A stretch of 64,000 bases of DNA from a virus, in IMG/VR virus record IMGVR_UViG_3300032315_001715, positions 1 through 64,000 of that record; one strand, 5' to 3'. The position numbers and the translations under genes are program-made. Positions 1 through 64,000 of this stretch are shown piece by piece. The notes below the pieces were generated by a model, which did not search any database, was not told the origin of the DNA, and saw only the letters and a list, made by a program, of their open reading frames with translations. How positions within the stretch are numbered: the first letter of the stretch is position 1; every line of letters begins with the position of its first letter.

Positions 1-606
1 ATCACCGGACCAACGGGACTTGGTGCCACGGGACCAACCGGAGCAGCATCAACGATCACCGGGCCACTTGGGTTGACCGGACCAACGGGACTTGGTGCCA
101 CGGGACCAACCGGAGCAGCATCAACGATCACCGGGCCACTTGGGTTGACCGGACCAACCGGATCAATCGGACCAAGAGGACTTACCGGATATACCGGGTC
201 AACCGGATCAATTGGCCCAACCGGTCCTAGAAACGGTCCAACCGGATCTCAGGGTCCAACCGGACCGGCCGGCATACCCGGTGTTACCGCGTATAATTTG
301 TACGTTAACTATGATGGCGGTGGTATCATATCGTCCGTTACTGGATTACCATCAGGGTGGTCAGCTTCCCTGGGACCATCGTCTGTTACCATAACACACA
401 ATGTTATTGGTCTACCGCAAAGCTTTATAGCATATGGACAAACCACCGTTGGAGGAACGATATGGACCAGCCGTGGACCAAATGCCATCATGAATTTGAT
501 ATACGACACTTCAATATCAAACCAGTTTACCCTTAATGGTATCACCGCTAATAACGTTGGTACCGTGTACGGCGGATCGGCAAGAATGTCGGTATTCTTC
601 GTGTAA
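1..606 (+). CDS. Collagen-like virion protein, 5' end outside window
   Basis: The frame is open from the left edge, so the gene starts before this window. About the first 90 visible residues are Gly-X-Y collagen triplets rich in G-P-T and G-L-T, as in trimeric phage fibres and adhesins. The last ~110 residues are a non-collagen globular end that probably folds as a C-terminal head. It is followed 12 bp later by the tail-fibre gene at 619, with no terminator between, so the two are probably co-transcribed. A role as a virion surface fibre is inferred from the composition and the neighbour. Confidence 0.85.
4..159 (+). repeat. 72-bp tandem repeat in collagen-like gene
   Basis: Two almost identical 72-bp units (24 codons) lie end to end, and the first may continue left of the window. 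Each unit encodes collagen triplets interrupted by an A-A-S-T-I segment. The period is a whole number of codons, so copy-number change would keep the reading frame. Confidence 0.9.
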
Positions 607-618
607 TAGGAGATCTAA

Positions 619-2814
619 GTGTCTGATCGAGTTCCACTAACCCTGTTTACCCATGTAGGGGCGATAACGCCCCATGCTTCGTGGAACGATCCCCTTAATC
701 CGTCTGATCCATGGAATGGTTATCCATATCAATGGTCAGTAACCGTCGAGGTTCAGAGCCAGTCTCACAGTGATCCATCCACCGTTAGACCATTTACCTA
801 CAACGGGCTTGACGTGGTAATTGGTGATTGGTTGATATTCACATCTGGTGCAATGGCACTGGAAATCATCAGCATTACCACCCAAACTGATTCCAGCATG
901 ACGCTGATTGTTGAGGATGTCGGTCTCAGCAATTTGCTAAACAACCCTGCGCAAACCGGACAAGGTATTGGACCAACCAGCGGTCATGATATTTACGATT
1001 GCTTGATCATCAATCTAAATTCGTCAGGGGTGCCAATCTTTGCACCATTGGCAGATTATTCGGTGCCAATCAATCTTGTTGCTGATATCACCAATAGATT
1101 TCAATTTCGCAACTATGTGCAGGATTACATCCCGGTTTCACAGCCTGCACACGGATTCCAAATTGGTGACATAATCTGGTTAGACACCACCGGAAATTAT
1201 CATCCTGCCATATCGTCAGACGTTAACTCCCAGCGTCGGGTTGGTGAGGTTACCAGCATTGATCAGCCAAGCGTTGGTGACTTTACCTATCGCCCGCTTG
1301 GAAGATATGTTAAAAATCTACCAACGTTGCCTGGATTGCCCGGACAAATACTCTACGTTAGTGATGCCGTTCCGGGATCACTGACTGCTATTCCGCCCAG
1401 TGGGACCGCGGCCATACCTGTTTACATACAAATCACCAACGATTCGGCGATCATGTTTGGCGGTGGTAGCAGCGGCGGTAACATCGCCATCATTGGCAAC
1501 AGCATTCTTGCTACCAATGACAACGGTAACATCGATCTGGTACCACAAGGTAATGGCACCGTTACCGTAGCCGGGCTTGGCAGTGGCCGGATCGTTCTAG
1601 CAGGTGCTGGTAATTCCTTGATCACCAGCGGATTTTATGGTTACGATCTTGACAACGCAACACTAAATGTTGGAAATATCGCCATTGGTCAAAGCTCCAT
1701 CAGCACAACGACTGATGGAGCTCCTCTGATTCTCAACGCAAACAATGCCAATGTTGTGATCAACACCACGGCTGATCTAACCGGTAATCGCATCGTTAAT
1801 CTACAGGATCCAATCGAAGACCAAGATGCTGCTACCAAGCACTATGTTGATGCCATCGCACAGGGTCTCAGCATCAAGGAAGCGGTTAAATTATCGACCA
1901 CCACTGCGCTTGATGCAACATTCACTCCGTTGGTCGCATACGGCAGCCTAACATCGAATGTCTATGAACGCCTGGAAATTGACACCATACAACCCGGTGC
2001 CAATGATCGAATATTGGTTAAAAACCAATCAGATGAGCTTGAGAACGGTATCTACAAGGTCGTGCAGATCGGTGGTCCAAGCCAACCGTGGATACTGAGC
2101 AGGACCACCGATTTCAACGGACAGGGAGTTGCTGGACAGGTATCCGCCGGCGACTTTGTGTTTGTAACGGAAGGATACCAAAACGGCGGTACCGGCTGGG
2201 TACAGACCACTCCCAATCCCATTGACATCAATGTATCTCCGATCGTTTGGACCCAGTTTAGCACTGCAGGTGTTATACAAGCTGGATTTGGTTTAACCAA
2301 GACTGGCACCATACTGGACGTCAACGTAGCGCCGATCATCAATACCAGCACTGGTCTAAACACCTCGATGGGACCACTTGGTTACAAGATCATCGAGCTA
2401 AACATCGACCCAACCGCACCACTTGAAGTATATGCCGGGGCATTACGGGTTAAGACCACCATTGCTGGCACCGGACTGAGCTACAACCTGAGTGTCGGTA
2501 ATATATCAATCAACGCCGATCAACCAACGATCACAGGCCTAGGCAATGTTATTTCGGGTACTTGGTCCGCAGGAGTCATTGCCACACAATATGGCGGCAC
2601 TGGCAATGCCATCATAGGCCTACCAGCACAGTCATTGGTCGTCAATGACAACGGAATTGGAACCAAATGGGAATATCGCAGCAAGCTAACCGAAAGCGAT
2701 TTAGCACCATATTATCCTTCCCCAGCAGATGGAGATCGATGGTTCAATACCGACACAGGTATCATGTTTACCAGGATTACCGACGTCAACGGCGGACACT
2801 GGGTCGAGCTTTAA
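619..2814 (+). CDS. Long tail fibre protein (T4-like)
   Basis: 731 aa, GTG start with AGGAGA 5 bp upstream. The middle (about residues 390-415) carries NRIVNLQDP followed by DAATKHYVD, a motif recurring in T4-like fibre and baseplate-associated proteins. Near residue 660 there is QYGGTGNA, typical of fibre shaft repeats. The N-terminal ~250 residues are beta-rich and could be the attachment domain. The C-terminal ~45 residues (DLAPYYPSPADGDRWFN) resemble a tip or 'display' module. Receptor-binding or fibre role is from motif knowledge; no receptor can be inferred. Confidence 0.85.
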   Translation: MSDRVPLTLFTHVGAITPHASWNDPLNPSDPWNGYPYQWSVTVEVQSQSHSDPSTVRPFTYNGLDVVIGDWLIFTSGAMALEIISITTQTDSSMTLIVEDVGLSNLLNNPAQTGQGIGPTSGHDIYDCLIINLNSSGVPIFAPLADYSVPINLVADITNRFQFRNYVQDYIPVSQPAHGFQIGDIIWLDTTGNYHPAISSDVNSQRRVGEVTSIDQPSVGDFTYRPLGRYVKNLPTLPGLPGQILYVSDAVPGSLTAIPPSGTAAIPVYIQITNDSAIMFGGGSSGGNIAIIGNSILATNDNGNIDLVPQGNGTVTVAGLGSGRIVLAGAGNSLITSGFYGYDLDNATLNVGNIAIGQSSISTTTDGAPLILNANNANVVINTTADLTGNRIVNLQDPIEDQDAATKHYVDAIAQGLSIKEAVKLSTTTALDATFTPLVAYGSLTSNVYERLEIDTIQPGANDRILVKNQSDELENGIYKVVQIGGPSQPWILSRTTDFNGQGVAGQVSAGDFVFVTEGYQNGGTGWVQTTPNPIDINVSPIVWTQFSTAGVIQAGFGLTKTGTILDVNVAPIINTSTGLNTSMGPLGYKIIELNIDPTAPLEVYAGALRVKTTIAGTGLSYNLSVGNISINADQPTITGLGNVISGTWSAGVIATQYGGTGNAIIGLPAQSLVVNDNGIGTKWEYRSKLTESDLAPYYPSPADGDRWFNTDTGIMFTRITDVNGGHWVEL

Positions 2815-2828
2815 ACTAGGTAATACCT

Positions 2829-3023
2829 TTATTTTGCTTTTGGATTAGGTAGCTTTTTCTGTATAAACCATACGTGTTGTCTAATGACCGGGTCATATTT
2901 TCTTAGACGTATCTTGCTGCTTGATTTTGTCCCTTTGGTAGGAACTCGAATGATGTACTTGGTCCCGGTTTCCGAATTTTCCTCAGGGACCAGCTGTACC
3001 AGCTGATATGTTGCTTTTGCCAT
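2829..3023 (-). CDS. rpmG: Ribosomal protein bL33 homologue
   Basis: 64 aa. The start is chosen at MAKATYQ because AGAGG lies 7 bp upstream. The C-terminal half (LRKYDPVIRQHVWF) matches the hallmark bL33 sequence 'LKKFDPVVRQHV', and the N-terminal MAK is also typical. No CxxC pairs, so this is the zinc-free type. bL33 binds 23S rRNA near the E site of the 50S subunit. It is the last gene of a three-gene minus-strand operon (glycosyltransferase, zinc ribbon, bL33) and also has an ATAAATA late-promoter motif at 3040-3046. The C-terminal extension of about 8 residues (KLPNPKAK) is unusual. Confidence 0.85.
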   Translation of the reverse strand: MAKATYQLVQLVPEENSETGTKYIIRVPTKGTKSSSKIRLRKYDPVIRQHVWFIQKKLPNPKAK

Positions 3024-3039
3024 GGTCAAACCTCTGAAA

Positions 3040-3046
3040 TATTTAT
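3040..3046 (-). promoter_or_regulatory. T4-like late promoter core upstream of bL33
   Basis: Reading on the minus strand the sequence is CGATAAATATTT, matching the T4 late -10 element (TATAAATA) in seven positions. It lies 16 bp before the bL33 start, inside the end of the zinc-ribbon gene. T4 late promoters have no -35 box, and none is seen here. Confidence 0.5.
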
Positions 3047-3231
3047 CGTACGATATCCTGTGAATGCCCGCATGCATGGCATTTCCAAACCTCGTCCAAT
3101 GTTAGCTCGTCGTTGGTGATTCGAGGTTCTGGGCCAGAAAGCGCTCGTTTAAGCCAATCAGGGCGCGTGGGATTGATTCCAATCCCACGCCCCATTTCGA
3201 TCTTGCATCGCGGACAGATCGGTGGTTTCAC
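3043..3231 (-). CDS. Small zinc-ribbon protein
   Basis: 62 aa. Two Cys pairs (CPRC at residues 6-9 and CHAC at 51-54) form an apparent four-cysteine zinc ribbon separated by a linker with a charged D-E-L-T-L-D-E helix. The start overlaps the stop of the upstream glycosyltransferase gene by 4 bp (ATGA), indicating translational coupling. Similar phage zinc ribbons often act as nucleic-acid or RNA-polymerase adaptors, but nothing here fixes the function. Confidence 0.75.
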   Translation of the reverse strand: MKPPICPRCKIEMGRGIGINPTRPDWLKRALSGPEPRITNDELTLDEVWKCHACGHSQDIVR

Positions 3232-3941
3232 AGATGTGGAGCTAGCTGAGTAGCGTCTCCCTGGAATTTATAATACCCCGTATGGTCAAGCTTGATGCTG
3301 AGATCGGCCCAGATCTTACCACCGTTTTCCCTCCAGAGCTTGCAGAAATAGTAGTCCTCGCTGAGGTATTCCTTGGTAACCGGATCGATCAAGGTATCAA
3401 ACAACGCATACTTGTAGGGATCATACTTGGGATCCAATCCAATCGCATCAGCATAGTGCAGATCTGGACGGCGCTGTATTAGGGTTTCAATGGCGTGCCG
3501 CTTGATCAGCATGAATCCTGTTCCAAGATTTGCTACCTCAACCAGATTTCCTTCCTTTTGGGAATTAGGTATCCGGTTTACCACATATTGGATTGGCAGA
3601 GCCTTCTTTGGATACAACCCGCCGGCAACATCCTTGTCTGCAACGATAAGCTTGAGTATCTCTTCCGGTTCAAATCCAATGTCAGCATCAACAAACATGA
3701 GATGCGTGCTCTTTGGTTCAAACGCTAGGAACTTGGCAACGAGGCTATTACGTCCTCGAGGTATTAGGCTTTCGTTGACCATGGTATCAACCGTGAAGTT
3801 CAATCCAAGGCGAGTTGCCGTTGCCATGAATTTCAACATGCTGATGAAGAAGGCCTCGTTGACCATGCCGCCGTAACACGGTATGCAAAAATGAAGCCGT
3901 GTGGTACGCATAAAATCTAGTTGTTGTTGGGTGATTTGCAT
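3228..3941 (-). CDS. Glycosyltransferase, GT-A fold
   Basis: 237 aa. The start is placed at MQITQQQL because GAGG lies 7 bp upstream; an in-frame ATG 12 bp earlier has no ribosome site. LHFCIPCYGGMVNEAF is a typical GT-A first strand, RGRNSLVAKFL follows, and MFVDADIGF contains the D-x-D metal/nucleotide-sugar motif. DAIGLDP and LSEDYYFCKLW (the ED catalytic region) complete the pattern. It probably transfers a sugar to a nucleotide, phage protein or surface glycan. First gene of the operon ending in bL33. Confidence 0.8.
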   Translation of the reverse strand: MQITQQQLDFMRTTRLHFCIPCYGGMVNEAFFISMLKFMATATRLGLNFTVDTMVNESLIPRGRNSLVAKFLAFEPKSTHLMFVDADIGFEPEEILKLIVADKDVAGGLYPKKALPIQYVVNRIPNSQKEGNLVEVANLGTGFMLIKRHAIETLIQRRPDLHYADAIGLDPKYDPYKYALFDTLIDPVTKEYLSEDYYFCKLWRENGGKIWADLSIKLDHTGYYKFQGDATQLAPHL

Positions 3942-4020
3942 GGTTAACCTCACATTGGGGATTTGTGAGTATGCCGTACGATGGCGGTTGAGATCAAATC
4001 AATAAAATCAACAACGAGTA

Positions 4021-4614
4021 TTATCTAGGCACAAGGACACCGCGATAATTCATGGCCTTTACGGCAGTTTCCCAGTCAGGAAACTGCTGCCTGAACCTAG
4101 CTGATATGCACCAACGATCCTCATCGGAACAATAGATCGCATGCGGTACATCGACCCTAACCATGGTTAGGGCCATTCCTATCTCCTTGCGTTCAATTTC
4201 TTCGAGATCTTTTACGGGCCAAGTTAGATACGGGGTTTTAGCCATGGTCCATTTGATCTCATGCTCGCCCTCGGGTTTCTTGTACCATAACATCGTGCTG
4301 CCTCGTCCATTGATAACGATGTTAAGCGCTGCGGTGGCAAATTTTGCCGGATCCTTGGTCGATACATCGACATGCGCGTCAATGTTTCGAAATCTAGACG
4401 GCCGCCAAAACAACATAACACTACCGAGATCTAGCCCGATCGATTTGACTGAATCCAGCCATGTTTGGCTGAAAATTTTCGACGGATCTGAATATTGCCA
4501 GATCATGTTCCGACCGTTTTTGTCAACAACCGGCCACTCAAAATTTTCATTAATGGCATGGCTGGTATCAACATCCAAGTTGTACCAACAATGATTTGGA
4601 TTAAAGTGGGTCAT
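4021..4614 (-). CDS. 2OG-Fe(II) oxygenase-like protein, paralogue 1
   Basis: 197 aa. A jelly-roll (double-stranded beta-helix) iron site is suggested by A-H-V-D-V (H-x-D, residues ~79-81) and a distal VPHAIYC with RWCISARF, the expected second His and the 2OG-binding Arg. It is one of three paralogues flanking lpxC. AGG sits 7 bp before the ATG, and an ATAAATA late-promoter core lies at 4650-4656. The fold resembles the aspartyl/asparaginyl beta-hydroxylase group, which includes lipid A hydroxylase LpxO; the substrate here is unknown. Confidence 0.7.
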   Translation of the reverse strand: MTHFNPNHCWYNLDVDTSHAINENFEWPVVDKNGRNMIWQYSDPSKIFSQTWLDSVKSIGLDLGSVMLFWRPSRFRNIDAHVDVSTKDPAKFATAALNIVINGRGSTMLWYKKPEGEHEIKWTMAKTPYLTWPVKDLEEIERKEIGMALTMVRVDVPHAIYCSDEDRWCISARFRQQFPDWETAVKAMNYRGVLVPR

Positions 4615-4649
4615 ATGATTACCTACTGTTCGTTATCATGTGCATGTAA

Positions 4650-4656
4650 TATTTAT
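4650..4656 (-). promoter_or_regulatory. T4-like late promoter core
   Basis: The minus strand reads CATAAATATTA, 36 bp upstream of the oxygenase-like gene and overlapping the lpxC stop codon. It matches the T4 late promoter consensus and has no -35 box. Confidence 0.5.
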
Positions 4657-5552
4657 GTTGGGTAATCGTCGTGATTAGCCCATTCAAATTTCCAAGATTC
4701 TGGATCTCTCATCAAGGTTCGAATCAATTCTTGATTGAGGTTATGGCCGCTGCGATAGCCACGAAACCGTCCTGCTATGCGATATCCGGCCAGTGATAGA
4801 TCACCAATAGCATCAACTAGCTTGTGCCGAACTGGTTCGTTATACCAACGCAGGCCGTCGTGGTTAATGACGTTGTTTTCATCAAAGACCAGGGTGTTTT
4901 CCAAGCTAGCACCTTGCGCTAGTCCTTTCGACTTTATATGATCTAAGTCTTTGAAAAACCCAAAGGTTCTAGCCCTAGATAGATCATTTTTAAACACCTC
5001 CGCGTTTAAGACCGTTGACATTGATTGGCTAGCGATCATCGGATGTGGATAACCCATCTCATACTCGAGGAACAGATCCTGGGAACCGTCGTTGGGCTCA
5101 AGGATGCACCATGCGCCGCCGAGATTGCATTTAACCCTCTTGGTAACACGTATCAGCTTCTTTTTATACGGAGCTTGCATTTCAAGCGGACCAGTTTCAT
5201 TAATAAGCTCAATCCACCCATTGGTGCTGCCGTCCATGATGGGAACCTCGTTTCCCCAAATCTTTATCACAGCATTATCAACTCCATATCCAACCAATGC
5301 AGCTAATATGTGCTCAACCGTGTCGATTGATCGGTCGTCAACTTTGAGAACGGTCCTAAGGTCGCCGCAGTGTGCATTTTCTATGGAAGCTCTAACGACG
5401 GCTGCACATTCCCATTCACTCATAGAGTGAAAAACAAATCCCTGATTAGGATCCCCAGAGAGGATATGTATCTCAGATATCTCGCCAGAGTGAAGACCAA
5501 TACCGCGAAAGCACGCGGGCCTACCTATTGTCGTTTGATAATCTGAGAGCAA
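4653..5552 (-). CDS. lpxC: UDP-3-O-acyl-GlcNAc deacetylase LpxC
   Basis: 299 aa, close to the bacterial length (~305). LpxC removes the acetyl group from UDP-3-O-acyl-GlcNAc, the committed step of lipid A synthesis, in the cytoplasm. All signature elements are visible: GIGLHSG, SIDTVEHILAAL (zinc His ~81), EVPIMDGS, SRARTFGF, GASLENTLVF, VRHKLVDAIGDL (zinc His and Asp) and SGHNLN (catalytic His). The catalytic set is intact, so the enzyme should be active. The start is a TTG; AGGA lies 11 bp upstream and no in-frame ATG fits. It sits between oxygenase-like paralogues. Confidence 0.95.
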   Translation of the reverse strand: MLSDYQTTIGRPACFRGIGLHSGEISEIHILSGDPNQGFVFHSMSEWECAAVVRASIENAHCGDLRTVLKVDDRSIDTVEHILAALVGYGVDNAVIKIWGNEVPIMDGSTNGWIELINETGPLEMQAPYKKKLIRVTKRVKCNLGGAWCILEPNDGSQDLFLEYEMGYPHPMIASQSMSTVLNAEVFKNDLSRARTFGFFKDLDHIKSKGLAQGASLENTLVFDENNVINHDGLRWYNEPVRHKLVDAIGDLSLAGYRIAGRFRGYRSGHNLNQELIRTLMRDPESWKFEWANHDDYPT

Positions 5553-5625
5553 TTTACAGACATTCCTAATGATTTGGCCATATCGGTCATGCTAGATATG
5601 ATCCATGTGGATTAAACTATGGAAA

Positions 5626-6222
5626 TTATCTTCCCCAATCAGTGTAGCTTACGTTTTTGAAGAAGCCAACCGCGTCCTCCCAGGTTTTTAGGATACCGTG
5701 GCGAACTCGTAGGCTTACGCACCATCGAGCGAGTTGCCCACATCGTATCGCATGGGGAATATTGGTTCGTACCAACGTGAATGTGGGACCGACATGATAG
5801 CTGTGAAGCTCGGCTAACTGCTCGACCGGGAACATTGCCGCCGGAATACCATCAGCAACATACTCAAGCCGGTTGGTTGCGATTTTCTGCCAGTACCAAA
5901 CCATTGAACTGTTTCCGCCGCCAATGGTAAAATTCAAAGCACAGGTTACCGGTCCTTGATCGTTTGAACGAGTTACATCTATATGGGCATGCGTCGGTTG
6001 GTATCCAGGCGGTTTGTAAAATATCACGGCTGTTGCAACATCAATACCAATGGCTTTGGCATTGTTATACCATGTTTGGTCCAATATACTCGATGCATTG
6101 CCAAAATATTCGATCTGGCTTGATTCTAGATTTTTGATTTTTGGAAAATCAAAGTCAGACCTAAGAACGTTGATGCACGGCAAGGCCGGAAGAGGTAGAT
6201 AAAAGCTTGATTCAGCACCCAC
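5626..6222 (-). CDS. 2OG-Fe(II) oxygenase-like protein, paralogue 2
   Basis: 198 aa. The GTG at 6222 is chosen because GAGGA lies 7-8 bp upstream and because the N-terminus then aligns in length with the other two paralogues; a longer open frame has no ribosome site. THAHIDVT gives the H-x-D and IPHAIRCG...RWCVSLRVR the distal His and Arg. It overlaps the stop of paralogue 3 by 11 bp, so the two are translationally coupled and precede lpxC in transcription order. Confidence 0.7.
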   Translation of the reverse strand: MGAESSFYLPLPALPCINVLRSDFDFPKIKNLESSQIEYFGNASSILDQTWYNNAKAIGIDVATAVIFYKPPGYQPTHAHIDVTRSNDQGPVTCALNFTIGGGNSSMVWYWQKIATNRLEYVADGIPAAMFPVEQLAELHSYHVGPTFTLVRTNIPHAIRCGQLARWCVSLRVRHGILKTWEDAVGFFKNVSYTDWGR

Positions 6223-6808
6223 TGCCCAGTCCTCGATCGTTAACCAGATAGTCCACCGCATGATCCCAGAGTTGATATCGTCCACCAAACCGCATGCTTA
6301 CGCCCCATCTGCTCGAGTTGCCCACCAATACCGTGTGCGGCATGTTGGTTCTCACCAATGTAGGTTGGGTGCCGATGTTGCAACGGCTAATCTCATGCAG
6401 GTCGGCGATTTCAAAGGCCAAGTTGTGCGTGTTACCCGGAGCAATGTTAACAGGCCTATCCGCAATTTCCGCGGCGCCGGGCGAATCATACCATACCATT
6501 TCGGTAGAGCCGTTGTCGTATGCCCAATTAATCGCACAGGTGGTAACGTATCGTTTGGCATTAACGTCAATGTGTGCCCAGCCGTGATCCGATCCGGCTG
6601 CTCTCCAAAATAATATCACCGATGTGATGTTTGATTGCATGCTTGTCCAAAATTCAAGCCAATCGTTTGACATGATATCAGCCGGATTAGAATAGAAGAA
6701 TTCTCGTCTCTTGATATCTGGATCCAATGTTGGCCAAACGAAATCCGATCGCAATGCGGTCGAGGAATCCAAGGATAGCCGATACCACGGCTTGATCTGT
6801 TCTATCAT
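6212..6808 (-). CDS. 2OG-Fe(II) oxygenase-like protein, paralogue 3
   Basis: 198 aa. GWAHIDVN (H-x-D) and MPHTVLVG...RWGVSMRF (His, Arg) repeat the pattern of the other two. The start MIEQIKPWYRL is chosen by alignment; no Shine-Dalgarno is seen. An ATAAATA motif at 6817-6823 is only 8 bp upstream, so a transcript from it would be nearly leaderless. An ATG 60 bp earlier is the alternative. Confidence 0.65.
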   Translation of the reverse strand: MIEQIKPWYRLSLDSSTALRSDFVWPTLDPDIKRREFFYSNPADIMSNDWLEFWTSMQSNITSVILFWRAAGSDHGWAHIDVNAKRYVTTCAINWAYDNGSTEMVWYDSPGAAEIADRPVNIAPGNTHNLAFEIADLHEISRCNIGTQPTLVRTNMPHTVLVGNSSRWGVSMRFGGRYQLWDHAVDYLVNDRGLGSGC

Positions 6809-6816
6809 ATTGACGA

Positions 6817-6823
6817 TATTTAT
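6817..6823 (-). promoter_or_regulatory. Possible T4-like late promoter core
   Basis: The minus strand reads GCATAAATATCG just before the first oxygenase-like gene. It matches the other late-promoter cores but is unusually close to the start codon. Confidence 0.35.
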
Positions 6824-6906
6824 GCGAAAAAAGGTGATACGTTGCCGTACCACCCTTTCCTGGACCATATCAATGGGCGAGACAGTAACCCCGCCCTCCG
6901 TGGTTC

Positions 6907-8208
6907 TCAGATCCTAGCAATTTTAGAGTCACGCCAACCGTTGGCATAACCCTCGCGATAGATACCTTCATCATCACAAGCCGGCGGGGGCTCGTCGTTA
7001 TAAGGCTGATTATTCACAACATTAACCTCGGCCTTGTGGTATCCGACCTCTTCCCAGTCAACGTAGTAGTTGTCGGAATAGCCTGCCTCGTATCCTAGGT
7101 TAAAATCGGAGCTTTCGCCCAGGGGAGTGGTATCGTCGTAAGAGCCCGCAGCGTCACTGTCCTTCTCTGCTTGGATCTGGCCGGCATCGTAACCACGATC
7201 GTAGGCATCCTCCGGGCTTTCGACCGGCTTGCTTGGCACCGAGGCATTGCCATTGCGCACGCCGTAAAAGCCCTTTCGATAAGCCTCAAGATACCGATCA
7301 GCATCCGCACCGGTAAATCGAGCATCCGTACCATTAAACTGACGCCATGCGCCTGCATCACTGCGACCCTGGTCGTAACCAGCAAGGGCCGGGCTAGGCG
7401 TGTTGGTTGCCATCGGCCGGACCTTGGCCGCAGGAGCTGCCGGTGCAACATTGTTCACCTGGGCGGAATACACCGGAGCGGTGAAGTAGTCCCGGCTTTC
7501 ACGATCGTCGCCCTCGTATTCGCCCACGATCTCATAGCGAGCAGCACGACCCTTGGCGTTGTTGTAGTCGCTTGGGATGCTGACCACGTCGGCCGGATCG
7601 ATCTTCACGATCACCACGCGACCCGATCCACCGTGATAGTGCGGCAGATAGCTGAGGCTGCAAAAGTGCAGACCGTAGGAGCAGGTCTGATCCTTGTTGT
7701 CATCGACCTGGTTGCGCGGCATCTCCAGCACCTTGCCAACGCTGTTGTCCATCTTGCCGGTATAGAAGTCTCGGTAGTCACTGTTGACCTTCTTGTAGGC
7801 TAGGAAGTGACCGTCCTCGGTGATGGGGAGCTTGGTGGCCTCGAGGAAGCCATACAGCTCGTCCACCGCACGCTTGCTGGGATTGCGCATGAGGTTGGCC
7901 AGGAAGTTCAGCATGGGCTGGGCATCAAAGCCCTCGCGAACCATCTGCAGGATGCGGTTGACCACCGATCCCTTGACCTCCATGTCACCGTAGAACACCT
8001 GATCGCCATCAACGCGGACCGCGCCCTGGACGAACTTGATCAAGGTGTTCTTGACGTTGATCAACTGCTCAACCAGCACATGATCCTTGGCCTTGAGGGC
8101 CTCCCGGATACCAGCGTAGTTGGCATGATCACCATTGATTGTATGGGTCACACCATCCATCATCACCGTGATGAACGTAGGACCAACGATAGAAGCCGTA
8201 ATGGCCAT
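6907..8208 (-). CDS. rIIB: RIIB-like protein with acidic repeat tail
   Basis: 433 aa. Residues ~95-245 carry the RIIB core as known from T4-like phages: LPITEDGHFLAYKKV, DFYTGKMDNSVG, CSYGLHFCS and VSIPSDYNNAKGRAARYEIVGE. In T4, RIIA and RIIB together affect lysis inhibition and exclusion. The C-terminal ~160 residues are extra: an acidic tail with at least five loose Y-x-x-G-[YFR]-x-x-G units (GYDQGRSDAG, AYDRGYDAG, GYEAGYSD, YREGYANG). Start has AGGAGA 10 bp upstream. Own promoter TTGACA-16-TATACT at 8257-8284 overlaps the rIIA stop. Confidence 0.92.
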   Translation of the reverse strand: MAITASIVGPTFITVMMDGVTHTINGDHANYAGIREALKAKDHVLVEQLINVKNTLIKFVQGAVRVDGDQVFYGDMEVKGSVVNRILQMVREGFDAQPMLNFLANLMRNPSKRAVDELYGFLEATKLPITEDGHFLAYKKVNSDYRDFYTGKMDNSVGKVLEMPRNQVDDNKDQTCSYGLHFCSLSYLPHYHGGSGRVVIVKIDPADVVSIPSDYNNAKGRAARYEIVGEYEGDDRESRDYFTAPVYSAQVNNVAPAAPAAKVRPMATNTPSPALAGYDQGRSDAGAWRQFNGTDARFTGADADRYLEAYRKGFYGVRNGNASVPSKPVESPEDAYDRGYDAGQIQAEKDSDAAGSYDDTTPLGESSDFNLGYEAGYSDNYYVDWEEVGYHKAEVNVVNNQPYNDEPPPACDDEGIYREGYANGWRDSKIARI

Positions 8209-8256
8209 GTGTTAGGCTCTCCTATGAGCGCTTGGGGTTGTTGTAGTTACTTTGAT

Positions 8257-8284
8257 AGTATAGCACACCTTAGTGATGTGTCAA
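8257..8284 (-). promoter_or_regulatory. Sigma70-type promoter of rIIB
   Basis: TTGACA, 16-bp spacer, TATACT on the minus strand, of the same type as the promoters of the right-hand gene array. It overlaps the last codon of rIIA. Confidence 0.8.
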
Positions 8285-10452
8285 GCGGAGATCACTTCTT
8301 TGATCGCCGTTTCAAGCTCCAGTGCAGCCAGTCGATCGCACTGGTTGATGTAGTCCTGCACCTTGCGGGTCAGTGCCGGAGCATCAAATCGGCTGCCGTA
8401 GCCGTAATGGCTGCGATCAAGCACGATGTCCAGCATTGGATAGGCTGCCGTCACCTCGCCGTAGAGATCCTTGGCATTCACCGATGGCAACACCGTTTGC
8501 ACCGTGTTACCAAAGATCTTTGCCAGCTCGATCAGCTGTTGATCCTTGACGGCCTTGTCATTGGCCGCGGAAAGCTGTCGCATTGCCACTGCAAATCTAC
8601 CCAACGGGCCATTCGATCGATCCAGCCGCCAGTTATTGGTCCACAGTCCACGATCACGAGCCGAGCTAGCAACTTCATTGAAGTGTGCGCTGTCAGCCAC
8701 CGTTTGCATCACCGACGGCTTCAACCGCTTGGTTACCTCGTCTCGAACCACGCTCCAGACGTCCCTCCAATCTGCACTGTCCTCAACCTTCTTTTTGAAT
8801 GCACCGCGCGGCGCATAGATCGTATCGGTTTCCTTGAGAATGCCCAGGGACTTGGCCAAGGCAACCGTGCGTTCGAGCTTGTTGCCATGACCTAGACCGC
8901 CATCCGGACCTCGAACGTCCCAGTGATCTAGCAGCACATAGATACCGCCGTCCTCGAGGGTAACGTCCACCGGCTTCCATGCCTTGGTGTTGGACCCCAC
9001 TCCTCGATAGGACATCATGCTGATCTTGGTGCGTGCCGCGGAAGGCCGCTTGGGCAATGCGCTGGCCATCTCAAAGGACGGATTACCCAGGATCTTTACG
9101 ACGTCGTCCTGGGTCTTCTTAGCAGTGGTTAGATCAAAGAAATAAATCTCTGCCGAGGCCGCGCTGGTCTCGATCAGGTAATTCACCCGGCTAAGGGCAC
9201 CCTTGTCGAGATCATTAAAGATGAATCGCGCACGATCCGAGCAGCGAATGGTGAGATCGGCATGGCAGGTCTGCTGCCGAACACGCTTGTAGTGTGCGTT
9301 ATTGGCATAGACATCGGGAGATTTTCCTGCCGTGGCATCCCAGATATCCTGAGTTTTCAACGTGACATGCGCTTCCTTGATGAGCTGGTTCTTCCACTTG
9401 AGCCCATGGTTGCCAAATGCCTTTTCAAATTCCCAGCGGAACCCGCTGTCATTACCAAAGATGTTTGAAAAGATCTTGCGTGCTTCCCATTCGGTTGCGG
9501 CACCAGCCATTTGCTTTTCAAAGACCTGACCAAGCTCGTTCAGCACGACATCCAATCGTGCGACGATGCTCTTCTGCGTGCGTTCGTCATATCCCAGGGC
9601 TTCGCGGGAAGCGGCGATCTCAAGATCGCCGATGCCAAAATCCACAACCAGCGGCGTTTCGAGGATCGCGGTCTGTGCCTTGCTGAGGCCATTGATCGAA
9701 TTGCGATCCAACGGATACGCCACCCGCCCCATCAAAGCCACCGGACGATTCTGCTCCCGGGAATAATAGTCGTCATTCTTGCGGAGTATCCGCCAGCCAT
9801 TGCCTTCAAATGCAATCTTAGGTTCGGAAATTTCCAGCTTGTTGACACCGGTGATCTCCGGACGAACGGAAAACCAACGGAATACCATGGCGGCTTTTTC
9901 GGCAAAGCGACGCATGTCGTCCTGCTTGACCGGCATCTTCACCGTGACGCCATTGGGTTCCGAGGTAGGCTTTTCTCCCAGCAACGCCACGCTGGGCATG
10001 CCAGACTCGTTCTTGTACATGGAATACTGGCGTTCAATGCCATTCTTGATGGCGGTGACATCAAACGCATCCACGTAGCTGAACGGGCTCTTGCAGCCCA
10101 ATCCCAGCTGACCGATCAACTCGTTGCTGTGGATCTTGGTGCTGGCACCATAGGTGGTAAACGTGCTGATGACCTCCTGATGATTCATGCCGATGCCAAA
10201 GTCTCGCACGTGGAAGAAGGGCTCAAACATCGTGGGTAGATGCACTTGGATGGGCACGCCGGCCTTGCCGACCTCAACATGGCTGTCCACCGCGTTGCAG
10301 CTCAGTTCGCGGATGATGCTTTGGATCTTGTCCGAGTAGAGGCCGTCCGATAGGATCTTGGCCATCTTGGCATTGAAGATGATACCATAGGCACCATCTG
10401 ATGCAAGTCCATCTCGCTCAACGACGGTCTCATTCGTAGAATTGATCTTCAC
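8281..10452 (-). CDS. rIIA: RIIA-like protein, GHKL ATPase fold
   Basis: 723 aa, close to the T4 RIIA length. N-terminal motifs fit a GHKL (Hsp90/histidine-kinase-like) ATP site: IIRELSCNAVDSH (N box), VRDFGIGM (G1), TTYGASTK and IGQLGLGCKSPF (G2). The GTG at 10452 is chosen because AAGGAA lies 7 bp upstream and the promoter TTGACC-16-TATGTA (10487-10514) would start transcription just before it; longer in-frame starts lie inside or upstream of this promoter. Partner of rIIB immediately downstream. Confidence 0.9.
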   Translation of the reverse strand: MKINSTNETVVERDGLASDGAYGIIFNAKMAKILSDGLYSDKIQSIIRELSCNAVDSHVEVGKAGVPIQVHLPTMFEPFFHVRDFGIGMNHQEVISTFTTYGASTKIHSNELIGQLGLGCKSPFSYVDAFDVTAIKNGIERQYSMYKNESGMPSVALLGEKPTSEPNGVTVKMPVKQDDMRRFAEKAAMVFRWFSVRPEITGVNKLEISEPKIAFEGNGWRILRKNDDYYSREQNRPVALMGRVAYPLDRNSINGLSKAQTAILETPLVVDFGIGDLEIAASREALGYDERTQKSIVARLDVVLNELGQVFEKQMAGAATEWEARKIFSNIFGNDSGFRWEFEKAFGNHGLKWKNQLIKEAHVTLKTQDIWDATAGKSPDVYANNAHYKRVRQQTCHADLTIRCSDRARFIFNDLDKGALSRVNYLIETSAASAEIYFFDLTTAKKTQDDVVKILGNPSFEMASALPKRPSAARTKISMMSYRGVGSNTKAWKPVDVTLEDGGIYVLLDHWDVRGPDGGLGHGNKLERTVALAKSLGILKETDTIYAPRGAFKKKVEDSADWRDVWSVVRDEVTKRLKPSVMQTVADSAHFNEVASSARDRGLWTNNWRLDRSNGPLGRFAVAMRQLSAANDKAVKDQQLIELAKIFGNTVQTVLPSVNAKDLYGEVTAAYPMLDIVLDRSHYGYGSRFDAPALTRKVQDYINQCDRLAALELETAIKEVISA

Positions 10453-10486
10453 CTGTGGTTCCTTGTTGTGCTGTTCATGTAGCGCA

Positions 10487-10514
10487 TACATAGCATGCTT
10501 TGCGCAATGGTCAA
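10487..10514 (-). promoter_or_regulatory. Sigma70-type promoter of rIIA
   Basis: TTGACC, 16-bp spacer, TATGTA on the minus strand. It supports the GTG start of rIIA. A weaker divergent plus-strand signal (TTGCGC-17-TGTATG at 10500-10528) could serve the gene at 10557. Confidence 0.7.
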
Positions 10515-10556
10515 TGAAATATTGTATGGAATTGCGAAATCCACGCATAATTTTGC

Positions 10557-11288
10557 ATGAAAATCGCACTTTGCTTGTATGGACATTTTCGTTGCTTCGA
10601 TGCCTGCTGGCCCGAGCTTCGTGATAACCTGCTGATCCCAAATCAAATCAAGGATGTTTTTGTCCACAGCTGGACCGACAGCATGGGATATTTCCAGCAT
10701 CCGGAGTCAAGCATTGGACACAAATTCCATCCAGGATATGATCTTGCCAGCGAGCAACCATCTGCCAGTTACATCACGTCCGTATTGGATAGGTTGCAGC
10801 CCATCGAACATCAATTCCAGGACTATCGGGCATATGATGCCAAGTTCTCCAATATGGTTGATGATCTACACGAATGGCATCATCCCAGCATCCATCATCG
10901 CCCAAAAGGCACGCTGGGACAGGTGTTTGGACGATGCTGTGCGATCAAGATGAAGCATGATCACGAGCAACGGCACGGATTCACCTATGATCTCGTGGTG
11001 GTAACACGCTGGGATATTGGATATTCCCGACCAATAGACCTGCGCTCAATGGGCATCGATGCCGTGAACATGGACGGTATGTACGGTCCTGATGTAATAA
11101 GTGATGCGTGGGCTTGTGGCCCAAGCAATCTTGTTGATCTCTGGGGTCAACAATTCAGCTGCATCAACGGATTGATAGAACGCGGAACCATGAATCTAGG
11201 ACCACATGATTGGCTCAAGGCCCACTTTGATCTAAGGTCAATAGCATGGGAAAATCGACCAGACGTTGGCATCTGGATACGGCGATAA
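10557..11288 (+). CDS. Glycosyltransferase-like protein
   Basis: 243 aa, lone plus-strand gene. The N-terminus KIALCLYGHFRCFDACWPEL and VFVHSWTDS resemble a family of sugar-transferase-like proteins in large viruses that begin 'alCl.G..R' and have 'D.fihtW'. LVVVTRWDIGYSRP supplies an R-x-D motif in place of D-x-D. HDWLKAHF near the end may be the catalytic-base region. No clear ribosome site precedes the ATG. Function is assigned from motif resemblance only. Confidence 0.65.
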   Translation: MKIALCLYGHFRCFDACWPELRDNLLIPNQIKDVFVHSWTDSMGYFQHPESSIGHKFHPGYDLASEQPSASYITSVLDRLQPIEHQFQDYRAYDAKFSNMVDDLHEWHHPSIHHRPKGTLGQVFGRCCAIKMKHDHEQRHGFTYDLVVVTRWDIGYSRPIDLRSMGIDAVNMDGMYGPDVISDAWACGPSNLVDLWGQQFSCINGLIERGTMNLGPHDWLKAHFDLRSIAWENRPDVGIWIRR

Positions 11289-11307
11289 TCTGCCGTATCC
11301 AAATGGA

Positions 11308-11730
11308 TTATTGTTGGGTTCTCCACATGGCTGCCAAGCGAAAATACCCGGACGCAGTTGGATGCACACCGTCCTGACCAATGAAAGGTCTTGAGTCTAT
11401 CACGCGGTCCATGTGTTCCCGTGCAATCTTGCGGGCAATATCTGCCGTGCGCTGATTGTTTGCGCTCAGCAGCCAGGTCACCTGATCAGCGTTGATCCTG
11501 GACCGCAGGAGCCGCATGGCTGCTTCGGACTTAGGATCGGAAGAATCGTTGCTGCCTAGGCTGATCAGTACCTGTCCGGCATGCACACCATTTCGAAATC
11601 TAGAAACATATACATCGCTGGTGATGCCAACAACGGCTTGGACCTGGCAGGTGTTACGCAGCCGTGCCACACCAACGGCAATGCTATCACCCAGTACCGC
11701 GCATTCAACCATGTTAGTTGCGGTTCTCAT
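11308..11730 (-). CDS. SGNH/GDSL-type hydrolase
   Basis: 140 aa. Three SGNH blocks are visible: VLGDSIAVG (nucleophile Ser, block I), SLGSNDSS (block III G-x-N-D) and DGVHPTASGY (block V D-x-x-H). Such enzymes cleave esters, for example O-acetyl groups on glycans; the substrate is unknown. It is short for the family (~200). The ATG at 11730 overlaps the end of the small upstream gene by 17 bp and no own ribosome site is seen, suggesting translational coupling. Confidence 0.75.
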   Translation of the reverse strand: MRTATNMVECAVLGDSIAVGVARLRNTCQVQAVVGITSDVYVSRFRNGVHAGQVLISLGSNDSSDPKSEAAMRLLRSRINADQVTWLLSANNQRTADIARKIAREHMDRVIDSRPFIGQDGVHPTASGYFRLAAMWRTQQ

Positions 11731-11914
11731 GCTCAGCAGGGGTTTCCTTGACACAAATAGCAACCCACTGGGTATCACTGGTGTGCCAAGATTGGTTAAC
11801 CCCGGCGATCACCGCCACCTCGGAACGGCAATCATCAGTGATTGCCTGGAGACGCATGGGCTGACCTACAAATAGCCCGTTGACCATTAGGCCAACTATG
11901 ATAACTGAAAACAT
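11714..11914 (-). CDS. Small exported or membrane protein
   Basis: 66 aa. An N-terminal hydrophobic stretch (FSVIIVGLMVNGLFVG) looks like an uncleaved anchor or signal peptide. The rest is polar with three Cys. AAGGA sits 7 bp before the ATG. It lies between dCMP deaminase and the SGNH hydrolase in one operon. Function unknown. Confidence 0.65.
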   Translation of the reverse strand: MFSVIIVGLMVNGLFVGQPMRLQAITDDCRSEVAVIAGVNQSWHTSDTQWVAICVKETPAEHENRN

Positions 11915-11934
11915 TGGATTTTCCTTTCAAGATC

Positions 11935-12381
11935 TCAAATATCGCTGGTGACCAGAGTAACTTCAACGCCAGCCTCGTCAAACATCGCAGCAGCCTCGAC
12001 AAAGCTTTCTCGCCATCCTTCGCCGCCGTCTGAACCAATCCGTGCCACCACGCGGGTGATTCCTGCTTGGATGATCGCTGCTGCACATTGGCTACACGGG
12101 TGCAAGGGACTCACGTATATTGTATAACCGTGCAGGGGTTCACGAGCGGTTAAAATCGCATTGAGCTCGGCATGCACCGTTCGGCGCAGCTTGGTGGGCT
12201 TGTCCGCCAGCATCGCTGGATCATCCTTGACGTGGCGCGGGAAGCCGTTATAGCCTGCCGAGGCAATGGTGTTGTCGGGTCGCAGGATTATCGCACCCAC
12301 GTGGCGGCCGGGGTCCTTGCTGCGGGTGGCCATCCAGGCTGCACCTTGCAGCGCCCATGTTTGCAGATCAGGGCGTTCCAT
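11935..12381 (-). CDS. Deoxycytidylate (dCMP) deaminase
   Basis: 148 aa. The zinc site is complete: TVHAELNAIL (H-A-E) and PLHPCSQCAAAII (P-C-x-x-C). SKDPGRHVGAII and SAGYNGFPR match the dCMP deaminase subgroup (T4 gene cd type), which makes dUMP for dTTP synthesis. Start MERPDLQTW overlaps the upstream coiled-coil gene by 14 bp. Confidence 0.9.
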   Translation of the reverse strand: MERPDLQTWALQGAAWMATRSKDPGRHVGAIILRPDNTIASAGYNGFPRHVKDDPAMLADKPTKLRRTVHAELNAILTAREPLHGYTIYVSPLHPCSQCAAAIIQAGITRVVARIGSDGGEGWRESFVEAAAMFDEAGVEVTLVTSDI

Positions 12382-12592
12382 AGCGATCCGGATACAGGGT
12401 AAAGCGAACGCTCCAGCGTCCCTTGACCAAGGGGTCAATATGTGAGTGTAGGATCTGGTTGAGCCTCCGGTCAAGCTCGGCTGAACGTTGTCCCAGTTCA
12501 GTCTGTCGCTTGCGCAGCCCGTCCTGCTCCGTGCGTATCGAGTCCAGCTCGATACAGATGCCGGCGATCTCGCCGGTCATGTCATCGTACAT
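12368..12592 (-). CDS. Small coiled-coil protein
   Basis: 74 aa. Residues ~5-50 are a heptad-rich helix (IELDSIRTEQDGL...ELGQRSAELDRRLNQIL); the last 20 residues are basic and aromatic. AGGAG lies 8 bp upstream. First gene of the dCMP deaminase operon. Function unknown. Confidence 0.65.
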   Translation of the reverse strand: MYDDMTGEIAGICIELDSIRTEQDGLRKRQTELGQRSAELDRRLNQILHSHIDPLVKGRWSVRFTLYPDRYGTP

Positions 12593-12645
12593 TGACGATC
12601 TCCTCTAGTTTCCATACCGACATCGTAATCAGTGTCCTTGTTGTA

Positions 12646-12894
12646 TTAGATCTTGATGTCTAGCTTACTTGGAGCCGTTGCCGAAGTCAACAGGGCCTTT
12701 CCCTGCCAAAAATCAAAGAACATCCTTGATGCCTCGGTGAGCTGTTCCATGTTCTCATGTGCCAACTTGAACGGTGCGATGGCAGCGTCAAGCGCCTCCG
12801 CGCTGGCTCGCATGGCACGGGCATTGGCTTCCAGTGCATCGGCCTGCGCTCGGATCGAGGCGATCATCTTTTCGGTATCTTCGATGTTGAACAT
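12646..12894 (-). CDS. Small helical protein
   Basis: 82 aa, Ala-rich and amphipathic (residues 8-60), resembling the helical layout of phasin-like proteins, but no conserved motif supports that. A weak TAGGG precedes the ATG. Function unknown. Confidence 0.55.
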   Translation of the reverse strand: MFNIEDTEKMIASIRAQADALEANARAMRASAEALDAAIAPFKLAHENMEQLTEASRMFFDFWQGKALLTSATAPSKLDIKI

Positions 12895-12903
12895 GAATAC
12901 GCC

Positions 12904-13131
12904 CTATCTATTGGTGTAGTGGCTAACCACGGTATTACTGTTAGCCACGCATGCTGCGGCCCGCCAGATATTGGCTTGCATGTGAAGAAATGCGGATTGT
13001 GAGATGTTTGCATTACCTCGCAATTGTTTAGATTGGTTTTCCAAACTGTTTGCCCTGGCAATCAAACGTAGAGCAGCCAATTCTACCTCAGCTGCGGGAA
13101 GATTCCATTCTAGAATGGCGTCGATATCCAT
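12904..13131 (-). CDS. Small helical protein
   Basis: 75 aa, helical N-terminal two thirds (LPAAEVELAALRLIARANSLEN). AGGG lies 11 bp upstream. It lies 9 bp upstream of the 12646 gene, so the two form a unit. Function unknown. Confidence 0.55.
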   Translation of the reverse strand: MDIDAILEWNLPAAEVELAALRLIARANSLENQSKQLRGNANISQSAFLHMQANIWRAAACVANSNTVVSHYTNR

Positions 13132-13203
13132 GTGCGTTACCGCCCTGATTGGATTGATAACCAGCGAGTGGAGCGGGCACCAATGTCCCGCCCCAGGCTC
13201 GTC

Positions 13204-13545
13204 TCAAGCCTCTTCGACCGCCTTGAGGAGCTCAGCCGCGGCATCAACGGTCTTGCTCTTGCCGGCGCCTTTCTTGATGGTCACGGTCTTGGCCTTGACC
13301 TCCTTGGCCGGCTTGGCTTCCTTTTCATTCGGCACACGGATGTTGGCCGCCTCGGGGAACTGCGCCGTATATGCTTCGATCGCGGCCATCTTGCCCATGG
13401 CTTCTGGCAGAGTGATCAGATTGATGTCGCTGTGGCCGTTGCGCTCCAGCACCTTGATGCGCTGGGCCATGTCGCCGTTGGCGAATCGAAACTTGGTGAT
13501 CTTGCCCTGCGTGCTGACGCCGACGATCGTAAAGGGTTTGTCCAT
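13204..13545 (-). CDS. 'RFANG-GHTD' family protein 1
   Basis: 113 aa. N-ter FTIVGVSTQG, then FRFANGDMAQRIKVLERNGHSDINLITLPEAM: this is the shared core of a family found at six loci in this window (13204, 35211, 35799, 50981, 53976, 57056). The C-terminal 40 residues are Lys/Ala-rich and probably disordered. Own promoter TTGACG-17-TAAATT at 13593-13621; AGGAGG precedes the start. Function unknown; the compact alpha-beta core with a basic tail would fit nucleic-acid or protein binding, which is inference. Confidence 0.8.
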   Translation of the reverse strand: MDKPFTIVGVSTQGKITKFRFANGDMAQRIKVLERNGHSDINLITLPEAMGKMAAIEAYTAQFPEAANIRVPNEKEAKPAKEVKAKTVTIKKGAGKSKTVDAAAELLKAVEEA

Positions 13546-13592
13546 GGTCTATGTCCTCCTTGGGGTTGTGACCAAACGTTGCTAACATTCAA

Positions 13593-13621
13593 AATTTAGC
13601 ACACGAACGGATTGGCGTCAA
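13593..13621 (-). promoter_or_regulatory. Sigma70-type promoter of 13204 gene
   Basis: TTGACG, 17 bp, TAAATT on the minus strand, of the same type as the right-hand array although this gene lies in the left part. Confidence 0.65.
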
Positions 13622-13625
13622 CCGG

Positions 13626-14084
13626 TTATTTTGGTGCGTTGCTCGATTTTTTACTTGCAGCAATCGTATCCCCGTTCATCATGGTCTTGATGTTGTTGCA
13701 GACGTTGCACAGCGTTTGTATGTTGTCCTCGGTGTCCAGTCCGCCGTCGGCCTTTCGTTCCTTGTGATCTCCAATGAGACAAGCGCGCTGGGCACTGAAC
13801 TTAATCGCAGGATTGGTTATGCGATCAAACCGCGGATCCTCCCTGGGGTCATATCCACACCAGTCACACAGCCACCTACGATGATGGCTGTGCATGGCAC
13901 CAGGCGTGCCCAGCCCACCGTAGTTAACGGTGCCAACCTGGTGATCACGGCAATATATCCGGCATCCAGGTCCCTGGAATGACGTCAGCGGTTGACCACA
14001 TCCGGGGACCTTGCAGATCTTGCCGTGATCTCGCTGGGCCTGCTCCAGGGACTTTGTGAGGTCCCATTTGGCATGGCGTATCAT
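13626..14084 (-). CDS. HNH endonuclease
   Basis: 152 aa. Cys pairs CKVPGC...YCRDH and CDWCGYD, then LIGDHKERKADGGLDTEDNIQTLCNVCNNIKT, the HNH beta-beta-alpha metal core with a structural CxxC zinc site. The ATG overlaps the stop of the ParB-like gene by 4 bp (ATGA). May be a homing-type or packaging-associated nuclease. Confidence 0.85.
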   Translation of the reverse strand: MIRHAKWDLTKSLEQAQRDHGKICKVPGCGQPLTSFQGPGCRIYCRDHQVGTVNYGGLGTPGAMHSHHRRWLCDWCGYDPREDPRFDRITNPAIKFSAQRACLIGDHKERKADGGLDTEDNIQTLCNVCNNIKTMMNGDTIAASKKSSNAPK

Positions 14085-15256
14085 TGGAGATCGCCGGGCA
14101 GCGGCCAAAACTCCGAATGGCTGTCAACGCTGGGCAACGGGCGCGCAAAGCTCTTGGAAAGCTGGGCAATCATGAAAGGAAAGCCGTGTATGGGTTCCTT
14201 GCTCATCTTTGGTTTGGCCACCACCACTGGCTGTGCGGCATGCCAGTTTACATAAGCAACATGGCAGCGATCCCAGAACACGCCGTTTGGATTGAAATCC
14301 GCATCCCAGAGAGATTTGATCTTGAGATAGAGGTCAGCAATGTATGCTGCATCAACCTTCACACCGTCCAAACGACAGCGCTCAAAGAAATGCCCAATCA
14401 TCACCATTTCCTTTTCAGCCGCAGGACGAGAACCCGCCGCGCTAAACGAAAGATATCGGCACAGCCAGTCCAGGCTTTCAAGCGGCATGCGATTGATCTC
14501 TGGCATTCGACCAATGGCACCAGGCATGTGGGCATCGCCAAATTTCTTGTGGGTGACAAAGAGATCGTACCGTTCGAGTATCTGTTGCTTTTTCTCAGCT
14601 TCTAGCCAAGCCGGATTATCACTGCCGTCAACACGAACACCAAAAATCATCTGACGATAGATATCAATGTCAGACAAACCGTTCTTGCCGGCATCGCTGT
14701 TGAGCTTAATGAAATTATCCCGCATGGCAGCTTTGCGATCGCTTTGATAGATGCAAACGGGAACCATGCAATTGGCAATGTCCTCACCGAAGATCTTTGT
14801 GGCCAGCAGCCAAAGCAGCACAATGGTGTGTTGACCATCCCAGGCTACCAAACGATGGGTGGTTGGTTCTCGATACACATGTATTGGGACCACGCTGACA
14901 TCAGCAAAGTTACCGATCAAATTGATCACCCAGCTTATTTCAAGCTCTCGCTGCATGGTGGTATCAATGTCAATGGCTGACATTGGAGAAAATTTAGCTT
15001 CAGCCAGCTTGAGATCAGACCATTTGCGCAGCGTTGGATTGCGCTTTTTAAACTCTACCAATACCGATGTCAGTAGGTTTTCCGCAGCTTCCCTGGAAGA
15101 GTCCGGCATGGCACCAAGCGAGGTTTTCCATCGGTCTTGCACTGACACAAAGTTCGATGCGGTGTTGGAGTAAACGGAATTCCTTTGAGAGGCATAGCTT
15201 TGGGGTAGCTTGATGGCAATTGCTGGTGGTTGTATCATCGAGTTAATGTATCCCAT
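14081..15256 (-). CDS. ParB/DGQHR-like protein
   Basis: 391 aa. The segment VVPIHVYREPTTHRLVAWDGQHTIVLLWLL resembles the ParB/sulfiredoxin-like or DGQHR fold, in which a preferred-value strand is followed by 'DGQHR' (here DGQHT). The rest is helical (residues 180-360). The family includes ParB nucleases and DndB-type proteins; the catalytic state is uncertain because the final Arg is Thr. Coupled to the HNH gene. No strong ribosome site at the start; M7 is an alternative. Confidence 0.65.
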   Translation of the reverse strand: MGYINSMIQPPAIAIKLPQSYASQRNSVYSNTASNFVSVQDRWKTSLGAMPDSSREAAENLLTSVLVEFKKRNPTLRKWSDLKLAEAKFSPMSAIDIDTTMQRELEISWVINLIGNFADVSVVPIHVYREPTTHRLVAWDGQHTIVLLWLLATKIFGEDIANCMVPVCIYQSDRKAAMRDNFIKLNSDAGKNGLSDIDIYRQMIFGVRVDGSDNPAWLEAEKKQQILERYDLFVTHKKFGDAHMPGAIGRMPEINRMPLESLDWLCRYLSFSAAGSRPAAEKEMVMIGHFFERCRLDGVKVDAAYIADLYLKIKSLWDADFNPNGVFWDRCHVAYVNWHAAQPVVVAKPKMSKEPIHGFPFMIAQLSKSFARPLPSVDSHSEFWPLPGDLQ

Positions 15257-15859
15257 GTGATGTGAATTTTGTTAATGATATGGGATTTTTATATTGGCAT
15301 CAAGCATCGACAGCATCTCATTTGGCAGTTCTATGGATTTTGCGGTTGGTTGATTCCATAGACCATATCTCCCCCGAAAAATCGGGGGAGATATGTGGAA
15401 TCTGCGTGCAGGTAGCACCACAGACCGGTTTTCATGCTTGATTTGTAAAATCGCTGGCGGTTGTCCGGTACCAGCATCACATGCACATCTTGGACAGCGT
15501 TGTCCAACAGCGGCAGGCACGCATTGGATTACCAATCAACCAATGCTAGCCTTGGTCGTTATCAATGGTGGATAGAGCGACCCTTTTTGACATCCGGCGT
15601 CACCGGAGAAGATGATTTGTATCGCCCGATGTCCGCTAGACGATGATATCCCGGGCTCGGGCCGGTGAGATTTCACCATAGGACACAGCCGTGCTTCCCG
15701 GACGGCCAGAGCATGTGGCCGTTTGTTCGCGTTCCTGGCGATACAACCGCCCCTTCCGCGCGTGGTTACCAACTACCACGATATCATGTGCTCTTTCTAC
15801 AAAGCACATGATGCGGGCAATAGGTTTTGGTCACTAGATCGATTTTGGACGAATCACTT
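15257..15859. other. 600-bp region without a convincing gene
   Basis: Two minus-strand open frames abut here (15272-15535, TTG start, with CPRC and CACD; and 15536-15772) but neither has a ribosome site or clear family. The region carries two perfect dyads: 15365-15393 (13-bp arms around AAAA, CTCCCCCGA core) and 15784-15811 (9-bp arms). No canonical tRNA T-arm was found. It may be a decayed gene or a non-coding transcript. Confidence 0.4.
15365..15393. terminator. Perfect inverted repeat, terminator-like
   Basis: ATATCTCCCCCGA, AAAA, and its exact complement form a 13-bp stem. There is no T tract, so termination is uncertain; it lies about 110 bp upstream of the ParB-like gene. Confidence 0.45.
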
Positions 15860-16159
15860 TTATATGGACAGCTCGGCAAAATCTTCCTCGGTTGGGATTT
15901 CGCGCCCATACAGTGCTGCATGTTGCCCGGGAGTGAGATAGTAACGCTCGTGGTCGCTAAATCCATTGATGATGGCACGCCATATTTCTTCATGCGGCAA
16001 TCCGGTACCTTGCCTATAGACACGATGTCCTGTTAGAAGGATATCATATACCATCATCGGAGTGATGTTTCCAGCAGCAAGGAAGTCGCTCACTTTCTCG
16101 GTGAGCAGCTCCTTGATACCTGGCGGTTTCCTCTTACGATTTTTTCTCGACTTGCTCAT
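15860..16159 (-). CDS. Conserved small basic protein
   Basis: 99 aa with a strongly basic N-terminus (SKSRKNRKRK) followed by a mostly helical body. The ATG lies 1 bp after the stop of the Mesh1-like gene (TAACATG), so it is translated by coupling. Function unknown. Confidence 0.65.
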   Translation of the reverse strand: MSKSRKNRKRKPPGIKELLTEKVSDFLAAGNITPMMVYDILLTGHRVYRQGTGLPHEEIWRAIINGFSDHERYYLTPGQHAALYGREIPTEEDFAELSI

Positions 16160-16160
16160 G

Positions 16161-16700
16161 TTAGTGAGAGCTGTTCAGCAATTCTCGGCTCTCATTCAAC
16201 ACTCGGTATGCTTCGGCTAGCAATCCTGGATCAGCGTCCTTGCAGACATCTAGGATGCGAGACTTCTCATGCAGATAAACGCGGGCAAAATCCGGATCGT
16301 GTTGGACGATGCTGCGGCTATTGGAGATGAGATCTGCCAGCTTGACGCTCTTGCTGGCCGGCAGTGCCGCAGCAGTGTGGTTCAGGTCCTTCTGCTTGCG
16401 CACCCGTCGATTACCATCCCCGGGACGGCTCACGTCGGTGAGATCCTCCACAAACCGGGCCACCACGTCGCCAAACTGCTCACGCACCAAATCCAGTTCC
16501 ACGCCGGTGTCCTCGACCACGTCGTGCAACAGTGCCGCAGCTTCCTGCTCGATGCTAACCGGGTTAGCAGCGAACTCCAGCAGGATCAAGCGGACCTCGC
16601 GCGGGTGGTTGATGTAGGGCTGCTGATCATACTTTCGCATCTGCTTGACGGCAGCGTGGGCCGCGGCTGCAAACGCATCCGCCTTGCTAACCAAGTCCAT
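16161..16700 (-). CDS. Mesh1-type HD hydrolase, (p)ppGpp-like
   Basis: 179 aa, the size of small alarmone hydrolases. HAAVKQMRKYDQQPYINHPREV, then AALLHDVVEDT (HD) and KSVKLADLISNSRSI match the SpoT/RelA hydrolase half and MESH1, which remove pyrophosphate from (p)ppGpp or NADPH phosphate. No synthetase domain. Start MDLVSKAD is chosen because AAGGA lies 9 bp upstream and the promoter (16726-16753) would start transcription near the earlier ATG. Confidence 0.85.
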   Translation of the reverse strand: MDLVSKADAFAAAAHAAVKQMRKYDQQPYINHPREVRLILLEFAANPVSIEQEAAALLHDVVEDTGVELDLVREQFGDVVARFVEDLTDVSRPGDGNRRVRKQKDLNHTAAALPASKSVKLADLISNSRSIVQHDPDFARVYLHEKSRILDVCKDADPGLLAEAYRVLNESRELLNSSH

Positions 16701-16725
16701 GTTATGTTCCTTTTCCATTAATTGG

Positions 16726-16753
16726 ATTATAGCACAAATGTCTTTATGGTCAA
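16726..16753 (-). promoter_or_regulatory. Strong sigma70 promoter of Mesh1-like gene
   Basis: TTGACC, 16 bp, TATAAT on the minus strand. Divergent from the plus-strand promoter at about 16780. Confidence 0.85.
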
Positions 16754-16779
16754 ATGATTTAGTGATCTCTAGGCATCTT

Positions 16780-16788
16780 TGGTATAAT
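16780..16788 (+). promoter_or_regulatory. Extended -10 promoter of TauD-like gene
   Basis: TTGGTATAAT is an extended -10 (TGnTATAAT) with no good -35. It lies 35 bp before the TauD-like start, which has a strong AAAGGAGG site. Confidence 0.7.
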
Positions 16789-16822
16789 ACTTTATGTTAG
16801 GACATTTTAATTAAAGGAGGCT

Positions 16823-17698
16823 ATGTTGAGAATCGAAACGATATTTGATGAGTGGGGTAGCATATTCCATAACGATGACATAGATGCTGCGATAGCGCTT
16901 GGGCCTAGATATTGGAAACAAGCAATGTACGATCGGCGTGTGGTGGTTCTAAGAAATCCAGATGCTACCATGGAACAATATTGGAAATGGTGTGCATGCT
17001 TTGGTACACCATGGAACGATGCGCAGTATCGAAGGATGCAAGAAAGATATACCCCGATATCGGTTGATGGTCAGCAGCAGTATATTGGATTGTTTAGCAA
17101 CCAGATATCAACGAGATTATCCAGCGGCGGCATGGTATGGCATGCGGACAATCCAGATCTTGGAGAAAAAAGCCTACCCATGCGAGCGCTACGAATGGTC
17201 AAATGTCCAAATCCAAAAGATGGTCGTACTGGATTTTTAAATGTCGAACTGGCATGGAAGTCCATTCCGGAGTCCGTTAAACAAGAATGGCGTAGCAAGA
17301 AAGTTGAACAACAAAGCTGGTACCAAATTGGTACTAATTTTGAAATCTATCCGGCGGTTAAAACTCATCCGATCACCAAAGTTGAAAGTCCTCGTGCCAA
17401 CGATTGGTGTGTTGCGGGTACCAAAAGGAATGATCGATGGATCCACGATGTTCTAGATGCTGATGACAACCGTGTCGGTGGTCAGGCAATGGGAGATCTG
17501 ATCGGGCTGATGGAAAAGGTTCCGAATTCCATATGGTATCATAACTGGATGGAAGGCGACATCATCATTTATGATAATCAAGCATTTGTACACAACCGCA
17601 CGCCACTAAATCTAAGCGAGGGACAAGAGCGATTATTATGGCGAATGAATGTTGACCATGATTTTGATTTTAAATGGACGGCACCTGATCAATCCTAA
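16823..17698 (+). CDS. TauD/TfdA-like 2OG dioxygenase
   Basis: 291 aa. VVVLRNPDATMEQY resembles the TauD N-terminus; MVWHADNPD gives the H-x-D of the iron site, and AFVHNRTPLNL...ERLLWRMNV the distal His and the 2OG-binding Arg. TauD enzymes hydroxylate small substrates; the target is unknown. AAAGGAGG lies 3 bp before the ATG. Unrelated in sequence to the three oxygenase-like paralogues near lpxC. Confidence 0.85.
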   Translation: MLRIETIFDEWGSIFHNDDIDAAIALGPRYWKQAMYDRRVVVLRNPDATMEQYWKWCACFGTPWNDAQYRRMQERYTPISVDGQQQYIGLFSNQISTRLSSGGMVWHADNPDLGEKSLPMRALRMVKCPNPKDGRTGFLNVELAWKSIPESVKQEWRSKKVEQQSWYQIGTNFEIYPAVKTHPITKVESPRANDWCVAGTKRNDRWIHDVLDADDNRVGGQAMGDLIGLMEKVPNSIWYHNWMEGDIIIYDNQAFVHNRTPLNLSEGQERLLWRMNVDHDFDFKWTAPDQS

Positions 17699-17751
17699 CC
17701 CTGGTCTCCATTTAGATTAATATCTAAAATCCAACCAAGCCATGTTATGGA

Positions 17752-18159
17752 TCATTTGACCAATATCAAGAATTCTTCATACCATGTGATCACGGACGGT
17801 AATCCCTTGGTATGATAATGTGCATGTTTGAGAGCCATTTGATACAGAATTTCTTGTTTTGGATGACCGATCATACCGTGCTGGACAGCGAGATCGTGAG
17901 AAAATTGTTCTAGCAATTGGTTCTGTTTTAGATGCCAACTTTCCAGCATGGATTCGTATTCTACCATCCGGTTTTCCCAATCTTCGAGGGCAGCAGCGTA
18001 TGCCTTGTAATCCGCCGATCCAGGTACATCGGTACCAATTGAGAATACTGGGATCGGGCGAGCCGGCGAGACTGGCCTTGGATCAGAGAGATCATATAGC
18101 CCGGCTTGCACTTTTTCTCGTATGCACATCATGATGAATTGGTCCGCCATTTTGGCCAT
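17752..18159 (-). CDS. Conserved phage protein, unknown
   Basis: 135 aa, mostly helical, with LYDLSDPRPVSPARPIP near the N-terminus. The start is weakly defined (no clear ribosome site; M4 is an alternative). It is followed on the left by a convergent TauD-like gene. Function unknown. Confidence 0.55.
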   Translation of the reverse strand: MAKMADQFIMMCIREKVQAGLYDLSDPRPVSPARPIPVFSIGTDVPGSADYKAYAAALEDWENRMVEYESMLESWHLKQNQLLEQFSHDLAVQHGMIGHPKQEILYQMALKHAHYHTKGLPSVITWYEEFLILVK

Positions 18160-18220
18160 TGATAGCTAACAAACACTACACTTTTGTTTTATGGTCTAGC
18201 CCTAAAAAAATGTCTGTCAA

Positions 18221-18259
18221 AGAAAAACGGTGGATTTGGTCAAATCCACCGTTTTAATA
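18221..18259 (-). terminator. Bidirectional Rho-independent terminator
   Basis: AAAACGGTGGATTT, loop GGTC, and its exact complement; the minus strand continues GTTTTTCTTTG. It ends transcripts of the 18326 gene. Confidence 0.8.
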
Positions 18260-18325
18260 CAAACATGGTAATCAGTTACGGCGCAAATGCCATGGATATG
18301 TCCGTGGCATTTGCCGTTTGGCAGA

Positions 18326-18559
18326 TTAGTTAGCCTGCCAGCTAATCACGCGGTCCTCACGGATGCTGCGCCATTCGCCCTTGACGATATCCCACACGGG
18401 GATCACGCCGGGGTTCTGCCGCATGGTGCCGCCCTTGAAGTCGTAGTTAAACAGCGTCTGGTTCGTCGTGGCCAGCATCTGGCGCTCAGAACCGTCAGCC
18501 TTTACAAAACGAACGTCAACCGGACCGGCGTTCAGGCTTTCAACTAGAGTCATCTTCAT
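18326..18559 (-). CDS. SH3-like barrel protein (DUF2693-like) 1
   Basis: 77 aa. VDVRFVKADGSERQMLATTN, VWDIVKGEWRSIREDRVISW matches a phage family of small SH3-like barrels (DUF2693 type). A paralogue lies at 42044. The start is M3 of the open frame because AAGGA is then 8 bp upstream. Confidence 0.75.
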   Translation of the reverse strand: MKMTLVESLNAGPVDVRFVKADGSERQMLATTNQTLFNYDFKGGTMRQNPGVIPVWDIVKGEWRSIREDRVISWQAN

Positions 18560-18689
18560 TTGCATTTTCCTTCTATATGCTTATGACATCACTAGCTTGC
18601 GCTATAACATTGGTGCTCGCAACCGCTCTTTCTTAGATTATTTTGAGCAGCGCCATATTAGTTTAATCGTCCGGCGTTCGGACAACGGA

Positions 18690-18896
18690 TTAGCCGTCCT
18701 CATTGTTGGTGCAGTCGATCACCCGAAGGCCGCCGCGGCTCAACAGTTTGATTCTGTTCTCCACGTCCTTCAATGCACCAATCCGATGATGTATGGCAAG
18801 GTCGCGTGGGTGATCTTCCAGTGATCGTTCGAGTTCCCGTCGAAAGTCTTCAATTACCGACATAACGTCGCCGCGTCGGAGCAAATCTCTCATCAT
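18690..18896 (-). CDS. Small helical protein
   Basis: 68 aa, one long charged helix (VIEDFRRELERSLEDH) with a short basic end. GAGGA lies just before the ATG; TTGACA at 18926-18931 with a poor -10 may be its promoter. Function unknown. Confidence 0.5.
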   Translation of the reverse strand: MMRDLLRRGDVMSVIEDFRRELERSLEDHPRDLAIHHRIGALKDVENRIKLLSRGGLRVIDCTNNEDG

Positions 18897-18934
18897 GTCC
18901 TCATTAAGCCACTAAATGGCAAGCTTGTCAATGG

Positions 18935-19411
18935 CTACCAAAGCTGATATGGATTAATGGCAAGATTTGCATTAACGTATCTCGAATCATTGGTAACGTC
19001 TTTGAGCAACCAACTTGGAGCTGTCCAACTTTCATTTTCGTTTAACAGCTCGATCTCAGCCAGCCATAACCCATGATTTCTCCCGGCAAACACATCAACT
19101 GACCATTCGTGATTATCGTGATTTAGGAAATACCTGCGTTTTTCAATGGTAGCTACGCACATGTGTTCTAGCATTTCGCTGGCATCGGCTACAGGTATTT
19201 GATATTCGTGTTCGATCCTAGTAATACCAGTGGTCCGTCCCTTGGCGGTGAAATAAGCTTCCTGTGAACCGTCCGGGCTGGTTTGTATCCTAACCCTGAT
19301 AGAAGCTCGGGGGTCAATCGATAGATAGCCTTGGACTATATCCACATACCCCTTGGCATCTCTCCAGGGTATTATGCTTATAGTGAATTTTCGTTCGATT
19401 TCGAGTGCCAT
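18935..19411 (-). CDS. CYTH domain (triphosphate tunnel) protein
   Basis: 158 aa. MALEIERKF is the E-x-E-R-K signature, followed by VQGYLSIDP, ASIRVRIQ, AYFTAKGRT, and WLAEIELLNEN, the acidic and basic residues that line the triphosphate tunnel. Such enzymes hydrolyse inorganic triphosphate or related compounds. AGAGGA lies 8 bp upstream; promoter TTGACC-17-TAGAAT at 19437-19465. Confidence 0.88.
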   Translation of the reverse strand: MALEIERKFTISIIPWRDAKGYVDIVQGYLSIDPRASIRVRIQTSPDGSQEAYFTAKGRTTGITRIEHEYQIPVADASEMLEHMCVATIEKRRYFLNHDNHEWSVDVFAGRNHGLWLAEIELLNENESWTAPSWLLKDVTNDSRYVNANLAINPYQLW

Positions 19412-19436
19412 TTTTATTCCTCTGTATGATAGCAAT

Positions 19437-19465
19437 ATTCTAGCAAATGACACGGAGAAGGTCAA
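19437..19465 (-). promoter_or_regulatory. Sigma70-type promoter of CYTH gene
   Basis: TTGACC, 17 bp, TAGAAT on the minus strand. Confidence 0.65.
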
Positions 19466-19493
19466 TTGATGATGGAATTGTGCAGGTTTATTG

Positions 19494-19500
19494 ATAAATA
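19494..19500 (+). promoter_or_regulatory. T4-like late promoter core
   Basis: TTGATAAATATC lies 31 bp before the 19531 gene and matches the T4 late consensus over ATAAATA. Confidence 0.6.
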
Positions 19501-19530
19501 TCTACATAACAAATCAAAGGATTCATACAT

Positions 19531-19827
19531 ATGTTTTTAGTCCAACGAATCAACACTCGCCCGTCAACTTTGATCAAGTTTTATGCTCCAACGGAAGCAT
19601 ATGCCCTGCATTTCCAAACAGCCTATCGTGAGCATGGGATGGTCCTGTTCGACAGCAGGACCTTGAGCGATGATCTCATGACGCTGACCATCGACACTGT
19701 ATGGCGCGACGAAGATGCATTGAACGTATATCTCGCCGATCCGGTCGTTCGAGAAATGATATCCGTGAGAGATCTATACCTCGCAGAAAACAACATTGAT
19801 GTTGTTCGCAAGGCCAATCCTATTTGA
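19531..19827 (+). CDS. Phage protein, probable late gene
   Basis: 98 aa. FLVQRINTRPSTLIKFYAP, FDSRTLSDDLMTLTIDTVWRDEDALNVYLADP resembles the layout of ABM-like ferredoxin-fold proteins, but this is weak. AAGGA lies 9 bp upstream and a late-promoter core 31 bp upstream, suggesting expression with virion genes. Confidence 0.65.
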   Translation: MFLVQRINTRPSTLIKFYAPTEAYALHFQTAYREHGMVLFDSRTLSDDLMTLTIDTVWRDEDALNVYLADPVVREMISVRDLYLAENNIDVVRKANPI

Positions 19828-19831
19828 TTTG

Positions 19832-19861
19832 GAAAAATCGCGCAATAACAGCGCGATTTAG
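19832..19861 (+). terminator. Rho-independent terminator
   Basis: AAATCGCGC, loop AATAACA, GCGCGATTT just after the 19531 gene; it can also serve the convergent minus operon ending at 19923. Confidence 0.7.
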
Positions 19862-19922
19862 CTTGTGATCGAATGGCAGGTTGGTGTACTGTGCGATCCA
19901 ATCTAATCCAATCTAATGTATG

Positions 19923-20813
19923 TTATCTCTCCCGATACTTGTCAACCAAGGACTGGATGTCAAGCAGCATGGCATCCATACTGGGAACCCGGCTCACCAC
20001 CGCGGATAGGTTGCCATAGTGTTGTTCCAGGCAATTCATCAGCAGCGCCTTGACGCGCTCCTCGTCAGGCCCGTGCGGCAGTTTGGAATTGGCATAGGCC
20101 GTTTCCAATGCATGCTCCTTGTTCTGGAAGTATGCCTCAAACTGATCCAGGGCCCACTCACCGCGCCGGATGCTTTTCAGCTGTTCACGATTGCGTTGCA
20201 GATCAAGATCGCCTTCCACAAGGATCTGCTCAACCTCGTTCATCAGCCGCACGCAGTGATAGGCGAACTTGAGATCGTATCCAAACTCAGCAATCTGCGC
20301 AGCCCTCTTCTCGTTGGAACTGTTGACCTTGTTGCGGATCTTAGATGCCTGCGCATAGGCATAACCCTTGAACTTGTGCCACGCGCCCTTGTGCAAGAAT
20401 GCCTTGCGATTCTCGCGAAATATCTCGGCGATGGGCGTGGTGTGGATGATGGCAGTTCGGGGGACGAACAGCGCATCGATCATGTTTGGATTGTTGTCCA
20501 TGCACAGTTGGAAGAATTGAACGATTGAATAGACTGCAAAATCATATTCAACCTTCTTGTCGGGGTGATGGATGTGATGCTCTTGCCACACGCCGAACCG
20601 CTGGATCTGCCGCCCAAATCCTGGGATCTCTCCGGCCAAATGCGGGAACACCAGTTCCTTGGGAGGGATGCAGACTCCATAGATGTCCTGGTCGCTAGTG
20701 TCGTTAGAGACGCCATAGGCCTGACTGCCCATGACTGTCAAATAAATGGTGTTGTCCGGTAACCAACGCGGAGGATGGATTAGATTTCGCTGGTTTAGAT
20801 CATGTAGCAGCAT
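19923..20813 (-). CDS. RlaP-type nucleotidyltransferase
   Basis: 296 aa. MGSQAYGVSNDTSDQDIYGVCIPP is the nucleotidyltransferase G-S...D-x-D site of the predicted nucleotidyltransferase (RlaP-like) family seen in large phages and bacteria, often with RNA repair enzymes; the third acidic residue may be in VEYDFAVYS. The start is chosen at MLLHDLNQ because AAGGAG lies 8 bp upstream. It overlaps the upstream gene by 14 bp. Confidence 0.8.
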   Translation of the reverse strand: MLLHDLNQRNLIHPPRWLPDNTIYLTVMGSQAYGVSNDTSDQDIYGVCIPPKELVFPHLAGEIPGFGRQIQRFGVWQEHHIHHPDKKVEYDFAVYSIVQFFQLCMDNNPNMIDALFVPRTAIIHTTPIAEIFRENRKAFLHKGAWHKFKGYAYAQASKIRNKVNSSNEKRAAQIAEFGYDLKFAYHCVRLMNEVEQILVEGDLDLQRNREQLKSIRRGEWALDQFEAYFQNKEHALETAYANSKLPHGPDEERVKALLMNCLEQHYGNLSAVVSRVPSMDAMLLDIQSLVDKYRER

Positions 20814-21159
20814 GCTTGGTCTCCTTGAATCCTGGATGCTCGAACCCATAGGCCGTAAATCCGCCACGGGTATCAGTGTCGATGTAGTCCGCGCCAACGA
20901 TGGCAACATCTCCCATGATGGACGTTAGGATTTCACCCGTGGCCACGAGGCCCAGGGCCCACAGCGGCAACAACATGAGACTATCGTCCCAGTTACCGAG
21001 CCCGACATCAAACAGCTCTCGGCATCCGATCGCTTGTAGCTCTGACACGCGGAGCCTGCGATCATCCTGCACCATCCACGGCTGGTACCGCGAGCTGCCA
21101 TCCACGGTCAGGCGGAAACGGGTAAATTCACCGCGGAGTATTTCAATGGTATGGTTCAT
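20800..21159 (-). CDS. Unknown phage protein
   Basis: 119 aa. MNHTIEILRGEFTRFRLTVDGSS start with AGGAG about 11 bp upstream. Mixed alpha/beta, no recognisable motif. Second last gene of a four-gene operon ending in the nucleotidyltransferase. Confidence 0.6.
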   Translation of the reverse strand: MNHTIEILRGEFTRFRLTVDGSSRYQPWMVQDDRRLRVSELQAIGCRELFDVGLGNWDDSLMLLPLWALGLVATGEILTSIMGDVAIVGADYIDTDTRGGFTAYGFEHPGFKETKHAAT

Positions 21160-21181
21160 ACTTCTGGAGTCTCCTATTCCT

Positions 21182-21412
21182 CTACCTATTCGTTTTTTGT
21201 AAAATTTCCTTGATGACAATAGCATTGGCTACCATCTCAATCTCGGATGTAGAGAAAGCACATAATATCCTGCACTCAATACCAGATCTCATGGCTGTTT
21301 CACATAGATACTCGTCTTGCTCGTTGCCCCAAAGATACCGATGTTGCCATTCTAAATCATAGCGGGCCTTGTAGGAACGGCGCATGCGAGTATAATAGTC
21401 ATTTGCAGTCAT
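21182..21412 (-). CDS. Unknown small protein
   Basis: 76 aa, rich in Tyr/Arg at the N-terminus (DYYTRMRRSYKARYDLEWQ). Its ATG overlaps the stop of the upstream gene (ATGA). Function unknown. Confidence 0.6.
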   Translation of the reverse strand: MTANDYYTRMRRSYKARYDLEWQHRYLWGNEQDEYLCETAMRSGIECRILCAFSTSEIEMVANAIVIKEILQKTNR

Positions 21413-21828
21413 ACTCCGAGGATCTCACGTTCTTCATCGGTGAGACGAGCGAGGATCTCCCGGCGTCGCCGTTCCAATGCAAACGCTTCCTGCGCTCGAC
21501 GCTCGGCGTCGCGCTCCTGGTGATCCTCCCACCATTCTTCCAACTGCTGCCAGGTCACGCCACACTCTGTTTCATCAAAATTATCATGGACAGCGTTATA
21601 AACTGCCCTGCGGGCCGCAGCCACGGGCGCTGCGGAGCATTCATATCCTTCCAGATATGCCAGGCTTCTCATCACACCGCACAGCATGGCTTCTAGCTCT
21701 GCGATCTGACGGCCTTGGATATCAATCTTGGCCAGCAGAGGTCCGGTTAGATTGGAATCGCGCTCAGCCTGAGCGGCACGAGCACGAGCATTGATCTCTT
21801 CGGGACTTTCATAAGTCATGCAGGGCAT
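21409..21828 (-). CDS. Coiled-coil rich protein
   Basis: 139 aa, long charged helices with many Arg/Glu. AGGAG lies 9 bp upstream and a promoter TTGACA-16-TATCCT is at 21852-21879. First gene of the nucleotidyltransferase operon. Function unknown. Confidence 0.65.
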   Translation of the reverse strand: MPCMTYESPEEINARARAAQAERDSNLTGPLLAKIDIQGRQIAELEAMLCGVMRSLAYLEGYECSAAPVAAARRAVYNAVHDNFDETECGVTWQQLEEWWEDHQERDAERRAQEAFALERRRREILARLTDEEREILGV

Positions 21829-21851
21829 TGTAGGTCTCCTATGGTTAATCT

Positions 21852-21879
21852 AGGATAACATGATTTTTGTCGTTGTCAA
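21852..21879 (-). promoter_or_regulatory. Sigma70-type promoter of 21409 operon
   Basis: TTGACA, 16 bp, TATCCT on the minus strand; it overlaps the start of the divergent gene at 21860. Confidence 0.65.
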
Positions 21880-22429
21880 CGCCGATATGTTAAATGGGTA
21901 CATGAAAGTTTTGGATCTATTCGCCGAATCACGCCTAGGGCTCGACGAGCTGTTCATGGGCGCGCCAAAGGAAACCACCTGGAGCCATAGCGAGGAAATT
22001 GGTGTGCAAATTTGGAGAACCAAGTTTAAATTCCTTGCTGCTGACAGGCAAGTGGATGTTCACATCGAGCTCGTTGAGGATTTTGAACAGACCTTTGGCA
22101 AATATCTATTCAAGTCCAATGGCATGGCGATCAATCCAAATGCCAAGGGCTTTATCACCGGCTTTGCCGTTGACGGGTCAATGGATATCACCGGATCACT
22201 GGGTACCGAAGCTGCCAAATTGATCGGTGAGGTGCTGTCTCGTTGCATGTATTTTTGGAATCAACACAGTGAGTTCAGCTATGTTGGATTCTCCGCTGCT
22301 GAACAATCCAGGATCAAGCTCTACGCTGCCATGTCTCGTAGATTGGCTGCCATGGCAAGCGCCAAGACGATCACCTCTCGTGGCGATTTTTTGATATATC
22401 TCCCCGAAGCGGAAAACACATCCGCGTAA
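21860..22429 (+). CDS. Unknown phage protein
   Basis: 189 aa, mixed alpha/beta (FVVVNADMLNGYMKVLDLF; DVHIELVEDFE; MDITGSLGTEAAKLIGEVL). AGGA lies 5 bp before the ATG. No family recognised. Confidence 0.65.
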   Translation: MIFVVVNADMLNGYMKVLDLFAESRLGLDELFMGAPKETTWSHSEEIGVQIWRTKFKFLAADRQVDVHIELVEDFEQTFGKYLFKSNGMAINPNAKGFITGFAVDGSMDITGSLGTEAAKLIGEVLSRCMYFWNQHSEFSYVGFSAAEQSRIKLYAAMSRRLAAMASAKTITSRGDFLIYLPEAENTSA

Positions 22430-22430
22430 A

Positions 22431-22437
22431 ATAAATA
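22431..22437 (+). promoter_or_regulatory. T4-like late promoter core
   Basis: AAAATAAATAACATC directly after the 21860 gene and 28 bp before the GTG of the next gene. Confidence 0.5.
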
Positions 22438-22464
22438 ACATCATCACACGCAAGGAGCCACATC

Positions 22465-22809
22465 GTGCGCATATTTGAAATACTGGAAGCCGGAGTTTCA
22501 TCATCAAAGGTCGTTGATAATTTTACCATTGATGACATCAAGCATCTGGAAGGCATGCGAGATCTGGAACAGATGAAGGCCTTTGCTAAAGGCTTGATCG
22601 CCAAACCCAGTGCTCGTCCGATGAAACCGCAAAAGGTCATGTGGCTGACCCAGGCCATTGATGCCAAGACCAATCCGTCAGCCTTGATCAAGCTGATGTA
22701 TGATCTCATGCTGGGCGGCGAAGGCTATGGCGTGATCGGCAGCCGCCGTTCAATGGATCCGAATTCATACCGCCGTACATTTGGAGAGGACGAGTCGAAC
22801 GAGGGCTAG
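22465..22809 (+). CDS. Unknown late phage protein
   Basis: 114 aa, GTG start with AAGGAG 8 bp upstream and a late-promoter core upstream. N-ter MRIFEILEAG; helical middle with basic patches. Likely a minor virion or assembly protein, by regulation only. Confidence 0.65.
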   Translation: MRIFEILEAGVSSSKVVDNFTIDDIKHLEGMRDLEQMKAFAKGLIAKPSARPMKPQKVMWLTQAIDAKTNPSALIKLMYDLMLGGEGYGVIGSRRSMDPNSYRRTFGEDESNEG

Positions 22810-22821
22810 TTGCCCTTGGAG

Positions 22822-22855
22822 AATCCGGTGTATGGATGATACACCGGATTTTATC
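22822..22855 (+). terminator. Bidirectional terminator
   Basis: AATCCGGTGTAT, loop GGAT, and complement, then TTTTAT. It separates the plus gene from the convergent minus cluster of LTW-family genes. Confidence 0.75.
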
Positions 22856-22858
22856 AGT

Positions 22859-23092
22859 TCACGTCCACACAAACGCAAACAACGTGCGATCGTCAATGTT
22901 TTTAAACCAAAATCTGCCACCTTGGTCACAGCACCAGCTATCCGGTAGCAGCTTGTTGTCACACCATATGCGTGCCCGCAATATCCGTTCTAGCTGTCCA
23001 GATCCGTCGCTTGGATCGCCCGGCAACATGCCCACGTGATACGGATAGTCGTCTCGGCGAACCTCTGTTGCGGTCAAAGATAATCCTTCCAT
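22859..23092 (-). CDS. LTW-family small protein
   Basis: 77 aa. Family signature: W-C near the middle (RIWCDNKL) and a C-terminus FWFKNIDDRTLFAFVWT. Its ATG lies inside the V-W codons of the upstream gene (GTATGG). Last of the first cluster. Function unknown. Confidence 0.65.
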   Translation of the reverse strand: MEGLSLTATEVRRDDYPYHVGMLPGDPSDGSGQLERILRARIWCDNKLLPDSWCCDQGGRFWFKNIDDRTLFAFVWT

Positions 23093-23328
23093 ACCATTTC
23101 AAACATCACGGCATCCTCATGCTGTGCAAAATGCCAAATTTCCCCTAAACCATCAGGACGGCTCCAAGAATCGGTAACCCGCAGCGAGGAAGGCGCGATC
23201 CAATTGATGCGTCCGGGCACAGCGGCGATGTTGCTGCGGCACCACCGCCGGCGCGCCGGGCGTAGATCAGCATCAATTGGCAGGGTTACCTGCCAGTAGG
23301 CTGCTTGATGTGGGCGCCTAACCGGCAT
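23074..23328 (-). CDS. LTW-family small protein
   Basis: 84 aa. RRWCRSNI and IWHFAQHEDAVMFEMVW carry the W-C and D-A-V-x-F signatures; a short tail KDYL follows. Start overlaps the HNH gene end by 11 bp. Confidence 0.65.
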   Translation of the reverse strand: MPVRRPHQAAYWQVTLPIDADLRPARRRWCRSNIAAVPGRINWIAPSSLRVTDSWSRPDGLGEIWHFAQHEDAVMFEMVWKDYL

Positions 23329-23884
23329 TGAGTTTTTCTAACAGTTGTCGTTTTCTTTCCAGTTCAACCGGGCTATCTGGATCAAATTTGTTGCCTTTGC
23401 TGGCATTTTTGCTGGCAGCAATTACCTGTAGATTCCACGGAACATGCAGACCGCAAACATTGCTGCCTTGCAAGGGCACGATGTGATCTACCTGGTGTGG
23501 GATGCCAGTGGATTTGGTCAGTTCATCGGCCAGCACATACATGGCCTTTATTTCATCCAGCTGTGATGTGGTCAACCATTTTGGTGTTGCCTTAAGCTTG
23601 GCTGCCCTGCGTTGGGCCTTTAATTTATTGTAATTTGCTCTATTTGTCTTTTGCTCTGCCCCCTTGCATGCATGGCACTTGATTTTGTCACGGCCATCTT
23701 GCGCGGTATGATCCGTGTAGCGAACAAAATCATAACCACCGCAGCGCACACAGGGGGTAGATCGACGGAAACGGACCATTCCTAGCTCGGCAGCACGCCA
23801 TACCGGCATAGCAGCATCATCAAACAGCCCATCAAACAACTCCGCGCGGGTATCGCTAAGATCAAAATCAACGTTGTCAGTCAC
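23318..23884 (-). CDS. HNH endonuclease
   Basis: 188 aa. GTG start with CAGGAG 6 bp upstream; the open frame extends further but overlaps the preceding gene. CVRCGG...CHACKG is a zinc ribbon; HQVDHIVPLQGSNVCGLHVPWNLQVIAAS is the HNH core with N and H in place. It sits inside the LTW cluster, as a mobile HNH nuclease might. Confidence 0.85.
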   Translation of the reverse strand: MTDNVDFDLSDTRAELFDGLFDDAAMPVWRAAELGMVRFRRSTPCVRCGGYDFVRYTDHTAQDGRDKIKCHACKGAEQKTNRANYNKLKAQRRAAKLKATPKWLTTSQLDEIKAMYVLADELTKSTGIPHQVDHIVPLQGSNVCGLHVPWNLQVIAASKNASKGNKFDPDSPVELERKRQLLEKLNAG

Positions 23885-23918
23885 ATTAAGCTCCTGTTGA
23901 AATCGCAAACATCTGCCA

Positions 23919-24143
23919 TCATGGCGTGTCTCCGAGGCAAACAAAGTAAAACATCACAGCATCTTCCTCGGTGAGAAAATGAAACGTCCCCCGACCAGCT
24001 TGGCAGATCCAGCGAGAATGGGGTTGGTTGTCAACCAACCAACGCCATGCTGGAATACAATATCGTCGGGAGCCGGCGGAAAGGGTCACGCACCAAGGAT
24101 GCGTTGGGGTGCTGGTATCGTGCGCTATGGCTCCCTGGGTCAT
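23919..24143 (-). CDS. LTW-family small protein
   Basis: 74 aa. WRWLVDNQ, FHFLTEEDAVMFYFVC. The ATG overlaps the TGA of the upstream family member (GATGA). The conserved Cys after W is replaced by Leu. Confidence 0.6.
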   Translation of the reverse strand: MTQGAIAHDTSTPTHPWCVTLSAGSRRYCIPAWRWLVDNQPHSRWICQAGRGTFHFLTEEDAVMFYFVCLGDTP

Positions 24144-24376
24144 CGCCACACCAACTGGAACAACACTCGGGATTCCAGGATTCGAAAGCGCCAGACATAA
24201 CCGTTGTTGGTCCAGACATGATGCCATTCTCGAAATTCCTCACCGAGATTGGCCTGGCACCACGCTCGACGAGCATTGAACGCTCCGACGGCGAGATCAA
24301 CGCCCTCAGCAACATCATGCCATCCCTGCCATTGCTGTGCAATCTCTGCCATTCTTAATAATAACTGCGACGCCAT
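24140..24376 (-). CDS. LTW-family small protein
   Basis: 78 aa. RAWCQANLGEEF and WRFRILESRVLFQLVWR fit the family. No clear ribosome site; it starts 6 bp after the preceding gene. Confidence 0.6.
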   Translation of the reverse strand: MASQLLLRMAEIAQQWQGWHDVAEGVDLAVGAFNARRAWCQANLGEEFREWHHVWTNNGYVWRFRILESRVLFQLVWR

Positions 24377-24382
24377 GGCGAG

Positions 24383-24598
24383 TCAACACCATGTTAGCTG
24401 GAAAAGCACAGCAGCATCTTGGTCACGGAACCGAAACCTGCCATGTTGGCTTTGGTATTCCCAGTCAGCACGTTCAACGCCCGCGTTGGCCCGGCACCAT
24501 ACCCTGGCATCGTGGATGTCGGTATATCTGCGCAGGCTCCAGGGCACGGTGTACCATGTGATGGTGGAAAACACCGCACCACGGCGGTTTGCCATCAT
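24383..24598 (-). CDS. LTW-family small protein
   Basis: 71 aa. RVWCRANAGVE and FRFRDQDAAVLFQLTWC: the most typical member. It follows the nuclease-like gene by 6 bp. Confidence 0.65.
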   Translation of the reverse strand: MMANRRGAVFSTITWYTVPWSLRRYTDIHDARVWCRANAGVERADWEYQSQHGRFRFRDQDAAVLFQLTWC

Positions 24599-24604
24599 GG
24601 TGTG

Positions 24605-25315
24605 TCAGCCGTCGGATCTCACCACGCGGCTGGCGTGCATGCGATATACTGGTATCTTGTCGCTGGTCTTGAGCTCGTTGATCCATGCATCCCAGCCCAT
24701 CAACGGCGCTCGCGGATTGAACGATATTTCCCTGCCGTGATTGATGAATGATCCCACGGTGACGGTGACGGATCCCGACTTGGTCAATCGGTTTTCCACC
24801 AACCAATCACCATCAAGTTCCCAGGCAGCCACGGGAGCTTCACAGTTGGTCTCGCTGTGAACATCAAACAACGTTAGGATGGTGCGCAGCCTCTTGGTGT
24901 TGCGATGCGCGAGATTTCCCAGCTTATATGCCGCTTGTATCTGGCTGGTCAATCCCGAGGGGATTTTGCCCTCAACGGCTGCCCCGTGGAACAAGGCGCC
25001 GTTTTGATTGCGCCATATCTTGTTGCGATTGACGTCGCAGCTTTTGTGCTCAAAAAACCCAATGGTGCCGTCCTCATCCATGTCATATGCGTCAGGACCG
25101 GTTTGATCGAGGTTTGCTAGATGACCCTGGAACATGCTGGTGATGATGTCGTGGAAGTTGGCCTGTAGAAGATGGGAACTAATGGGTTCGTTGATGCCGC
25201 GCTGCCATGTTGCTGCTGCCATCACCGCGGCCATGGCGGTTATGGTTCCTGCTAGCACGCGGTTAGCCAGTGAGTAGTTGTGATTGATGCGACGCATAAA
25301 CTCTTGGTAGTCCAT
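24605..25315 (-). CDS. Possible PD-(D/E)xK-like nuclease
   Basis: 236 aa. The segment YDMDEDGTIGFFEHKS places D ~10 residues before E-x-K, as in restriction-like nucleases; the rest (LFHGAAVEGKIP, NELKTSDKIPVYRMHASR) is not assignable. Promoter region 25316-25471 contains a GTTGAC-GTT-GTCAAC palindrome. Assignment is tentative. Confidence 0.55.
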   Translation of the reverse strand: MDYQEFMRRINHNYSLANRVLAGTITAMAAVMAAATWQRGINEPISSHLLQANFHDIITSMFQGHLANLDQTGPDAYDMDEDGTIGFFEHKSCDVNRNKIWRNQNGALFHGAAVEGKIPSGLTSQIQAAYKLGNLAHRNTKRLRTILTLFDVHSETNCEAPVAAWELDGDWLVENRLTKSGSVTVTVGSFINHGREISFNPRAPLMGWDAWINELKTSDKIPVYRMHASRVVRSDG

Positions 25316-25383
25316 GGTGGGTCTTGCCGATGACTGTTTACACGGCCTTGATTGGTCCGTGACAGCAAGAAATGCTGATCAAT

Positions 25384-25398
25384 GTTGACGTTGTCAAC
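25384..25398. promoter_or_regulatory. Operator-like palindrome GTTGAC-GTT-GTCAAC
   Basis: Perfect 6-bp arms in the divergent region between the nuclease-like gene and the fibre gene; each arm also resembles a -35 box in opposite directions. Confidence 0.45.
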
Positions 25399-25442
25399 AG
25401 GTGTGATCAAAAACATTGATATGGTAACCAATTAACAAACTG

Positions 25443-25449
25443 GTAAATA
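25443..25449 (+). promoter_or_regulatory. T4-like late promoter core (GTAAATA)
   Basis: CTGGTAAATATGCC, 23 bp before the fibre gene; one mismatch from ATAAATA and sharing ATATGCC with the 27733 copy. Confidence 0.5.
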
Positions 25450-25471
25450 TGCCATCAAGGAGACCACACAC

Positions 25472-26980
25472 ATGGGTATGAGATCAGTCATAACGAAAAT
25501 CGAATCACTAAATCCAGAAACCTATGCAGGGTTTGCCGGAGAGCTGTGGTTGGACAACATCAGCGGTAAGCTGCACGTCGGTTCCGGTGCAACACCTGGT
25601 GGCAACATCGCGGTCACCACAGATGCCACCGGTAACATAACCTTGTCGCCGGGCAGCACCATCAATTTCAGCGATGGCAGCAACGCACTGACAGGCGGCG
25701 GTGGCAGCGGCTCATCACTGATCAATGGTTCATACTCGGTGACGCTTGAATCCAATGGTAACCTCATGCTACCCGGTGGTGTGGCACAGATCGCCGTTGA
25801 AAGCGACGGCGGGGTTCGCATTGGTGACGCGCCCTTAAATACAGCGCCTAACACGCAGATCAAGATCGGCGGTGCCAACAACGCATTTGAAATCTTCGGA
25901 GGACCTCCGGGGTATAGCTGGACATTTGGTTCCGATGGTAGCTTGGGCTTCCCGGGCAATGTTTACATCGAAGACAACATAGAAGGCACCGGATTGTTTG
26001 GAATTGGAGCACCGGAGGGATTTACCGTGCTGACCGGTGCGGGTGCTGGCGAACAATGGACGTTTGGCGCTGCCGGCAACCTACCCCTGCCTGATGCAGG
26101 AACCGTTACCAACAATGGCAATACCTGGACCTTTGGCATGGATGGCGGTTTGACATTCCCAAGCGGTGCAGGATTTACAAAAGGTGCCAGTGGAACGCTC
26201 AAAACCAACGATGGTACCACACAAGCGTTGGACTTCCGCGACGCTGCAGGAGGTGGGTTTTTCACCGATGGCAGTGGGTTCACTCTAAGGGCAAATGGCA
26301 GTAAAAACTGGCAGTTTGGCACCAGTGGTATCCTAACGCTGCCGTCAAACAACTACTTAGAAACCACCGATGGTAACTTAAAAGTTGGTTCACAGGGCGT
26401 GGTGACGATTCGCAGCAATGCCGCAACCGTGGGATCAACAAAATCATGGACATTTGGTTCAGATGGCACGCTGACGATCCCCGGCGAGATCAACTCCGCC
26501 GCCGGCTCGGGCAACGTGGTGATCAATGCCAGCAACGGCGTGGTGCGTACCTGGACCTTTGATGGTGATGGTGCCCTGGAGTTTCCGGATTCAACACAAC
26601 AGACCACCGCATATAAGAGAACCACCGGCAGTTGGACGGTGGCCACGGGCTCCGCCAGCTATAGTTTCACGGTGCCGGGAAACGCCACCTATGTCATGTG
26701 GGTCAGGGGGAACATCGCCAACGGGATCATCGTGTGGAATGCCACTGCCACGGTGACCAACAGCAACGTTCCGGTGATAGGACAGCAATATGCTTGGAAC
26801 TACACCGGCGGCGGCACCCCCATAGAAATCACCGCAATACCCGACCAATTCATCGGCACAGCAAATGCCATAGTTTCCTCCACCCCCTTGGTCGGTAACA
26901 CCTCCAACGTGTTTGATTTTACCATTAACAACACCAGCGGCGCAGCACAAACGGTGTACTGGGGATATGTAACACAATGA
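25472..26980 (+). CDS. Fibre/adhesin protein with beta repeats
   Basis: 502 aa. Residues 1-50 (RSVITKIESLNPETYAGFAG, ELWLDNISGKLHVGSGATPGG) form an anchor shared with the gene at 27770 and resembling the N-terminal domain of phage tropism determinants. Residues ~145-375 contain at least six W-x-F-G-x-D-G-x-L-x-x-P repeats, a probable trimeric shaft. The last 110 residues are a Thr/Asn-rich head. AAGGAG lies 10 bp upstream; late promoter upstream. Confidence 0.85.
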   Translation: MGMRSVITKIESLNPETYAGFAGELWLDNISGKLHVGSGATPGGNIAVTTDATGNITLSPGSTINFSDGSNALTGGGGSGSSLINGSYSVTLESNGNLMLPGGVAQIAVESDGGVRIGDAPLNTAPNTQIKIGGANNAFEIFGGPPGYSWTFGSDGSLGFPGNVYIEDNIEGTGLFGIGAPEGFTVLTGAGAGEQWTFGAAGNLPLPDAGTVTNNGNTWTFGMDGGLTFPSGAGFTKGASGTLKTNDGTTQALDFRDAAGGGFFTDGSGFTLRANGSKNWQFGTSGILTLPSNNYLETTDGNLKVGSQGVVTIRSNAATVGSTKSWTFGSDGTLTIPGEINSAAGSGNVVINASNGVVRTWTFDGDGALEFPDSTQQTTAYKRTTGSWTVATGSASYSFTVPGNATYVMWVRGNIANGIIVWNATATVTNSNVPVIGQQYAWNYTGGGTPIEITAIPDQFIGTANAIVSSTPLVGNTSNVFDFTINNTSGAAQTVYWGYVTQ

Positions 26981-27708
26981 CCTTTGTCATCAATCCGGGC
27001 ATGGCGATCGGACCAGGTGTTGCCATGACCTCGCTGACATATTCGCTGGTCACCGCGGGCATGTTGCTGAACTTTGACGCAGCAACCTATACCACGGGCG
27101 ACTGGATCGATTCCCGCAACGGTGTTGCGGCCACTCCCACCAACTCTCCGGTGTGGAGCGCCAGCAACGGCGGCACCTTTGAACTGAGCACGGCATCGGT
27201 GCAATACTTCACGGTGCCCTGGCCCACGTTCCAACCCACGTTCACCATAGACATGTGGTTCAACCTCACCGCCAGCCAAACGGCAGACGCGCCCTGCTTG
27301 ATTTCCGATGATTTTTCCGGTCCCTTTAACTTCGCCATAAATGCCTCGGGCAATCGCTTGAAAACGGGCTGGTACACCACCAACTGGGAAGGGCAATATG
27401 CTGACAACAACATGGGTGCCGAGTTCACCCATGACGGATCAACATGGTACAACATCACCATGGCCGTGGGCGCCACCGAGTACCGCGACCACATCAACGG
27501 GGCAGTGAGCTATGCTCCCGGCGATTTCGGCGGTGGTAGTGCTCCCAACGGTTCGGGCTCAGCACAGAGATTCTTCATTGGCAAGCGCTGGGATCTCACC
27601 GACACGGTGAATGCCAAGATCGCCGTGGTGAACCTTTACGATCGCGCGTTGACGGCAGAGGAAGTCGCGGAAAACTTCAACCACTATCGCGCACGTTTTG
27701 GCCTATAA
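26977..27708 (+). CDS. LamG/concanavalin-like virion protein
   Basis: 243 aa. LLNFDAATYT...DSRNG, FTIDMWFNLTAS and IAVVNLYDRALTAEEVAENFNHYRARFGL are the marks of a LamG/ConA-like jelly roll, usually carbohydrate binding. Its ATG overlaps the TGA of the fibre gene (ATGA), so it is co-translated with it; probably a receptor-binding or decoration subunit. Confidence 0.85.
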   Translation: MTFVINPGMAIGPGVAMTSLTYSLVTAGMLLNFDAATYTTGDWIDSRNGVAATPTNSPVWSASNGGTFELSTASVQYFTVPWPTFQPTFTIDMWFNLTASQTADAPCLISDDFSGPFNFAINASGNRLKTGWYTTNWEGQYADNNMGAEFTHDGSTWYNITMAVGATEYRDHINGAVSYAPGDFGGGSAPNGSGSAQRFFIGKRWDLTDTVNAKIAVVNLYDRALTAEEVAENFNHYRARFGL

Positions 27709-27732
27709 GCAAGGGAACTGCCCCGGTCGTTG

Positions 27733-27739
27733 ATAAATA
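27733..27739 (+). promoter_or_regulatory. T4-like late promoter core
   Basis: GTTGATAAATATGCC, 31 bp before the second fibre gene, with AAGGAGG between. Confidence 0.6.
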
Positions 27740-27769
27740 TGCCGAACCCGCCCAAGGAGGCTCCCAGTC

Positions 27770-28783
27770 ATGGCCATACGATCAGTCATTACCAAGTTTG
27801 AACCAATAAACCCCAACACCCACCCCGGCTTTGCCGGAGAGCTGTGGGTTGACAACATCACCGGCACGCTGCATCTAGGCGACGGCGCCACGCCCGGCGG
27901 CCAAGCCGCGTTGACCTACAATTTCAACGGTGGAGGCATGGCATTTCCCCTGCTGGAGGTTGACCTGCACAACGGCGGCGTGCAAACCGGCCAGGTACTT
28001 CAGCTGGGAACCGCCGGCTACCAGGCCATCATCACCGGCCCCACGCCCACGGGCAACGACAGCGCTGAACGCTTGATAATACAGGGACAGCGCGGTGCCG
28101 GCTCGGGCGAGGGTGGCGACGTTTATTTCTGGGGTGGTGATGCCGAATACAACGGCGGCGACATCAAGATCTACGCCGGCAACGCCGACAACGTCACCGT
28201 GGGTGACGGCGGATACGTCAACATCAGCGGCGGGGACGGTGCCACCATTGCCGGGGATGTTGCCATCAGTGGCGGCGGCTCCAACGCGGGAACGGGCGGA
28301 GATGCCAGCCTTGCCGCGGGAGCCGGTGTCATTCCCGGCAACGTGTGGATCTACAACAACGGCTATTCATGGAAGTTCGACGCTGATGGCACGGTAACGA
28401 CTCCCGGCAACGTGGCATTTCCCGGCAACGTGCTGATCACACCATCACAGGTGCGTTCGGGACAGGGCGCGGGTGCCACCGGGGGCTACAGCTTCACCGG
28501 CAACGAAGGTGGCAACGACACGGGCTTGTTCAGCCCTGCTGACGGCAACGTCAGCATCTATTCCAACACCAACCATGCGATGAATCTCAAGCCGGTATCG
28601 GTGGCCAACACCGCTGACTGGACCATGTTTGGCACGCTACAGCTGATCCCGCAGAGCAGCCAGCCCACGGGTCGTCCCGGCATGCTGGCGGTGTGCGATG
28701 GCACCGCCTGGAACCCAGGCGGCGACGGCAACGTGCATTTGCTTTGCTATACCACAACATGGAACATCGTCGGCGGCACATAA
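27770..28783 (+). CDS. Second fibre/adhesin protein
   Basis: 337 aa. The first 45 residues duplicate the anchor of the 25472 gene (AIRSVITKFEPINPNTHPGF; ELWVDNITGTLHLGDGATPGG). The middle is Gly/Asn-rich (GGDVYFWGGDAEYNGGD), then a W-K-F-D-A-D-G repeat and a distinct tip. AAGGAGG 10 bp upstream. Confidence 0.85.
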   Translation: MAIRSVITKFEPINPNTHPGFAGELWVDNITGTLHLGDGATPGGQAALTYNFNGGGMAFPLLEVDLHNGGVQTGQVLQLGTAGYQAIITGPTPTGNDSAERLIIQGQRGAGSGEGGDVYFWGGDAEYNGGDIKIYAGNADNVTVGDGGYVNISGGDGATIAGDVAISGGGSNAGTGGDASLAAGAGVIPGNVWIYNNGYSWKFDADGTVTTPGNVAFPGNVLITPSQVRSGQGAGATGGYSFTGNEGGNDTGLFSPADGNVSIYSNTNHAMNLKPVSVANTADWTMFGTLQLIPQSSQPTGRPGMLAVCDGTAWNPGGDGNVHLLCYTTTWNIVGGT

Positions 28784-28798
28784 TAACCAACACACAAC

Positions 28799-28827
28799 GC
28801 CAGGGCCCACGATGAACGGGGCCCTGG
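28799..28827 (+). terminator. GC-rich hairpin after fibre gene
   Basis: GCCAGGGCCC, 9-nt loop, GGGCCCTGGC. No T tract, so a weak terminator at best. Confidence 0.45.
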
Positions 28828-28829
28828 CC

Positions 28830-28972
28830 GTGTGAAGATCTCCCCACACCATGCCAAACAAAACCTGTGACCTAAACCGCGCCAATGATCCCACCCGGGT
28901 TGATCAATCTCGGTCCCGGCACAACACGAACTCGCGCCACGGTGACGATGGATGGGATCTAGCAGCAAAAGG
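28830..28972 (-). other. Degenerate end of LTW cluster
   Basis: Open frames here carry family fragments (an FGMVWGD and an HRFCLAWC stretch) in different frames and lack starts, consistent with decayed family copies. No intact gene is supported. Confidence 0.35.
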
Positions 28973-29203
28973 TCACGGTTCTATGGCGAACCTATACCAA
29001 ACGGCAGCTTCAATGTCACGGAAGAACAACCATCCTGCTGCGCAAGTCCATTGGTCCCCGCAGGGTCCCAGCACGGCAACAACCCTGCTGATGATACCAT
29101 GATCTGGCCAGGGAAGGATCCATGCATAGGGATATGCCGATGTGTCCATGTGCGTCGACAACAGCAGCCTAGCAGCAGATTCCATTGGATGTGGTTCAAA
29201 CAT
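28973..29203 (-). CDS. LTW-family small protein, divergent
   Basis: 76 aa. The C-terminus WLFFRDIEAAVWYRFAIEP keeps the aromatic-D-x-x-A-V pattern. The ATG overlaps the TGA of the upstream micro-ORF (ATGTTTGA). Conserved W-C is absent. Confidence 0.5.
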   Translation of the reverse strand: MFEPHPMESAARLLLSTHMDTSAYPYAWILPWPDHGIISRVVAVLGPCGDQWTCAAGWLFFRDIEAAVWYRFAIEP

Positions 29204-29291
29204 CAGCATGGGCGCCAGTGGTCCCCGCAGGTGACGGCACGATGCTGATTGACCCCGAAATGATGGTGTGCAATTCACGGGGCGATGCCAC
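29196..29291 (-). CDS. Micro-ORF with palindrome-encoded PAGT
   Basis: 31 aa from a possible GTG, ending IVPSPAGTTGAHADV; PAGT is encoded by the dispersed CCCCTGCGGGG-type element. Start uncertain. Confidence 0.3.
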   Translation of the reverse strand: MASPRELHTIISGSISIVPSPAGTTGAHADV

Positions 29292-29325
29292 GGCAATCAA
29301 CGGCAACGACCCAGCATTGCGGCCA

Positions 29326-29544
29326 TTACAATAGCCACGCAAGACACCAAGGCGCCACCACGACAGGCGTGTAAAACCACGATGACGCGGTGACGCTGCG
29401 TGGTGATGGCAGCAGCACGACGGGGCCACGTGATGCTGATTTCTCCGTGGATGACGCAGGCCGCGCCATTTTGGCACCAACGCAACACCAGCAAAAAACC
29501 GTGGTGGAGGCGACGCTGAGTGGTGGAGAAAAGATCAGCCCCAT
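29326..29544 (-). CDS. Small protein of LTW chain, divergent
   Basis: 72 aa. It starts in the T-W codons of the upstream gene (ACATGGGGC), contains FCWCCVG and ends APWCLAWLL, so it only loosely fits the family. May be a decayed copy. Confidence 0.45.
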   Translation of the reverse strand: MGLIFSPPLSVASTTVFCWCCVGAKMARPASSTEKSASRGPVVLLPSPRSVTASSWFYTPVVVAPWCLAWLL

Positions 29545-29759
29545 GTGAGCAGGACCCTGGCGTGGAGATCTGACGAGCTGGTTCCCACCACCAACCAACA
29601 CGAATCCACACGTTGATCGATCCTAAAGCTCCATATGCCTGGGTTCGGCCAGACTCCGAAATGGCAGCGACACCATGCGATGATGCCATGCACCTCACCA
29701 GGAGAGGTCAACAGTTCAGCACGATAGGGATAGTTCTCCGCTGGGATCATCAACTCCAT
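29535..29759 (-). CDS. LTW-family small protein
   Basis: 74 aa. IIAWCRCHFGVW and HARVLLTWG match the family. Its ATG lies inside the T-W codons of the preceding micro-ORF. Confidence 0.6.
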   Translation of the reverse strand: MELMIPAENYPYRAELLTSPGEVHGIIAWCRCHFGVWPNPGIWSFRIDQRVDSCWLVVGTSSSDLHARVLLTWG

Positions 29760-29827
29760 GTTAGCGTGACCAACATGTGGCCGTGGAAAAACCTGGTCCC
29801 CGCAGTGGTTATCGCATTCAGCCCCAT
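29750..29827 (-). CDS. 25-aa micro-ORF, fused family ends
   Basis: It encodes MGLNAITTAGTRF joined directly to HGHMLVTLTWS: the PAGT-type N-terminus and the LTW C-terminus with no middle. It starts in the LTW codons of the upstream gene and ends in an LTW that starts the next. It looks like a deletion product that kept the chain intact. Confidence 0.5.
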   Translation of the reverse strand: MGLNAITTAGTRFFHGHMLVTLTWS

Positions 29828-30042
29828 GTTAGCGTGACCAACGCATGATCCTCTGGATTGTCGGTAACCACGGCAGTGAACAGGCCGACGCGGGCCACGG
29901 CGGCCATTCTGATCTCGTGGCCGCCAGAATCGCTGAGGTTCCGATAACACCATGCGTCGACCGTGCCACGCTCACGCCATGCCATGGTGGTAACACGGCG
30001 ATAGGGAAACCCGGTCCCCGCAGGGGTTGTGTTTTCAATCAT
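29818..30042 (-). CDS. LTW-family small protein
   Basis: 74 aa. IENTTPAGTGFPYRR, DAWCYRNLSDSG, NPEDHALVTLTWG. It carries both the PAGT element near the start and the LTW end, so it is the reference full-length member of the second cluster. Starts in TATGATTGA of the upstream micro-ORF. Confidence 0.65.
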   Translation of the reverse strand: MIENTTPAGTGFPYRRVTTMAWRERGTVDAWCYRNLSDSGGHEIRMAAVARVGLFTAVVTDNPEDHALVTLTWG

Positions 30043-30148
30043 ATTTTTGATCTATCGCGTAATCTTCGCAAACCGCGTCCCGTGGTCTCGCGCAAGATTG
30101 TTGCGCAGCATACCTGGTCCCCGCAGGGGTTAGTGTATTCAGCACCAT
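30038..30148 (-). CDS. 36-aa micro-ORF with PAGT element
   Basis: MVLNTLTPAGTRYAAQQ start, no LTW end. It begins in the R-W codons of the upstream gene. Could be an N-terminal remnant of a family member. Confidence 0.4.
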
Positions 30149-30462
30149 CGCAGCGACACCAGCATGTGGTCCTCGGCCGTGCAGGTGAATATGGCTATCG
30201 AGAATGGCGACCGCTGGCGATCCACCACCCTGTCGTCATGCATCAGCTGGGTCCACCATCGGCCAGTGGGGTCCTGCAGGTTGTCACACTGTGGTCCCAG
30301 GTTCTCTCTGCACCATTCGTTCACGTCTGGAAACCACGCAGAGCCTAGCTGGGTCTCAGCACGGTGATTGAGAACCATGGTCCCCGCAGGGGATCTCACC
30401 GGTTGCGCAATCTTCGCAAACCCCATCCCGTGGTTCGACGTAATATTATTACTCAAATCCAT
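30139..30462 (-). CDS. LTW-family protein, long form
   Basis: 107 aa. RSPAGTMVLNHRAE, then NEWCRENLGPQ and TAEDHMLVSLRWC. The N-terminus carries an additional ~25 residues. Its ATG lies in the R-W codons of the preceding micro-ORF. Confidence 0.6.
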   Translation of the reverse strand: MDLSNNITSNHGMGFAKIAQPVRSPAGTMVLNHRAETQLGSAWFPDVNEWCRENLGPQCDNLQDPTGRWWTQLMHDDRVVDRQRSPFSIAIFTCTAEDHMLVSLRWC

Positions 30463-30548
30463 CTCCCAGTAACCATGGTCCCCGCAGGGGTTAGTGTGCT
30501 AAACCTGGTCCCCGCAGTGGTTGTTGTCGACAGCACGGTCAGCACCAT
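30453..30548 (-). CDS. 31-aa micro-ORF with two PAGT elements
   Basis: TTTTAGTRF and LTPAGTM are both encoded by copies of the palindromic element 30 bp apart. It starts in the T-W codons of the upstream gene. Confidence 0.4.
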   Translation of the reverse strand: MVLTVLSTTTTAGTRFSTLTPAGTMVTGRWI

Positions 30549-30751
30549 GTCAGCTGGAATAGCACGAAATGCTGTGGCACTGCAAAGCAGATCACCCGGC
30601 CATCCTCCTCGGTCCACCAGAAACCATTGGTACGATCGGGTCGGCCACAGTTGGTTACCAGCCATCTTGACAGGGTCCTGCGGCCTTGCTTGGTTAGGTG
30701 CTCTGGAGGTATGGTAGCACAGAGGATCTCGGGTGTTTCCTCTAGAGACAT
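30539..30751 (-). CDS. LTW-family small protein
   Basis: 70 aa. SRWLVTNCGRP and FVLFQLTWC. Starts in ACATGTCTC, overlapping the stop of the upstream gene. Confidence 0.6.
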   Translation of the reverse strand: MSLEETPEILCATIPPEHLTKQGRRTLSRWLVTNCGRPDRTNGFWWTEEDGRVICFAVPQHFVLFQLTWC

Positions 30752-30984
30752 GTCAGCTGGAACCTCACCGAGTTGCTGATGGCAGCGAAGCTGAACTGGT
30801 ATTCCATGGGCTGGTTCTCCGGAACCCTCCATGCACACCGCCACTCGTCGTCATCCATGTGGAGACCACACCATTCGATAGCGTCTTCGGCGATCTCCCA
30901 GGGTACCAGCACGCGGTGCTCGAGCGGGTCTTTCCAGCGCTGACCCTCGATGGTCACCCATTGCCCGGGGCTGGAGCCGCTCAT
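30742..30984 (-). CDS. LTW-family small protein
   Basis: 80 aa. DAIEWCGLHMDDDEW, SFAAISNSVRFQLTCL; the final W is Cys here but the following ATG is retained. Start overlaps the stop of the membrane peptide gene (ATGA). Confidence 0.65.
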   Translation of the reverse strand: MSGSSPGQWVTIEGQRWKDPLEHRVLVPWEIAEDAIEWCGLHMDDDEWRCAWRVPENQPMEYQFSFAAISNSVRFQLTCL

Positions 30985-31097
30985 GATATCCACACCCAGG
31001 TGATGATGCACAGGGTGGCGATCACCGTGTACAGGCAACGGGTGGCCCAGGGCTCACGTATGGTGATGGTACGTCGTGGCGTGGTGATGCGCAACAT
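30981..31097 (-). CDS. 38-aa membrane peptide, first gene of LTW chain
   Basis: LRITTPRRTITIRE, then a membrane segment (CLYTVIATLCIITWVWI). AGGAG lies 9 bp upstream, and promoter TTGACA-16-TATTAT at 31122-31149 is the only strong promoter for the chain down to about 28.97 kb. Confidence 0.65.
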   Translation of the reverse strand: MLRITTPRRTITIREPWATRCLYTVIATLCIITWVWIS

Positions 31098-31121
31098 GGC
31101 AGAGACTCCTGTGATCCAAGT

Positions 31122-31149
31122 ATAATAGCAGGATCCGCAGCGGTGTCAA
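31122..31149 (-). promoter_or_regulatory. Promoter of LTW gene chain
   Basis: TTGACA, 16 bp, TATTAT on the minus strand, 25 bp before the membrane peptide gene. Confidence 0.8.
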
Positions 31150-31220
31150 CGGCTGATCGCGGCACGACGGCGATTTAATTGGGCCGGGCAGATGATTACA
31201 ATCCAGCAATCCAGCGTTCA

Positions 31221-31322
31221 GGGTGTTACCAGCACCACACCACCCTGTTACCGGTACCAGGCTGTTACCAAAACCACCATGGCCTGTTACCAAAACCACC
31301 CTGTTACCGGCACCACACCACC
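31221..31322 (-). repeat. Five GGTAACAG-type repeats
   Basis: On the minus strand GGTAACA recurs five times with 17-25 bp spacing, linked by GGTGGT-rich segments. They lie downstream of the promoter at 31341-31369 and contain no ORF longer than about 10 codons after a start codon. Confidence 0.7.
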
Positions 31323-31340
31323 TAGGACGAACGGAGGAGC

Positions 31341-31369
31341 ATGGTAGCACCCTTGGAGCAGCCTGTCAA
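31341..31369 (-). promoter_or_regulatory. Promoter reading into GGTAACAG repeats
   Basis: TTGACA, 17 bp, TACCAT on the minus strand, with no gene downstream before the next promoter. Confidence 0.65.
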
Positions 31370-31383
31370 CCGACATCCACGTC

Positions 31384-31479
31384 CGTTACGTCCACGCAAT
31401 AAAATGGTCAGGTTTCGGCAACCTCCCGGTGTCTCGTTGCCCTATGTCCGCATAATAGCACGTCTCGCGGCGGTGTCAA
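31384..31479 (-). ncRNA. Structured RNA element, copy A
   Basis: Promoter TTGACA-16-TATTAT (31452-31479), then a conserved ~60-nt transcript without ORF. Hairpin 1 pairs GGCAAC with GTTGCC around GAGACACCGGGAG; hairpin 2 pairs around GTGG near the 3' end. Five other close copies share the sequence. Confidence 0.65.
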
Positions 31480-31544
31480 CGGTTATTTTGGCCCTTGGAC
31501 CGCATTTCCGCGAAGCTCCATGCGGCACTAGACCCCCGCAGAAA

Positions 31545-31625
31545 CGGTTTTAAAGCCGCTACACGGGGGTCAACCACCAGGGCCGCTACTAGGGGTGCAG
31601 GCCATTGCGGAGGCGGCTGTACGGC
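31545..31625. repeat. GC-rich dyad block H1
   Basis: TTTTAAAGCCGCTACACGGGGGTC is shared with blocks at 34868, 42312, 52370, 55672, 58863 and 62956. Here followed by GGGCCGCTACTAGG. Lies downstream of RNA copy B. Confidence 0.6.
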
Positions 31626-31637
31626 GGTCTGTGTCGC

Positions 31638-31733
31638 TGTTGCGATCACGCAACGATAAGGTCAGAGTTCGGCAACCTCCCGGTGTCTCGCTGCCCTATG
31701 CGCGCATAATAGCACGTCCTCGGCTAGTGTCAA
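31638..31733 (-). ncRNA. Structured RNA element, copy B
   Basis: Promoter TTGACA-16-TATTAT at 31706-31733. Hairpin 1 GGCAGC/GTTGCC, hairpin 2 GTTGCG-TGAT-CGCAAC. This copy shows both helices most clearly. Confidence 0.7.
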
Positions 31734-31763
31734 CCCCTTTTATTGGCCGTCCGGGAGATATCC

Positions 31764-31841
31764 TCAGTCCTTGATCAGCACGGCTGCGGCAATCAGTGCC
31801 AATGCGACCAGCGTGAGCTCTGATAACAGTTCAACGTTCAT
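31764..31841 (-). CDS. 25-aa membrane peptide
   Basis: MNVELLSEL followed by a hydrophobic helix (LVALALIAAAVLI). No strong ribosome site (GGA 9 bp upstream); lies beyond a terminator, so expression is uncertain. Confidence 0.4.
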   Translation of the reverse strand: MNVELLSELTLVALALIAAAVLIKD

Positions 31842-31859
31842 TGTATCATCCATTCCATG

Positions 31860-31893
31860 AGAAAGGGGCTTGCGCTTGTGCAACGCAAGCCCC
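31860..31893 (-). terminator. Terminator after 31924 gene
   Basis: GGGGCTTGCG, loop TTGCACAAG, CGCAAGCCCC, then TTTCTC on the minus strand. Confidence 0.7.
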
Positions 31894-31923
31894 GCGTGAT
31901 GTTATATAGCGCGTCTCTCGGTG

Positions 31924-32211
31924 CTATGCTAGCTCAGCCGAGGTATCCGACCAGAGCTTGCCGTGGTCGGGCTCGTCCTCCTCGGGATCCTCGTCCTCGG
32001 CCAGCTGATCCACCATCTCCTGGTATTGCTCGAGGAGATGGATCAGGCCCTGGCAGCGATCCATCATGCCATCAAAGGGCCGCTGCTCGTAGCGGTTGAG
32101 ATCCAGCCGCTCGTTTGCGTCAATGGCCTCCTGGATCATGTTGGCGATCTGCTCCATGGCATTGGCGGTGTTTTCGAACGCGCAATAGCTCATGTTGGGG
32201 AAATTGCTCAT
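31924..32211 (-). CDS. Small acidic helical protein
   Basis: 95 aa, helical, Met-rich N-terminus, acidic end (AEDEDPEEDEPD). AGGG 7 bp upstream; own promoter TTGACA-16-TACAAT at 32240-32267. Confidence 0.7.
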   Translation of the reverse strand: MSNFPNMSYCAFENTANAMEQIANMIQEAIDANERLDLNRYEQRPFDGMMDRCQGLIHLLEQYQEMVDQLAEDEDPEEDEPDHGKLWSDTSAELA

Positions 32212-32274
32212 CGTATCCCTGTTCCTTTGTTGCACGCGCATTGTAGCACCATGGACGGCAGTGTCAACCGAAAT

Positions 32275-32715
32275 CTAGCCGCCCGGCAGCTTGCAGGCGT
32301 AGTGGTTGACGAAGCTGGGCCAGCTGGGCCCCATCAGCCGGGGGTGGATGGGCATGCTGTGGAACCCCCGGCAGAACACCGCGCGGGCCAGCAACAGCGG
32401 GATCATGCCCGGGGTCTCCTGCAAGAGCTCCTCGCGGGTCACGGGTCGGTTATAGGGACTGATGCCAGCCTGTGCCAGCTCGGCCAGCCGCTCCTCGGAA
32501 AGCACCGTGCGGCGGAACATCACCCTCACCGCATCCACCTCGACCGTGTCAATGTCGTGGACGAAGTGGTCCAGGGCAACACCCAGCATGGTGCCGAACA
32601 TTCCGCTGAGGATCTCATGTTCCTCAGGATTGGCCTGATGGTGGTCACACACCGTTTGGTAGAGGGCCACGACCTCGTCTACCGCCCTTGCGAAGGCATC
32701 GTCATCCATGGGCAT
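32275..32715 (-). CDS. Conserved phage protein, unknown
   Basis: 146 aa, helical. AGGAG 8 bp upstream; promoter TTGACA-16-TATAGT at 32742-32769 whose -10 is flanked by the inverted repeat GCCCGGGCA/TGCCCGGGC. Confidence 0.75.
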   Translation of the reverse strand: MPMDDDAFARAVDEVVALYQTVCDHHQANPEEHEILSGMFGTMLGVALDHFVHDIDTVEVDAVRVMFRRTVLSEERLAELAQAGISPYNRPVTREELLQETPGMIPLLLARAVFCRGFHSMPIHPRLMGPSWPSFVNHYACKLPGG

Positions 32716-32779
32716 TGCCGGCTCTCCTGTGTTGCCCGGGCACTATAACACATGCCCGGGCGGTGTCAACCGATCGATG

Positions 32780-33607
32780 TTAGCCCTCCTGGGCTTCAAC
32801 GTAACGCTTGGGCTTGAGCATGATGGACTCGGCCATGCTCTTCCAGTCCTCGTCGGTCTTGACCAAGCTGGCCAGCTGGAGCACCGTTCGGATGCTCAGC
32901 ACGCGCACGCGGCTGAGGTTGGGGGCCAGCCACCGCATCATCTCCTGGCTCTGTGCCTTGGTGATGCCGTTCTCCTTGAGGAAGCTCTGGCTGAACACCA
33001 CCTGTCCCACGCGCACGAGGATCTCACGCTTGCTGTGGATGCCGAGGTCCACATACATGCAGCGGCTCATCAGCGCCTTGTAGTGCGGCGACATCTTCTT
33101 GTCCGCTTCGATCTCAGCGGTGAAGTCGATGTTGGTGATGAACACCACGGCACCCTCGAACTCAAAGCTCCGATCGATGCCCTCGTCGTCCAGCACGCGG
33201 CTTTCCTTGTTCCAGTGGACCTTGCGGCTCTTGCCCGTGTCCAGCGCGGCCTTCAGCAGGTTCAGCGCGTCCAGGTCGCCGAAGATGCCGTCGCAGTCGT
33301 CGATCACCAGCACGTTGCCCGGCTCACGGCACTCCCAGAGCTGGCGGTACAGCCCAATGGCACTCATGGCACCCTTGACGCTTTGGAAGTTCACCAGCCC
33401 GTCGCTTTCGGCCTTTTGCAGGGCCTTCTCCAGCGTGTAGGTCTTGCCGCAGCCAGCAGCACCGCTGGTGATCACCGCGGTGATGTTGCCGTCGATGATG
33501 CCCTGGGCGACCTTGCCCAGCACGGCAAAGGTGTTGCGGATGCGCAGATCGATCTCCGCCATCGCTTCGTTCTCGCTGGAACGCTGGGCGGTTGCAATCA
33601 TGTTCAT
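32780..33607 (-). CDS. AAA+ ATPase
   Basis: 275 aa. Walker A GAAGCGKT (residues 50-57), Walker B NVLVIDDCDG (~98-107), sensor-1-like VVFITNID (~154-161) and an Arg-rich ALMSRCMYV follow the AAA+ order. It is a compact single-domain ATPase, similar to phage ATPases of unknown client. AAGGA 8 bp upstream; promoter TTGACG-16-TACAAT at 33638-33665. Confidence 0.85.
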   Translation of the reverse strand: MNMIATAQRSSENEAMAEIDLRIRNTFAVLGKVAQGIIDGNITAVITSGAAGCGKTYTLEKALQKAESDGLVNFQSVKGAMSAIGLYRQLWECREPGNVLVIDDCDGIFGDLDALNLLKAALDTGKSRKVHWNKESRVLDDEGIDRSFEFEGAVVFITNIDFTAEIEADKKMSPHYKALMSRCMYVDLGIHSKREILVRVGQVVFSQSFLKENGITKAQSQEMMRWLAPNLSRVRVLSIRTVLQLASLVKTDEDWKSMAESIMLKPKRYVEAQEG

Positions 33608-33677
33608 GTCGTTGTCCTTGCTGCTGTTAGTTCGCGCATTGTAGCGCCGTTGTGCTCCGCGTCAACCAAAATCCAGC

Positions 33678-33869
33678 CTAGTTCTGCGGCACCGCGGGGA
33701 TCGCGTCCATGAGGATCTCGTTCAGCCGTTCTTCGGCCACGCTCTGGGCCTCGTTCACGGCAAACCAAACCACGTCCTCGTCGTCGGGCTTGGCCGCGGT
33801 GGTCTCCATGAGGTACAGGGCCGTCTCGAGATGGAAAAGGATCTCGGTGAGGAGTTCTTTGCGATCCAT
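33678..33869 (-). CDS. Small acidic helical protein
   Basis: 63 aa, two helices with many Glu/Leu. GGAGGA 9 bp upstream, inside the end of the preceding gene (3 bp gap), so an operon with it. Confidence 0.7.
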   Translation of the reverse strand: MDRKELLTEILFHLETALYLMETTAAKPDDEDVVWFAVNEAQSVAEERLNEILMDAIPAVPQN

Positions 33870-33872
33870 GGT

Positions 33873-34028
33873 TCAGTCCTCCAGCTTGCGCACATCGCGC
33901 ATTTCGGTTTCGATGACGTCGGGATGATCGATGGTGTAGTCGAGGTTCTCGACCACGTCATCCAGATCGGCATCCCCGGTACAGATCAGCGCAAAGGTCA
34001 CGTAGACCACCTTGCTGGGTTTGGACAT
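33873..34028 (-). CDS. 51-aa acidic protein
   Basis: MSKPSKVVYVTFALICTG then an acidic helix (DADLDDVVENLDY). AAGGAG 5 bp upstream and promoter TTGACG-16-TATAAT at 34056-34083 make it convincing despite its size. Confidence 0.75.
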   Translation of the reverse strand: MSKPSKVVYVTFALICTGDADLDDVVENLDYTIDHPDVIETEMRDVRKLED

Positions 34029-34079
34029 CTTGCTTGCTCCTTTGCTTGCAGGACCATTATAGCATGGACGCCGGCTGCG

Positions 34080-34769
34080 TCAACCGTTTCCTTCTACCAC
34101 GAAGCCCGTGGTATCACGCCGGGCACGCCGCCCCTTGGGCTTGAGCCCGAGGATCACGTTCTTCGGATCCAGGAAGCGCAGGTCGTCCTCGTCAGCGCTG
34201 ATCACCGGCAGCCCGAGATAGGTCTCGGGGAACTCGCCGCCAAACACCACCGCCACGTTCATGCCCGCTGCAATGGCTTTCGCCACGTCCCGGTCGTTGC
34301 CATCGGCCTTGCTGAAGGTGAGGTGGTAGTTGGAGTATTGCGCAACCCGGCGGTTCAGCATCTTGGTGTAGTCGTAGAACTGGATGCTGGGGAACATCTC
34401 GAAGACGTTCTGCCCCTTGACGCGGATGCGTTCCCAGGGAATGTCACTGGTGCCATTGAGGCGAAAGCACGGCGTGGCATCCTCGCGCTCGGCCTTGCGG
34501 ATGCCGGCGTTGATGTCCCAGATCAGCTGGCTCATGAACAGCCCGCGATCCTCGAAGTAAAGCCGGGTCTTGCGAAGCCGTCCCGCCTGCACCTTTTTCA
34601 TCTGCCCGCGACCCGCATGGTTCAAGCAGGCAGCGGTGCAGCCCGGCGTTCGCTTGGGACAAACCTCGTTGCCCGAGCTGTCAGCCGGAGCAAGATGCAG
34701 GATGCAGGTCATGTAGCCGCGACCCGTGCCCTTGAGGATCTTGGTATTGTTGGTGGTCAATAGTTGCAT
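34080..34769 (-). CDS. Gp88-like phage protein
   Basis: 229 aa. CPKRTPGCTAACLNHAGRG resembles the Cys-rich core of the 'gene product 88' family of tailed phages; FRLNGTSDIPWE and QFYDYTKMLNRR fit a TIM-barrel-like or radical-SAM-like layout that has been proposed for this family. Start has GAGGA 9 bp upstream; promoter TTGACC-16-TAGTAT at 34801-34828. Role unknown. Confidence 0.75.
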   Translation of the reverse strand: MQLLTTNNTKILKGTGRGYMTCILHLAPADSSGNEVCPKRTPGCTAACLNHAGRGQMKKVQAGRLRKTRLYFEDRGLFMSQLIWDINAGIRKAEREDATPCFRLNGTSDIPWERIRVKGQNVFEMFPSIQFYDYTKMLNRRVAQYSNYHLTFSKADGNDRDVAKAIAAGMNVAVVFGGEFPETYLGLPVISADEDDLRFLDPKNVILGLKPKGRRARRDTTGFVVEGNG

Positions 34770-34867
34770 ACCGTCGTCCTCTTCGCTCTTGTTATCCGGG
34801 ATACTAGCATCAATTGCCCGTGGGTCAACCAAAAATATCGGGTCGATCTCGATCTTTTTGCCGCAGC

Positions 34868-34975
34868 CCGGAACCAAACCGCGGCGTTAAACGCGGTTTT
34901 AAGCACCCTACACCGGGGTCTAGCACCATGGCCGCTACCATGACCGCGGACAGGGACGGAAGCGCTTGTAGCACG
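34868..34975. repeat. GC-rich dyad block H2
   Basis: GTTAAACGCGGTTTTAAGCA, CCCTACACCGGGGTCTAGC: a variant of the H block, upstream of the Gp88-like gene and downstream of the divergent RNA copy at 34998. Confidence 0.55.
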
Positions 34976-34997
34976 CTCTATGCGGTCATCTTGGTCT

Positions 34998-35100
34998 TGC
35001 AACGATTTGGTCAGGATTCGGCTGGGCATGCCCACTGGTCGAGCTGGCGATCACCCGTTCGACATCATCCATGCATAGCATGGTCAGCACCATTGGTCAA
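34998..35100 (-). ncRNA. Divergent structured RNA element, copy G
   Basis: Promoter TTGACC-17-TATGCA at 35072-35100; the transcript keeps only the 3' motif (GCCGAATCCTGACC, ATCGTTGC) of the RNA family. No ORF. Low similarity in the 5' half. Confidence 0.45.
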
Positions 35101-35133
35101 GAAAAAACCCACCGGGACGAACTTCCCGGTGGG
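35101..35133 (-). terminator. Strong Rho-independent terminator
   Basis: CCCACCGGGA, loop AGTTCG, TCCCGGTGGG then TTTTTTC on the minus strand, ending the 35211 gene just upstream of copy G. Confidence 0.85.
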
Positions 35134-35210
35134 CCAAGTTTCACAAAATGAACCAAAACGCGCATCGCAGGGCTTATGGGTTCATCACCCTGCCTGCACC
35201 ACCTCGGCCC

Positions 35211-35726
35211 TTAGGCCTCGTTTGCTTCTTGCTCAGCGTCAGCACCCAACACCGCCAGCAGCTCGTCGGCAGCAGCCACCGCAGCAGCCTCGTCCTCGGC
35301 GGTGACCACCGCCGGCGTGGTGTCCGCATCGGGCACCTCGACCTGCTCACCTCCCGTCAGCGCGGCGAGATAGTTCTCGTCCTGCGCAGCAACACGGGCA
35401 GCACGCTTGGCAGCACGCGCTTCCGCCATGCGCCGCGTGAACTCCGCCTTGCGGGCAGCCTCAGCAGCAGCGGCCTTCTGCTCGTCGCTCAGCTCCACCG
35501 GGCCGGTCTTGCGATTGGTGGGGATCACCGCATCACGCCCTTGGTTGACCAGGAACGCCACGGCGTCCTCCTTGCTCATCGAGCCAGGCAGCTGGATGAG
35601 ATCCACGTCCGTGTGCCCGTGCCTCTTGAGCTTGGCAACTCGCACGTTGACCTTACCGGTGGCAAAGCGGAAGGTGTTGGTCCCATTCAGCGTGCTGGTA
35701 CCAGCGATGGTAAAAAGCTTGCTCAT
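35211..35726 (-). CDS. 'RFANG-GHTD' family protein 2
   Basis: 171 aa. FTIAGTSTLNGTNTFRFATG, HGHTDVDLIQLPGSM, AVAFLVNQG. An Ala/Arg-rich helix (RRMAEARAAKRAARVAA) and an acidic Ala-rich end follow; the helix is shared with the 57056 paralogue. AAGGA 5 bp upstream; promoter TTGACA-16-TAGCGT at 35757-35784. Confidence 0.8.
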   Translation of the reverse strand: MSKLFTIAGTSTLNGTNTFRFATGKVNVRVAKLKRHGHTDVDLIQLPGSMSKEDAVAFLVNQGRDAVIPTNRKTGPVELSDEQKAAAAEAARKAEFTRRMAEARAAKRAARVAAQDENYLAALTGGEQVEVPDADTTPAVVTAEDEAAAVAAADELLAVLGADAEQEANEA

Positions 35727-35798
35727 ATGCATCCTTTCTCTGTTTCTCGTGTCCGCACGCTAGCACAGCATGTGGACCTGTCAAGTGTTTTTTTGGCC

Positions 35799-36134
35799 TT
35801 AGGCCTCCACGGCGACCTTCTTGGCCTCGCGGGTGGCACGCGCCTTGGCCACCGCAGCGGCCTTCTTCTCCGCCGCCAGCAACACGTCGTTCTTCACGGT
35901 CTTGTCCGCGGCGCGGGTGGGGATCACCGCGCTCTTGGCACCCTTGATGTTCTGCAGCACCCAGGTGGTGGCCTGCACCTTGGTCATCGCCTTGGGCAGC
36001 TCCACGAGGTTGATGTCCGTGTGCCCGAAGTGATTGAGCATGTTCACGCGCAGGTTCAGCTTGCCGTTGGCAAAGCGGAAGGTCTTCACACCGTTCAGGG
36101 TGGTGAGGCCAGCGATGGTAAAGGTCTTTTCCAT
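35799..36134 (-). CDS. 'RFANG-GHTD' family protein 3
   Basis: 111 aa. FTIAGLTTLNGVKTFRFANG, FGHTDINLVELPKAM, TTWVLQNIKG; basic Ala-rich tail. Tandem with member 2. AGGGA 8 bp upstream; promoter TTGACG-16-TACAAT at 36203-36230 with a long (~65 nt) leader. Confidence 0.8.
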   Translation of the reverse strand: MEKTFTIAGLTTLNGVKTFRFANGKLNLRVNMLNHFGHTDINLVELPKAMTKVQATTWVLQNIKGAKSAVIPTRAADKTVKNDVLLAAEKKAAAVAKARATREAKKVAVEA

Positions 36135-36234
36135 GTGTTCAGTCCCTTGTCCGTTGCGCTTGCTTGCCCAATGCTCGCCTAGCGCTCTGTTTCAACACCC
36201 GCATTGTAGCACCATGCTACGCCGCGTCAACCAA

Positions 36235-36327
36235 AAAGTTTCGTCTTGCTCAGTTGGTGCTGCCTTTTGTTTTCAGCACCAACCTTGCCCAACATCGGTA
36301 TGTTAGCACCGTTTTGGTGCGCGTCTA
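36235..36327 (-). ncRNA. Possible small RNA with hairpin
   Basis: Promoter TAGACG-16-TAACAT (36300-36327) followed by a transcript with hairpin GTTGGTGCTG/CAGCACCAAC and TTTTT before the next promoter. A 22-codon ORF exists but has no ribosome site. Confidence 0.4.
36300..36327 (-). promoter_or_regulatory. Promoter of the possible small RNA
   Basis: TAGACG, 16 bp, TAACAT on the minus strand; same architecture as gene promoters in this array. Confidence 0.5.
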
Positions 36328-36339
36328 CCGAAAAGTTCA

Positions 36340-36579
36340 TCAAGCAGCGATCTTTTCCAGCTCGCTGCGCGCACCCTCCAGCATCTTGCGGCGCTGGGCC
36401 ACCTTGGCACGGCTCAGCTCACCGTCACAGGTGAGATTCTCCGGGCTCAGCTTGGTTTCGATCTGATCCAGCAGCGTGCTGACATCACCCCGGCTGAGAT
36501 TGCTGGCATCCAGCAGGGTCTCGTTGAACAGCCGGCGAACGCGGTTGACATCCTCGACCAGCTTCGTGGTATAACGCAT
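36340..36579 (-). CDS. Small helical protein
   Basis: 79 aa, charged helices (VRRLFNETLLDASNLS; AKVAQRRKMLEGARSEL). AAGGGAG upstream; promoter TTGACG-16-TACAAT at 36607-36634. Confidence 0.7.
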   Translation of the reverse strand: MRYTTKLVEDVNRVRRLFNETLLDASNLSRGDVSTLLDQIETKLSPENLTCDGELSRAKVAQRRKMLEGARSELEKIAA

Positions 36580-36666
36580 GTTGCATGCTCCCTTCGTTGC
36601 CAGGGCATTGTAGCACGGCTACCATTACCGTCAACCAAAATCTTTCGAAATGGCCGGAGAATTTAT

Positions 36667-36784
36667 CGTTGCGCTGTTGCAACGTCGGCGTCAGGACTCG
36701 GTCCGCGCATGGCGTGTGCTGCGATGCCGATCGGCTGGTGCAACGTCGTACCGGGAACATAGCATGCTCCCGGTACCCTGTCAA
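36667..36784 (-). ncRNA. Divergent structured RNA element, copy H
   Basis: Promoter TTGACA-17-TATGTT (36756-36784) with its -10 inside the inverted repeat GTACCGGGA/TCCCGGTAC. The transcript ends in GAGTCCTGAC and a CGTTGC/GCAACG hairpin as in the RNA family. No ORF. Confidence 0.45.
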
Positions 36785-36799
36785 CCCCGAGGTATCGGG

Positions 36800-37069
36800 T
36801 TATATGCTGGCATCCATTTCAAAGATGAAGTCTACCACCTCGCTGAGCATTTCTCGGCTGTAGGCCTTGCTGCCGGTGTGGATACCCTGGCCGATTGCCA
36901 GCCTGAATCGCGTCAGCTGGATCTTGCGATCGTAAATTTCACGCAGATTACGCTCGACATTTGGCTCGAGCAACTGCTCGAGACTGTGGTTGATGTCGTC
37001 GTTGCATTGGCCGATCCAGTCATCAACCACGCCGAGGATCACGTTCTTCAAAGGCTCACGCTTGCACAT
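36800..37069 (-). CDS. Small helical protein
   Basis: 89 aa. CKREPLKNVILGVVDDWIG start with AAGGGA 11 bp upstream; promoter TTGACG-16-TACACT at 37096-37123. Function unknown. Confidence 0.7.
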   Translation of the reverse strand: MCKREPLKNVILGVVDDWIGQCNDDINHSLEQLLEPNVERNLREIYDRKIQLTRFRLAIGQGIHTGSKAYSREMLSEVVDFIFEMDASI

Positions 37070-37129
37070 GTTGCTGATTCCCTTGTTGCCTGCGCAGTGT
37101 AGCAGGCATTGCGTTGACGTCAACCGAAA

Positions 37130-37363
37130 TTAGTAGTGATGTCGGCTGCCCACATAGTTGGGATTGTTGAGGAGATCCTCCTCGCTCTCTGCCTCTTCTT
37201 CAGCCTCCTCCTCCTCGTCTTCGAAGAAGCCATTGGCCTCGCACATGTCCTTGACCTCGGCCTCGCTGAGATAGCTCAGGGCAGCATTGATCACCGTGTC
37301 GCGATCGAGCACGCCTTCCTGGATGGCTTCCATCAGCTTGCGAGTGTATTCACGATAGACCAT
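37130..37363 (-). CDS. Small protein with Glu-rich stretch
   Basis: 77 aa. Helical N-terminal half, then DEEEEAEEEAESEED (DNA-mimic-like charge) and NPNYVGSRHHY. Promoter TTGACA-17-TATGTT at 37390-37418; AAGGGA upstream. Confidence 0.7.
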   Translation of the reverse strand: MVYREYTRKLMEAIQEGVLDRDTVINAALSYLSEAEVKDMCEANGFFEDEEEEAEEEAESEEDLLNNPNYVGSRHHY

Positions 37364-37424
37364 TTGCGTGTTCCCTTCGTTGCAGGAGCAACATAGCATG
37401 CCACTCCGAGTGTGTCAATTGACG

Positions 37425-37745
37425 TTAGGCCGCTGCCATGCTCCAGTGGTTCTCCACCACCTGGCGTGCCGCTTCCTTGAGGATGCAGACACTGGTACCG
37501 AGGCTCCAGCCTTCGCCGAGCTCGCGCATCAGCACGCGGTTGACCATCATGCCCACACACGGCATCAGCTGGTCCCACTGATTCAGTGGTATGGTGTTGA
37601 ACCAGAGCTGATCGCTGCAATTCACCAACCGCTCGGCGGTGAAGCGGCGTTCCACCATGTGGAAGATACCGGGAGTCACGAACTGGGCGTAGTAGGTGCG
37701 GTGCAGATTCTGCGAATTCGCCATGTATTCATTGCGCGTCAGCAT
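37425..37745 (-). CDS. Conserved phage protein, unknown
   Basis: 106 aa. LHRTYYAQFVTPGIFHMVERRF resembles a motif seen in proteins of other large phages. AAAGGAG 8 bp upstream; promoter TTGACG-16-TATAAT at 37771-37798. Confidence 0.75.
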   Translation of the reverse strand: MLTRNEYMANSQNLHRTYYAQFVTPGIFHMVERRFTAERLVNCSDQLWFNTIPLNQWDQLMPCVGMMVNRVLMRELGEGWSLGTSVCILKEAARQVVENHWSMAAA

Positions 37746-37794
37746 TGTGTGCTCCTTTGCTTGCAGGGCCATTATAGCACGGGCAGGGATGCCG

Positions 37795-38088
37795 TCAACC
37801 AAATTCCACGGGCTTGCGGGATTCTTCCACCGTGTAGCTGCGTGCTTGGCACATCGCCGCCATCTTGTCCAGCCCACGCTGGGTCACCGAGAACAGCTTG
37901 GCCCTGCCGGCCTTACGCATGGTGAGGTAGCCACGATCCACCATCTCGGGGAAGAGGATCGTGGTCAGCGAGGTGTTGCCTCGTCCGCTGGTGCCCCACA
38001 CCGCCTCGGTGAGTTCGGTCTGGTTGATCTCACCAGCCTGCTGCACCTCGTAGATCACTTCTGGAATGTAGTCGATCAAGCGTGCCAT
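37795..38088 (-). CDS. Winged-helix DNA-binding protein
   Basis: 97 aa. EINQTELTEAVWGTSGRG, TSLTTILFPEMVDRGYLTMRKAGRAKLFSVTQRGLD fits a winged helix-turn-helix with recognition helix and beta wing (ArsR/MarR-like layout). Could be a regulator of this array. GGGAG 7 bp before M3; promoter TTGACT-16-TATAGT at 38115-38142. Confidence 0.75.
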   Translation of the reverse strand: MARLIDYIPEVIYEVQQAGEINQTELTEAVWGTSGRGNTSLTTILFPEMVDRGYLTMRKAGRAKLFSVTQRGLDKMAAMCQARSYTVEESRKPVEFG

Positions 38089-38154
38089 CTGCATGCTCCC
38101 TATGTTGCCCGTGAACTATAGCACAAGTTTGTTAGTAGTCAACCAAAATACCGG

Positions 38155-38316
38155 CTATTTTTCGTCCTTGCGTCCGATCTTATCCACGATCTCAACCCGT
38201 GCTTGGCTGATGCGATGAGCTAGGTTGCCTAGATCAAACTCTTTTTCCAGCTCGGCCACTCGCGCAGCCGCCTCATCGAGTTCCTTGAGCTTGGCTGCCA
38301 TCCGTTTGTTGTTCAT
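38155..38316 (-). CDS. 53-aa coiled-coil protein
   Basis: MNNKRMAAKLKELDEAAARV, then a charged helix. GGAG 8 bp upstream and promoter TTGACA-16-TATAAT at 38343-38370. Function unknown. Confidence 0.75.
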   Translation of the reverse strand: MNNKRMAAKLKELDEAAARVAELEKEFDLGNLAHRISQARVEIVDKIGRKDEK

Positions 38317-38374
38317 CTTGTCTGCTCCGTTGTTGCAGGGTCATTATACTAGGCCCTGCAACCGTGTCAACCTC

Positions 38375-38530
38375 TCAGTGGTTGCTGTGCCGCTTATACC
38401 AGCGGTTCAGTTCGCGCAGCTCGTCCTCGTAGGCAGCATCAGTGATGCGACCCCGATCCAGCTGGCGTTCGAGGAACGCCGCATGGGTTTCGGCGACCTG
38501 CTGGACCTGTTCGAGGCTCATGTAACGCAT
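38375..38530 (-). CDS. 51-aa helical protein
   Basis: MSLEQVQQVAETHAAFLER, RITDAAYEDELRELNRWYKR. Its ATG overlaps the TAA of the YubB-like gene (TAATG), so the two are coupled. Confidence 0.7.
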   Translation of the reverse strand: MRYMSLEQVQQVAETHAAFLERQLDRGRITDAAYEDELRELNRWYKRHSNH

Positions 38531-39156
38531 TAGTCCTGTTCCTTTTCGATAGTCATGTTGTTTGCCTGTTCCTTGGCGTTCCATTCGGCCTCCTCGGCCT
38601 CCCAGTTGGCCATGTTCTCGACGATGGCAAACATCTCGTCGATCTCTGCCGGGATATCCCGCTCGACCTCGTCAGCGGTGCCCCGGATATCGTAGTAATC
38701 ATCGATGCCGTTCGTGTAACGCCCGCAGAAGGCGCAGCCGGGCTCGTAGTAGAACGCGTCGACGGCAAAGCCCATCTCTTCCATCTTCTCGTAGGCACCC
38801 ATGGGCGGGCTCCATGCGCTGTCAAAGGAGAACTGCACGCTGAGGCCGTCGTCGCCGATGGTGGGCTCGCCGTTGTTCTCAGCGGTGATGTCCCACTTGG
38901 TGCCCCAGTTGGCCACCGCCCAGTCATACCAGTTCTTGTGGCCGAAGTCCCGGAGGTTGTCCTGCTCCTTCTGCTCCAGCTCTGCCTGCCGCGGGTCGTC
39001 AAACCCATAGCTACCGGCCATGGTGTTGACCAGCCGGTCGGGGATGGGAAGGAATTCCGAAAGCAGCCCCTCGCCCGTGTATCCGGCGACCACGCGCCGG
39101 ATCATCTCGGGATCCTCGTGCGTGAAGGTAACAACGTTCTGGCACCAATTGGGCAT
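38530..39156 (-). CDS. YubB/Api92-like protein
   Basis: 208 aa. MPNWCQNVVTF, NWYDWAVANWGTKWD and FDSAWSPPMGAYEKM are the signatures of the DUF1281/YubB ferredoxin-like family found on plasmids and phages; role unknown. An extra acidic C-terminus (AEEAEWNAKEQ). GAGG 6 bp upstream; promoter TTGACA-16-TATAAT at 39195-39222 inside CCCGTGC/GCACGGG. Confidence 0.85.
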   Translation of the reverse strand: MPNWCQNVVTFTHEDPEMIRRVVAGYTGEGLLSEFLPIPDRLVNTMAGSYGFDDPRQAELEQKEQDNLRDFGHKNWYDWAVANWGTKWDITAENNGEPTIGDDGLSVQFSFDSAWSPPMGAYEKMEEMGFAVDAFYYEPGCAFCGRYTNGIDDYYDIRGTADEVERDIPAEIDEMFAIVENMANWEAEEAEWNAKEQANNMTIEKEQD

Positions 39157-39229
39157 GTTGGCCTCGTCTGTGTTTGTGTTGCGCTTACCCGTGCATTATA
39201 GCACGGGTTGATTCTCTGTCAACCGCTTT

Positions 39230-39550
39230 TTAACGGGTCAACACCCTGTTGTCTACCCGCAGGCTGAGGTAAATGCCGCTGGCGATGTGGTAGGTACCGC
39301 GTACCTGTCCACGTAGCTGGGGGAACCTGTCCTCCAGCCGAAGGATCAGCTGATCGCGGCGATGGTTGCAGTCATCCCAGTGGGCTTGTGCCACGTCGGA
39401 GAACCGCTTGTTGCGATATCCGCCGTGCCAGCCGAGGCTCATGCGGTACTCGTCGGTGCTCTTGAGGTTTGCGGTGCTGTAGATGTATGTGTTCCCGCTC
39501 AGCTCCATGACCGCGGCGCGCAGCACCGCCTTGGAAACCAGTTCCGTCAT
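39230..39550 (-). CDS. Unknown small protein
   Basis: 106 aa, basic; HWDDCNHRRDQLILRLEDRF helix and beta-rich end. AAAGGAG 9 bp upstream; promoter TTGACA-16-TATAAT at 39577-39604 with GCCCGGGC inverted repeat around the -10. Confidence 0.7.
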   Translation of the reverse strand: MTELVSKAVLRAAVMELSGNTYIYSTANLKSTDEYRMSLGWHGGYRNKRFSDVAQAHWDDCNHRRDQLILRLEDRFPQLRGQVRGTYHIASGIYLSLRVDNRVLTR

Positions 39551-39603
39551 CGCATCAACTCCTTTGTTGCCCGGGCATTATAGCACATGCCCGGGCCGTG
39601 TCA

Positions 39604-39618
39604 ACCCCTGCGGGGACC
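39604..39618. repeat. CCCCTGCGGGG palindrome between genes
   Basis: ACCCCTGCGGGGACC sits exactly between the stop of the 39619 gene and the next -35 box. Same element at 40105-40119, 50284-50298, 49751-49765 (CCCCTACGGGG), and many times at 29-30.5 kb. Confidence 0.8.
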
Positions 39619-40041
39619 TTATTCCGCGTCAGCCGCCTGCAAGCGAGCGGCCATCTCCAGCGTGACGAAGCGATCGTTGGTGGAGTAGCATTCCACCTTC
39701 CATGCACCGTCTTCCCAGAGGTAGTTGTATTCCTCGCAGAGGCTGTCCCGCAGCGCCTGGAAGGTGGGCCGGGTCACGGCCGCAACGTTCGTCTCGCCGC
39801 GGTCCCGACCATAGGCATTGCACTCGCCCCGGGGAGCAGCGTCGAAGTCGTGCTTGGTGCCGATCTCGGGAGCGAGGCTGGAGAGGCTGCCCAGCGCCAT
39901 CAGCTGGTGGATCTTCTCCTCGTCGGTGTAGTGCTCGCTGAGGATGCGACCGTTGTTCTCGAGATAGCCGTCCCAGTGGCAATAGATGCCGGTATAGCTG
40001 CCGTCAGCGTTGCGGATGGAAATCGTGCTGCGAGTTGCCAT
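39619..40041 (-). CDS. Conserved phage/bacterial protein
   Basis: 140 aa. MATRSTISIRNADGSYTGIYCHWDGY, LSEHYTDEEKIHQLMALGS, NAYGRDRGE belongs to a widespread family seen in phages, plasmids and bacteria; function not known. GGAAC upstream; promoter TTGACG-16-TATAAT at 40078-40105. Confidence 0.85.
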   Translation of the reverse strand: MATRSTISIRNADGSYTGIYCHWDGYLENNGRILSEHYTDEEKIHQLMALGSLSSLAPEIGTKHDFDAAPRGECNAYGRDRGETNVAAVTRPTFQALRDSLCEEYNYLWEDGAWKVECYSTNDRFVTLEMAARLQAADAE

Positions 40042-40122
40042 TGCTGTGTTCCGTTGCTGTGTTGCTGTTGCCCGTGCATTATAGCACGGGCGGAGCTTGC
40101 GTCAACCCCTGCGGGGACCGGT

Positions 40123-40344
40123 TCAGTTCTTGTTGGTGCTGACCGAGGTGTTCTTGAACAAAAAGCCAAAGAGGATCATGATGCCCCAGCTCTGCAGCCA
40201 GGTGATCTCCCGCACGCCGTCGATGGCGCCCACGAGGCAGCCATTCCACAGCAACCACACCGGGATGCTCAGCAAGAGGCTGATGCCCACCAGTGCTCCC
40301 AGGGCCACCACCACCACCATCACGGCCTTGATAACGTCGTCCAT
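40123..40344 (-). CDS. Small inner-membrane protein
   Basis: 73 aa. Two membrane helices (residues ~6-30 and ~47-63) with WLLWNGCLVGAIDGVREITWLQSWG between, a layout seen in many phages. AAAAGGAG lies in the upstream stop region, so co-transcribed with 40360. Confidence 0.75.
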   Translation of the reverse strand: MDDVIKAVMVVVVALGALVGISLLLSIPVWLLWNGCLVGAIDGVREITWLQSWGIMILFGFLFKNTSVSTNKN

Positions 40345-40359
40345 TTGTCAGTTCTCCTT

Positions 40360-40587
40360 TTAGCCGAAATCGGCTTCGATTTGTTCGATCATGATCTCGA
40401 GGATCTCCTCGAAGTCGTCGTCGGGGTGCAGCTGATGATCCTGGGCGATGCTGTCGTACATCTCCTGGATCAGCACGTCCTCACCTGGCTGGATGCGATC
40501 CTCGCGATCCGTCAGGATGTCGTAGAGGTCGATCTGATCCTCAAGGATCAAGCGGGCGGTGCGATCGGAAAGCCCAAAGGCCTTCAT
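40360..40587 (-). CDS. Small acidic helical protein
   Basis: 75 aa. SDRTARLILEDQIDL helix pair and DDDFEEILEIMIEQIEADFG end. AGGAG 8 bp upstream; promoter TGATAC-16-TAGCGT at 40617-40644 is weak. Confidence 0.7.
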   Translation of the reverse strand: MKAFGLSDRTARLILEDQIDLYDILTDREDRIQPGEDVLIQEMYDSIAQDHQLHPDDDFEEILEIMIEQIEADFG

Positions 40588-40641
40588 CAGTCTCTCCTGT
40601 GTGGTGTGCTGCCCGCACGCTAGCACGGGCAGCGGATGGTA

Positions 40642-40983
40642 TCAGCCCTCGCGGTAGACCCGCACGCCCTTGATGCCGTTCTCCTCGGTGCTGCGCACGG
40701 TCCACACGATGGAGTTGTTCTTGGAGTAGCCCTGCGTGCGCAGATACTTGAGCCGGGTGTCCGGATCCACGTAGTTGCTGGTATAGCCCTCGAGGAACAC
40801 GCTTTCACCGATCTGGATGTTGCGGAACACATCGCAGAGCCGGGCCTTGGGGCGCGTCAGCTTGACCCGCATGTTGGCCTTGCTGTTGACATCCACCAGC
40901 AGGCGGATATCACCGGGCTTGGCACGCTTGATGGGCAGGCCGGTCGTCTTGGCCTTGACGCGGTTGATGGTCATGGTTGCCAT
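40642..40983 (-). CDS. GVRV-family protein, paralogue of 50301
   Basis: 113 aa. KTTGLPIKRAKPG, RNIQIGESVFLEGYTSN, SIVWTVRSTEENGIKGVRVYR: the same order of motifs is in the 50301 gene (VGDSFFAAGYARS, SSWAVREARENGRVGVRVWR). Beta-rich, basic. Promoter TTGACA-17-TAGAAC at 41014-41042. Confidence 0.75.
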   Translation of the reverse strand: MATMTINRVKAKTTGLPIKRAKPGDIRLLVDVNSKANMRVKLTRPKARLCDVFRNIQIGESVFLEGYTSNYVDPDTRLKYLRTQGYSKNNSIVWTVRSTEENGIKGVRVYREG

Positions 40984-41059
40984 TGTTGTCAGTCCCTTCG
41001 TTGCTACCCGTGTGTTCTAGCACGGGCAGCTGGTTGTGTCAATCCCCTTGCGGAGCAGT

Positions 41060-41503
41060 TCAGGCCTTGACGACCTGGTAGCCGGCTTCCTTGAGCAGCT
41101 TGGCGGCGTTCTTGATGCGATCGGCAGCGGCCTTGGCGTTCTCGGCCTTGCGGGCCGCCTCCCAGCGGGCCTCGTCACGTGCCGCGGCCTCGCGGTCGGC
41201 CTTTTCCAGGGCCAGCGTCGCGGTGGTGATCAGCGAGTGCTCGCCGTGGCCGATGTCGCCGTGGCGGATCTCGTTCTCGATGCTGTCCAGCGCGCTTTTG
41301 ACCATCTGCCGGGTGATGCGCTGGATGAAGACGGGATTGCCAGCCAGGTCCTGCTTGAGCTTGGCCTTGGTGAAGCCGGCGGCCTTGAAGTGCTGGGCGT
41401 CGAAGTCGTCGATGTCGTAGAGGCTGGCCTCGATGGCACGATCCAGCATGGCCTTGCTCACCGGCACGTTGATGACGAAAGCCGGAACACTCTTGCGGGG
41501 CAT
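41060..41503 (-). CDS. Helical protein with Ala-rich end
   Basis: 147 aa; N-terminal half mixed, residues 95-147 a long Ala/Lys/Glu helix (coiled coil). AGAGGA 9 bp upstream; promoter TAGACA-16-TATACT at 41528-41555. Confidence 0.7.
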   Translation of the reverse strand: MPRKSVPAFVINVPVSKAMLDRAIEASLYDIDDFDAQHFKAAGFTKAKLKQDLAGNPVFIQRITRQMVKSALDSIENEIRHGDIGHGEHSLITTATLALEKADREAAARDEARWEAARKAENAKAAADRIKNAAKLLKEAGYQVVKA

Positions 41504-41563
41504 TGTCGTATCCTCTGTTGCCCGTGCAGTATAGCACGGTATTTGATGATGTCTACCGAAATC

Positions 41564-41887
41564 TCAGGCAGCCTTGGCCTGCTTGGCCTCAGCTACCTTC
41601 TTCAGCTGGCCAGCGTAGATCTCGATGCGGGTCTTGCCCGAGTCGGTGCGCGCCCGCCACCACGCCAGCTGCTTGGGGGTGAGGAATCCCGTCTTGAGGT
41701 AGAACCGTGCCATGCTGGTGCCACGCTTGGCGTGCATGGGACGGAAGCCCTGCTCGTTGTGGTAGCGGGTGACCTCATCGCGCTGCTCGTCAGTGGTCTG
41801 GCGATCATTCAGCGCAACCAGTGCGCGGGCCAGCCAGCGATCGTCCGTCAGCAGCTTCTCGCGGATGAGTTCAGCGGTGAGAACCAT
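41564..41887 (-). CDS. Conserved phage protein, unknown
   Basis: 107 aa. DDRWLARALVALNDRQTTDEQ, HAKRGTSMARFYLKTGFLTPKQLAWWRAR matches a family common in large phages. AAGGAG 8 bp upstream; promoter TTGACT-16-TACAAT at 41914-41941. Confidence 0.8.
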   Translation of the reverse strand: MVLTAELIREKLLTDDRWLARALVALNDRQTTDEQRDEVTRYHNEQGFRPMHAKRGTSMARFYLKTGFLTPKQLAWWRARTDSGKTRIEIYAGQLKKVAEAKQAKAA

Positions 41888-41950
41888 TTAGTTGCTCCTT
41901 GCTCAGTGATGCCATTGTAGCAGGATTTGGACGGCAGTCAACCGAAAAGA

Positions 41951-42047
41951 TCGTTTTGATCACGCAACATTAACATGAGATTTCGGCGTCCTCCCGGTGT
42001 CTCGCTGCCCTATGTGCCTACTATAGCACGTCAGCAGCCGCTGTCAA
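41951..42047 (-). ncRNA. Structured RNA element, copy C
   Basis: Promoter TTGACA-16-TATAGT at 42020-42047, then the conserved GGCAGCGAGACACCGGGAGG core. Hairpin 1 is weaker here (GGC/GCC only); the next gene's promoter follows directly. Confidence 0.65.
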
Positions 42048-42316
42048 CCGGAAACTGGTCCAGCTTCCTGCCACGACAATATCCGATTGCGACGCAGCGC
42101 ACGCCAACCGATCTTGTGTTCCCAGACCATGATGTTGCGCTTGATCGCTGCTCGGCGATCTGGCCGGCGATAGGTGTATGAGAACAGCCGGGGGTTGGTG
42201 GTGGCTAGCATGATCCGTGTCATGCCGTCAAGCCTGACATAGCGTATGCGGACCCAGCCGCGGCGCAGGGCACCATCCAGTGGAGCACCCTCGAGGAGCA
42301 ATTCTTGTGCGTTCAT
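42044..42316 (-). CDS. SH3-like barrel protein (DUF2693-like) 2
   Basis: 90 aa. VRIRYVRLDGMTRIMLATTN, RLFSYTYR, VWEHKIGWRALRRNRILSWQ aligns with the 18326 gene. Start lacks a ribosome site and lies beside block H3. Confidence 0.7.
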   Translation of the reverse strand: MNAQELLLEGAPLDGALRRGWVRIRYVRLDGMTRIMLATTNPRLFSYTYRRPDRRAAIKRNIMVWEHKIGWRALRRNRILSWQEAGPVSG

Positions 42317-42440
42317 CAACGCTATTTAACGCCGCTACACGGGGGTCGCCATCTTGCCGCTAGCTATGCAGCGACCCCCGTGCTCGACCCCCGTGTAGCG
42401 CGCTTAAAACCGCTCTAGCGACCCCTAAAACCCAGGGGTG
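42312..42440. repeat. GC-rich dyad block H3
   Basis: Contains the core in both orientations (GCCGCTACACGGGGGTC and GACCCCCGTGTAGCG) and a GGGGGTCGC/GCGACCCCC stem. It separates the 42441 and 42044 genes. Confidence 0.65.
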
Positions 42441-42614
42441 CTACGACGCTACCGCGTAGCCTACGCCCACCGCGATGAGATAGGCCACGCTGACGAACGA
42501 GAAGATCACACCAACGCCAAGGGCGTTATCGGCCTTGCCGACCCAGCCCAGCAGGGCAATGGCCAGCCAGAACAATAGCCAGAACACTCCCCAGCCAACG
42601 AGGAACCCGATCAT
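42441..42614 (-). CDS. 57-aa two-helix membrane protein
   Basis: MIGFLVGWGVFWLLFWLAIA and a second hydrophobic helix (GVIFSFVSVAYLIAVGVGYA). Its ATG overlaps the stop of the upstream gene (ATGA). Small membrane proteins recur in this array. Confidence 0.7.
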   Translation of the reverse strand: MIGFLVGWGVFWLLFWLAIALLGWVGKADNALGVGVIFSFVSVAYLIAVGVGYAVAS

Positions 42615-42904
42615 GCTGCCAGCAGTTCGCGAGGGGCATAGCGGTATGCCGTGTCACGCAGCTCGATGCTGATGTCCGCGCGGAACAGCATCAGCAGGTC
42701 AGCCTGCACCCGCAGGGCATTGAGGGTCACCAGCTCTCCATGCTCCAGCTCGAAACTGCCCTGCCGGTAGGCAGCACGCAGCCGATGCTTGGATCGTTGG
42801 ATGGCCCGGGAGACGGTGGCGTATTGCCGACGCCAGCGATCACGATCGGCAATGGCACGCTTGTTGGCCCGTCGCTGGGACTCGGGAACGATCACGTAGT
42901 TCAT
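42611..42904 (-). CDS. Basic helical protein
   Basis: 97 aa, Arg-rich helix (SQRRANKRAIADRDRWRRQY). AAAGG 8 bp upstream; promoter TTGACG-17-TACAAC at 42936-42964. May bind nucleic acid; inference. Confidence 0.7.
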   Translation of the reverse strand: MNYVIVPESQRRANKRAIADRDRWRRQYATVSRAIQRSKHRLRAAYRQGSFELEHGELVTLNALRVQADLLMLFRADISIELRDTAYRYAPRELLAA

Positions 42905-42968
42905 CCTTGGAACCTTTCCATATTCATCTGCTGCTGTTGTAGCACGGTATCCGCTGGCCGTCAATGCC

Positions 42969-43283
42969 TCAGACACCGTAGTTGGTGAGAACATTCTCAC
43001 CAACGCCGCTGGTTGCTGCTGCCAGCGCGGCCCGCGGCACCATGGCGAAGAACTTGCTGCGGCGATCGCTGGCATCGGCAAATGCTCGGGCTTCTCGCTG
43101 ATCGTAGGCCACTGCCACCACGAGGAACTGGCCGTTGTCCACCAGCACCACGGGGATGAGCCCCTTGCTCATGGTGTCCTCATAGCGAGCCAGCCATTCG
43201 GCACCGTCGAACACCAGCTCCACGGCATTGTCTCCCAGCCAGTTTTCCTTGCTGGTGTTGGTGGGGTTCACGTAAAGGCCCAT
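42969..43283 (-). CDS. Conserved phage protein, unknown
   Basis: 104 aa. MGLYVNPTNTSKENWL and VVAVAYDQREARAFADASDRR match a small family in large phages. GAGGAG upstream; read with the 43332 gene from its promoter. Confidence 0.8.
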   Translation of the reverse strand: MGLYVNPTNTSKENWLGDNAVELVFDGAEWLARYEDTMSKGLIPVVLVDNGQFLVVAVAYDQREARAFADASDRRSKFFAMVPRAALAAATSGVGENVLTNYGV

Positions 43284-43331
43284 GGTATTTGCTCCTCGTG
43301 TGGTATGTTGCAGTGGGGTGTTGGCCGGGAA

Positions 43332-43484
43332 CTATTCCCAGCCCTTGTTGCTGCGATCACGCCGCCGGTAGTTCTTCTTGCTGCGAACCACCTGTTTGCG
43401 GAACTGCCCTGCGCTGAGCGAGGCAGCGATGGGGTTGCGACGGGCAACGGTGTTAGCCAGCACCAGCTTGACGGAAGTCTTCAT
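43332..43484 (-). CDS. Small basic protein, possibly ArfA-like
   Basis: 50 aa. NPIAASLSAGQFRKQVVRSKKNYRRRDRSNKG resembles the active part of ArfA (N-x-I-x-x-L-x-x-x-x-F-R-x-R..K-K-x-x-x-Y-x-R-K), a ribosome-rescue factor. The match is by eye and short. GAGGAG upstream; promoter TTGACG-16-TATAAT at 43510-43537. Confidence 0.6.
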   Translation of the reverse strand: MKTSVKLVLANTVARRNPIAASLSAGQFRKQVVRSKKNYRRRDRSNKGWE

Positions 43485-43544
43485 TGCAGTTCTCCTCTCT
43501 TGCCCGTGCATTATAACAGCCGTTGCAGCCGCGTCAACCGGAAA

Positions 43545-43748
43545 TCAGCGCCGGATGCACACCGCCGAGCTGCCATCACCCTTGGTGGGCACGAAGTTAC
43601 CACCGCTGGAGATGCACTGGGTCATGGTCTCGTAATACTGCCGGTTGTTCTCGGCCACCAGGTATGTGCAGCCGCCGATGCCCGACGCTGCCACGCCCAG
43701 GATGCACAGGCCGATGATGGCAGTATTGGCAAGTTCCTTGGTGTCCAT
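43545..43748 (-). CDS. Small membrane protein with Cys pair
   Basis: 67 aa; membrane helix (TAIIGLCILGVAASGIGG) followed by a periplasmic-like domain with CISSG...AVCIRR. AAGGA upstream; promoter TTGACA-16-TACAAT at 43777-43804. Confidence 0.75.
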   Translation of the reverse strand: MDTKELANTAIIGLCILGVAASGIGGCTYLVAENNRQYYETMTQCISSGGNFVPTKGDGSSAVCIRR

Positions 43749-43815
43749 TTATGCTGTGTCCTTGTGTTGCGTTGGTATTGTAGCATGTCGTGCCAGGGTG
43801 TCAACCGGTACGTTC

Positions 43816-44085
43816 CTAGGCCAAACGGAAGTTTTGGCTGAGGAATCGCAGCACCACGCCGTACCCGTGCTCGATGCACAATGTTGTAACCAGCTTGTCG
43901 GCCTCTGCGTCGTTGCCCACAAGCAACAAACGGTTGGCATCGATGCAGCCTTCGATGGCCGCGTCGTTGTCCAGCTCGTCGCCCATCGCCTCCGCGGCAG
44001 ACATGAGGTCCGACGCAATGTTGTACCAGGTGTCGAGGATGGGATAGCGAAGCCGCTCGATGATGGCGTTGTCCAGTGCGGGCAT
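43816..44085 (-). CDS. Unknown helical protein
   Basis: 89 aa, acidic helices, ending GVVLRFLSQNFRLA. AAAGGAG upstream; promoter TTGACA-16-TACAAT at 44110-44137. Confidence 0.7.
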   Translation of the reverse strand: MPALDNAIIERLRYPILDTWYNIASDLMSAAEAMGDELDNDAAIEGCIDANRLLLVGNDAEADKLVTTLCIEHGYGVVLRFLSQNFRLA

Positions 44086-44227
44086 GTGCGCTCCTTTGCT
44101 TGCAGGGCCATTGTAGCAGGCCCTGCACCGTTGTCAACCGGCGATCACACGCCTGCCCAGTCCCGGCCCTGGCGTTCCATCCTCGCACCATAGCCGTAGC
44201 CAAGAAAAAATTGGGACTTGAGTAGTA

Positions 44228-44314
44228 TGGTGAACCCGGTCGGGATCGAACCGACTGTGGGATTTCTCCCGAGAGATTAAAAGTCTCTTGCCATACCGTT
44301 ACGGCGGCGGGTCC
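44228..44314 (-). tRNA. tRNA-Lys (UUU) with long variable arm
   Basis: 87 nt. Acceptor GGACCCG pairs with CGGGTTC, CCA is encoded, T-stem GTCGG/CCGAC holds TTCGATC, and the anticodon arm AGAGA-CTTTTAA-TCTCT gives UUU. Between the anticodon and T stems are 16 nt with a GGGA-GAAA-TCCC hairpin, as in class II tRNAs, which is unusual for Lys. Expressed with the 44365 gene. Confidence 0.85.
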
Positions 44315-44323
44315 TTTATTCAT

Positions 44324-44357
44324 GGGCCCATAGCTCTAACCATTGAGCTATGGGCCC
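44324..44357 (-). ncRNA. 34-nt tRNA-half-like hairpin
   Basis: GGGCCCATAGCTC, loop AATGGTTA, GAGCTATGGGCCC: a perfect 13-bp stem whose order (7-nt acceptor, TA, GCTC D-stem, D-loop, GAGC) is that of a tRNA 5' half closing directly on its own acceptor. It lies 9 nt upstream of tRNA-Lys. Confidence 0.55.
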
Positions 44358-44364
44358 GTTGATG

Positions 44365-44727
44365 TTACAATGCGTTGACCAATGCGATCATCTTCGCACG
44401 CGCATCCTCGCCGATGGCACACTGTTCGCCACGACCATTGCGATGATCATCGATCAGCTTGCGCAGCTCGTTTGCCGCCGCGGCCCGTGCCCGCCCCTCG
44501 GCAATGCGTTGCAGCTCAGCACGCAGCCTCTCGGCCACCATGAGGTGGGATCCGCCGTAGTCCCGGTTGCGTTCTTGGCCGCGCCGGTCAAAGACCCGAC
44601 CGTTCTCCAGGTGGATGTGCCCGTGATGGTTGATCTTCACCACTTGGCTGAACCCGTGGTGCAACAGCGTGCCCCACTGATGATAGCGACCATAGCCAAC
44701 CTCGTCACCAACCGCAACTTCGAACAT
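44365..44727 (-). CDS. Conserved phage protein, unknown
   Basis: 120 aa. VVKINHHGHIHLENGRVFDRRGQER suggests a small SH3/beta domain, then a charged helix. AAGGGAG upstream; promoter TTGACG-16-TATAAT at 44756-44783. The transcript continues into the tRNA. Confidence 0.75.
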   Translation of the reverse strand: MFEVAVGDEVGYGRYHQWGTLLHHGFSQVVKINHHGHIHLENGRVFDRRGQERNRDYGGSHLMVAERLRAELQRIAEGRARAAAANELRKLIDDHRNGRGEQCAIGEDARAKMIALVNAL

Positions 44728-44792
44728 CGCTGCACGCTCCCTTGCTTGCCCGTGCATTATAGCAGGCCCTGCACGGGCGTCAACCAAAATCC

Positions 44793-45167
44793 TTAGGTGC
44801 TGTGCTGGAACATGATGCGCCCGTCCGGTGCACGGTAGGCGAACAGCGCCGAGTCCAGACCCAGCTCGCCAGCCGCACCATAGTCGAAGGCCTTGACCAG
44901 ATGATCCGAGATGTCGTCGGCGGTGCAGGGTCCCGTGGATCGCATGTGGATCAGCCCGTAGAACTCCTCGGGAGTCAGCCTCCGCTGCACACCATAGACG
45001 AGGATCAGCTCCTTGCCTTCCCGGCGGCTGTGGCTGGAGAAGCGGTCCAGCACCAGGAACTCGCCCGTGGCGCGATCCACCACCTCGTCGCCGGGCAGCT
45101 CGTTGTCATCGCGCATCTCGATGTTTTCCAACACGCAACCCGGTGCCGGAATGTTGTCAATGGCCAT
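44793..45167 (-). CDS. Unknown phage protein
   Basis: 124 aa, mixed (GEFLVLDRFSSHS; LILVYGVQRRLTPEEFYGL). GAGGAAC upstream; promoter TTGACA-16-TATAAT at 45194-45221. Confidence 0.75.
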   Translation of the reverse strand: MAIDNIPAPGCVLENIEMRDDNELPGDEVVDRATGEFLVLDRFSSHSRREGKELILVYGVQRRLTPEEFYGLIHMRSTGPCTADDISDHLVKAFDYGAAGELGLDSALFAYRAPDGRIMFQHST

Positions 45168-45227
45168 GTCGCTTGTTCCTCGCTTGCAGGACCATTATAC
45201 TAGGCCCTGTCCGTGTGTCAACCGAAG

Positions 45228-45602
45228 TTAGAAGGGCCGGCTCATCCCGTGCTGGGCCATGTAGGCCTCCACCCAGTCCTTGGCCTCCTTGAGGCCCAAG
45301 CCGCTCTCGCCGCGGAATTCCTTGATGGCGTTGATCTTCTTGTCCTCCCGCATGTAGCCCAGCACCACCTCGCTGACCTCCCGGCCCTGGAACATCGGCC
45401 GGCCCAGGGAGAGCTTGGCCAACGCGTCGCGGCTGATGCGGTCAAACGCCAGGATCTCCAGCGCATCGCGGGCCGTGCGGTAGATCTCAAAGCCGCGGGC
45501 TGAGCCATCCAGGGCCATGTCCTCGCCCAGCCGCTTGATGCGGGCCAAGGCCCTGACCACCGCGTCGGCGTCGCCATCGACCAACTCATGCAGCTCGTTC
45601 AT
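45228..45602 (-). CDS. bL12 C-terminal-domain-like protein
   Basis: 124 aa. Residues ~90-118 (KKINAIKEFRGESGLGLKEA, KDWVEAY) closely match the ribosomal bL12 C-terminal domain ('KKIavIKaVReaTGLGLKEAKdLVE'), which recruits translation factors. The N-terminal 85 residues are helical and unlike the bL12 dimerisation domain. ATG overlaps the upstream TGA (TGATG), with GAGGAG 9 bp upstream. Confidence 0.8.
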   Translation of the reverse strand: MNELHELVDGDADAVVRALARIKRLGEDMALDGSARGFEIYRTARDALEILAFDRISRDALAKLSLGRPMFQGREVSEVVLGYMREDKKINAIKEFRGESGLGLKEAKDWVEAYMAQHGMSRPF

Positions 45603-45793
45603 CAGTAGAGCTCCTCTGTCACTGCCCACGCGATCTCGCAGGCACGGGTGTGGGTGGCCCCGGCATCCACCGCACCATCATGTGCCAGGGTCCAGGCCTC
45701 GTCCCGGATCACCGCGAGGTCGTCATCGCCGCTGCACACGTCGCCGATGTGGCGATCAATGTTATCGCGTGCGGCCTGTTCAAACCGGTCCAT
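45602..45793 (-). CDS. Small acidic helical protein
   Basis: 63 aa. Coupled to the bL12-like gene. GAGGAAC upstream; promoter TTGACA-16-TATAAT at 45818-45845 serves both. Confidence 0.7.
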   Translation of the reverse strand: MDRFEQAARDNIDRHIGDVCSGDDDLAVIRDEAWTLAHDGAVDAGATHTRACEIAWAVTEELY

Positions 45794-45854
45794 TGCTTGT
45801 TCCTCGCTTGCAGGGGCATTATAGCACCGGCCCCTGCCGTGTCAACACGATTGG

Positions 45855-46184
45855 TCAGCGGCAGTCGCCGAGATTCTCCGCCCAGGTCTCGATGGCCTCG
45901 TCGGACCAGTCCTCGTAGCGGTCGTAGTCTAGGTCGAAGTTCGGGTGGCCCTCGGGGATGAGGTAGACGGCGTTCTCCTCACCGGCCGACCAACCATAGG
46001 CACCGTTGCCGCTCTTCATGGCACGCGAGTAGAACTCGCGCTGGTAGCTGGAAGCATAGGCTCTCTCGTCGCTGGCCATGCCGCGGGCGTAGGGCCACAG
46101 CGGGCCGTCGACATCCACCTGCTCGAGATCCAGCTTGTTGAGCCGGCCCCGGCAGTAATCAGCGCGGATGATCAGCACCTTCAT
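45855..46184 (-). CDS. Unknown phage protein
   Basis: 109 aa. KVLIIRADYCRGRLNKL start; acidic and aromatic end. Follows 46197 by 12 bp with AGGGAG between, same operon. Confidence 0.7.
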   Translation of the reverse strand: MKVLIIRADYCRGRLNKLDLEQVDVDGPLWPYARGMASDERAYASSYQREFYSRAMKSGNGAYGWSAGEENAVYLIPEGHPNFDLDYDRYEDWSDEAIETWAENLGDCR

Positions 46185-46196
46185 CGTCCTTGCTCC

Positions 46197-46460
46197 CTAG
46201 AAGCCGTAGAGCGGGCGGAGGCAGTCCTTGATGGACTCGTAGACCCCTTCGTCGTAGATCAGCCCGTAGCCGTCTGCACTCTCGTCGTAGTCCTTGTCGG
46301 TCTGCATCTCGTGGACGCCGGCAAGGTGCCCTTCGTCGGTGCAGCCCAGGGCTTTGAGGTGCTTCTTCAGCCCCCGGACGTCCTTCTTGTATTGCGTGGC
46401 CAGCATGCGTGCGGAGTCGCACACCAGGGTATCGTAGCGCATCGAGTCCTTGGCATTCAT
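46197..46460 (-). CDS. Unknown phage protein
   Basis: 87 aa; GLKKHLKALGCTDEGH helix, acidic end. AAGGAAC upstream; promoter TTGACC-16-TATAAT at 46490-46517. Confidence 0.7.
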   Translation of the reverse strand: MNAKDSMRYDTLVCDSARMLATQYKKDVRGLKKHLKALGCTDEGHLAGVHEMQTDKDYDESADGYGLIYDEGVYESIKDCLRPLYGF

Positions 46461-46524
46461 CGGCGTGTTCCTTCGTTGCTTGCAGGGGCATTATAGCACC
46501 GGCCCCTGCAGGGTCAACCAATTT

Positions 46525-46842
46525 TTAATCCCAGCGGCTGTCAGCGTAGGCGTCAATGCCGTTGCGCCTCAGCACCCCAGCATATGCATCAGCACCCGCC
46601 TTGAGGATGTCCACGTTCTGGGCCCGGTTGCGGGACGGGTTCCAAAGCTGGATTCCGCCACCATGGTTCTTGCTGAACCCGACCGTCTTCAGGTCCTTGC
46701 CCAGCTTGGTGCTGAGCTTGACCCCATGTACCACCACCCAGGCAAAGCCGCAGGGGAAGCCGTCGCCCCGTTGGGCCTTCATGTCGGCAGCGGCCTTTTC
46801 AGCGGCTGCTGTGGCTTCCTGGTGGATTTGTGCGATGTCCAT
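46525..46842 (-). CDS. Conserved phage protein, unknown
   Basis: 105 aa. GFPCGFAWVVVHGV, KLGKDLKTVGFSKNHGGGIQ, LWNPSRNRAQNVDILKAGA belongs to a family common in large phages; function unknown. AAGGGAG upstream; promoter TTGACG-16-TATAAT at 46871-46898. Confidence 0.8.
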   Translation of the reverse strand: MDIAQIHQEATAAAEKAAADMKAQRGDGFPCGFAWVVVHGVKLSTKLGKDLKTVGFSKNHGGGIQLWNPSRNRAQNVDILKAGADAYAGVLRRNGIDAYADSRWD

Positions 46843-46905
46843 TTGTGCATGCTCCCTTGCTTGCAGGACCATTATAACACGGACGGCATCCGCGTCAACC
46901 GATTT

Positions 46906-47289
46906 TTACCTGGAGACGGTGTAGGTCTTGGGAGCGAGGTAGAAGGTGATCGCGGACTCTCCCATCCCACCGCGGCCCCAGTCGAACCAGCTGCTACGGG
47001 TCTTCAGCACGGCGAACCCGGCTTTGGTCAGCTTGGCAGCGATCAGCTGGTGGACTTCCCGGTTGTCGCTGCACGGATCGGTGTTGCCGCGGACCAGCTT
47101 CTCGTCGGGGTTAGTGCCGTTGTAGACACGGACCTCGGCCTTGACCGCCACGCAACGACCGCCACGTCCGTCGCCGGTGTTGTAGGCCTTGGTTTCCCAG
47201 GACCCGTAGCGCGCTCCGGCTTCGTCGACGGCATCTGCTACCGCGGCGGCATAGAACTTCAGAGTTTCGTTGTGAACGGTCACGCTCAT
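46906..47289 (-). CDS. Unknown phage protein
   Basis: 127 aa, mixed alpha/beta; basic GDGRGGRCVAVKAEV. AAGGGAG upstream; promoter TTGACG-16-TATAGT at 47317-47344. Confidence 0.75.
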   Translation of the reverse strand: MSVTVHNETLKFYAAAVADAVDEAGARYGSWETKAYNTGDGRGGRCVAVKAEVRVYNGTNPDEKLVRGNTDPCSDNREVHQLIAAKLTKAGFAVLKTRSSWFDWGRGGMGESAITFYLAPKTYTVSR

Positions 47290-47347
47290 CGACCTTGCTC
47301 CCTTCGTTGCAGGTGCACTATAGCAGGATGGACTGTTCCGTCAACCC

Positions 47348-47578
47348 CTAATCAAAGTAAACGGTCAGCGCGCGATTGTCGCCGTAGCTGACGTTCATGA
47401 AGCTGGTGTTTACGTCGTCCTCAGCGGGCGTGTAGCTGGGCCACATGCGGGCGAAACGCTTGACACGCTTGTCAAACGCGGGCTCACCGCGCTCGGCATA
47501 GCTGCCCTTGCAGCCGCAGCGGCAAGCGCGATCCTGCCCCAGATACACCCGAGTAACCGCTTCAGCGTTGAACTGCAT
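47348..47578 (-). CDS. Small Cys-rich phage protein
   Basis: 76 aa. RVYLGQDRACRCGCKGSY is a known phage motif (C-x-C-G-C-x-G), perhaps a metal site. AAGGAAC upstream; promoter TTGACG-16-TATAAT at 47604-47631. Confidence 0.75.
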   Translation of the reverse strand: MQFNAEAVTRVYLGQDRACRCGCKGSYAERGEPAFDKRVKRFARMWPSYTPAEDDVNTSFMNVSYGDNRALTVYFD

Positions 47579-47636
47579 GTGCTTGTTCCTTCGTTGCCCG
47601 TGCATTATAGCACGTTGGACGCTGACGTCAACCGGT

Positions 47637-47873
47637 TTATTCGCCGGTGCGGATCACCACCGGTACGCACATGATCAGCTTGATGTCAACGCCGTTTTCG
47701 CCAACGGCTCGGCTTGAGCGTGCCATGGCCTGCGCGTTGGTCCCGGTGATCAGGGCCTGTGCGTTCGAGCAGGCCTCACGGCTGGCAAAGCCCGGGATCT
47801 GCATCGAGGTCATGTTCGAGGATCCCCTGGACTCTGCCACCAGCAGCAGGGTCCACAGCGTGATGGTGAGCAT
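47637..47873 (-). CDS. Small exported or anchored protein
   Basis: 78 aa. MLTITLWTLLLVAESRG is a short hydrophobic leader. ATG overlaps the upstream TAA (TAATG), AAGGAG 11 bp before. Confidence 0.65.
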   Translation of the reverse strand: MLTITLWTLLLVAESRGSSNMTSMQIPGFASREACSNAQALITGTNAQAMARSSRAVGENGVDIKLIMCVPVVIRTGE

Positions 47874-48085
47874 TACCGTCGGATCTCCTTCAACGACCGT
47901 TCCCGGGCTTCCACCCACATCGGCGCCAGCGTGGCGTTCTTGAACACGTGATCATCCTTGCGCTTGCCGCTGCCGGTGTTGACCGTGACCTTGCCGCGGA
48001 TGGCGTTGATGTCAACGCCATAGCCCATGCGCTCCACGGCAGCGATCAGCTCGTCCTCGATGGTGCCGGTGAACATGTCAGCCAT
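47873..48085 (-). CDS. Small basic protein
   Basis: 70 aa. GKVTVNTGSGKRKDDHVFKN suggests a beta hairpin with basic patch. AAGGGAG upstream; promoter TTGACG-16-TACAAT at 48112-48139. Confidence 0.7.
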   Translation of the reverse strand: MADMFTGTIEDELIAAVERMGYGVDINAIRGKVTVNTGSGKRKDDHVFKNATLAPMWVEARERSLKEIRR

Positions 48086-48148
48086 TTGCTTGCTCCCTTG
48101 CTTGCCCGTGCATTGTAGCATGTTAGGCAGTGACGTCAACCAAAACCG

Positions 48149-48331
48149 TCAGCTCTTCTCCAGCGACGACACCTCGTCGTTGTCCAGGTAGAAGTCCGTG
48201 GTGGGATCCCAGTAGCGGCCTTCTTTCGGCGAATAGTAGAGCACACGCCCGTTGGCATACTGGAAGGGACCTTCCAGGCCCTTGCGGGGCTGCCAGCGTT
48301 CGTCCAGCTTGCCAATCACCCGATAGCCCAT
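48149..48331 (-). CDS. Small unknown protein
   Basis: 60 aa, aromatic (YANGRVLYYSPKEGRYWDP). CAGGGAG upstream; promoter TTGACG-16-TATAAT at 48359-48386. Confidence 0.7.
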   Translation of the reverse strand: MGYRVIGKLDERWQPRKGLEGPFQYANGRVLYYSPKEGRYWDPTTDFYLDNDEVSSLEKS

Positions 48332-48387
48332 CGTGCCAACTCCCTGTGTTGCCCTTGCATTATAGCAGGGAATTGGACTGCGTCAAT

Positions 48388-48417
48388 GGAAAAATCAACC
48401 AAGATCCGGATTTTTCC
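48388..48417 (-). terminator. Terminator-like hairpin
   Basis: GGAAAAATC/GATTTTTCC with a 12-nt loop; the minus strand carries T5 within the arm, just upstream of the 48149 promoter. Confidence 0.5.
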
Positions 48418-48458
48418 ATCAACGATTACAGTGGGTTATCCCTGTTGGTTTTGGACGC

Positions 48459-48629
48459 CTAGAGCGTGAATGCCCGGGCGGCTTCTCGCCGGTATTCCTG
48501 CGCCAGGCGCGTGGCCGCATGCCAGAACACCCGCAGGGTGCTGAGCGGGATGCGACCGCAGGGGTCATGTTCCACGATCATCTGCTGGAAGTGGAACTTG
48601 CGAACGCTGGTGAAGGGCATGCCTATCAT
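48459..48629 (-). CDS. 56-aa basic protein
   Basis: MIGMPFTSVRKFHFQQMI, RVFWHAATRLAQEYRREAAR. Starts 1 bp after the stop of the 48631 gene (TGACATG), coupled to it. Confidence 0.65.
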   Translation of the reverse strand: MIGMPFTSVRKFHFQQMIVEHDPCGRIPLSTLRVFWHAATRLAQEYRREAARAFTL

Positions 48630-48630
48630 G

Positions 48631-48867
48631 TCACAGGGTCTCCATGGAAAGGCTGTTGATGCACCAGCCGGTTTCGTCGGTGATGTATTCCACCATGTCG
48701 TCCACCAGTCCTGTGTCTTGGTGCAGTGCTTCGCCGACGGCCCGCTGCGTGCTCTTGAAGAGATTCACCATGCCCAGATCTTCTCCATCCAGGAAGGTCG
48801 CTGCTTCTTCATCGGTCATGTCGAACTCAACCTCGACATTGATGGTGACCGGAACGGTGATCTTCAT
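48631..48867 (-). CDS. Small acidic protein
   Basis: 78 aa. Beta start KITVPVTINVEVEFDMTDEE then helix. AAAGGAG upstream; promoter TTGACA-16-TACAAT at 48895-48922. Confidence 0.75.
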   Translation of the reverse strand: MKITVPVTINVEVEFDMTDEEAATFLDGEDLGMVNLFKSTQRAVGEALHQDTGLVDDMVEYITDETGWCINSLSMETL

Positions 48868-48930
48868 CCTAGCGTGCTCCTTTGTTGCAGGGACATTGTA
48901 GCACATGTCCCTGCCGTGTCAACCAAATTC

Positions 48931-49248
48931 CTAGGCCTCGACGAGCTTGACCTCCGCGATGCGTGCCGCCTGCCACAGTGCCAGCTTCTGTTTTGCTTCG
49001 GCGAGCTCGGCAGCAATGCGCTCGGGCGTGTACCAATCGCCGTGGGGCTTGGCATTGATGCAGGAATTCACAGAGTTCTCTGCCCAGGCGAGCCGCTCAG
49101 CGAGGAACTTTTCAGCATTCACCAGCTTGCCCATCTTGTGTGCGGTCTTCAGAGAGATCTTGGCAGAGAATCCAGAACGTCCGCCGCCGCAACCACCACC
49201 CTTGGTGTAACGCAGGTCGCCGCTCTTGATGATATACATGGTGTCCAT
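48931..49248 (-). CDS. Unknown phage protein
   Basis: 105 aa. Gly-rich GGGCGGGRSG near residue 20, then helices. AAGGGAAC upstream; promoter TTGACA-16-TACAAT at 49275-49302, -10 flanked by GGGCA/TGCCC. Confidence 0.7.
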   Translation of the reverse strand: MDTMYIIKSGDLRYTKGGGCGGGRSGFSAKISLKTAHKMGKLVNAEKFLAERLAWAENSVNSCINAKPHGDWYTPERIAAELAEAKQKLALWQAARIAEVKLVEA

Positions 49249-49308
49249 TTGCATGTTCCCTTGCTTGCACGGGCATTGTAGCACATGCCCGTGCCGTGTC
49301 AACCGATT

Positions 49309-49695
49309 TCAGCGAACGTGGAAGAGATAGCTGTTGGTCTGCTTGGAGAACACGATCTCCACGCCCAGCGCACGCAGGGGGTCCAGATACTCGCTTTGCT
49401 TGCGCTGCTGGCTCACCACGGGGAACCGGGGCTTGGTGACCTTCACGGTGGTAAAGGGCTTGCCGCGGTTCTCGCGATGGTTGACATAGACACCGCTGTG
49501 TGCCTTGAAGAACCCGTCGACGATGTTCTGCACGGCGTCGATCTTGTTCTGGTGCTGCTTGGTGCCGAAGAACTTGTTGTTGGCCAGCGCGACCTTGTTG
49601 CGCTCCTGGGCATCAATGGCTGCCCACCTGGCGTTGAAGGCAGCGGTGGTATTGATGATGCGATCATGATCTTGGCTAAAATTGGACTTGCTCAT
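49309..49695 (-). CDS. Unknown phage protein
   Basis: 128 aa, basic helical; ends VEIVFSKQTNSYLFHVR. AAAGGAG upstream; promoter TTGACG-17-TACACA at 49723-49751. Confidence 0.75.
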   Translation of the reverse strand: MSKSNFSQDHDRIINTTAAFNARWAAIDAQERNKVALANNKFFGTKQHQNKIDAVQNIVDGFFKAHSGVYVNHRENRGKPFTTVKVTKPRFPVVSQQRKQSEYLDPLRALGVEIVFSKQTNSYLFHVR

Positions 49696-49769
49696 GCTGC
49701 ATGCTCCTTTGCTTGCAGGGACTGTGTAGCACGCCCCTGCCGTTCCGTCAACCCCTACGGGGACCTATA

Positions 49770-50228
49770 TCACCAGCTGGAGTGGTATTGGAAGTCCCAG
49801 CCGTTCAGCTCCTCCCGGCCCAGGATGTCCCGCAGCCGATCCCGCGTGTATTCCACGTTACGGCGATACCACTCGTCGTAGTTGGTGCTGCCGAAGAAGA
49901 AGCCGCTGGCGGTGGGCAACAGCTCGCTGGCCTGTTCCGGGTCCTGGAGCACCTGATCGCAGATGTTGGCCAGCTCTTCCAGCTGCTCGCGATCGACGTC
50001 GTAGTAGCCGCAGTCGTCCTTGCCATCCTGGACATTCTTGACGAACCAGTCGTGGACGGCATTGGCCTTGCGCCAGTAGGCGGCCTCGGCGGTGACGTAT
50101 TGGAGCCTCATGTCGCCCAGTTCGGGCACGGCCTCGCGGATCTTCCGCACCATCTCGGCATCCTTGCCGGTGCCATCGTCGAATGCCCACATGAAGCGAC
50201 GTGCATCGAGATACATGTCCAAGCCCAT
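49770..50228 (-). CDS. Conserved phage protein (MGLDMYL family)
   Basis: 152 aa. MGLDMYLDARRF, RKANAVHDWFVKN, CGYYDVDREQLEEL, TASGFFFGSTNYDEWY define a family widespread in phages, role unknown. CGGAGAG 9 bp upstream; promoter TTGACA-17-TATGTT at 50256-50284. Confidence 0.85.
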   Translation of the reverse strand: MGLDMYLDARRFMWAFDDGTGKDAEMVRKIREAVPELGDMRLQYVTAEAAYWRKANAVHDWFVKNVQDGKDDCGYYDVDREQLEELANICDQVLQDPEQASELLPTASGFFFGSTNYDEWYRRNVEYTRDRLRDILGREELNGWDFQYHSSW

Positions 50229-50300
50229 TTTAACTCTCCGTGTCGTTGCGTTGGAAACATAGCAGGGGTTGGTGTTGCTGTCAACCCCTGCGGGGACCAT

Positions 50301-50558
50301 TTAGGCCGTGCGCCACACCCGCACGCCAACCCGGCCGTTCTCACGGGCCTCACGCACCGCCCAGGAGCTGTTGGGCACCATCTTGTAGCCCATGGTCGTG
50401 CTCATCTTGGCGCGCTTGGAGGTGGCCTTCGACCGCGCATAGCCCGCAGCGAAGAAGCTGTCGCCCACCGTCATCTTGGTCCAGGGGAACTGGCTGCGGT
50501 GGCCGGTGGTGTTGCGGCGTGCCGGGATGGGGATTGCGCGATCGATCTTGTAGCTCAT
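50301..50558 (-). CDS. GVRV-family protein, paralogue of 40642
   Basis: 85 aa. IPIPARRN, MTVGDSFFAAGYARSK, SSWAVREARENGRVGVRVWR. AAGGA 9 bp upstream; co-transcribed with the gene at 50609. Confidence 0.75.
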   Translation of the reverse strand: MSYKIDRAIPIPARRNTTGHRSQFPWTKMTVGDSFFAAGYARSKATSKRAKMSTTMGYKMVPNSSWAVREARENGRVGVRVWRTA

Positions 50559-50608
50559 CTTTGGATGTCCTTGTGTGGTGTGGTGGAAACTTGTTGCGGG
50601 GACCGGTG

Positions 50609-50917
50609 TTAGCTGCTCCAGTAGCTGTCGCTGGCCACCGAGCAGCCCCAGGGCAGATCCGCACGCTCCATGACCTTCTTGCCCGTCATGAGGTTGGTAA
50701 CCTCACGCATGGGCACCTGTGCAGCGTAGGCAACCTCGTCCATGATCTCGTAGTCGGTGCGGGGATACTTCTTCAGGGAGACGTAAGCCTCCCGGTCGAT
50801 GTTGACCAGCCGGGTCATCGCCGCACGGGCAGCGGCCAGGGTGGCATAGCGTTGCTTGCCCGTGCGCGGGTGCCGCACGCTGCACCGGGTGCTGCTGTCA
50901 ACGATCACGTAGTGCAT
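50609..50917 (-). CDS. Conserved phage protein, unknown
   Basis: 102 aa. YATLAAARAAMTRL, VTNLMTGKKVMERADLPWGCS, SDSYWSS matches a common phage family. AAGGAG upstream; promoter TTGACG-16-TACAAT at 50944-50971. Confidence 0.8.
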   Translation of the reverse strand: MHYVIVDSSTRCSVRHPRTGKQRYATLAAARAAMTRLVNIDREAYVSLKKYPRTDYEIMDEVAYAAQVPMREVTNLMTGKKVMERADLPWGCSVASDSYWSS

Positions 50918-50980
50918 GCCACCTGCTCCTTGCTTACCTGTGCATTGTAGCACGGTTGCGTGCCGCGTCAACCGTTTTTC

Positions 50981-51502
50981 TCAGCCCTGCACCAACGTGC
51001 CGTCGGCCATGATCTTGACCTTTTCCTTGCGGAGCATGGCTTCCAGCTCGGGATAGGTGCCCGGGGGGCATTTGATGCCCGCTGCCGTTGCGGCATTGCG
51101 GCACATTTCCTGCCGGGTTTCCTCGCTGATGTGATCCCAGTCCAGATAGCTGATGCCGCTGGACTTGTGGGCGGCCCGCCCCAGATCCTCGTGGGCTAGG
51201 GCAGTGGCCTTTCGCACCAGCTCGTCCGCCAGCCTGGATATCGTGCGCTCCCGGGGAGTCCGCTCCACCTTGGGCTTGTCCACCTTGGGAGCCTGCACCG
51301 GCACCACATCACCCTGGGCAGCCAACCACTCCGTGGCCGCAGCGGTGGTCATCTTGCTGGGCAGGTCCCAGAGGCACACCTCGGTGTGTCCGTCCTTTTC
51401 CAGCACCTTCTGGCGAGCGTCGGCCGTGCCGTTGGCAAAGCGCAGCTTCTTCTCGCCGCGCTTGATGCTGGTCCCAACCACGGTCCAAGTCTTGTCGTCC
51501 AT
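50981..51502 (-). CDS. 'RFANG-GHTD' family protein 4
   Basis: 173 aa. WTVVGTSIKRGEKKLRFANG, KDGHTEVCLWDLPSKM, ATEWLAAQGD, then ~100 residues of helical extension unique to this member. GAGGAG upstream; promoter TTGACG-16-TACAAT at 51530-51557. Confidence 0.8.
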   Translation of the reverse strand: MDDKTWTVVGTSIKRGEKKLRFANGTADARQKVLEKDGHTEVCLWDLPSKMTTAAATEWLAAQGDVVPVQAPKVDKPKVERTPRERTISRLADELVRKATALAHEDLGRAAHKSSGISYLDWDHISEETRQEMCRNAATAAGIKCPPGTYPELEAMLRKEKVKIMADGTLVQG

Positions 51503-51565
51503 CGCTCTAGCTCCTCGTCTCGTGCAGGCATTGTAGCACGGCTAGCACTACCGTCAACCGAAATC

Positions 51566-51793
51566 TCACCCCTGCAACGCGGCCAGCTCAGCTTCAAGCT
51601 GGTTGATGAGTGCGGTGTGGCGAGCATACTTGCCGTTGGAGTAACACAAGTCGTCGCTCATCTCGTCGCAGTAGCGGGCATCCTTGGCAGCTCGGATCTG
51701 ATCTTCCAGATCCGCCATGCGAACCTCACGCATGGCAGCGGCCTCGTCGATGGTGTAAACTTCCTCGCACTGCACGGTGTCGAAGTCGTCCAT
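51566..51793 (-). CDS. Small acidic coiled-coil protein
   Basis: 75 aa. AAGGAG upstream; promoter TTGACG-16-TATAAT at 51820-51847. The region to its right (TTTTCGGTTG inverted repeat) joins it to the divergent plus gene. Confidence 0.7.
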   Translation of the reverse strand: MDDFDTVQCEEVYTIDEAAAMREVRMADLEDQIRAAKDARYCDEMSDDLCYSNGKYARHTALINQLEAELAALQG

Positions 51794-51872
51794 GTCGCTT
51801 GCTCCTTGCTTGCATGGGCATTATAGCACGTTGGGTCCCTGCGTCAACCGAAAAAAATTGGAATCTTTTCGG

Positions 51873-51901
51873 TTGCGTGGCACGGCGTCCGCTGCTATGT
51901 T
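51873..51901 (+). promoter_or_regulatory. Plus-strand promoter of 51934 gene
   Basis: TTGCGT, 17 bp, TATGTT. The upstream TTTTCGGTTG mirrors the upstream part of the divergent minus promoter, giving a 10-bp inverted repeat. Confidence 0.7.
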
Positions 51902-51933
51902 GCTCGAGTTAACGCAACAACGGAGCACACAAA

Positions 51934-52185
51934 ATGGCAACGCTTTTCGCTACGCTGCGCATCAAGCGCAAGCCCACCAGCAATGACATCGTGTGCCTCA
52001 AGCTTCGCGTCGCGCACGCGCTGCCCGTCCACACCTATCCCCTGCACGACGAGGACATCACGGACCGCGCGACCATGGACGTGGTCACCCGCACGCTGGA
52101 AGAGCTGCGCCTGCGCTACAAGTGCAAGGACGTTGAGCTGGACGTGAAGAAGGACGTGCTGAAGCTGCTGGAGCGACAGGGCTAG
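51934..52185 (+). CDS. Unknown plus-strand small protein
   Basis: 83 aa, mixed (TLRIKRKPTSNDIVCLKLRV; KCKDVELDVKKDVLKLL). ACGGAG 9 bp upstream. One of only three plus-strand genes in the right part. Function unknown. Confidence 0.75.
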   Translation: MATLFATLRIKRKPTSNDIVCLKLRVAHALPVHTYPLHDEDITDRATMDVVTRTLEELRLRYKCKDVELDVKKDVLKLLERQG

Positions 52186-52192
52186 CACATCG

Positions 52193-52254
52193 CACCCAGC
52201 AGAGCAAGGCAAAAGATCGCTTGCTCTGCTGGGTGGATGATGCTGTATTTTTTT
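52193..52254 (+). terminator. Rho-independent terminator
   Basis: CACCCAGCAGAGCAAG with exact complement, then a T7 run after 13 nt. The right arm contains a TTGCTC box spaced 17 bp from TGTATT, so it may also be a promoter toward RNA copy D. Confidence 0.8.
52221..52249 (+). promoter_or_regulatory. Convergent promoter facing RNA copy D
   Basis: TTGCTC, 17 bp, TGTATT inside the terminator; it would transcribe the antisense of copy D. Confidence 0.4.
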
Positions 52255-52349
52255 GTTGCTGTATCGCAACGCCGAGGTCAGAGTTCGGCAATCTCCCGGT
52301 GTCTCGCTGCCCTATGCGCGTATAATAGCACGATCGCACATCCTGTCAA
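52255..52349 (-). ncRNA. Structured RNA element, copy D
   Basis: Promoter TTGACA-16-TATTAT at 52322-52349; conserved GGCAGCGAGACACCGGGAG core and 3' hairpin GTTGC/GCAAC. Confidence 0.65.
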
Positions 52350-52369
52350 TGGGAAAATCGCCGGATACC

Positions 52370-52486
52370 AAACCCGTTTAAACGCTGCTACACGGGCTTG
52401 GATTCAGGGCCGCTATAGCACTAGCGGCCCCCAAGCTAGACCCCGCTGCACGGTCGTCTCTGCGGGAGCTAGCCGGGGTTTTGGTG
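52370..52486. repeat. GC-rich dyad block H4
   Basis: GTTTAAACGCTGCTACACGGG, then hairpin GGGCCGCTA/TAGCGGCCC and CTAGACCCCGCTGCACGG. Between copy D and the SprT-like gene. Confidence 0.6.
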
Positions 52487-53293
52487 CTATGCGCGGGCCC
52501 AGTTCTCGCTGACGTAGCGTGCCGCCTGCGCCCTGGGCATGCCGAGGGTCGTCATCGCCCGGGCCACCACCCAATCCTGCCCGCCACCCTGGACGCGGGC
52601 ATCGCGTATCATTGCCCTCACCTGCTCAGCCTTGCTGGCACCAGCCCGTGCCGTGGTCTCTACCACCGGGCTGCGCTGGACCTCGATGACGACCTTGGGT
52701 GCGGTCCTGGGAGCAACGGGCCACGCTCCTGCCACGTTGGCGGGCCTCGGGCCGTTTCTGCTGATGGTGGGCAGGGGTTGACCGCTGGGTGCAAAGACGC
52801 TATAGCGGTCGATCGTGCCCTTGCCGCGCTTGAAGTTCAGCACACCGCCCTGCTGGACGTGATCGTGATATCGCTTGGTGATGCTGACCTTGTGACCGAG
52901 GTCAGTGAGGTAGTCCCAGCGCCCCTTGACCACCACGTCGTAGTCGTGTCTGGTGTTGCCGTTGCCACCCAGCGCGAGGCACACCCGCCGCCAACCCATG
53001 TCGTGCTTGCGACCCAGCTCGGGGCGGGCGAAGCACACCAGGTGGGCCACCTCGTGGGCAACGGTCTCGTCCCGGATGTCCTCGAAATGGTTGCCCTGGA
53101 TCAGCTCGCAGTTGAAGCGCAGGGTGAAGTCCTTGGCCCTGCGCGTCATCGCACAGAACTTGCATCCCGCCCAACCAGCCACCCGACCACGCAGGTTGTA
53201 GCTGACGGTGGGCTTGATGTCAACACCGTAGAGCGCCTTGGCATTGGCCAGCACCTCGTTGGTCTTGCGGGTGATCTCAGCAAACCTGTCCAT
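52487..53293 (-). CDS. SprT-like zinc metalloprotease
   Basis: 268 aa. ETVAHEVAHLVCFARPEL carries HExxH (HEVAH), with HDMGWRRVCLALGG supplying the third ligand His, and FNCELIQG before it, as in SprT/Spartan proteases, which cut DNA-bound proteins. The C-terminal ~70 residues are a separate helical domain after a Pro-rich linker. M2 has AGGGAG 7 bp upstream; promoter TTGACC-17-TATCTT at 53319-53347. Confidence 0.88.
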   Translation of the reverse strand: MDRFAEITRKTNEVLANAKALYGVDIKPTVSYNLRGRVAGWAGCKFCAMTRRAKDFTLRFNCELIQGNHFEDIRDETVAHEVAHLVCFARPELGRKHDMGWRRVCLALGGNGNTRHDYDVVVKGRWDYLTDLGHKVSITKRYHDHVQQGGVLNFKRGKGTIDRYSVFAPSGQPLPTISRNGPRPANVAGAWPVAPRTAPKVVIEVQRSPVVETTARAGASKAEQVRAMIRDARVQGGGQDWVVARAMTTLGMPRAQAARYVSENWARA

Positions 53294-53372
53294 CATCTAG
53301 CTCCCTGCCTACCAATGGAAGATAGCACGGCATCCCGGGTTGGTCAACCAAAAAATGCCGTCACATCCGCCA

Positions 53373-53906
53373 TCACTCGGGTCGTTGCAGCACGGGTCCT
53401 AGCACGGTGAAGCGATACCGGGCCTCGCTGGGCGTCAAAACCTCGCCGGAGAAATCACGCCAGCTCTCCTGGTCCCAGAGCCACCACTCGCGGCCATCCT
53501 GGGTCTCCACCTCGTAGACCCCATCGGTGAGATCGTTGCGCTGGGCCAGGTCGTGGGAGTTGAGCTCCTCGAAGCTGACTCCCTCACCATAGTAGCCGTT
53601 GGAGGTGCCCAACCAACGCAGGGTCATGCTACCACGATTGGTGGCCAGCTCGTAGAAGGTCCACGTGGAGCTTTCGTAGCGACTGGGACCCTTCATGGTG
53701 CGTTCCTCGGCCACGGTGATGGGGTGACCGATGAGATCCTCGACGTCGCCGCAGGCATCCTCGATGCTGACGTTCTCGCAACAATCCTGCTGGTGATACA
53801 TGCGGAACTGCCGTCCGCAGGTGGCCTCGAACACCACCTCTCCGCTGCCGCGGGTCATGCCCGTGATGCCGGACAGCGTCAGGCCTTCCAGTTGCTTGAT
53901 CGTCAT
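53373..53906 (-). CDS. DUF7448-like phage protein
   Basis: 177 aa. FRMYHQQDCCENVSIEDACG, DVEDLIGHPITVAEE is the 'DCCESV' signature of a phage family (DUF7448-like). The C-terminal part (YGEGVSFEEL, EWWLWDQESWRDF) may be a second domain. AGAGGA 7 bp upstream; promoter TTGACC-17-TATGTT at 53932-53960. Confidence 0.8.
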   Translation of the reverse strand: MTIKQLEGLTLSGITGMTRGSGEVVFEATCGRQFRMYHQQDCCENVSIEDACGDVEDLIGHPITVAEERTMKGPSRYESSTWTFYELATNRGSMTLRWLGTSNGYYGEGVSFEELNSHDLAQRNDLTDGVYEVETQDGREWWLWDQESWRDFSGEVLTPSEARYRFTVLGPVLQRPE

Positions 53907-53975
53907 CTTCGGTCCTCTTGCTTGCATGATGAACATAGCAGGGTTGGCCCTGATGGTCAACCAAAAAATGTCAAA

Positions 53976-54248
53976 TCAGCCGACTCGTCCGCTCCGTGTC
54001 ACCAGCCTCGGATGCCACGGAGCATCAATCCCTTGTTTTTGCAACCAGTTCCATGCCTCTGTGATGCACAACATTGGGGTCGGAAGGTCCAGCATGATGA
54101 TGTCGGTGTGATCGCCTAGATGCCGCATCCTGCCGGTGGCTGTTCTGGCACACGCTCGCTTGCTCGCCCTGAAGTGTCGATTACCATTGACATCGGTTGA
54201 CACTCCGACGGCAATATACGGCACGTCCTGATAAAGCACCAACGGCAT
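53976..54248 (-). CDS. 'RFANG-GHTD' family protein 5, divergent
   Basis: 90 aa. YIAVGVSTDVNGNRHFRASK, GDHTDIIMLDLPTPM, AWNWLQKQGID keep the family spacing with FRASK for RFANG and D-H-T-D for G-H-T-D. Promoter TTGACC-17-TAGATT at 54276-54304. Confidence 0.7.
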   Translation of the reverse strand: MPLVLYQDVPYIAVGVSTDVNGNRHFRASKRACARTATGRMRHLGDHTDIIMLDLPTPMLCITEAWNWLQKQGIDAPWHPRLVTRSGRVG

Positions 54249-54300
54249 GTGCTGCGACCTTCTTGCTTGATGTTGAATCTAGTACCGATCCGCGATATGG

Positions 54301-54687
54301 TCAACCGGCAATTGCCACCGCGTTCTTCATGGTGCAGTTGATCTCACCCTCGTTCAAATAGCTGATGCCCCAGGTGTAGCAATAGAAGCCCGTGTCGCCG
54401 TCGCAGTCCATGGCGGCCATGTCCCAGCGCAGCGCGGTGGCACGATCAATGGCGTTATCCGCCATCAGCTTGGTGATGTGGGCGGCCCACCGAGCCTCGG
54501 CACGCTGCTGGGCCGCGTGCTCACGAGCGGTCTCCTCGTCAGCCGCACGACCGAGCCGGTCCCACTCCTCCTGCCGGCCCTGGTCGTCCATGCCGTTCCA
54601 CGCGGCCCACCAGCCCTGCCCGGGGCGGAAGCCATAGGCCTCCTTGTGCAGATCGCTGACCACATTGCTGTCGAAGGTCGAATCCAT
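54301..54687 (-). CDS. Conserved phage protein, unknown
   Basis: 128 aa. HKEAYGFRPGQGWWAAW and AAMDCDGDTGFYCYTWGI. AAGGAG 9 bp upstream; promoter TTGACT-17-TATGTT at 54715-54743. Confidence 0.75.
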   Translation of the reverse strand: MDSTFDSNVVSDLHKEAYGFRPGQGWWAAWNGMDDQGRQEEWDRLGRAADEETAREHAAQQRAEARWAAHITKLMADNAIDRATALRWDMAAMDCDGDTGFYCYTWGISYLNEGEINCTMKNAVAIAG

Positions 54688-54756
54688 TGTCACCGCTCCT
54701 TGCTCCATGCCCAAAACATAGCATGGGTCTTGGGCCGAGTCAACCGGAAATTCGCG

Positions 54757-54939
54757 TCAGACCCAGCCCAGCACACCGCCCAGAGGTGCGACGAAGATGC
54801 CGATGCCGCGCAGGATGGTGATGGTGGTGACAGGGTCAGCAGCGTGCCGGAACAGGGTAATGATGTTCATGACCCAGCCCACGGCAAGGGCAGCGATGAC
54901 CATGAGCCACACCATGCCCAGGGAAGCAATGAAATGCAT
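54757..54939 (-). CDS. Small membrane protein
   Basis: 60 aa, two helices (GMVWLMVIAALAVGWVMNII; GIGIFVAPLGGVLGWV). AAAGGA upstream; promoter TTGACA-17-TAAAAT at 54971-54999. Confidence 0.75.
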   Translation of the reverse strand: MHFIASLGMVWLMVIAALAVGWVMNIITLFRHAADPVTTITILRGIGIFVAPLGGVLGWV

Positions 54940-55002
54940 GTGATTGTATCCTTTGTTGGTTGGAGCCGTTATTTTAGCAGGGTTTCGCCAAGGTGTCAAC
55001 AC

Positions 55003-55287
55003 CTAGTCGTTAAACACCATCAGCGTGAGCTGCCGCCCGGCGCCCAGGTGTGCGCGGAACTCCACGTGGGTCAGCTCGCCCTCGGCATCGCGATGCTCCT
55101 CCTTGCGCTGGAACCACAATAACCGCCCGGTGCGATGGCTGCGCATGTGGAACCCCCATTGCCCGTCGCGATAGTCCAAGCGACGCTGGCCCTGGCGACC
55201 CATCTCGTGTTCCAGCTCCGACGCTTCCCCGGCAAAGCTGAGGCTCTCGGGGTTCCAGCTGAACATCTTGCTGCTGATCTCAAGCAC
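55003..55287 (-). CDS. Conserved phage protein, unknown
   Basis: 94 aa. GTG start with GAGGAG 7 bp upstream, because the promoter (TTGACA-17-TATGTT, 55313-55341) excludes the longer frame. LSFAGEASELEHEM, GFHMRSHRTGRLLWFQ. Small beta-rich family. Confidence 0.75.
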   Translation of the reverse strand: MLEISSKMFSWNPESLSFAGEASELEHEMGRQGQRRLDYRDGQWGFHMRSHRTGRLLWFQRKEEHRDAEGELTHVEFRAHLGAGRQLTLMVFND

Positions 55288-55347
55288 GATATGCTCCTCG
55301 TTCCGTACCAGCAACATAGCAGCTCAGGTGAGGTATGTCAACCGTGT

Positions 55348-55602
55348 TCAGCCCGCCTCGTCCTCGGTGATGGCCAGCGGGTTCATCGCCCGCTGCAACC
55401 GCAGGTGCCCGGCCTCGGCGTCAGCCCGCGTCTGGTAGCGGTCCTTGACGTCGCTGTCGCCGTCAGCGTAGAACATGCAGCTTTCATAGCGATAGCCCAT
55501 GCTGGGCAGGCCGAGGGCCGCGAGATTGGGCATCTCGGTGGTGCAGAGCTCGTTGCCGGTGCGTGTGTCCAGGGTCTTGATCTGCCAGAGCTTGTTGAAC
55601 AT
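55348..55602 (-). CDS. Conserved phage protein, unknown
   Basis: 84 aa. WQIKTLDTRTGNELCTTEMP, YRYESCMFYADGDSDV, AGHLRLQ matches a phage family. AAGGGG 10 bp before M4; promoter TTGACA-16-TACAAT at 55630-55657. Confidence 0.75.
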   Translation of the reverse strand: MFNKLWQIKTLDTRTGNELCTTEMPNLAALGLPSMGYRYESCMFYADGDSDVKDRYQTRADAEAGHLRLQRAMNPLAITEDEAG

Positions 55603-55671
55603 CGTCGTCATCCCCTTCGTTGCATGGGCATTGTAGCAGCCGCAGGCACGGTGTCAACCAAAATCTCACCG

Positions 55672-55753
55672 ATTTTAACGGTGCTAGAACGGGGTCAATC
55701 CTGTGCCGCTGTCACACTAGCGGGGGCCAACCTAGCCCCCGCTACAGCGCCGT
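55672..55753. repeat. GC-rich dyad block H5
   Basis: TTTTAACGGTGCTAGAACGGGGTC, then AGCGGGGGC/GCCCCCGCT hairpin, between the 55754 gene and the next promoter. Confidence 0.6.
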
Positions 55754-56260
55754 CTAGCGCCACTCTTGCCCGTTGGCCCGCAGCGCGATGACGCTGTCCA
55801 GGGCAAAGGTGCGGATCACCACCTTGTTCTCCAGGCCGCCCTGCCCGGTGCCGTCCCGCTGTTCCTCCAAGCCCTCCACGTCCTCGCGGGCGATGGCAAC
55901 ACCGTCGAGGAAGAACTGCGTCTTGCCACTGTGGAGGAAGATCACCTCCAGGTAGTGATTGCCCCGGTGCTCAACAAATGGAGCACCAACCTCCCGCGTG
56001 CCCCAAGCGCGGGGACCGATCTGGAAGTCCTCGGCAGCACGACCCTCGGCCACCAGCCGCCGCTTGACCATGGCCTCGTAGGCGCTGCCGCTGGCGTTGG
56101 CAAAGCACATCACCGTGGCACCCACCATGCGATTGGTCACCCGGCCCTGCTGGGGATTCTTCTTGCCGCCCTTGAGCGCGGGGACCGTCTCGGTGTCCAT
56201 GCCCACGAACGTGCCACCAGCCAAAGCAGCGAAAGCCTTGCGTGCTGTGATCAGTTCCAT
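55754..56260 (-). CDS. Unknown phage protein
   Basis: 168 aa. VGATVMCFANASGSAYEAMV, HYLEVIFLHSGKTQFFLDGV. AGAGGAG 7 bp upstream; promoter TTGACG-17-TAAGTT at 56287-56315. Confidence 0.75.
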   Translation of the reverse strand: MELITARKAFAALAGGTFVGMDTETVPALKGGKKNPQQGRVTNRMVGATVMCFANASGSAYEAMVKRRLVAEGRAAEDFQIGPRAWGTREVGAPFVEHRGNHYLEVIFLHSGKTQFFLDGVAIAREDVEGLEEQRDGTGQGGLENKVVIRTFALDSVIALRANGQEWR

Positions 56261-56289
56261 GTAGTGCTCCTCTTGCCTATGAAGCGAAC

Positions 56290-56487
56290 TTAGCACGCCG
56301 AGTCCACGGCGTCAACCGATTTTTCCCAGTTTTTGGGCCCAACACCGGTGGCATCACGTATCAGTTCCTGTGCCAGGGTCACGGTGTTGGCACGTACATA
56401 GTGTCCCTCGTCCTCGAGCTTGAGCCACAGGATCCTCAGGCGTTCCTGCACCTCATCAGCACGCCGCCGAATCGCATCATCCACCAT
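56290..56487 (-). CDS. Small helical protein
   Basis: 65 aa, helical. AGGGAGG upstream; promoter TTGACG-17-TATCCT at 56511-56539. Confidence 0.7.
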   Translation of the reverse strand: MVDDAIRRRADEVQERLRILWLKLEDEGHYVRANTVTLAQELIRDATGVGPKNWEKSVDAVDSAC

Positions 56488-56556
56488 TGGTCGCCTCCCT
56501 GCTGAGCCGCAGGATAGCATGGCCCTGCGGCCGCGTCAACACCCGCGGGGACCGTT

Positions 56557-56910
56557 TTATCGCATGACTTGGTAGGCTACCCGCACCACCCCTTGGTCAC
56601 GCATGCCCAGCTCACGTGCCGCGGCCTCGCTGAGGTCCAGCCCGCGATTGCGAACGAACGGCCCTCGATCGTTGACCCGAACCACCACATGCCGGTTACC
56701 ATGCGTGATCATCAGCAGGGTTCCCATGGGATAGTGCCGTGATGCTGCGGTGAGCTGTCGATGATCGAAGCGCTCACCGCTGGCCGTCAAGCGACCGGTC
56801 CATCGAGCACCATACCAGCTGGCCACCGTGGACCTTTGAACCGAAGCCGTGGTGCTAGGAGGTGCAGCATGGGCCGGCACCGGCATGCCCACCATCAGCA
56901 GGCCCAGCAC
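56557..56910 (-). CDS. RlpA-like protein (double-psi barrel)
   Basis: 117 aa with a signal peptide (LGLLMVGMPVPAHA). VASWYGARWTGRLTASGERF, LTAASRHYPMGTLL, VVVRVNDRGPFVRNRGLDLS is the RlpA double-psi barrel, a periplasmic septal/peptidoglycan-related fold. GTG start inside the end of the 31-aa leader gene. Confidence 0.85.
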   Translation of the reverse strand: MLGLLMVGMPVPAHAAPPSTTASVQRSTVASWYGARWTGRLTASGERFDHRQLTAASRHYPMGTLLMITHGNRHVVVRVNDRGPFVRNRGLDLSEAAARELGMRDQGVVRVAYQVMR

Positions 56911-56990
56911 AAGCCATGGGTGCCGAGGTTAGCATCCAGCGTGACGTTGGCCGCGTTGCCGTTGACGAACGCGTCGATGTCGTATGCCAT
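56895..56990 (-). CDS. 31-aa leader peptide before RlpA
   Basis: MAYDIDAFVNGNAANVTLDA. ACGGAG upstream; promoter TTGACG-17-TATGGT at 57019-57047. Its stop overlaps the RlpA GTG region by 16 bp, so RlpA translation probably depends on it. Confidence 0.6.
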   Translation of the reverse strand: MAYDIDAFVNGNAANVTLDANLGTHGLCWAC

Positions 56991-57055
56991 GTTTGCTTGC
57001 TCCGTTTGCTGCCCGCACACCATAGCAGCGGGCAGCAGCACCGTCAACCGTTTTC

Positions 57056-57484
57056 TCAGGCCGCCGCCTCTTCCTCTTGCACCGCGGCCAGCAGCCGCTT
57101 CGCAGCACGCGCCGCCGCCATGCGCGCAACAAAGTCAGCTGCCTTGGCAGCCTTCTCCGCCATCGCCGCAGCGTGCGTCTGCACGTGGGCGTCCAGCTGC
57201 ACCGCAGCCTCCACCACCGCCGCTTCGCTGCGCCCGTTCTGCCCGCGGCGCTGTCCGTAGGGCAGCTCAGCATGGACGCCCTGCGCCTTGAGGAACGCCA
57301 CCGCGTCCTTCAGCACCATCGCGCGGGGCAGCTCCATCAGCACCACGCTGGTGTGCCCGTTGCGTGCCAGCACCGCGGCGCGCTTCAGCGTGTTGGCAAA
57401 GCGGTAGGTGTTCACGCCGTCCTGCACGCTGGTGCCAGCCACGGTGTAGGTGTGCTCAACAGCGGTGTTGTTCTCGTTGCTCAT
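57056..57484 (-). CDS. 'RFANG-GHTD' family protein 6
   Basis: 142 aa. YTVAGTSVQDGVNTYRFANT, NGHTSVVLMELPRAM, AVAFLKAQGV; C-terminal helix (ARMAAARAAKRLLAAVQEE) shared with the 35211 gene. ACGGAG upstream; promoter TTGACG-16-TATTAT at 57524-57551. Confidence 0.8.
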   Translation of the reverse strand: MSNENNTAVEHTYTVAGTSVQDGVNTYRFANTLKRAAVLARNGHTSVVLMELPRAMVLKDAVAFLKAQGVHAELPYGQRRGQNGRSEAAVVEAAVQLDAHVQTHAAAMAEKAAKAADFVARMAAARAAKRLLAAVQEEEAAA

Positions 57485-57575
57485 GTCGCTCGCTCCGTTG
57501 TGTTGTGCGCTCTTCATGTCCGTATAATAGCACCACCGCAGCGTCCGTCAACCAGAAAAGTGCCAATCTTTTTGG

Positions 57576-57604
57576 TTGACCTACCAGCTGAATGGTGCTA
57601 GCTG
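57576..57604 (+). promoter_or_regulatory. Convergent promoter facing RNA copy E
   Basis: TTGACC, 17 bp, TAGCTG on the plus strand, directed into copy E. Confidence 0.45.
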
Positions 57605-57609
57605 GCATG

Positions 57610-57704
57610 GTTACGATCCCGCAACGATGGGATCAGGTTTCGGCGTCCTCCCGGTGTCTCGTTGCCCTATGTCCGTATAATAGCACGCTCGCACACGCCG
57701 TCAA
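57610..57704 (-). ncRNA. Structured RNA element, copy E
   Basis: Promoter TTGACG-16-TATTAT at 57677-57704; GGCAACGAGACACCGGGAGG core and 3' hairpin GTTGCG/CGTAAC. Confidence 0.65.
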
Positions 57705-57870
57705 CCAAAAAGATCCCTTGACATGCTGACAACAAGCTGCTAGCCAACGTTGCCTGTGTCGTTGCGCACACCAAACGATCGCCACTGTCAACCGAAAAGA
57801 TTGGTTGACGCAGCGACGACACGGTGCTAGCGTTTTTATCGTTACAGGGATGCAATGATGCAGATTTGGC
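57705..57870. other. Promoter-rich non-coding stretch
   Basis: No gene. Two plus-strand promoter-like pairs (TTGACA-17-TAGCCA near 57718, TTGACG-17-TAGCGT near 57805) and a CAACCGAAAAGATTGGTTG dyad lie between copy E and the plus-strand gene at 57927. Confidence 0.45.
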
Positions 57871-57899
57871 TTGCGTGTTGGCTTTGGGCGTGCTATACA
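57871..57899 (+). promoter_or_regulatory. Promoter of 57927 gene
   Basis: TTGCGT, 17 bp, TATACA on the plus strand. Confidence 0.7.
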
Positions 57900-57926
57900 C
57901 TTGCTTGCAACACAGGAGCAAGCAAC

Positions 57927-58277
57927 ATGTTGACGCAGACGTATAAGGACTATGATAACACGGTTGTTGCGCTTAAGGCAGAATACGGCAAGCACAAGAG
58001 CTATGTGCTGCGGCGCGACAATGCACGCGAGCAGGTGGCGCTGCTGGCGCAGCAGCACGGGCTGGCAGAGAACGACTGCAAGGGCGGCTATGTGCAATGC
58101 ACGGCGACTATTGGCTTTGGCTGGAGCGTTTACGAGGAGGGCGACAAGGCGGTGCTGCTTTACAGGGACGGCGGCATGGGCTGGGACAAGGTGGTGCTGA
58201 TGGGCAAGGACAGGGCAACGCTGGCTGCGCTGCGACAGACGGGCGTGGAGCTGGGCTTGGTGAAGCTGCGCAAGTAG
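57927..58277 (+). CDS. Unknown plus-strand protein
   Basis: 116 aa, basic helices and a beta part (QCTATIGFGWSVYEEGDKAV). AGGAGC 8 bp upstream. Separated from neighbours by a terminator. Function unknown. Confidence 0.75.
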   Translation: MLTQTYKDYDNTVVALKAEYGKHKSYVLRRDNAREQVALLAQQHGLAENDCKGGYVQCTATIGFGWSVYEEGDKAVLLYRDGGMGWDKVVLMGKDRATLAALRQTGVELGLVKLRK

Positions 58278-58291
58278 GGCTAGCACAAAAC

Positions 58292-58332
58292 GTCCAGCAA
58301 TGCAAGCAAACAAAACGCTTGCATTGCTGGAC
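58292..58332 (+). terminator. Terminator that carries the next -35 box
   Basis: GTCCAGCAATGCAAGC and complement, 9-nt loop. The right arm contains TTGCAT, the -35 of the promoter at 58319-58347. Confidence 0.7.
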
Positions 58333-58347
58333 TGGCAGTGCTATAAC
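58319..58347 (+). promoter_or_regulatory. Promoter of 58381 gene
   Basis: TTGCAT, 17 bp, TATAAC on the plus strand; its -35 lies in the hairpin arm. Confidence 0.7.
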
Positions 58348-58380
58348 GCTGATGTTGCAGCAAACATGGAGCAAGCGACG

Positions 58381-58659
58381 ATGACGAAGGTGACGCTGGA
58401 AGTGGTTGACATGGGCGTGCGCTATGTGCATAGCAATGGGCGCGTGCTGGACATTGTGGGCGAGGCAAGCGACGGCGAATGGTTTGTTTACGCTGACGCA
58501 ACGGATGACGCTGAGTGCTTGGCGCAGGGCTTTTACGAGGAGGACGCTGAGGGCGAAGGCACGTTTTACACAACGCATGACGGGCTTGAGCTGAACACTG
58601 GGCTGGCGGTGGCGGGCGACGAGCTGGAGCTGCTGGCGGTGGAACTGCTGGAAGCATAG
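58381..58659 (+). CDS. Small acidic plus-strand protein
   Basis: 92 aa. KVTLEVVDMGVRYVHSNGRV, DIVGEASDGEWFVYADATDD; acidic C-terminus. GGAG 9 bp upstream. Confidence 0.7.
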   Translation: MTKVTLEVVDMGVRYVHSNGRVLDIVGEASDGEWFVYADATDDAECLAQGFYEEDAEGEGTFYTTHDGLELNTGLAVAGDELELLAVELLEA

Positions 58660-58670
58660 CACGCAACACG

Positions 58671-58713
58671 CACTAGCGCAAGCAAAAAGAACGCTTGCGC
58701 TAGTGCTGTTTTT
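58671..58713 (+). terminator. Terminator with T tract
   Basis: CACTAGCGCAAGC/GCTTGCGCTAGTG, then CTGTTTTT. Its right arm includes TTGCGC of a third plus promoter. Confidence 0.8.
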
Positions 58714-58723
58714 GTGCTATTAT
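58695..58723 (+). promoter_or_regulatory. Convergent promoter facing RNA copy F
   Basis: TTGCGC, 17 bp, TATTAT on the plus strand, with no gene downstream; it reads into the antisense of copy F. Confidence 0.5.
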
Positions 58724-58754
58724 GCAGCGACGGCCGGCCGCCCGGCGACGGATC

Positions 58755-58849
58755 GTTTTGCCAGCGCAACAATGGGGTCAGGGCTCGACAGCCTCCCGGT
58801 GTCTCGCTGCCTTATGCGCGTATAATAGCACGCCTAGCAGCAGCGTCAA
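58755..58849 (-). ncRNA. Structured RNA element, copy F
   Basis: Promoter TTGACG-16-TATTAT at 58822-58849. Hairpin 1 is GGCAGC/GCTGTC, a compensatory change from the other copies (GTTGCC). Confidence 0.65.
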
Positions 58850-58862
58850 GCGAAAAAACACA

Positions 58863-58977
58863 ACGCAAGCGGAGTCGTAGACGGCGCTGTAGCACTGGGA
58901 CGGCAGGGCCGCTGTAGTGGTAGCGGCCCTGGTGCTTGACCCCCGTGTAGCGGCGTTAAAACCGCCCTAGTGGGGTG
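58863..58977. repeat. GC-rich dyad block H6
   Basis: AGGGCCGCT/AGCGGCCCT hairpin, then GACCCCCGTGTAGCGGCGTTAAAACC. Immediately after the stop of the 58978 gene. Confidence 0.6.
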
Positions 58978-59304
58978 CTAGATGCACACCCCATGCAACA
59001 TGTTCTCGCTGGGCGCATCCTCCAGCACCAGTTCCAGCGTGGTGTCAATGTCAGCGAGGTTGAGCTGTTCGATATCCATGCTCTCAAAGTCCTCGTCGCG
59101 GTAGCGGTCGGTGCTCTCGGGGTTGGCACGCAGCGCAGCGATGACGGTGTGGATGCCCTCGGCGGTGAGCAACACCACGTCCTCTTGGGTGGTAATGTCG
59201 TTCCAGGTGCGGGTGATCTGGGTGTTGCGGAGGTGGTGCGTGCTGGGCAGCGCGCGGTTGCAGCGGGCGATTTGGTTGGCGGACATGCAGAGATTGTAAT
59301 ACAT
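58978..59304 (-). CDS. Unknown phage protein
   Basis: 108 aa; helical N-terminus, TTLELVLEDAPSENML end. AAGGAG upstream; promoter TTGACA-17-TAGTGT at 59333-59361. Confidence 0.7.
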   Translation of the reverse strand: MYYNLCMSANQIARCNRALPSTHHLRNTQITRTWNDITTQEDVVLLTAEGIHTVIAALRANPESTDRYRDEDFESMDIEQLNLADIDTTLELVLEDAPSENMLHGVCI

Positions 59305-59367
59305 GTTGTGCTTGCTCCTTGTTAGCTTAGGGACACTAGCGGCATTTGGTGAGAGTGTCAACCGGTT

Positions 59368-59892
59368 TTAGGCCAGTGCCAGCTCCTCGTGGTACCAGCG
59401 TGCAAGCGTGGCCTTGCTGGCAGCGAGATCCGCGCGGTACTGCCTCCGCTCCTGGCGATCATCCTCCTCGGAGTCGTAGTCCCGGCCGTTGTCCTCGGCG
59501 TAGGCCCGTTCCCAGCCCGTGCTCCAGTCCCAGTGTTCCTCGCTGTCCTCAACGTGGGGGTTGTCGCCGTATTCAACCTCGGCGTGGTAGGCAGCGTGAC
59601 CAGCGTTGCGGGCCTCGTCCTCAACGTGCAGATAAAAGCGCCCTGCGTAGAGCCTGTTGGCTTCTTCCACGGTAACCTGCCTCAGCGCATAGCCCTCCTC
59701 GCCGGCTTCAACCTGCTCGAGGTTTTCCTCCCACATCCCCTGCACCATGTCGAAATCGTTTTCCATGATCATCACGCCGGGCACTTCCATGACCTCGGTG
59801 CCCAGCAAGAGGGTGATCCTCGACGTGGAGTAGCCCTCGTGGCTGCCATCATCAACGTCACCGACCCAGTAAACGGTGTCCTCATCACGCAT
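59368..59892 (-). CDS. Acidic phage protein
   Basis: 174 aa, very acidic and aromatic (YGDNPHVEDSEEHWDW). AAGGAG upstream; promoter TTGACG-17-TACGTT at 59919-59947. Highly acidic phage proteins can mimic DNA; inference only. Confidence 0.7.
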   Translation of the reverse strand: MRDEDTVYWVGDVDDGSHEGYSTSRITLLLGTEVMEVPGVMIMENDFDMVQGMWEENLEQVEAGEEGYALRQVTVEEANRLYAGRFYLHVEDEARNAGHAAYHAEVEYGDNPHVEDSEEHWDWSTGWERAYAEDNGRDYDSEEDDRQERRQYRADLAASKATLARWYHEELALA

Positions 59893-59958
59893 GGTAGTTG
59901 CTCCTTGCTTGCCCGGGCAACGTAGCAGGATTGGATCAGGGCGTCAACCACTTTTCCA

Positions 59959-60126
59959 TCAACGCAAGATCACGCTGGGCGCACACAACATGCCCAGCAC
60001 CAGCTGGGGGCGATGCTTGACCTCCACGAGGTATCGCTCGTCATCCTTGTATTCGTCGCCCTGTCGCACCACCACGGCGTCCTGCGGCATCTTCTGCAAG
60101 AGCTGGATCAATTCTGCCACGGTCAT
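59959..60126 (-). CDS. Small conserved phage protein
   Basis: 55 aa. MTVAELIQLLQKMPQDAVVV is a widespread small phage family. AAAGG 11 bp upstream inside the upstream gene end; operon with 60134. Confidence 0.75.
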   Translation of the reverse strand: MTVAELIQLLQKMPQDAVVVRQGDEYKDDERYLVEVKHRPQLVLGMLCAPSVILR

Positions 60127-60133
60127 GTTTACG

Positions 60134-60355
60134 TCAACCTTTTCCTGCCGCTGCGTCCAGCACCGTGCGGAACCAGCCCAGGTTCTCGCTGATGATCCGG
60201 GCGGTGTCCTCGGCGGTGTCGTGGTCGATGTTACGCATGTAGAGGAACTCGGTGATCTTGGTGATGAGATCCTGCTTACGCTCGTGGTTGACGGCATCGG
60301 CCTCGCTGTCGAACAGCCGGCCATATGCTGCCCACTTCGTCACCTTCTCGACCAT
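60134..60355 (-). CDS. Small helical phage protein
   Basis: 73 aa. VTKWAAYGRLFDSEADAVNH, helical. AAAGGGAG upstream; promoter TTGACA-16-TATAAT at 60383-60410. Confidence 0.75.
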   Translation of the reverse strand: MVEKVTKWAAYGRLFDSEADAVNHERKQDLITKITEFLYMRNIDHDTAEDTARIISENLGWFRTVLDAAAGKG

Positions 60356-60406
60356 GTCACCGTCTCCCTTTGCTGTGTGGGCATTATAGCAGGTCTACCG
60401 GCCGTG

Positions 60407-60664
60407 TCAACTGCTTTCCAACAGGGTGTTGACCAGCTGCACAGCATGGAACACTTCGGCGTCCTCGGCCGCAGCCATCTCCGCATAGCGCAGGGCCGGC
60501 CAGGAACTGTAGTCGGGACCATCGTCGCTGCGGCGCATGATCATGCCGGTCTCGTCCAGCATGCTGCCGTAGGCATAAACATCGCAGTTCAGCGTCCTGC
60601 CAGCATAGCGGCAGCAGCCGGGACGCAGGCAGTCGTGCTCAAAGCGAGGAGTGTTGGTCCGCAT
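60407..60664 (-). CDS. Small Cys-rich conserved phage protein
   Basis: 85 aa. CLRPGCCRYAGRTLNCDVY resembles a phage zinc-site motif. ACGGAGG upstream; promoter TTGGCA-17-TATGTT at 60702-60730 (variant -35). Confidence 0.75.
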   Translation of the reverse strand: MRTNTPRFEHDCLRPGCCRYAGRTLNCDVYAYGSMLDETGMIMRRSDDGPDYSSWPALRYAEMAAAEDAEVFHAVQLVNTLLESS

Positions 60665-60736
60665 GCTGGCCTCCGTGTGCGTTGCGCATCCCCATGATCA
60701 CAACATAGCACGGAGACTGCCCCGTGCCAAGTGATT

Positions 60737-61003
60737 TCAGCGATAGTAGCCGTGGCGGGGAGCGTGGTAGTGGCGGGGAACGGCGTAGGGGGGATTGCTG
60801 CCGTAGGAGCTGTGGTAGCGTGGAGCGGCATAATGGTTGTGGTAGCGTGGAGCGGAGTTCTGGCCGGCAGCGTAGCCCAGCGCACCCACGGCCAGCGCAC
60901 CAGCACCGACCGCCAGGCCCGTGGCCAGGGGATCGACCCTGCCGTAGGGATCAGTGCAGGCGGTGGTCAGCAACACGGCAACAACGGCGATGATCTTCTT
61001 CAT
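60737..61003 (-). CDS. Lipoprotein
   Basis: 88 aa. Signal peptide with lipobox LLTTAC (Cys16), then a Gly/Ala-rich hydrophobic stretch and a His/Tyr/Pro-rich end with AAPRYHNHYAAPRYHSSY-type repeats. Outer-surface exposure or metal binding is inference. AGAGGG upstream; promoter TTGACA-16-TATAAT at 61039-61066. Confidence 0.8.
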   Translation of the reverse strand: MKKIIAVVAVLLTTACTDPYGRVDPLATGLAVGAGALAVGALGYAAGQNSAPRYHNHYAAPRYHSSYGSNPPYAVPRHYHAPRHGYYR

Positions 61004-61084
61004 TTTCGAAGCCCTCTAGTTCCAGCGTCTATGCGATGATTATAGCAGGTTGCCTGCGGGTGTCAACCGATTTTTTGCCGGATC

Positions 61085-61516
61085 CTAGCCGGGATCATGA
61101 TCCCGATTGGCCGGGAACCGCCACGAGGTGAACCGCACGATCAGCACGCTGATGGCCATGACCAGCGTGGCACCAGCCACCGCCAGCATCTCGTTGGTGT
61201 TGACCGGTATGTGGCTCACCGTGTCCACCATGTGGCGGGTCAGCGCGGTGATGGCGATGTAAAGCAAAAACCGCACCGGCATGTGGTTGGTGCGGAAGTA
61301 GATGCCCACCATGGCCCCGATCTCGAGGTAGATGAACAAGAGGAGGATGTCGGCGATGGTGGCGTGGCTCTTGTCCAGCAGGCCAACGAAGGTCATCGCC
61401 GCGGCCCACACCGTGGTGGCACCGATGGCAAAAAGGGCCAGGTGGTGGAACACCGCTGCCAGGGTGTTGCCAGCTCGGTTGGCCGCTTGCACTAGCTTGT
61501 TGTGGTCTATCGTCAT
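61085..61516 (-). CDS. PsiE-like membrane protein
   Basis: 143 aa, four helices. LLLFIYLEIGAMVGIYFRTN and MPVRFLLYIAITALTRHM match PsiE (phosphate-starvation-inducible E), function unknown. No ribosome site: promoter TTGACA-17-TAGCAT (61523-61551) would start transcription at about the ATG, so the mRNA may be leaderless. Confidence 0.85.
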   Translation of the reverse strand: MTIDHNKLVQAANRAGNTLAAVFHHLALFAIGATTVWAAAMTFVGLLDKSHATIADILLLFIYLEIGAMVGIYFRTNHMPVRFLLYIAITALTRHMVDTVSHIPVNTNEMLAVAGATLVMAISVLIVRFTSWRFPANRDHDPG

Positions 61517-61522
61517 GTGCTG

Positions 61523-61551
61523 ATGCTAGCACGCGACTGCGGCGGTGTCAA
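61523..61551 (-). promoter_or_regulatory. Promoter giving a leaderless transcript
   Basis: TTGACA, 17 bp, TAGCAT; the -10 ends 6 bp before the psiE-like ATG. Confidence 0.7.
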
Positions 61552-61567
61552 CCCCAGATCAGCGGTG

Positions 61568-61759
61568 CTAGGTGCGATATCCCACCTGCTCGCAGCGGGG
61601 CTGCACGATGCGAGCACCGTGCCTGAGGCGTGCTTGGTAATCCCGCACCAGCCTGGCACAGTGCTCGATCCCGGTGAGGTTCTGCACCGAGGTCTCCTGC
61701 CGCACCGGCTGGCCCTGCATCACGGCCACGATGACGAATGTTAGGGTCCACGTCATCAT
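61568..61759 (-). CDS. Small exported or anchored protein
   Basis: 63 aa. TWTLTFVIVAVMQGQ is a hydrophobic leader; basic remainder with Cys pair (HCARL, RCEQV). AAAGGA 10 bp upstream; operon with 61764. Confidence 0.7.
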   Translation of the reverse strand: MMTWTLTFVIVAVMQGQPVRQETSVQNLTGIEHCARLVRDYQARLRHGARIVQPRCEQVGYRT

Positions 61760-61763
61760 TGCA

Positions 61764-61970
61764 TCACATCCTTTCGTTGAGCCAGCGCGGCATGGTGATG
61801 TCAACGATGTCAACGGCTATCTGCCGTCCCCGGCTGGCCCTGCTGGTGGTGCCGGTCTTCACCACCGTTGCTTGGCTCTTGGGCACATAGGTGCCGCCCC
61901 AGATCATCCACGCCTTGGGGGTTTCCTTGCTGGGCACCAGGATCGTTTGAAAGGTCACCATGTCTTGCAT
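61764..61970 (-). CDS. Small unknown protein
   Basis: 68 aa. TETPKAWMIWGGTYVPKSQA-like beta core (KAWMIWGGTYVPKS). CAGGGAG upstream; promoter TTGACG-17-TATGTT at 61999-62027. Confidence 0.7.
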   Translation of the reverse strand: MQDMVTFQTILVPSKETPKAWMIWGGTYVPKSQATVVKTGTTSRASRGRQIAVDIVDITMPRWLNERM

Positions 61971-62040
61971 CACCGCGTGCTCCCTGTTCCGTATGATGAA
62001 CATAGCACCGCGGCCCTCCACCGTCAACCGATTTCCTCGG

Positions 62041-62463
62041 TTAGATCCGCTGCCCGCGGAACCAGCAAACCCTGTGCCGCTGGTTCAGCACATACATGGC
62101 TCCATGCAATACCAACTCCGGCGTGGTGGGAACCTCACCGGTCATGGTGTAGAACCACGGATCGTTGCGCGAGTCCTGCCCCTGTGCCAGCACCGACACG
62201 CGCTGGTCCCTGACCGCACCGTTCCACGTTTCCGCCCACGGCACGCCCGATCGGTGCTGACCGCTGCTATCGCCTCGCAGGGACCCGTTGGTGATGGTCA
62301 GCGTCAAGCCCTGTCGGCTCCATCCCGGATGGCGCAGGCCGGTGGTGGGATGCGGCAGGCTGGTGCCGCAGGCCATGGTTCCACGATAGACGCCGTCCCC
62401 GGGCAGACCCCACGCTGGCCCAGCGATCAGCACCAACGCCGCGATCAGGCACAACCGCATCAT
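62041..62463 (-). CDS. Secreted protein
   Basis: 140 aa with a signal peptide (LCLIAALVLIAGPAWG). Beta-rich, three Cys. ATG overlaps the stop of the membrane-protein gene upstream (ATGA). Function unknown. Confidence 0.75.
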   Translation of the reverse strand: MMRLCLIAALVLIAGPAWGLPGDGVYRGTMACGTSLPHPTTGLRHPGWSRQGLTLTITNGSLRGDSSGQHRSGVPWAETWNGAVRDQRVSVLAQGQDSRNDPWFYTMTGEVPTTPELVLHGAMYVLNQRHRVCWFRGQRI

Positions 62464-62597
62464 CGCCGCAGATCCGGATCGATGATGTTCCAGGTGCCGT
62501 CCATGATGCGTGTGACCAAGCTGGTGGCACCCAGCAGCAGCACCACGAAGCCCAGCAGGATCAGCGGCTCAGCGAGGATTTCCATCAGAGTGTCCAT
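62460..62597 (-). CDS. 45-aa membrane protein
   Basis: MDTLMEILAEPLILLGFVVL: one membrane helix and a polar end. CCGGGAG 9 bp upstream; promoter TTGACA-17-TATGTT at 62623-62651. Confidence 0.7.
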   Translation of the reverse strand: MDTLMEILAEPLILLGFVVLLLGATSLVTRIMDGTWNIIDPDLRR

Positions 62598-62661
62598 GGT
62601 GTCGTCTCCCGGTTGCAGGGCCAACATAGCATGCCGGCCCTGCGGTGTCAACCAACATTCC

Positions 62662-62889
62662 TCAGAAGATCTCGCTGCGGGCTTCCCGCTCACGCTCGCG
62701 ATAGCTGCGATCGATCCTGCGCGCCCAGCGCACGCTTTCGATCTTGCCACGGATGCCGTCCCGCGTCAGCGCTGCCCGCAGCTCGTCGTCGGTGTAGCAC
62801 TCGTCGATCACGCTGCAGGACCCAACACCCACCTTGTCGTCCCTGCGCACCGCGTTGATCCAGGCCGGCATGCCAGTGATCTTGTCCAT
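62662..62889 (-). CDS. Conserved small phage protein
   Basis: 75 aa. VGSCSVIDECYTDDELRAAL is a known small phage motif; Arg-rich end. AGGGAG upstream; promoter TTGACA-16-TATAAT at 62919-62946. Confidence 0.8.
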   Translation of the reverse strand: MDKITGMPAWINAVRRDDKVGVGSCSVIDECYTDDELRAALTRDGIRGKIESVRWARRIDRSYREREREARSEIF

Positions 62890-62955
62890 TGCAATCTAGC
62901 TCCCTGTTCCGTGTGGTGATTATAGCACGGTGGAACAGGGTGTCAACCATAAAAT

Positions 62956-63068
62956 GTCCCGCGTGCAACGCCGCTGCAACCCCCTCGGCATCTCTCCGTG
63001 GTCACGCTAGCGGCCACCATGTTTGACCCCGGTGTAGCGGCGTTAAAACCCGCCTAGCACCGGGGATA
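62956..63068. repeat. GC-rich dyad block H7
   Basis: GACCCCGGTGTAGCGGCGTTAAAACC, CGCTAGCGGCC; between the 63069 gene and the promoter of 62662. Confidence 0.6.
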
Positions 63069-63368
63069 TCAACCCCACCGCGTGATGTCTTCGAAACGAT
63101 CACTGCCCATGGTGAGATAGTCCATCTCGGTATAGCCCAAACGGTCCACACCCGCACCAATGCCCAGGTAGACACCATCTACATCAAAGGCACCGTAGCC
63201 GTAGCTGTCATAACCTTCGTCGTCATAGTTGCCAAAGTGCCGTTGCTCGTCGTAAACGTCTCGGGTGTGATCATATGGCACAGGAAGCTCACCACGGCAG
63301 TTGAACCTGTATTCATACTGGTTGTCTCGCGCATGCGGGCAGCGAGGTGAGTATTTGCCCTGTCCCAT
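63069..63368 (-). CDS. Tyr/Asp-rich protein
   Basis: 99 aa. Cys-rich start (CPHARDNQYEYRFNC), then NYDDEGYDSYGYGAF. AGGA lies 3-4 bp before the ATG; operon with 63373. Confidence 0.65.
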   Translation of the reverse strand: MGQGKYSPRCPHARDNQYEYRFNCRGELPVPYDHTRDVYDEQRHFGNYDDEGYDSYGYGAFDVDGVYLGIGAGVDRLGYTEMDYLTMGSDRFEDITRWG

Positions 63369-63372
63369 GATC

Positions 63373-63576
63373 CTAGGCCGCGCGGGCCACTTGCTCGACG
63401 AAGGGCCGCACCACCGACATCTCACGGCGGGTCAGCGGCGGCTCAAAGGGCTGGCCAATGTGCTGCACGCGGCTGGCCACGCGGGCCACCTCCACGCTGA
63501 GGCGATCGTTCTTGGTGTTGCTGGCGAACTTGGTCATGGCCGCGATCACCGCGTCCAGCTGGTTGTCAGGTGTCAT
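63373..63576 (-). CDS. Small helical protein
   Basis: 67 aa, helical. AAGGA 8 bp upstream; promoter TTGACG-17-TAGACT at 63608-63636, the rightmost of the array. Confidence 0.7.
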   Translation of the reverse strand: MTPDNQLDAVIAAMTKFASNTKNDRLSVEVARVASRVQHIGQPFEPPLTRREMSVVRPFVEQVARAA

Positions 63577-63632
63577 ACCGGGATCCTTGCTAGCTGTGTT
63601 GATCAACAGTCTAGCACGGCCTCACCGTGCCG

Positions 63633-63866
63633 TCAAGCGTTTTCCAGCCCCATGGCGGCTGATACCGCAGGAATCCTGCGCCTCGCCATCGCCACGTACC
63701 GTGCCCACATCGCCAGCAGGGTTTCCGCTGCCAGGGCCGCAGCGGCCGTCATCACGCCCAGCAAGGTCCAGGCCACCACCGCGGCACCTACCCAGAAAAT
63801 CACATCCATCATGGCCGTTGCCCCTCCCAGGGCTACCAAGCGAATCATCGTGTTCGCCGATGCCAC
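63633..63866 (-). CDS. Small membrane protein
   Basis: 77 aa, two hydrophobic helices (LVALGGATAMMDVIFWVGAA; WTLLGVMTAAAALAA). GTG start without ribosome site; M7 is an alternative. No typical promoter is visible. The last ~130 bp to the right hold only an ACCAAAA/TTTTGGT dyad. Confidence 0.55.
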   Translation of the reverse strand: MASANTMIRLVALGGATAMMDVIFWVGAAVVAWTLLGVMTAAAALAAETLLAMWARYVAMARRRIPAVSAAMGLENA

Positions 63867-64000
63867 AATGTAGCGGATGAATGTGTTGCAAATGCGTTAA
63901 CACAGTGCAGAACCAGTGTGGAACCAAAATATATTTTTGGTCGCGGAAAACCCCCGTGGCCACTGGTGCCGCCGGTGGTTTCGGTGTTAGTAGTTGCTGA

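Follow-up and report, generated by a model that had tools for sequence, protein, structure and literature searches.

A predicted catalytically intact LpxC encoded by a T4-like jumbo phage, with neighbouring oxygenases of a separate family

The lpxC gene found among three oxygenase genes in the DNA analysed here (the window, which is the first 64 kb of the 452,799-base virus record IMGVR_UViG_3300032315_001715) encodes what, judged by its sequence, is a complete and catalytically intact LpxC. About nine groups of phages carry a stand-alone LpxC (gene context read by eye), and we lean slightly towards the view that the phage enzyme sustains or raises lipid A synthesis of the host during infection. 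The flanking oxygenases are a separate mobile accessory family, the target of which is more likely something other than lipid A. The features of the region are as follows.

1–2814, plus strand: collagen-like (GPTG) and tail-fibre-like genes, a convergent landmark outside the run
3228–3953, minus strand: GT-A glycosyltransferase-like gene with a DAD motif (phrog_1574, 6e-42, function unknown; weak Anp1 match, 0.015)
4021–4614, minus strand: putative 2OG-Fe(II) oxygenase paralog 1, 197 aa, with H81, D83, H158 and R167
4653–5552, minus strand: lpxC, UDP-3-O-acyl-GlcNAc deacetylase, 299 aa, TTG start
5626–6288, minus strand: putative 2OG-Fe(II) oxygenase paralog 2 (a GTG near 6225 is the likelier start, judged by eye)
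6212–6868, minus strand: putative 2OG-Fe(II) oxygenase paralog 3, from alignment to the other paralogs
6907–8208, minus strand: rIIB (phrog_609, 7e-83), directly 5′ of the oxygenases after a 38-bp gap
8257–8284, minus strand: candidate sigma70-like promoter, 11/12 with a TG extended −10 (consensus scan only)
8281–10641, minus strand: rIIA (phrog_612, 4e-117; tblastn matches to rIIA of Ruegeria and Rhodobacter phages)

The predicted LpxC matches PF03331 with an E value of 1.2e-82 and LpxC structures in the PDB at 1e-61, and scores 256 bits against the NCBIfam equivalog model TIGR00325, for which the trusted cut-off is 187. Residues E78, H79, T191, F192, H238, K239, D242, D246 and H265 (Salmonella/E. 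coli numbering) are all kept, including the Zn ligands H79, H238 and D242 and the catalytic residues E78, D246 and H265. The original prediction of a catalytically complete enzyme is thus confirmed at the level of score and residues, and that the protein would be enzymatically active is well supported by its sequence. An AGGA lies approximately 10 nt 5′ of the TTG start. The protein resembles cellular LpxC in being a full-length homologue above the equivalog cut-off with its catalytic residues complete, whereas its gene differs in being phage-borne and away from the mur/fts locus, and in encoding no enteric C-terminal FtsH degron (LAXXXXXAVLA in E. coli; PMC12444477). Since alphaproteobacterial LpxC lacks the FtsH degron in any case, its native turnover being unsettled (PMC12444477), the missing degron is not telling. 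The best cellular homologue is 42 % identical and a phage homologue 46 %.

The record is that of a T4-like jumbo myophage: the stretches read at 160–205 kb encode a terminase, tail proteins and a capsid protein of the gp23 type. The nearest isolated relatives are Sinorhizobium phage Phosso (469 kb), as judged by capsid protein (77 % identity) and terminase (51 %), and Agrobacterium phage Atu_ph07, as judged by terminase (49 %). Because of these relatives, the host is likely to be an alphaproteobacterium. Sequence searches of the Phosso record found neither LpxC nor a related oxygenase, and tblastn at 1e-5 gave an LpxC match in neither Phosso nor Atu_ph07; lpxC is therefore dispensable in the phage group to which the window belongs. 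When IMG/VR was searched for exact 30-mers, no second assembly of the lpxC region turned up, and the region is thus represented by one assembly. G+C content steps within the window from approximately 0.47–0.55 at 1–26000 to approximately 0.60 at 28000–64000.

An alignment-based scan of IMG/VR for LpxC returned 21 loci, where a single-protein scan had found nothing. The phage groups carrying a stand-alone LpxC are the window with L015/L016; L017; L018; L019–L027; L028 with L029; L030; L031; L034; and the isolated Vibrio phage K566 (also K567). The chromosomal neighbours ftsZ, secA, murC, ftsA and bamD lie beside none of the counted phage loci, none of the phage proteins ends in the enteric AVLA tail, and all those checked keep E78, H79, H238, K239, D242, D246 and H265, with single changes elsewhere (position 191 is W in K566, and position 19 is R in L030). 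Where it can be measured, selection on phage LpxC is purifying, dN/dS being 0.13–0.33 for pairs of LpxCs from phages other than that of the window. In a 39-row maximum-likelihood tree, in which some rows are long and from which K566 was left out, the window LpxC is sister to that of L015 (support 100/98), and the placing of all phage LpxCs in one clade is rejected (p-AU 0.025); lpxC has therefore been acquired by phages more than once. The lpxC of K566 is divergent with its catalytic residues intact, and is called hypothetical in its record. It lies directly 3′ of a gene annotated pagP (L012:9436–10702), a name that comes from the record annotation and finds no Pfam or PDB sequence support; the product of that gene begins like a signal peptide and ends in Phe. 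Another phage contig with lpxC also carries CsgG/CsgF curli-secretion-like genes, identified by eye (L017:2281–9423). The best tblastn matches, in Acinetobacter phage MD-2021a and a Salmonella SARB27 contig, proved to be host chromosome with ftsZ adjoining and were not counted. Three records filed as phage carry host mur-fts-lpxC DNA (CAKLQH020000013.1, CAKLQF020000016.1 and AFYI01000001.1, the first and third of which were read), and such records are a trap for surveys of phage genes.

From rIIA downwards, successive genes of the run are separated by gaps of less than 75 bp or overlap (the ORFs of oxygenase paralogs 2 and 3, as listed, by 77 bp), and the glycosyltransferase-like gene is the next same-strand gene 3′ of paralog 1. 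The candidate promoter at 8257–8284, upstream of rIIB, is the sole strong promoter-like site in a scan for which about eight chance sites were expected at the 9/12 threshold, and it may possibly drive the whole run as far as lpxC. Because of the short gaps and overlaps and this 11/12 site, lpxC probably belongs to a transcript led by rIIB. A glycosyltransferase-like DUF7796 gene (10557–11288, plus strand) overlaps the 5′ end of rIIA, as listed, on the opposite strand.

The placing of lpxC among three paralogous oxygenase-like genes was correctly predicted, with the amendment that paralog 3 runs to 6868 and not to 6808; with lpxC placed between paralogs 1 and 2, two of the paralogs are upstream of it and one is downstream. 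Paralogs 2 and 3 are 30–33 % identical to paralog 1, and two further clear paralogs occur in the record at 401–404 kb. Across 24 aligned members of the family from phage loci, H81, D83, N98, M108, W110, P157, H158 and R167 (paralog 1 numbering) are kept, and with them an invariant HxD...H...R signature, as in 2OG-Fe(II) enzymes, that comprises the metal triad and the 2OG-binding arginine. An AlphaFold2 model of one paralog, paralog 1, has a pLDDT of 94 and forms a double-stranded beta-helix. Its best neighbour by VIA-align is a nucleoside-antibiotic hydroxylase (Z 10.1, rmsd 2.9 over 128 residues), followed by a proline 3-hydroxylase (Z 9.3, rmsd 3.5 over 141 residues) and then by AlkB, NO66 and YcfD at Z 8–9, while the top matches in a Foldseek viral library are uncharacterized proteins of uncultured phages. 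On the strength of this confident model, the flanking genes belong, as had been proposed, to the 2OG-Fe(II) oxygenase superfamily, a placement by predicted fold that fixes the superfamily and not the substrate. The family has no Pfam, PHROG or PDB sequence match, and tblastn of three oxygenases against isolated phages gave zero matches; it is a real, unnamed and uncharacterized phage family within a known superfamily. Its relatives sit in variable accessory islands, where the neighbours, their functions read by eye, include desaturases, B12-radical-SAM proteins, N-acetyltransferases and ATP-pyrophosphatase-like genes.

The original prediction had joined LpxC and the oxygenases in one lipid A remodelling module, in which acyl-chain hydroxylation of the kind carried out by LpxO would alter receptor or immunity features of the envelope. 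The genes do share a strand and are separated by short gaps, the oxygenases have the 2OG fold, in L008, L116, L127 and L117 relatives of theirs have membrane fatty-acid desaturases nearby (read by eye), and elsewhere this phage has a desaturase as well as an LpxO-like gene of the PF05118 type. Against a module, the pair does not recur in the records searched: LpxC was found in 0 of 24 records of other phages with the oxygenase family (many of them fragments, two of approximately 250 kb and one of 137 kb), and the oxygenase in 0 of 16 records of other LpxC phages (many also fragments, and including the whole 255-kb K566 and a 194-kb contig). The proposed link of the neighbours to LpxO is not supported either. 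Compared by hhalign with a profile built from nine fetched LpxO or LpxO-like proteins, the flanking family reached a probability of 0.1 %, no better than the 0.3 % of an unrelated control (the same family against LpxC), whereas the phage's own PF05118 proteins, the positive control, reached 96 % (E 2.8e-9). None of the 24 family members matches PF05118. Neither LpxO nor AspH is among the 50 matches listed in the fold search of paralog 1, but Z scores there were middling and near-tied and speak neither for nor against an LpxO fold. The flanking oxygenases have in common with LpxO and the Asp_Arg_Hydrox family (PF05118) that they are non-haem 2OG enzymes with a double-stranded beta-helix, yet they show no sequence or profile relation to them, and lack the HRDPxAGSxRxH motif and the N-terminal hydrophobic segment seen in LpxO proteins. 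Given 0.1 % for the flanking family against 96 % for the PF05118 proteins, the LpxO analogy belongs elsewhere. The record has three PF05118 (LpxO-type) genes over the cut-off, at 399 kb, 174.6 kb and 167.5 kb, and the analogy fits the one at 399 kb, approximately 60 kb from lpxC if the record is circular, the match of which to the LpxO model NF033391 (2.3e-9) is itself far below cut-off. We consider a joint module quite improbable. It also appears rather improbable that the oxygenases modify structural proteins of the phage, for example collagen-like tail fibres, and that lpxC merely happens to lie among them. Collagen-like GPTG fibre genes are less than 4 kb away, proline 3-hydroxylase is among the fold neighbours, and tail-fibre-like genes are found near several oxygenase relatives; on the other hand, Z scores are nearly tied among prolyl, nucleic-acid and ribosomal oxygenases, and a collagen-like tract was found at none of the other loci of the family, for which reason we rejected prolyl hydroxylation of collagen fibres as the family function.

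Our working hypothesis, that phage LpxC maintains or increases lipid A production by the host, takes the following form. We infer that the phage makes an active LpxC of its own, probably early in infection, which would deacetylate the UDP-3-O-(3-hydroxyacyl)-GlcNAc supplied by host LpxA; the product would pass to host LpxD, and synthesis of lipid A and LPS would go on, or rise, once the phage had shut off host gene expression. The LpxA C-terminal domain, LpxB and a late acyltransferase were all not found in the phage record, leaving LpxC alone among the lipid A enzymes tested; phage LpxC must therefore work within the host pathway, and its solitary occurrence fits host enzymes doing the rest. 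Supplying this one enzyme might bring the greatest gain to a phage whose infection cycle is long, because LpxC catalyses the committed step and, in E. coli, is both controlled and unstable, being subject to proteolysis with a half-life of up to 2 h that falls to 4 min in slow growth (PMC12444477). This argument from a labile enzyme is borrowed from E. coli and extrapolated to a host that is likely to be an alphaproteobacterium.

Two other uses of a phage LpxC can be set against this hypothesis. Superinfection exclusion, whereby more or altered LPS together with phage O-antigen sugar genes would re-coat the cell against rival phages, has been proposed for the LPS clusters of jumbo phages (PMC7824862, PMC13282480), and the present phage encodes RfbH, above its equivalog cut-off (430 versus 423 bits), in a sugar cluster at 190–198 kb. 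That cluster is approximately 185 kb from lpxC, however, such clusters are known here from the phage of the window and not from the other LpxC phages, and LpxC alone would shift the amount of LPS, not its structure; we regard this explanation as unlikely. Alternatively, LpxC might deliberately upset the balance between LPS and phospholipid and so weaken the envelope for lysis. In E. coli too little LPS is lethal and so is too much, excess inner-membrane LPS being toxic (PMC9356133), and lpxC follows the rII lysis-timing genes. The host-type promoter-like site upstream, however, suggests expression early rather than at the time of lysis, and the cell would die too soon. Moreover, in T4 the rII genes delay lysis, and such a role strikes us as highly improbable. 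Continued or increased lipid A synthesis remains the reading that we prefer. It is tempting to extend it, very tentatively and as something we think possible rather than probable, to a wider proposal: that T4-like and jumbo phages have acquired lpxC repeatedly, as a recurrent gene by which viruses control the committed lipid A step and hence outer-membrane production, and that in some lineages its combination with tailoring functions (the pagP-annotated gene of K566, the LpxO-like PF05118 gene of this phage) would amount to virus-directed remodelling of lipid A.

Phage lpxC is a phage envelope-metabolism gene and as such of a kind already known. LPS and capsule sugar clusters have been described in jumbo phages and cyanophages, with superinfection exclusion as the suggested role (PMC7824862, PMC13282480). 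They share with this phage, which has its own RfbH/epimerase/glycosyltransferase cluster, the possession of genes for host-surface glycans, and differ in acting on sugars and O-antigen, where lpxC instead concerns the committed step of lipid A. A search of the open-access literature, with most subscription papers and all preprints outside its scope, found no description of a phage-encoded LpxC and only incidental mention, once in a paper on cellular contamination of viromes. The known effects of phages being on LPS sugars and O-antigen, seizure of the committed step in lipid A synthesis, which is also the one under the tightest control, would open a new way for viruses to control the Gram-negative envelope. 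If true, it would make testable whether phages with long cycles must keep the outer membrane growing, and natural phage variants of LpxC bear on a prime antibiotic target.

Elsewhere in the record, an acyl-carrier-protein-like match (PF00550, 26.6 bits) lies in a 102-aa ORF at 230940–231032, and a phage acyl carrier protein would bear on acyl metabolism. The sugar cluster at 190.2–198.4 kb (L148:204–8403) comprises RfbH, TPP-enzyme subunits, two NDP-sugar epimerase/dehydratases and glycosyltransferases, and is possibly a 3,6-dideoxyhexose route in a phage. At 394.5–399.8 kb (L013:1500–5062, 6005–6784), two B12-type radical SAM genes adjoin the most LpxO-like of the PF05118 genes. An accessory island between tail genes at 167.4–176.0 kb (L147:7419–15967), holding two PF05118 hydroxylases, a desaturase (PF00487), a Rieske oxygenase, two ATP-pyrophosphatase-like genes and N-acetyltransferases, looks like a small biosynthetic cluster, and counterparts of its genes adjoin the same oxygenase family in other phages.

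Follow-up and report, generated by a model that had tools for sequence, protein, structure and literature searches.

Does the tryptophan codon at the end of one small phage gene also supply the start codon of the next, and is that start kept by selection? The question is raised by a chain of open reading frames (ORFs) on the minus strand, from 31097 to 29535, in the window analyzed here, which covers the initial 64 kb of a virus record of 452,799 bp that we treat as a jumbo phage. Successive ORFs in the chain overlap by 4 to 10 nt, and eight of the starts (30751, 30548, 30462, 30148, 30042, 29827, 29759, and 29544) overlap their predecessor by 8 to 10 nt. All but 30042, seven in total, form the ATG from a codon-final A and the TG of the following TGG (TGT at 30751), a geometry that can be read directly from the junctions. 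We refer to such a start as a relay.

The annotated phage collection contains no close relative of the window. In the viral collection, the single close relative is a 170-kb contig (L026/L130) with no differences across the 16,234 bases compared, and the AAA-protein gene, used for a second scan for close relatives, found nothing beyond this contig. An apparent match to a further contig (L027) was spurious, and Pelagibacter phage HTVC008M, which had a tblastn E value of 2, gave no matches to the family profile described below. The window protein encoded at 32783 to 33607 has ~50% identical counterparts in T4-like phages.

Organization of the chain and of a second cluster

The first ORF of the chain (30981 to 31097; 38 aa) has an AGGAG Shine-Dalgarno sequence, lies outside the protein family to which its neighbors belong, and is joined by an ATGA overlap to the first family member (30742 to 30984; 80 aa; C terminus FQLTCL). 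This member ends in LTCL, and the start at 30751 lies in its ACA-TGT, so that the residue concerned is cysteine; it opens a 70-aa member (30539 to 30751; FQLTWC) with a 10-nt overlap. The six A-TGG starts, which are all those named above except 30751 and 30042, likewise lie in 10-nt overlaps. They begin with a 31-aa spacer ORF (30453 to 30548; ATG within ACA-TGG) that has two PAGT/TAGT motifs and the C terminus GRWI and whose AGA-TGG contains the start of a 107-aa member (30139 to 30462; VSLRWC). A 37-aa spacer ORF (30035 to 30148; ATG within CGA-TGG) follows and is joined through an 8-nt ATGATTGA overlap to a 74-aa member (29818 to 30042; VTLTWG). A 25-aa ORF (29750 to 29827; ATG within ACA-TGG) has family-like ends without the middle, resembling an internally deleted copy in which both ends are kept (MGLNAITTAGTRF...HMLVTLTWS), and its own ACA-TGG contains the start of another 74-aa member (29535 to 29759; VLLTWG). 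The last relay, again in ACA-TGG, opens a 72-aa ORF (29326 to 29544) that has no homology support, with no family matches in the profile search, and that is probably decayed array DNA. Beyond it lies a diverged family-like frame (28973 to 29296; RFAIEP) without a relay link.

In the profile search, the full family members in the chain are only those starting at 30984, 30751, 30462, 30042, and 29759. A sequence-only reading of this DNA had described a polycistron of 10 to 12 genes, which overstates the chain: alongside spacer ORFs, it has no more than five or six genes that are credible. Eight start overlaps of the kind that this reading described, namely, those given above other than 30042 together with one at 23092, do exist; its statement that the tryptophan codon makes the start applies to six of the chain cases and to 23092, the codon at 30751 being TGT.

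The overlap at 23092 belongs to a second cluster on the minus strand (24598 to 22859). This cluster contains a 71-aa member (24383 to 24598; FQLTWC), a 78-aa member (24140 to 24376; FQLVWR), a member whose GTG start lies in GTG-TGG with a 10-nt overlap and for which an ATGA start is also on offer (23919 to 24149), an 84-aa member (23074 to 23328; MVWKDYL), and a 77-aa member whose ATG lies in GTA-TGG of the preceding gene with a 19-nt overlap (22859 to 23092). It therefore has one GTG relay and one GTA-TGG relay. An HNH-endonuclease-like ORF, recognized by eye (frame limits 23318 to 23944, minus strand; start approximate), is inserted between the members and is possibly a homing endonuclease. 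A profile built on the window members detected the family in 11 stretches of the window and in further ones at 71, 85, 108, and 307 to 321 kb of the record. Near 85.0 kb (L023) there is another ATG relay, where one member ends in LTWA and the next starts with MGLVLKPGTRF.

Promoters, hairpins, and repeats

The chain stands behind a promoter-like sequence, TTGACA-16-TATTAT with an extended −10 TG (31122 to 31149, minus strand). This is the last of ~45 near-identical promoters (TTGAC[AG]-16/17-TGCTA[TC]AAT) found on the minus strand between 31149 and 62946, mostly directly 5′ of a gene. The position of the chain behind a strong sigma-70-like promoter suggests that its transcription is early. Just 5′ of the promoter there is a degenerate 17-bp tandem repeat of ~4.6 copies (31234 to 31316).

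Elsewhere in the series, a perfect 8- to 10-bp inverted repeat contains or adjoins the −10 box (39222, 39604, 40105, 44137, 48922, and 49302). Six of the promoters (58849, 57704, 52349, 42047, 31733, and 31479; minus strand, ~100 nt each) share a downstream stretch, ..CATAGGGCARCGAGACACCGGGAGG.TGCCGAA..CTGA.., followed in several copies by a short inverted repeat such as GTTGCG-TGAT-CGCAAC. These stretches are a candidate small RNA family and had no match in Rfam. A hairpin-forming sequence, CCCCTGCGGGGACC, occurs in eight copies with 0 or 1 mismatch in members and spacers of the chain (29053 to 30520, minus strand). Further copies lie on the plus strand at 39605, 40106, 49752, and 50285, the first two abutting a promoter −35 box, and there are no others in the record at up to one mismatch.

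A highly multiplied family of small proteins

Members of the family have a C terminus like A-x-LFKLTW. In many of them, tryptophan is the last conserved residue, and a single amino acid usually separates it from the stop codon. Sinorhizobium phage Phosso (469 kb) emerged from a search of the phage collection, viral contigs yielded 67 stretches in a motif search, and the iterated profile gave ~500 non-redundant members at 83 loci. The final profile has 19 matches in the present record, 58 in Phosso, four in Atu_ph07 (490 kb), and 103, 88, 86, 85, 51, and 37 in records of 416 to 524 kb, along with 18 to 65 in shorter contigs. The 103 matches in one 416,714-bp phage record (L112; G001) represent an unusually large expansion.

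Searches of Pfam, PHROGs, NCBIfam, and PADLOC gave no consistent match for the family, only isolated weak matches to single members. The structure predicted for the 71-aa member of the second cluster is strand-helix-strand-strand-helix (mean pLDDT, 83; pTM, 0.64), with the LFKLTW motif as the last helix. Many uncharacterized phage proteins in BFVD match this fold in Foldseek with probabilities of up to 1.0. The PDB gave no match (best E value, 0.76 by sequence and 0.87 by Foldseek), and neither solved nor predicted structures provided a functional lead. Neither the family nor a start codon within a tryptophan codon was described in the non-subscription literature searched. The family is hugely multiplied, structured, and unnamed, and it accounts for a noticeable fraction of the genes labeled hypothetical in jumbo phages.

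Duplication within the array

One explanation confined to the window is that its relays are copies of a single junction in a decaying array, in which the spacer ORFs are untranslated debris. We give this somewhat less than an even chance, and it is compatible with the main explanation developed below. The junction DNA is itself repeated, as a 25-nt family (D2) and an 84-nt pair (D4), so that the repetition of relays in the window stems partly from tandem duplication and is not independent evidence. The apparent internal deletion of the 25-aa ORF fits the same account. So does the 37-aa ORF, which reads a 51-nt repeat (76% identical) in a different frame from the homologous start of the 107-aa member, and this argues against a conserved product.

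The spacer ORFs of 31, 37, and 25 aa occupy spacers of 58 to 96 nt and contain the repeated hairpin segment, read as PAGT or TAGT. When the spacers were shuffled, 47%, 26%, and 71% of trials produced an ORF that ran as far as the next start and ended inside it; the continuity from relay ATG through spacer to next start is not significant in the window (combined P of ~0.09) and thus is no evidence of function. Furthermore, the relay ATGs of the window mostly open spacer ORFs and not another full member directly, which counts against their use as relays, and the codon before tryptophan ends in A at six of nine member ends in this phage that have no adjacent member. With such continuity frequent in shuffled spacers and A present at ends without a neighbor, the window alone would not prove that the ATGs are used. 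Their significance comes from comparison across phages, where duplication in one array leaves unexplained the separate relays in unrelated sequences.

The base before the tryptophan codon

Tryptophan ends 359 of the ~500 non-redundant members, and 153 of these are followed directly by another member whose frame is that of the hidden NTG. The common ATGA and TAATG junctions use this frame as well, and a junction therefore often offers several starts. What discriminates is the synonymous base before TGG, scored in fourfold-degenerate codons at non-redundant junctions and separated according to whether the downstream member has another ATG between −9 and +20.

Where there is no such alternative ATG, the fourfold codon ends in A at 25 of 33 junctions, whereas the loci's own codon use predicts 7.2, and none of 100,000 draws was as high. 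Bases forming GTG (1 versus 5.7 expected) or TTG (2 versus 9.6) are depleted. Where an alternative ATG exists, A is found at 18 of 70 junctions (15.7 expected). The difference between the two classes is significant after redundancy reduction (Fisher P = 1.4e-5), with sequences of varying kinship counted as independent after a similarity filter that may have retained loosely related ones in the non-redundant set. Near-duplicate contigs were considered as the source of the effect and rejected, since it survived both redundancy reduction and the control for own codon use. The pattern used to collect contigs required ACN before TGG and so did not favor A. At the remaining tryptophan ends there is a mild excess of A (48 of 157 versus 33.0 expected), and at 15 of the A-ended ones, the hidden ATG opens ORFs of at least 60 codons, several of which appear by eye to be diverged members or other genes.

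The relays could instead be by-products of the frequency of A-ended codons before TGG, with the next genes starting elsewhere or through other overlaps. The six of nine ends in the present phage and the background level of A where an alternative ATG exists are what such an account would lead one to expect. However, the excess of A is confined to junctions lacking an alternative ATG, and relay-only pairs recur in many records, including two annotated starts in Phosso. We regard this account as improbable and already disfavored by the codon test.

The position of the junctions points in the same direction as the codon test. Junctions with a single ATG at −10 number 23 for tryptophan-ended members and 1 for members without tryptophan; the −10 position recurs because the tryptophan codon, which supplies the TG, is fixed relative to the stop. 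The search in other phages for the same C terminus and ATG overlap, proposed in the sequence-only reading, found −10 overlaps in many of them. Two pairs of Phosso coding sequences (XYS97329/97328 and XYS97193/97194) were deposited with 10-nt overlaps, the relay ATGs being at 114303 for XYS97328 (N terminus MAITPYK) and at 8334 for XYS97194, their starts presumably being derived from a gene caller and not constituting proof of initiation. Only four orthologous junction pairs are informative, a small sample for conservation.

The idea that the conserved C terminus also serves as a stop-start relay thus gains from selection at the synonymous site, the recurrence of −10, the lack of Shine-Dalgarno sequences, and the Phosso annotation, but the relay is one option among several junctions. 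Junctions at −4 (ATGA), −1, and +1 combined are commoner than relays in the family. The relay shows no selection at junctions with ATGA or TAATG and is therefore not a family rule.

Proposed translation at the junctions

A Shine-Dalgarno core precedes 1 of 28 relay-only starts, compared with an in-gene background of 9.7% and with 15 of 23 Phosso genes that follow gaps of more than 20 nt. The scarcity of cores, together with the overlap, points to reinitiation by a ribosome that has just terminated. Uncoupled initiation at leaderless-like or unstructured starts, with the overlap merely saving space, is slightly less probable still than the by-product account, given this difference in core frequency.

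The explanation that we favor, and consider likely, is termination-reinitiation at a start codon kept by synonymous choice inside the invariant tryptophan. The loci are tandem duplicates of one small-protein family. Since tryptophan is encoded by TGG only, an A before it creates xxATGGNNNTRA, in which an ATG ten bases before the gene end is in frame with the next gene. By analogy with known cases of coupling (PMC6728339, PMC10666635, and PMC12548453), the terminating ribosome may stay and reinitiate at this hidden ATG, which would allow a downstream copy to be translated without its own ribosome-binding site; the spacer ORFs may be translated in the same way. Such a start costs one synonymous base and no amino acid change, and tandem duplication copies the junction along with the gene, as the junction repeats in the window show. 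Within a conserved protein end, a single synonymous base thus appears to be under selection as a component of a neighboring gene's start codon.

More tentatively, and with a probability nearer one in three than one in two, the terminal tryptophan may be part of an amplification-ready cassette. Units ending in xxATGGNNNTRA could then be linked head to tail, or duplicated in that arrangement, and would stay translatable with no ribosome-binding site for the price of one synonymous base. If so, it may help jumbo phages to assemble arrays of small early proteins, up to ~100 in number, that diverge from one another.

Comparison with known systems

PeSL cassettes of T4-type phages combine a stem-loop with an early promoter. 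The likeness here is limited to the regions of about 39604 and 40105, where a hairpin lies beside a strong early-type promoter. The hairpin copies of the chain differ in orientation, have no promoter, and lie mostly inside ORFs; none is an intergenic stem-loop next to an early promoter.

Uncultured Caudovirales proteins in BFVD (for example, A0A6J5L4C8 and A0A6J7WFP6) share the predicted fold with a Foldseek probability of 1.0, and they are unnamed and uncharacterized. In Bacillus phage G, a zinc ribbon has undergone lineage-specific expansion to ~35 copies (PMC7824862); as here, a small-protein family has multiplied in one jumbo phage. In contrast, the present family has conserved Trp/Phe residues, no recurring Cys pattern, and up to 103 matches per record.

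A further comparison is with termination-reinitiation coupling (PMC6728339, PMC10666635, and PMC12548453), which shares with the relays co-directional genes, a start just before the upstream stop, and the lack of a Shine-Dalgarno sequence. In the family, the downstream start overlaps or abuts the upstream stop, with overlaps of 10 nt and also of 8, 4, 16, and 19 nt, and the Shine-Dalgarno core found at a single relay-only start of the 28 agrees with a feature that is typical of coupling and not strictly defining. The usual overlaps in coupled genes are 4, 1, or 8 nt, whereas here −10 is recurrent. Overlaps of −7, −10, and −13 are several-fold rarer than those of −8, −11, and −14 (PMC10666635). 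The family thus offers more than 25 natural junctions at which reinitiation can be tested at −10 overlaps, which are rare elsewhere.

Follow-up and report, generated by a model that had tools for sequence, protein, structure and literature searches.

Several small regulatory RNAs are known from phages, among them OOP and PreS of lambda, VpdS of VP882, c4 of P1/P7 and sar of P22 (PMC12197685). All are short noncoding RNAs transcribed from phage DNA; for several, base pairing with mRNAs of the phage or the host has been demonstrated or suggested. The examples described in this source are single loci, mostly of temperate phages. T4-like phages also carry noncoding RNA genes, such as CfrI and other Rfam-annotated RNAs of cyanophages (PMC9964418). 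Other noncoding elements of phages lie close to promoters. The putL and putR sites of HK022 (~70 nt) lie near early promoters, can form two stem-loops and act in cis on the polymerase reading the early operons (PMC9378689), while RNA anti-CRISPRs are solitary repeat units, often right behind a promoter (PMC10651486). Here, we describe an element of a large T4-like phage that appears to work most like the phage-encoded small RNAs of PMC12197685, but that occurs in about eight paralogous copies per genome and has candidate targets only.

The window, that is the whole stretch of 64,000 nt that was analyzed, corresponds to bases 1-64000 of a 452,799-bp virus record. This jumbo phage is classed as T4-like from its rIIA (8281-10548) and rIIB (6907-8208) homologs, and the named phages with the nearest terminase are Sinorhizobium phage Phosso (51%) and Agrobacterium phage Atu_ph07 (49%). 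From ~26 kb on, the GC content rises from ~50% to ~60%, compared with a mean of 49% over the whole genome, and positions 26000-64000 form a GC-rich (~60%), promoter-dense island of small genes with ~50% GC to its left. Between 31 and 64 kb, small minus-strand genes predominate, most with their own promoter and a Shine-Dalgarno sequence, and 68 promoter-like sites are found where shuffled sequence gives ~8.5. The region is labeled early from this organization and its host-type promoters. A tRNA-Lys (TTT) gene (44228-44314, minus strand) lies among its small genes.

Eight copies of the element are present at 31-59 kb of this region, all on the minus strand, each behind a promoter and without an open reading frame (Table 1). 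The sequence-only reading had placed six close copies (A-F) and two divergent ones (G and H, at 34998 and 36667) behind promoters, and we recover them all. The close copies share GGCARCGAGACACCGGGAG (six matches versus 0.01 expected), and G and H are tied to them by the 3' core CCGARnYCTGAC-N5-CGTTGC (seven matches to the core pattern versus 0.14 expected). Promoters that look genuine, of the form TTGAC-N16-TGCTATTAT, precede the copies in this promoter-dense region; copy G sits just past an intrinsic terminator (35135-35106). A search with R1, a 62-nt RNA model running from the start region to the end of the 3' hairpin, gave no further scoring copy in the rest of the 452-kb genome. A second assembly, IMGVR_UViG_3300037189_024364, carries the same copies but is near-identical and thus yields no comparative information.

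Table 1. Positions in the window of the RNA copies, their promoters and the hairpins that follow two of them
Feature	Position	Strand	R1 score (bits)	Remarks
RNA copy A	31385..31446	-	67.2	start region to 3' hairpin end (62 nt)
Promoter of copy A	31452..31479	-		TTGACA-16-TATTAT, TG extended
RNA copy B	31639..31700	-	72.9	
Promoter of copy B	31706..31733	-		
RNA copy C	41953..42014	-	65.5	CTCATG replacing CTGACC
Promoter of copy C	42020..42047	-		TTGACA-16-TATAGT
RNA copy D	52255..52316	-	65.2	convergent with + gene 51934-52185
Promoter of copy D	52322..52349	-		
Strong hairpin 3' of copy D	52193..52235	-		before convergent gene
RNA copy E	57610..57671	-	68.7	
Promoter of copy E	57677..57704	-		
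RNA copy F	58755..58816	-	63.4	convergent with + gene 58381-58659
Promoter of copy F	58822..58849	-		
Strong hairpin 3' of copy F	58670..58706	-		
Divergent copy G, 3' core	34986..35037	-	14.2	model 28-57; core match
Weak promoter of copy G	35072..35100	-		TTGACC-17-TATGCA; read from sequence
Divergent copy H, 3' core	36666..36717	-	12.1	model 29-62; core match; GUUGC/GCAAC hairpin
Promoter of copy H	36756..36784	-		TTGACA-17-TATGTT

The promoter-driven family is strengthened by an independent relative, represented in IMG/VR by two assemblies of one virus (3300025379_000052, 29 kb, and 3300006115_000085, 23 kb). Its contigs were found through an early-gene-leader pattern and not through the RNA, and its early proteins are 30-84% identical to those of the window phage, in a partly shuffled order. 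The RNA model built on the window matches the relative at E values of 3.5e-5 to 8e-5, and a 13-member model (R2) finds four more copies outside its training set (E 1.4e-8 to 1.3e-7), giving eight in 3300025379_000052, some with intrinsic terminators. At 4800-6900 of the relative's contig L149, five copies are interleaved with small genes on the opposite strand, and these genes have promoter and leader sequence in common with the 5' ends of the RNAs. In a third contig, IMGVR_UViG_3300013094_002915 (L163), the core GCCGAAACCTGATGCCAATGTTGC forms the end of a small gene together with its 3' UTR; this copy has no promoter of its own and is distant from any upstream promoter.

An Rfam search, which the sequence-only reading had proposed, returned no family from Rfam 15 at the gathering cut-off for the element, the window or the relatives, the window's only match being the tRNA; permissive searches gave only matches far under the cut-off. 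The element differs in this from CfrI-type RNAs. There was no DNA similarity among annotated phages and plasmids, and no convincing copy in Phosso, Atu_ph07, PA5oct and 27 terminase-bearing contigs; weak matches in Phosso and Atu_ph07 were discarded as neither promoter-proximal nor core-like. Core-pattern matches in bacterial genomes (n = 64) reach at best 27.5 bits despite preselection by the pattern and were treated as chance; of five inspected singly, two lie within very long open frames and none has the family promoter. Core- or promoter-pattern matches in other viral contigs were likewise put down to chance, L163 excepted.

Across 17 copies, the shared part consists of GCCGAAnYCU, 9-10 bases, GUUGC and a short hairpin whose best form is GUUGCr-N4-yGCAAC. 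A conserved core thus exists as had been proposed, but it is this 3' half and not the 5' block that the earlier reading put first. Within it, CTGA is dispensable, being CTAA or CTAT in four copies of the relative and CTCA in copy C. In 14 of the 17 copies, GCCGA begins 32-34 nt from the -10 element; the distance is 53 nt in copy H and ~49 nt in copy G, the latter a hand count from a weak -10. The mRNAs of these phages have their ribosome-binding site in the same place: of 28 TGnTATTAT promoters in the early regions of both phages, 12 are followed by the core at this distance and 13 by a Shine-Dalgarno sequence and start codon, so that the core stands where a translation start would be.

In a gapless alignment of copies A-F, identity is at background upstream of -40 (0.20-0.28), 48% over most of the -35/-10 spacer and 72-73% around the -10. 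It reaches 91-100% from +1 to +20, 76-81% from +21 to +40 and 57-62% from +41 to +60, and is near background beyond +70. Conservation wholly explained by the promoter, which would have undone the original proposal, is not what we find: identity stays above background through +60 and is weak in the spacer, so the promoter alone cannot account for it.

The sequence-only reading had described a structured family with compensatory changes in a first hairpin and a 3' hairpin kept with different sequences. Structure with compensatory change is not supported: covariation never rose above controls. Copies A-F contain zero pairs of hairpin 1 changed on both sides, its helix is interrupted in C and E, with fraying in D, and the hairpin is not kept in G, H or the relatives; RNAalifold folds A-F differently, with no covariation in that fold either. 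The 3' hairpin is indeed kept in most copies: the 17 copies keep 83% of its cells paired, compared with at most 54% in slid versions. Its covariation, however, does not exceed that of shuffles. In five copies, one pair has gone from G-C to A-U, a change on both sides, and an equal score arose in 134 of 500 shuffles of the 17 copies. Neither hairpin showed a significant signal in an arm-swapping energy test (0.12 and 0.13). The predicted RNA structure is plausible.

The claim that the copies contain no open reading frame is confirmed, as the synonymous fraction is not above that of column shuffles (0.72 of shuffles were as high). A tiny-peptide reading, based on two apparent frame patterns (GCC GAA NNC TGA and TTG CGN ...), was rejected on this ground and because four copies of the relative lack the TGA. 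A guide-RNA reading, with a conserved 5' scaffold and a variable 3' end, was rejected since four relative copies terminate without a guide-like variable stretch.

No copy is followed directly by a start codon, and none is thus the direct leader of a gene. B and the relative's 4943 and 5680 are followed by another copy; A, C, E, G, H, 17791 and 6829 by a separate gene or promoter; and D, F, 3072, 5109 and 5958 by a convergent gene. At the sequence level, the copies have their own promoter and lack an open reading frame, as expected of a phage small regulatory RNA. A defined 3' end is clear for four of the relative's copies (3072, 4943, 5109 and 5958), which run into hairpin and T-run terminators located 80-105 nt past the start region. 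The window phage's copies have no proper intrinsic terminator, D and F being followed at similar distances by strong hairpins without a T-run. On the plus strand, the hairpin beyond copy F has TGTTTTTG after it and so resembles a terminator of the convergent gene.

Several repeats accompany the copies. Long hairpins with CAAGCG..TCTTTT..GCTTG-type loops (58292-58332, 58670-58706 and 52193-52235 of the window) separate convergent or tandem plus-strand genes from RNA copies. A second intergenic repeat with internal dyads, GACCCCCGTGTAGCGGCGTTAAAACCGC, often stands beside a TAGCGGCC hairpin; it occurs in the window at 31545-31568(-), 34894-34917(-), 42321-42344(-), 42389-42412(+), 52374-52397(-), 58941-58964(+) and 63028-63051(+), near copies A/B, C, D, F and G, with two occurrences directly after stop codons. 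Similar sequences are found near the relative's RNA copies, and the repeat is possibly a terminator or REP-like element. Just downstream of copy A, at 31210-31320, are iteron-like direct repeats CCTGTTACC(A/G)..ACCAC.

The element is very probably a genuine family of RNA genes. The family is new, while its kind, the phage small RNA, is already known. Our preferred reading, held with moderate confidence and drawn from the sequence, is that of a multicopy paralogous family of early, trans-acting small noncoding RNAs. Host sigma-70 polymerase would presumably transcribe each copy soon after infection from the extended -10 promoter, giving an RNA of ~60-110 nt with a variable or lineage-specific 5' part, GCCGAAnYCU at ~+27 and GUUGC opening a short 3' hairpin. 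We infer that this RNA accumulates, acts in trans and has pairing partners, most likely by base pairing with mRNA leaders through its exposed stretches GCCGAA and UUGC. Trans action is preferred mainly because a cis-acting leader would have no target in the convergent cases. Sequence variants behind strong promoters would make for a high dose, with target ranges that differ slightly between copies. The phage encodes no Hfq or CsrA homolog detectable at E 0.001, so a chaperone, if needed at all, must be the host's.

The best candidate targets would be the phage's own early mRNAs, with GCAA-rich leaders ahead of their ribosome-binding sites. Among 60 translation-initiation regions of this region's genes, GCAAC, complementary to the invariant GUUGC, is found 25 times, versus 10 expected from the region, but GCAAG, able to pair with part of the core only, shows an equal enrichment. 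In all eight window copies (single-copy shuffle fractions 0.007-0.27) and in six of seven copies of the relative (0.05-0.74), the 3' part of the RNA scores above its shuffle mean for pairing with early leaders; these tests are not independent since the copies are homologous. The early leaders moreover share a consensus, which weakens the signal. These comparisons point weakly to mRNA-leader pairing as the target step.

The layout also invites readings in which the transcript acts in cis or does not matter at all. A nascent-RNA signal for antitermination or anti-pausing, like HK022 put, which the element resembles in size, would be expected directly after early promoters at a constant offset, in several copies and with two possible stem-loops, as found here, and intrinsic terminators in the early region are no more common than by chance (13 versus 12.9 expected). 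A put site, however, lies upstream of a transcription unit that is read through, whereas several relative copies reach intrinsic terminators within 80-105 nt and then convergent genes; D and F also face convergent genes, the genes that follow have promoters of their own, and no stem is demonstrably conserved. We consider such a signal improbable. We give a similarly low probability to the core being a DNA site, either an operator or a polymerase-contact site downstream of the start. Gapless conservation, the fixed spacing from the -10 and the fact that GTTGC-N6-GCAAC is also an inverted repeat in DNA would suit it, but G and H lie ~49 and 53 nt from their -10, the L163 copy is at a gene end far from an upstream promoter, and one half-site is kept while the other decays.

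An RNA decoy against a host defense or RNA-binding protein, such as a repeat-mimicking anti-CRISPR, a mimic of a type III antitoxin or a sponge for a host small RNA or protein, would explain a strong promoter before a solitary repeated unit in the early region, and titration fits many near-identical copies. The likeness to RNA anti-CRISPRs is one of layout; the element differs from them in being multicopy within one genome, and it matches no Rfam family. A decoy is in our view unlikely. Finally, the copies might be debris, duplicated promoter-leader segments that have lost their genes and are alike through recent duplication or recombination. They do occupy gaps among shuffled small genes, and the relative's 5' parts look like gene leaders of the same genome (TATTATGCACTTGTTAAACAGCAACA). 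Yet the core is common to phages whose early proteins are only 30-84% identical, with flanks at background. We consider debris very unlikely.

Taken together, our analysis favors early, trans-acting small RNAs. In a farther-reaching version, which we regard as doubtful, dose-driven multicopy small RNAs would give this jumbo-phage lineage global post-transcriptional control over its early genes. Such RNAs would have the build of early mRNAs as far as the ribosome-binding site, with the core taking the place of a translation start, and would pair with, or mimic, the GCAA-rich leader common to dozens of early mRNAs. Characterized small RNAs of large lytic phages are few. A conserved multicopy family among their early genes would offer a handle on the post-transcriptional control of these phages, and the shared core a probe for further members of the family.
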